A DNA stretch of 5,876 nucleotides, from NCBI GenBank assembly GCA_003353825.1, contig PIVW01000375.1:1-5876 (forward strand), given 5' to 3'. How positions within the stretch are numbered: position 1 is the stretch's first letter; each line of letters starts with the position of its first letter. Below are positions 1 through 5,876 of the stretch, piece by piece. The notes under the pieces were generated by a model. The model was not told the DNA's origin. It saw nothing but the letters and a program-made list of their open reading frames with translations, and searched no databases. Source of the DNA: Chloroflexota bacterium. GTDB taxonomy: Bacteria; Chloroflexota; Anaerolineae; J102. Position numbers and translations under genes: made by a program.

Positions 1-480
1 GAGAGGGGCGCCTTGCTGGATATAACCATAACCTGTTACTGGCGAGGAGGGCGTGATACCGAGTGTGACCAGATGGCCCTCTTTCGCCACTTGAGCTGCA
101 GCAGCAAGGGCCTGGCGAAAGTGCGCGGTTTTAGCGATGTAGTGGTCGGCTGTTAATACTGCCATCACAGCGGTGGGGTCGTGTTCGTACAGATGAATAG
201 CCCCCAGGCCGATGGCGGGTGCTGTCCCCCGGCCCTCTGGCTCCACAATAAAGTTCTCAGCAGGCAGTTCAGGCGCTTGCTCGGCAAGAATGGGCACATG
301 TTCGGCCCGAGTGACGACGTAAATCTGCTGCGAGCCAAAAAGCGCCACGATGCGGTCGACCGCATGCTCCATCATCGTGCTGTTTCCGACCAATGTCAGG
401 GCTTGTTTGGGGCGCATCAGCCGGCTTAAGGGCCAGAGTCTGGTTCCAATGCCACCGGCCATAATCAGTGCGTAATACAT
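1..480 (-). CDS. manC: Mannose-1-phosphate guanylyltransferase, N-terminal part (cut by window edge)
   Basis: The frame is open from ATG at 480-478 to the window edge, giving 160 residues. The family joins GTP and mannose 1-phosphate to give GDP-mannose in the cytoplasm. Visible motifs are the pyrophosphorylase signature AGGIGTRLWPLSR (8-20) with the following RPKQ (23-26), EPEGRGTAPAIG (80-91), TADHYI (110-115; usually PADH) and TPSSPVTGYGYI (143-154), which are typical of the mannose-1-P guanylyltransferase group (COG0836) rather than of glucose-1-P uridylyl- or thymidylyltransferases. Family members run about 350 residues, or about 470 when an isomerase domain is fused, so more than half is missing and the fused form cannot be excluded. 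The start is supported by GAGG (491-488), 7 nt upstream and inside the preceding gene. The ATG follows that gene's TGA directly, implying translational coupling. It supplies the substrate of the epimerase encoded at 2249-3301. Confidence 0.9.
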   Translation of the reverse strand, partial: MYYALIMAGGIGTRLWPLSRLMRPKQALTLVGNSTMMEHAVDRIVALFGSQQIYVVTRAEHVPILAEQAPELPAENFIVEPEGRGTAPAIGLGAIHLYEHDPTAVMAVLTADHYIAKTAHFRQALAAAAQVAKEGHLVTLGITPSSPVTGYGYIQQGAPL

Positions 481-1311
481 TCAAAAACCTCGTAAATCAG
501 TGCTTTCACGTGGGGTGAGGCCCTCTTTGGGCAGGCGTTTGAGGACAACGTATTCGATACCATCGCTTTCACAAAATGCCCGTTTTTCGGGCACATCGCC
601 ATCTTCGTTTACAGCATAGATATCGGGTTGAATGACTGCGATCTCAGGCCCGGCATCCATCCAGCCGCTGCCGCTGGAGATCAAAGCCCGTTTGACAAAA
701 CGGATGGATTGTACCATGTAGCGACGCTCCTCCTCGGGAAAGAAGGGGTGCCCCTCGCCTTTCAACAAGCGCACGTTGGCATCGCTGCCGGCGACCACAT
801 AAAGATCGCCCAGTTCGGATGTTTCTTCAAAGAAGCGGACGTGTCCCGAATGAAACCAGTCATAGCACCCGGTGACGATTACTTTCTTGTTGCCAGATTC
901 TTCTCCGTTCACCTGTGCAGTTGAGAACCCGGCCAGATCGTGATCGGTTAGCATCACGAAGTCGATGTCGTTAGCTGAACAAAACACCCGTTTACTGCTA
1001 CTGTCATCCTTCTCAGGAACTACCCATATGTCGGGTTTGGGAGCATCGAGAGCGGCAAGGATGTTGGCATCGATGTGGTTCGAGATCAACGTCACTTGGT
1101 CGACATAACGGATGGACTCGAGCAGGTACAAGCGTTCTGGAGCCTGGAATTTGGGCGGTTGCCCAGTGCGGGTCCTCACGACCTCATCTGACCAGAGAAG
1201 GACGTGAACAAGGCCGATACTGGAGGCCTCTTGTAAAAAGCGCATGTGGTGCGATCTGATATCATCAAAACTGCCAGTTACGATGACTTGTTTCATAGGA
1301 ACTTGTTTCAC
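481..1311 (-). CDS. Tandem cytidylyltransferase-fold protein, first domain decayed
   Basis: This 276-residue protein has two copies of the cytidylyltransferase-like nucleotidylyltransferase fold (HxGH superfamily: TagD, HldE C-domain, ethanolamine-phosphate cytidylyltransferase). The second copy (about 143-276) looks active: VTGCYDWFHSGHVRF with HSGH at 154-157, the ERRYMVQSIR helix (195-204), and a C-terminal STDLR (270-274) matching the ISSTxxR nucleotide-binding motif. The first copy (about 8-134) aligns along its length (ERLYLLESIRYV 59-70 against ERRYMVQSIRFV 195-206; KRVFC 107-111 against KRAFC 243-247), but HxGH has become RSHH (19-22) and STxxR has become STAQV (130-134), so it is probably non-catalytic. 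The product is likely an NDP-linked sugar or polyol; nucleotide and substrate cannot be read from sequence. Pairing with the GHMP kinase 12 bp upstream suggests a kinase-then-activation route. The start is GTG at 1311, supported by AAGGAAG 6 nt upstream; an ATG at 1296 lacks such a site. Confidence 0.85.
   Translation of the reverse strand: MKQVPMKQVIVTGSFDDIRSHHMRFLQEASSIGLVHVLLWSDEVVRTRTGQPPKFQAPERLYLLESIRYVDQVTLISNHIDANILAALDAPKPDIWVVPEKDDSSSKRVFCSANDIDFVMLTDHDLAGFSTAQVNGEESGNKKVIVTGCYDWFHSGHVRFFEETSELGDLYVVAGSDANVRLLKGEGHPFFPEEERRYMVQSIRFVKRALISSGSGWMDAGPEIAVIQPDIYAVNEDGDVPEKRAFCESDGIEYVVLKRLPKEGLTPRESTDLRGF
488..491 (-). promoter_or_regulatory. Ribosome binding site of manC
   Basis: On the minus strand GAGG lies 7 nt before the manC ATG and within the last codons of the nucleotidylyltransferase gene. 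It fixes the start at 480 and fits coupled translation across the TGA-ATG junction. Confidence 0.6.
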
Positions 1312-1317
1312 AGTTCG

Positions 1318-1324
1318 CTTCCTT
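1318..1324 (-). promoter_or_regulatory. Ribosome binding site that decides a GTG start
   Basis: On the minus strand AAGGAAG ends 6 nt before the GTG at 1311 and overlaps the final base of the kinase TAA stop. The in-frame ATG at 1296, which begins the same MKQV peptide a second time, has no such site. The GTG is therefore preferred. Confidence 0.65.
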
Positions 1325-2121
1325 TACGGCTCGGCCCGAACATTGACCTGAAAGCCACCGGGCACAGGCTCATTGGCGACCACATAAATGTAGCCACCAC
1401 CGCAACCGGAATACATGGCGCCGGGGTAGCGGGACTGATAATAGCCAAGAATACCCATGAGGTCCACCGAGAGGGTCTGGTGTTGTACGGTGTGGGGAAG
1501 AATGGTCTCCCAGCATGTCATGCATTCGTTCATTGATTGGCCCAGAGCAGCAGCATCCATGTGGACGATGGCGTTGTAGCAATCATTGCCCGTTTGCCCC
1601 AGTCGTGCAATCCAGGCCGGATCCAGGTTCTTTATTCCCAAAGGATTGTATCCTGGCGGACGCTGAGCGATGGGAACGATGTAGATCAGCTGCTGTAACC
1701 ATCGTGCTACCTCCGGGCTATTGCAAGATTCGACGTGAACGGGGAAGTAGCCTCCTTCGTGTTCAAAATCGAAATCCAGGCGATTGATGCCAGGATAGAT
1801 CAGGCCTGCCATATCCTGAGCACCGGAGGGCTCTGCCAGATCTTTGTTTTCAGCCTCGTAGAGTTCGCGCACCAGCATAGCAGGATCGCCTGCGGGTAAA
1901 CCATGCGGCCATAGTTTTGTTGCGATCTTGCGGGTACTGGTGCCCATACCGCAACGGTCCATGAAACGGCAAGTCGCCTCTATGGCCACCACAACCATCG
2001 AGCCAGGGGGCGACGGATTATGCTGGGAGAGAAGGGGTTGGTCGATCCAGCCACCCGCAAAGGCCATACGATAGGGGAAAGGGCCTATGATGTCTGTAAT
2101 GGTTTGTGTGGGTTGATCCAT
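1324..2121 (-). CDS. GHMP-family sugar kinase, short HddA-like form
   Basis: The 265-residue product carries the three GHMP kinase signatures: motif 1 PYRMAFAGGWID (16-27), a variant phosphate-binding loop DRCGMGTSTR (55-64, where GLGSSS is usual), and motif 3 GAMYSGCGGGYIYVV (234-248). SGAQDMAGLIYPGINRLDF (99-117) matches the GxQDxxxxxxGGxNxxxF segment of HddA-type heptose 7-phosphate kinases and fucokinases; D103 would be the catalytic base. Such enzymes transfer phosphate from ATP to a sugar, often at C1, in the cytoplasm. The protein is shorter than HddA (about 340 residues); the stretch between motifs 1 and 2 seems reduced. It lies 12 bp before the nucleotidylyltransferase gene, whose substrate it may make. 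The start is ATG at 2121. No Shine-Dalgarno site is visible because a tandem repeat begins 10 bp upstream, and an in-frame TGA at 2151-2149 prevents long extension. The substrate is unknown. Confidence 0.85.
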   Translation of the reverse strand: MDQPTQTITDIIGPFPYRMAFAGGWIDQPLLSQHNPSPPGSMVVVAIEATCRFMDRCGMGTSTRKIATKLWPHGLPAGDPAMLVRELYEAENKDLAEPSGAQDMAGLIYPGINRLDFDFEHEGGYFPVHVESCNSPEVARWLQQLIYIVPIAQRPPGYNPLGIKNLDPAWIARLGQTGNDCYNAIVHMDAAALGQSMNECMTCWETILPHTVQHQTLSVDLMGILGYYQSRYPGAMYSGCGGGYIYVVANEPVPGGFQVNVRAEP

Positions 2122-2130
2122 CAGGGGGCA

Positions 2131-2165
2131 GGTGTCAGGTGTCAGGTGTCAGGTGTCAGGTGTCA
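2131..2165. repeat. Tandem heptamer repeat, GGTGTCA x5
   Basis: Five perfect consecutive copies of ggtgtca run from 2131 to 2165 in the gap between the epimerase and kinase genes. The bases on either side (gggggca at 2124-2130, ggggtcg at 2166-2172) look like decayed copies. On the transcribed minus strand the unit reads TGACACC. The array ends 10 bp from the kinase ATG. Its unit resembles the short tandemly repeated heptamers known from cyanobacterial genomes and is of the kind expected to vary in copy number. Confidence 0.95.
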
Positions 2166-2171
2166 GGGGTC

Positions 2172-2212
2172 GGAGATCGGATATCTTGTACGAACTCAAT
2201 CTCCGATCTCCA
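2172..2212. repeat. Perfect 10-bp inverted repeat between two heptamer arrays
   Basis: ggagatcgga (2172-2181) is the exact reverse complement of tccgatctcc (2203-2212), with a 21-nt loop. The right arm is part of the ATCTCCA array, so one heptamer unit seems to have been copied in inverted orientation or selected to pair. The transcript of the epimerase-kinase gap could fold here. No U-tract follows on the minus strand, so it is not an intrinsic terminator; an RNA-stability or processing hairpin is possible. Confidence 0.8.
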
Positions 2213-2247
2213 ATCTCCAATCTCCAATCGCTAATCTTCAATCTTCA
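2199..2247. repeat. Tandem heptamer repeat, ATCTCCA-type x7
   Basis: Seven 7-bp units run from 2199 to 2247: atctccg, three copies of atctcca, atcgcta, and two copies of atcttca. The array stops one base from the epimerase TAG (2251-2249). Its period equals that of the unrelated GGTGTCA array 33 bp away, so the 127-bp gap is made almost entirely of two heptamer families with a hairpin between them. Confidence 0.92.
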
Positions 2248-2248
2248 A

Positions 2249-3301
2249 CTACTTCTCATCAGCGGCGGGCGTGGGCAAACCGGCTGCTCGATCGGCGTAT
2301 TGTTGTTTGATCCAGTTGTACGTTTGTTCCATACCATCGCGCAGGGGCAGGTCAGGCTCCCAGCCCAACACTTGCTTGATGAAGGTGTTATCGCTGTTGC
2401 GTCCGGCCACACCTCGGGGAGCATCCAGCCTGTATTCTCGCTCCAACTCGACGCCGGCGATATCTTCGACCATGCTCACCAAGTCGTTGATAGAAATCAG
2501 TTCGCTGGATCCGAGATTGATGGGTGTGGCGATCAACTCATCGCAGTGGCTGATCATGTCTATGCCCTTAGTACAGTCGTCGATGAACATGAAACTGCGG
2601 GTCTGCACACCGTCACCCCAGATATCGATCTCCATTACACCACTTTCTTGGGCTTCGATTACCTTGCGCGTGAGTGCTGCTGGGGCTTTTTCACGCCCAC
2701 CATCCCAACTGCCGTAGGGGCCGTAGACATTGTGGAATCGGGCGATGAAAGTCTTCATTTTGCGCTCAGCCCAATACTCTTGGCAGAAGATCTCAGACAT
2801 CAGTTTCTCCCAACCATAGCCTCGCTCGGCATTGGCGGGATAGGCATCAGTTTCTTTGAGCGCCCGCACATTGGGGTCCTGTTGCAGATCGATATTATAG
2901 GCGCAGGCCGAGGAGGAGAAGAAATAGCGGTCGACGCCTGCCTCGTAAGAGGCTTGTAGCAAATGTGTGTTGATGAGGATGCTGCGCAGACATTCGACCC
3001 GGAAGTTCTCGATGAACCCCATACCACCCATATCGGCCGCCAGGTTGTAAACTTCGACAGCGCCTTCGACAGCACGATGGCAGTTGTTACGATATTCCAG
3101 GTCGAGACAGAGACTTTCGACGCCGGACACCCGCTGGTACCATTTATAAAGAGGCTTCTTATCAACAGCGCGGATATTGGTAAAGCCCTGATCGGCAAAG
3201 TATTTTGTCAGAGCTCCGGCAATGAATCCGCCGGCCCCGGCGATGACGATCAAGTCATCTTTGTTTCTCATACTGGCTGCAGTGGGATTGTTGAGGGCCA
3301 T
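2249..3301 (-). CDS. gme: GDP-mannose 3,5-epimerase
   Basis: This 350-residue extended short-chain dehydrogenase/reductase closely resembles plant GDP-mannose 3,5-epimerase, which uses bound NAD to convert GDP-D-mannose to GDP-L-galactose and GDP-L-gulose. The NAD site is AGAGGFIAG (21-29), with Ala in place of the third Gly as in plant GME. Diagnostic blocks are NLAADMGGMGFI (86-97), SSSACAY (129-135), YGWEK (162-166), RFHNVYGP (188-195), GGREKAPAA (201-209), WGDGVQTRSF (228-237) and RNSDN (301-305). The catalytic residues of Arabidopsis GME (C145, Y174, K178, K217) correspond to C133, Y162, K166 and K205, at a constant offset of 12. The length fits the family (about 340-380). The start at ATG 3301 is backed by AGGAA 9 nt upstream; the second Met (3271) has none. 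It begins the sugar operon that ends with manC, which provides its substrate. Whether the main product is L-galactose or L-gulose cannot be told from sequence. Confidence 0.93.
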   Translation of the reverse strand: MALNNPTAASMRNKDDLIVIAGAGGFIAGALTKYFADQGFTNIRAVDKKPLYKWYQRVSGVESLCLDLEYRNNCHRAVEGAVEVYNLAADMGGMGFIENFRVECLRSILINTHLLQASYEAGVDRYFFSSSACAYNIDLQQDPNVRALKETDAYPANAERGYGWEKLMSEIFCQEYWAERKMKTFIARFHNVYGPYGSWDGGREKAPAALTRKVIEAQESGVMEIDIWGDGVQTRSFMFIDDCTKGIDMISHCDELIATPINLGSSELISINDLVSMVEDIAGVELEREYRLDAPRGVAGRNSDNTFIKQVLGWEPDLPLRDGMEQTYNWIKQQYADRAAGLPTPAADEK

Positions 3302-3310
3302 GTTTGACAG

Positions 3311-3315
3311 TTCCT
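3311..3315 (-). promoter_or_regulatory. Ribosome binding site of the epimerase
   Basis: AGGAA on the minus strand, 9 nt before the ATG at 3301. It favours this start over the internal Met at 3271, which begins right before the NAD-binding strand and has no upstream purine-rich site. Confidence 0.6.
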
Positions 3316-3352
3316 ATTTGAGTCGAGATTTTTTTCTAACTGTTTACCATTT

Positions 3353-3436
3353 GGGTGCAACGCACTGAGGTATAGCCGATTCAGCTCGTTTTGTGGCTAA
3401 GAGCATGGTCTGCTGGGTGCTCAGTGCGTTGCACCC
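3353..3436. repeat. 17-bp perfect inverted repeat, long stem-loop or small mobile element
   Basis: gggtgcaacgcactgag (3353-3369) is exactly the reverse complement of 3420-3436, with 50 bp between. The interior holds a further 5-bp pair (tagcc 3373-3377, ggcta 3395-3399). A second, mutually exclusive hairpin pairs gggtgc (3415-3420) with gcaccc (3431-3436). It lies in the 200-bp gap between lacI and the epimerase gene. No T-run follows on either strand, which argues against a simple intrinsic terminator. No target-site duplication is visible at the ends, so a MITE-like origin is possible but unproven. It could act as a leader structure or as an operator pair for the epimerase operon. Confidence 0.85.
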
Positions 3437-3485
3437 GGCGTGAGCTAAAAAGACGTTATTTGAAAAAGCAAGGTGGCTTCAGAGG

Positions 3486-3497
3486 GTTGGCGCCAAC
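3486..3497. repeat. 12-bp perfect palindrome GTTGGCGCCAAC
   Basis: A fully self-complementary 12-mer lies 4 bp past the lacI stop codon. As RNA it could not form a hairpin with a proper loop, so a dimeric protein-binding site is the more natural reading. No binding protein can be named. Confidence 0.5.
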
Positions 3498-3501
3498 TAA
3501 G

Positions 3502-4536
3502 TCAGCTCTGTGGATCAACGATTTTCTTCGCGCTCAGCACCGGACCGCTGGAGCGGCGTACAATGATTTCGACGGGCAGGATGATTTCCTGCATTGCCTG
3601 AGGAGCATCACCTGATAATCGTGATAAAAGCAGTTCTGTGGCCTGACATCCCATATTGTAAGCGGGCTGGGCGGCCGCGGTGAGGATGGGGTCGATCACC
3701 AGGGCTTCCGGGAGATCGTCGAATCCTACCAGGGCTACATCGTCAGGAATAGCCAATCCGGCATCACGAATGGCCCGCATGGCGCCAATGGCAATGAAAT
3801 TGTTGGCTGCAAAAAGAGCGGTCGGCGCTGGGGTTACCGACAGTGCTTGCCGAGCCATGTTGTAGCCACTGGCCAGTTCGTACTTACCACAGAACATCAT
3901 AGTTTCATCAGGCTCGATGGCGGCATCCTGCAAGGCTTGTAGATAGCCGGCAAGGCGATCTTCTGCCGTGGACACATCTCTAGGGCCATTCAAAATAGCG
4001 ATTCGTTTGTGCCCCAGTGAAATCAACAGGCTGACCAGAGCGAAGGCCCCACCGACCGAATCACAAATAACCGTATCGACATCTGCACCATGAATTCGAC
4101 GGTCGAGGATGACGATTGAGACATCCCGATTTTGTATTGATTCGATATGTTCCGGCGAACTCTGCACGGGGGCCAAGAGAATGCCGTCGACTTGCTTCTG
4201 CAGTAATACCTCCAGGTACCGATTTTGTTCTTCTTCAGATTCATCGGTATTACAAAAAATAACATTCAATCCGGCAGCGCTGGCTGCATCTTCAACACCA
4301 CGCGCGACCGTTGTCCAGAAGGGGTTTGTGATGTCGGTGAGAATGAGGGCCAAGGTGTCGGTGCGGCGAGATCGCAAGCTACGCGCCAGGGCATTTGGGA
4401 CATACCCTAATGCCGCAACCGCCGCCTCTACTCGCTCTTGCTTATCTTGGCTAACATATCCTGAGCTGTTGATCACGCGTGAGACGGTGATGGGGGCAAC
4501 ACCTGCTTCTCGGGCAACATCTCGGATGGTGGGCAT
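3502..4536 (-). CDS. LacI-family transcriptional regulator
   Basis: The 344-residue product has the usual LacI layout and length. The N-terminal helix-turn-helix is TIRDVAREAGVAPITVSRVINSSGYVS (3-29), followed by the hinge helix NALARSLRSRRT (48-59). The periplasmic-binding-protein-like sensor domain covers about 60-344, with TDITNPFW (67-74), DGILLAP (117-123), SLGHKRIAIL (173-182), DRLAGY (193-198), LFAANNFIAIGAMRAI (241-256) and IPDDVALVGFDD (263-274). Such regulators bind a sugar or related ligand and, as dimers, palindromic operators centred on CG. It lies upstream of, and parallel to, the nucleotide-sugar operon, separated by 200 bp. A LacI-type operator overlaps its own promoter, so autorepression is likely; control of the downstream genes is an inference. 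The ATG at 4536 places the helix-turn-helix at the normal position, although no clear Shine-Dalgarno site precedes it. The ligand cannot be predicted. Confidence 0.93.
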   Translation of the reverse strand: MPTIRDVAREAGVAPITVSRVINSSGYVSQDKQERVEAAVAALGYVPNALARSLRSRRTDTLALILTDITNPFWTTVARGVEDAASAAGLNVIFCNTDESEEEQNRYLEVLLQKQVDGILLAPVQSSPEHIESIQNRDVSIVILDRRIHGADVDTVICDSVGGAFALVSLLISLGHKRIAILNGPRDVSTAEDRLAGYLQALQDAAIEPDETMMFCGKYELASGYNMARQALSVTPAPTALFAANNFIAIGAMRAIRDAGLAIPDDVALVGFDDLPEALVIDPILTAAAQPAYNMGCQATELLLSRLSGDAPQAMQEIILPVEIIVRRSSGPVLSAKKIVDPQS

Positions 4537-4576
4537 GAATCAGAACTTGACCGTATGATTACAAGTCGAAAAGATA

Positions 4577-4590
4577 TGGTAACGGTACCA
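4577..4590. promoter_or_regulatory. LacI-type operator TGGTAACGGTACCA
   Basis: This 14-bp near-palindrome has a central CG and one mismatched pair (6 of 7 pairs symmetric), the form expected for LacI-family operators. It lies 41-54 bp upstream of the lacI ATG, next to the predicted -10 and over the expected transcription start, where bound repressor would block initiation. It is most likely the autoregulatory site of the adjacent LacI protein. Confidence 0.7.
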
Positions 4591-4618
4591 CGGTAGCAGA
4601 ATCATGCTGAGCTGTCAA
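4590..4618 (-). promoter_or_regulatory. Sigma70-type promoter of the lacI gene
   Basis: A perfect -35 TTGACA (4618-4613) is followed after exactly 17 bp by TACCGT (4595-4590), a 3-of-6 match to the -10 consensus. Initiation would fall near 4583, within the palindromic operator. The weak -10 is offset by the ideal -35 and spacing, and by the operator's position. Confidence 0.6.
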
Positions 4619-4759
4619 GGGTGTTTTTCAGTTGGGTGATCGAAGCGAAAGAATTGGAGCGAATCAACCCCAGGTAGCAATCAAGCCAACGTTAACGCCA
4701 AGCAGCCATACTCGTGAATCTGTGAGCTTAACCTAAACCACTATCTTTCAGGTGTAGAG

Positions 4760-5797
4760 TTACTGAGGCGCGTGAATGGTCGAATCTGGATAAAAGTCCA
4801 GCCATACCCAATCGTACGAACTGAGACTCGGAACCTGATGTAGGATCTGGCCCTCGTATTCACCCGACAACGCCTGCCCTCTCGCCACATCCCAAACCGA
4901 CCCCGTTTCCTGATCGACAAGGTTTTCCCCATCCCACCTAAAAGTCAACACCTGATCGCCCACTTGCCTGAGATAGGCGTGGTAGTTTTTCTCTTCAGCC
5001 CATACCAAAACCGGCAAATCATCCAGCATGTCGTTGATTACCCCGGCCTGCAATACATAGGGAGACCCGTAGGCTTTGGCCTTGCCTTCGATAACCAACC
5101 CGATCACGAAATTCTGTTTGAAGTCGGGCCGAAAGAGCGGGTCAAAGCCACCGATGCCATTGGTCATCGCCAGAGATTCGGGATGCTGTTGTTTCCACTG
5201 GCCCCAGGTTGTCAGTTGCGAGGGTAGCAAGAACAGCTCGGTGCCTTTGAGTTCACCACGGATGGTCCTACCCCAGGGCTGAGACCAGATGGAGTTAGTG
5301 CTGTGATCCCACCAGGTCATGGCGTTCATGAATAGACCGCCGGCATTGCCGAATACTTCGGTTTTGCCATCAATCGTTCGGTCGTGCACGAAACCGGTGC
5401 AGCAAATCGGTCACCAGGTGACGAGGATCGGTGTCCCCCCCAATTCATCATTGACCATCTCCCGACCACGCAAAACCGAGATCGGATACGCTTTTGATTC
5501 GCCATCGATGCTGACGGCGATTACGAGTTCATCGTCGTGGAAGGGTGATTCCGCAGCTGTTACGAAAACAGGCTCGTAGATAGGAAGAATCCCGTCCCTG
5601 TTAACGAGGAAGTTAAAGTAGTAGGAATTGTCATCTTCGATTCTAGGGTTGGCGCCTTCGGGGCGAGGTTGTGTTGGCACTACGACGCTTGTTGCAGTGG
5701 ATTGCGGGGGCGTTGTGGGTGCGCTGTCACTGCCGCACGCCACCAGGATCAGGGAGGTGACCAGGAGGATTGTCGGGAGATAGAAACGTGAGATCAT
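4760..5797 (-). CDS. DUF3179 lipoprotein with in-frame TGA (candidate selenoprotein or nonsense-interrupted gene)
   Basis: Read through one TGA (residue 129), the frame encodes 345 residues ending at TAA 4762-4760. Residues 1-21 form a lipoprotein signal with lipobox LVAC (18-21), followed by a Ser/Thr/Pro-rich linker (to about 50), so the protein should be anchored outside the membrane. The rest matches DUF3179: VIAVSIDGESKAYPISVL (92-109), VNDELGGTPILVTW (115-128), then [TGA]-P-I-C-C-T-G, where the family has C-P-x-C, and FGNAGGLFMN, SIWSQPWG and LPSQLTTW further on. The second half repeats the module in degenerate form (VIGLVIEGKAKAYGSPYVL, VINDMLDDLPVLVW) without Cys. The TGA replaces the first Cys of the CxxC-like pair, and downstream conservation shows no decay or frameshift. 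Neither this alignment nor the sequence alone separates Sec insertion from a point nonsense mutation or read error. An internal GTG at 5389 could start a 209-residue fragment, but this would begin inside the domain. DUF3179's biochemical function is not established. It appears to be a separate unit from the sugar genes. Confidence 0.85.
5379..5401 (-). promoter_or_regulatory. Possible bacterial SECIS-like hairpins after the TGA
   Basis: Two mutually exclusive small hairpins follow the TGA on the minus strand. The first pairs CGGU with ACCG, then after a UU bulge CG with CG, closing a UGCA loop (5396-5379; loop 23-26 nt past the TGA). The second pairs UGCAC with GUGCA around CGGUUUC (5401-5385). 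Bacterial SECIS elements need a short stem-loop about 16-37 nt past the UGA with a G in the first two loop bases; E. coli fdhF also has a bulged U. Both hairpins fit loosely. Pairing was done by hand and such short stems occur often by chance. Confidence 0.35.
5411..5413 (-). other. In-frame TGA at a conserved Cys position, putative selenocysteine codon
   Basis: The minus strand reads TGG-TGA-CCG-ATT-TGC-TGC. In DUF3179 proteins the residues after V-T-(Y/F/W) are C-P-(L/I/V)-C, so this TGA stands for the first Cys. The same contig uses TGA as an ordinary stop after lacI (3504-3502) and after the nucleotidylyltransferase (483-481), and codes Trp with TGG, so a reassigned genetic code is unlikely. 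Confidence 0.55.
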
Positions 5798-5827
5798 GCC
5801 ACCAGTCTAACAGAGCTTCGTAGTCTG

Positions 5828-5858
5828 TATGTAGGCTGGAGAACGCAGGGGATGACAA
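5828..5858 (-). promoter_or_regulatory. Weak candidate promoter of the DUF3179 gene
   Basis: TTGTCA (5858-5853) is a 5-of-6 match to -35, with TACATA (5833-5828) 19 bp downstream as a poor -10. The spacing is long and the -10 weak, so this is tentative. The transcript leader would be about 25-30 nt. Confidence 0.25.
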
Positions 5859-5876
5859 GTTAAAGCACAAAATGTG

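Follow-up and report, generated by a model that had tools for sequence, protein, structure and literature searches.

Does an in-frame TGA codon in a gene of the DUF3179 family encode selenocysteine (Sec), or does it end or disrupt the gene? The gene is located on the minus strand of a 5,876-nucleotide stretch of Chloroflexota DNA, hereafter named the window, and spans 345 codons plus a TAA stop codon when the TGA is read as Sec (4760..5797, minus strand). The first-pass annotation had proposed that a single TGA interrupts this frame and that it replaces the first Cys of a C-P-x-C motif. Both statements were borne out. The TGA at window positions 5413-5411 (5411..5413, minus strand) is the sole internal stop of the frame running from 5797 to 4760; it corresponds to codon 129, where it generates a U-P-I-C motif, and it aligns with the first Cys of the C-P-x-C motif in the Cys-containing homologues.

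Pfam assigned the bridged frame to DUF3179 (PF11376; 5.3e-59) over two stretches, and with a score of 200.5 bits against a curated cut-off of 27 the protein is a member of this family. A putative signal peptide and lipobox are encoded at the start of the gene (5732..5797, minus strand); the L-V-A-C sequence with Cys at residue 21 is what we take to be the lipobox of a putative lipoprotein-type signal. Apart from the TGA, the whole frame contains Cys codons only at positions 21 (lipobox), 132 and 133. The Cys133 codon (window 5399-5401, minus strand) is an oddity: of the 47 aligned TGA sequences, all 46 apart from the window bear Tyr or Phe at this position, so that U-P-I-C-C is peculiar to the window within that set. 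A mechanical listing of open reading frames contains a 209-amino-acid ORF starting at a GTG codon (4760..5389, minus strand), which we interpret as the C-terminal portion of the DUF3179 protein.

On the basis of the analyses described below, we estimate a probability of roughly 0.9 that the window gene encodes an exported DUF3179 lipoprotein that is a selenoprotein, with UGA codon 129 decoded as Sec. Insertion at this codon would be performed by tRNA-Sec and SelB, and would be directed by a hairpin that begins 14 nt past the UGA and whose loop lies at a distance of 19 nt from it. We infer that Sec is incorporated in this organism and that the product is exported; the resulting lipoprotein, which has two repeats, would carry the selenol/thiol pair of U-P-I-C in the first of them and would presumably act in extracytoplasmic thiol/selenol redox chemistry.

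The TGA codon is conserved and is followed by sequence under protein-level constraint

A scan at one genome per species yielded 15 loci containing relatives of the window gene (37-87% identical over the best segment), three of which (L002, L003 and L005) were caught by a wider motif scan. The nearest relatives are metagenome-assembled genomes (MAGs) of Chloroflexota. In tblastn searches, the best match at each of the 15 loci has a stop at the position of codon 129, and at the DNA level the codon at the Sec site is TGA in 15/15 loci, which is the conservation that a selenoprotein should show. The expectation that close relatives would all have Cys if the TGA were spurious therefore fails, which supports the proposal that Sec takes the place of the first Cys. 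Homologues with Cys at residue 129 also exist, as for instance in P0003-P0006, a group that is about 50% identical, so that the homologue search suggested by the first-pass annotation returned both forms.

The nearest relative, L001, comes from a different MAG, is 87% identical and has the same TGA. Comparing the window gene with L001 gave a dN/dS of 0.18 upstream of the TGA and 0.09 downstream of it, so the constraint on the protein is at least as strong after the TGA as before it, and the claim that coding continues past this codon holds. The sequence shared between the 11-kb L001 locus and the window is limited to the gene and 65 upstream bases.

These results bear directly on the possibility that the window contains an ordinary Cys gene inactivated by a nonsense mutation, or one in which a base was called wrongly. 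Two features would fit such a pseudogene: none of the 25 further TGA sequences in the set analyzed first has Cys133 or Phe136, two residues close to the TGA, and the hairpin of the window gene is weak. However, all 15 relatives have the same TGA, and one of them, in another MAG at 87% identity, shows low dN/dS on both sides of it. Since the identical TGA is present in independent assemblies, the concern about base calling is mostly answered, and this alternative, which had been raised at the outset, is largely refuted; we regard it as very unlikely.

Genomes of relatives contain the Sec machinery

All four parts of the Sec machinery were clearly present in 9 of the 15 relatives' genomes, and at least one part in 14 of them. 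A tRNA-Sec scoring above 60 bits was found in 11/15 genomes, and ARAGORN reported a tRNA-SeC in 8/8 loci submitted from these 15 genomes. We counted tRNA-Sec at >60 bits plus ARAGORN, and not at the Rfam cut-off of 47 bits, which is too loose here because it is exceeded at two or three places in several genomes; the surplus places are presumably tRNA-Ser. SelB exceeded its cut-off in 12/15 genomes and SelA was present in 10/15. SelD was found in 13/15 genomes (in G002 as a gene in two pieces). Each of these 13 genes (e.g. L040-L047) has a single in-frame TGA of unassigned position, which makes it probable that SelD is a selenoprotein here as well.

In the MAG of the nearest relative (G001), tRNA-Sec and SelA are clear; in a profile-type search of this MAG no SelB exceeded its cut-off and SelD was not found. 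Genome G015, which has a DUF3179 gene with TGA, showed no clear part of the Sec machinery, its tRNA-Sec match reaching 53.4 bits. Of 17 genomes that contribute a TGA row to the matches listed, 14 have SelA, as do 246/298 genomes across the class. As it is already frequent in the class, its presence is permissive evidence without enrichment, and we discarded it as an uninformative association test.

The Sec machinery of the relatives, together with codon usage in the window, is also relevant to the idea that UGA is decoded as another amino acid, for instance by a Trp or Gly recoding. The frame would indeed be open under such codes. Nevertheless, two other genes of the window, those for LacI and the cytidylyltransferase, terminate with TGA and the DUF3179 gene contains 12 TGG codons, from which it follows that TGA is no general sense codon here; moreover, homologues lacking the TGA have Cys at the site, and the relatives possess the machinery for Sec. 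Recoding to another amino acid is extremely unlikely.

An RNA element follows the TGA in TGA genes

The first-pass annotation had noticed loosely SECIS-like hairpins behind the TGA. In the window gene, a SECIS-like hairpin is located at 5379..5396 (minus strand, 5396-5379 in reading direction), with a stem of 5 bp (CGGUU/GACCG, including one G-U pair) and an 8-nt loop, UCGUGCAC. Its folding energy is -4.1 kcal/mol within its own 20 nt; an alternative fold of the 42-nt stretch after the TGA is better (-6.9 kcal/mol). Judged against synonymous shuffles, these 42 nt have a z of +0.15 and are unremarkable on their own, and the hairpin of L001 is likewise weak (z +0.49); that of L003 is stronger than the window's. 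Two stem positions distinguish the window from L001, pairing being kept each time via a G-U pair. The bSECIS model, as given in the Figure 2 legend of PMC13188914, specifies a loop of 3-9 nt, a stem of 4-16 bp and a spacing of 16-37 nt, and further demands a G in loop positions 1-2 and an MFE of -7.5 or lower; the same paper states that some SECIS elements lie outside the model. With respect to these limits, the stem, loop size and spacing of the window hairpin fit, but its energy and G position do not. An Rfam scan of the window gave no match.

The signal becomes clear as a pattern of the family. An RNA element after the TGA is kept in the TGA genes and is hardly ever present in the Cys genes. 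The comparison set was drawn entirely from fetched loci and, with identical stretches counted once, comprised 47 TGA and 36 Cys sequences; three chance matches (codons GTG, GCG and AAA) were excluded, and L096 and L114 are outside these counts. Against shuffles that keep the protein, the mean energy z was -1.41 for the TGA and -0.04 for the Cys sequences (Mann-Whitney 2e-7), p-values being optimistic here because the sequences compared are kin. A z under -1.5 was obtained for 25/47 TGA sequences versus 4/36 Cys sequences. Using a stem criterion that was chosen after inspecting the sequences, namely GU within a 4-9 nt loop that is closed by 5 bp or more and lies in the expected range, we found the element in 41/47 TGA sequences (10.0 expected) and in 1/36 Cys sequences (6.8 expected). 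Val137, the codon in the loop, is GTG in 44/46 TGA genes compared with 4 of the 26 Cys genes bearing Val at this position. The published rule for stem, G and spacing by itself separates TGA from Cys genes poorly: it selects 37/47 TGA and 28/36 Cys sequences with stems of 4 bp or more, and 27/47 and 10/36, respectively, with 5 bp or more.

When the first 26 TGA sequences were pooled, column-wise analysis revealed no double-sided change, which is explained by the existence of two subgroups that pair in registers one base apart; RNAalifold on the same 26 sequences proposed a different stem of 3 pairs. The TGA sequences with Tyr138 (18 sequences, 17 distinct) form a 7-bp stem in which 97.5% of cells are paired and in which 4/7 pairs show double-sided changes; neither the pairing nor the double-sided score was reached by any of 500 shuffles (0/500), a covariation result that is partly post hoc since the sequences had been viewed before they were divided by residue 138. 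The double-sided changes convert G-C into U-A, A-U or C-G, and C-G into G-U. Some of them alter amino acids, and the five cells concerned come from four rows (L109, L119, L120 and L122). In the same columns of 10 Cys genes with Tyr138, 44.3% of cells are paired. The other 29 TGA sequences (27 distinct), which include the window, form a 6-bp stem with 87.7% of cells paired, and double-sided changes were present in 0/6 pairs of this subgroup. Thus, of the earlier hairpin claim, the 5-bp stem and its recurrence in the family stand, while the window hairpin taken alone is unremarkable and misses two of the bSECIS limits.

Sec and Cys have been exchanged repeatedly at the same site

The Cys-containing DUF3179 proteins belong to the same family as the window gene and have C-P-x-C at the same place; they differ in having a TGC or TGT codon and in the near absence of the hairpin signal (1/36). 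A quick maximum-likelihood tree was constructed from 91 sequences with the Sec site masked, omitting the TGA row of L061, which is too short. At least nine Sec/Cys changes are required on this tree, six of which are forced by starred branches, compared with a mean of 30.7 after shuffling. The half of the tree containing the window has 24 Sec and 13 Cys sequences, with several Cys groups among the Sec groups, although support is not strong for all of them. Near the window, Sec seems to be the more common of the two forms, these frequencies not being population estimates because the sequences were sampled as best matches to a Sec query.

Two loci contain three tandem DUF3179 genes each, with site codons TGC, TGC and TGA (L007:2362-5888) and TGC, TGT and TGA (L009:2333-5900). 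Sec/Cys swaps at one site, in these two loci even in tandem, constitute a natural series for studying what selenium contributes to an extracytoplasmic redox pair. Two unusual cases were also observed. At about 1850-1880 of L096, a DUF3179 gene has two in-frame TGA codons, of which one is at the Sec site and the other where relatives have Gly, which may reflect a decaying gene or an error. A divergent DUF3179 gene in L114 (1504-2586) has its stop codon in a U-I-R-C context instead of U-P-x-C.

The way databases record this family raises the question of whether translation really ends at the UGA, the 209-residue piece being a separate protein translated from the GTG. Among the best 120 of 444 protein matches, 108 begin directly past the Sec codon (including the window's own entry, P0002), nine are full-length with Cys at the site, and three start elsewhere; the 108 entries, as well as the near invariance of the GTG in TGA genes (44/46), would agree with a split gene. 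On the other hand, this GTG sits in the loop of the hairpin, whose stem shows compensatory changes in one subgroup, and repeat 1 would be divided between two proteins if the gene were split. Furthermore, Cys homologues consist of one continuous chain (the nine listed, and genome rows free of an internal stop), and the tree intermingles Sec with Cys forms. We therefore consider a split gene highly improbable, and a single selenoprotein chain as the preferred reading. Gene calling appears to split DUF3179: removing P0002 leaves 107 of 119 listed relatives among these best matches recorded as downstream pieces, their DNA codons being unchecked, and as they are annotated from past the Sec site, the family is probably widely mis-annotated.

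DUF3179 consists of two repeats and may have a Rieske-like fold

The DUF3179 protein contains two homologous repeats; the U-P-I-C pair is in repeat 1 and repeat 2 has no such pair. Tentatively, the fold may be Rieske-like, lacking the Rieske ligands. In the comparison with solved Rieske domains (e.g. 5bok), nearly all listed rows cover repeat 2 and not the repeat containing U-P-x-C. The Rieske comparison set comprised 18 sequences selected from PF00355 loci by ligand pattern, about three of which look like chance frames. At the sequence level, the window protein has no match to Rieske-fold proteins such as the Rieske ferredoxin 5bok, the Pfam Rieske profile, with E-values as high as 1 allowed, matched none of the 40 members aligned, and a sequence search of the PDB found no relative, yielding one unrelated-looking match (E 0.84). 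Single-sequence structure prediction of the window protein gave a pLDDT of 35.6 and no usable model.

The [2Fe-2S] cluster of Rieske proteins is bound by the ligands C-x-H ... C-x-x-H. We rejected the window protein as a Rieske [2Fe-2S] protein, because these ligands are impossible with Cys only at 21, 132 and 133, plus U129. A more speculative and rather doubtful idea is that the DUF3179 selenoproteins are a tandem-duplicated, cluster-less Rieske derivative in which the U-P-x-C pair replaces the metal centre, with Sec and Cys often swapped in Chloroflexota. If true, this would be a redox lipoprotein built on a Rieske-type fold, a fold that to our knowledge is not known for selenol/thiol redox chemistry.

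Relation to the known DUF3179 selenoprotein family

The first-pass annotation implied that DUF3179 was new as a selenoprotein, but the family had already been predicted. Table 1 of PMC9312934 lists the DUF3179 domain-containing protein (PF11376, UxxC/T) as a predicted selenoprotein family and credits the entry to the study of a gutless-worm symbiont by Zhang & Gladyshev 2007 (its reference 63). A table in PMC13188914 likewise has DUF3179 among prokaryotic selenoproteins (its reference 60), and in the accessible part of PMC9230427 a DUF3179 protein appears in a table only. The window gene shares with this listed family the Pfam domain and a Sec site in UxxC; relative to these table entries, the Chloroflexota relatives, the SECIS covariation and the Sec/Cys exchange were measured here. 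The word "Chloroflexi" is absent from the texts of PMC9312934 and PMC13188914, and "Chloroflexota" from that of PMC13188914. In the portions of the DUF3179/PF11376 literature available, no description of a Chloroflexota group or of a fold was found, and no literature pairing DUF3179 with Rieske was found either. What is new is the breadth of the family in Chloroflexota, the repeated Sec/Cys exchange, the internal repeat and the tentative Rieske-like fold. DUF3179, of "unknown function" in Pfam, thereby gains a site that can be tested and, tentatively, a fold.

Neighbouring genes and other features

The neighbours of the DUF3179 gene in six relatives (20 proteins, a subset of the ORFs) revealed no common function. 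A gene for isocitrate/isopropylmalate dehydrogenase is located near DUF3179 in two of the six (L014 and L009), and in L014 (510-10933) DUF3179 lies amid genes for citrate synthase, a PEP mutase/isocitrate lyase-like protein, MmgE/PrpD, isocitrate dehydrogenase and aconitase. In L001, an ORF matching the streptomycin adenylyltransferase family (2233-3099, plus strand; PF04439, 4e-109) lies about 2 kb away from DUF3179.

Elsewhere in the window, the 265-amino-acid ORF at 1324-2121 (minus strand) has no match in Pfam or NCBIfam; its C-terminal glycine-rich stretch resembles GHMP kinases, which we take as a putative assignment. The gene at 481-1311 (minus strand), located beside genes of sugar-nucleotide type, encodes a protein of two cytidylyltransferase-like halves, the first with R-S-H-H and the second with H-S-G-H, the latter presumably being the H-x-G-H motif. 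Finally, two arrays of 7-bp tandem repeats are located between two genes of the window, TCAGGTG repeated 7.3 times at 2121-2171 and CAATCTC repeated 7.4 times at 2197-2248.
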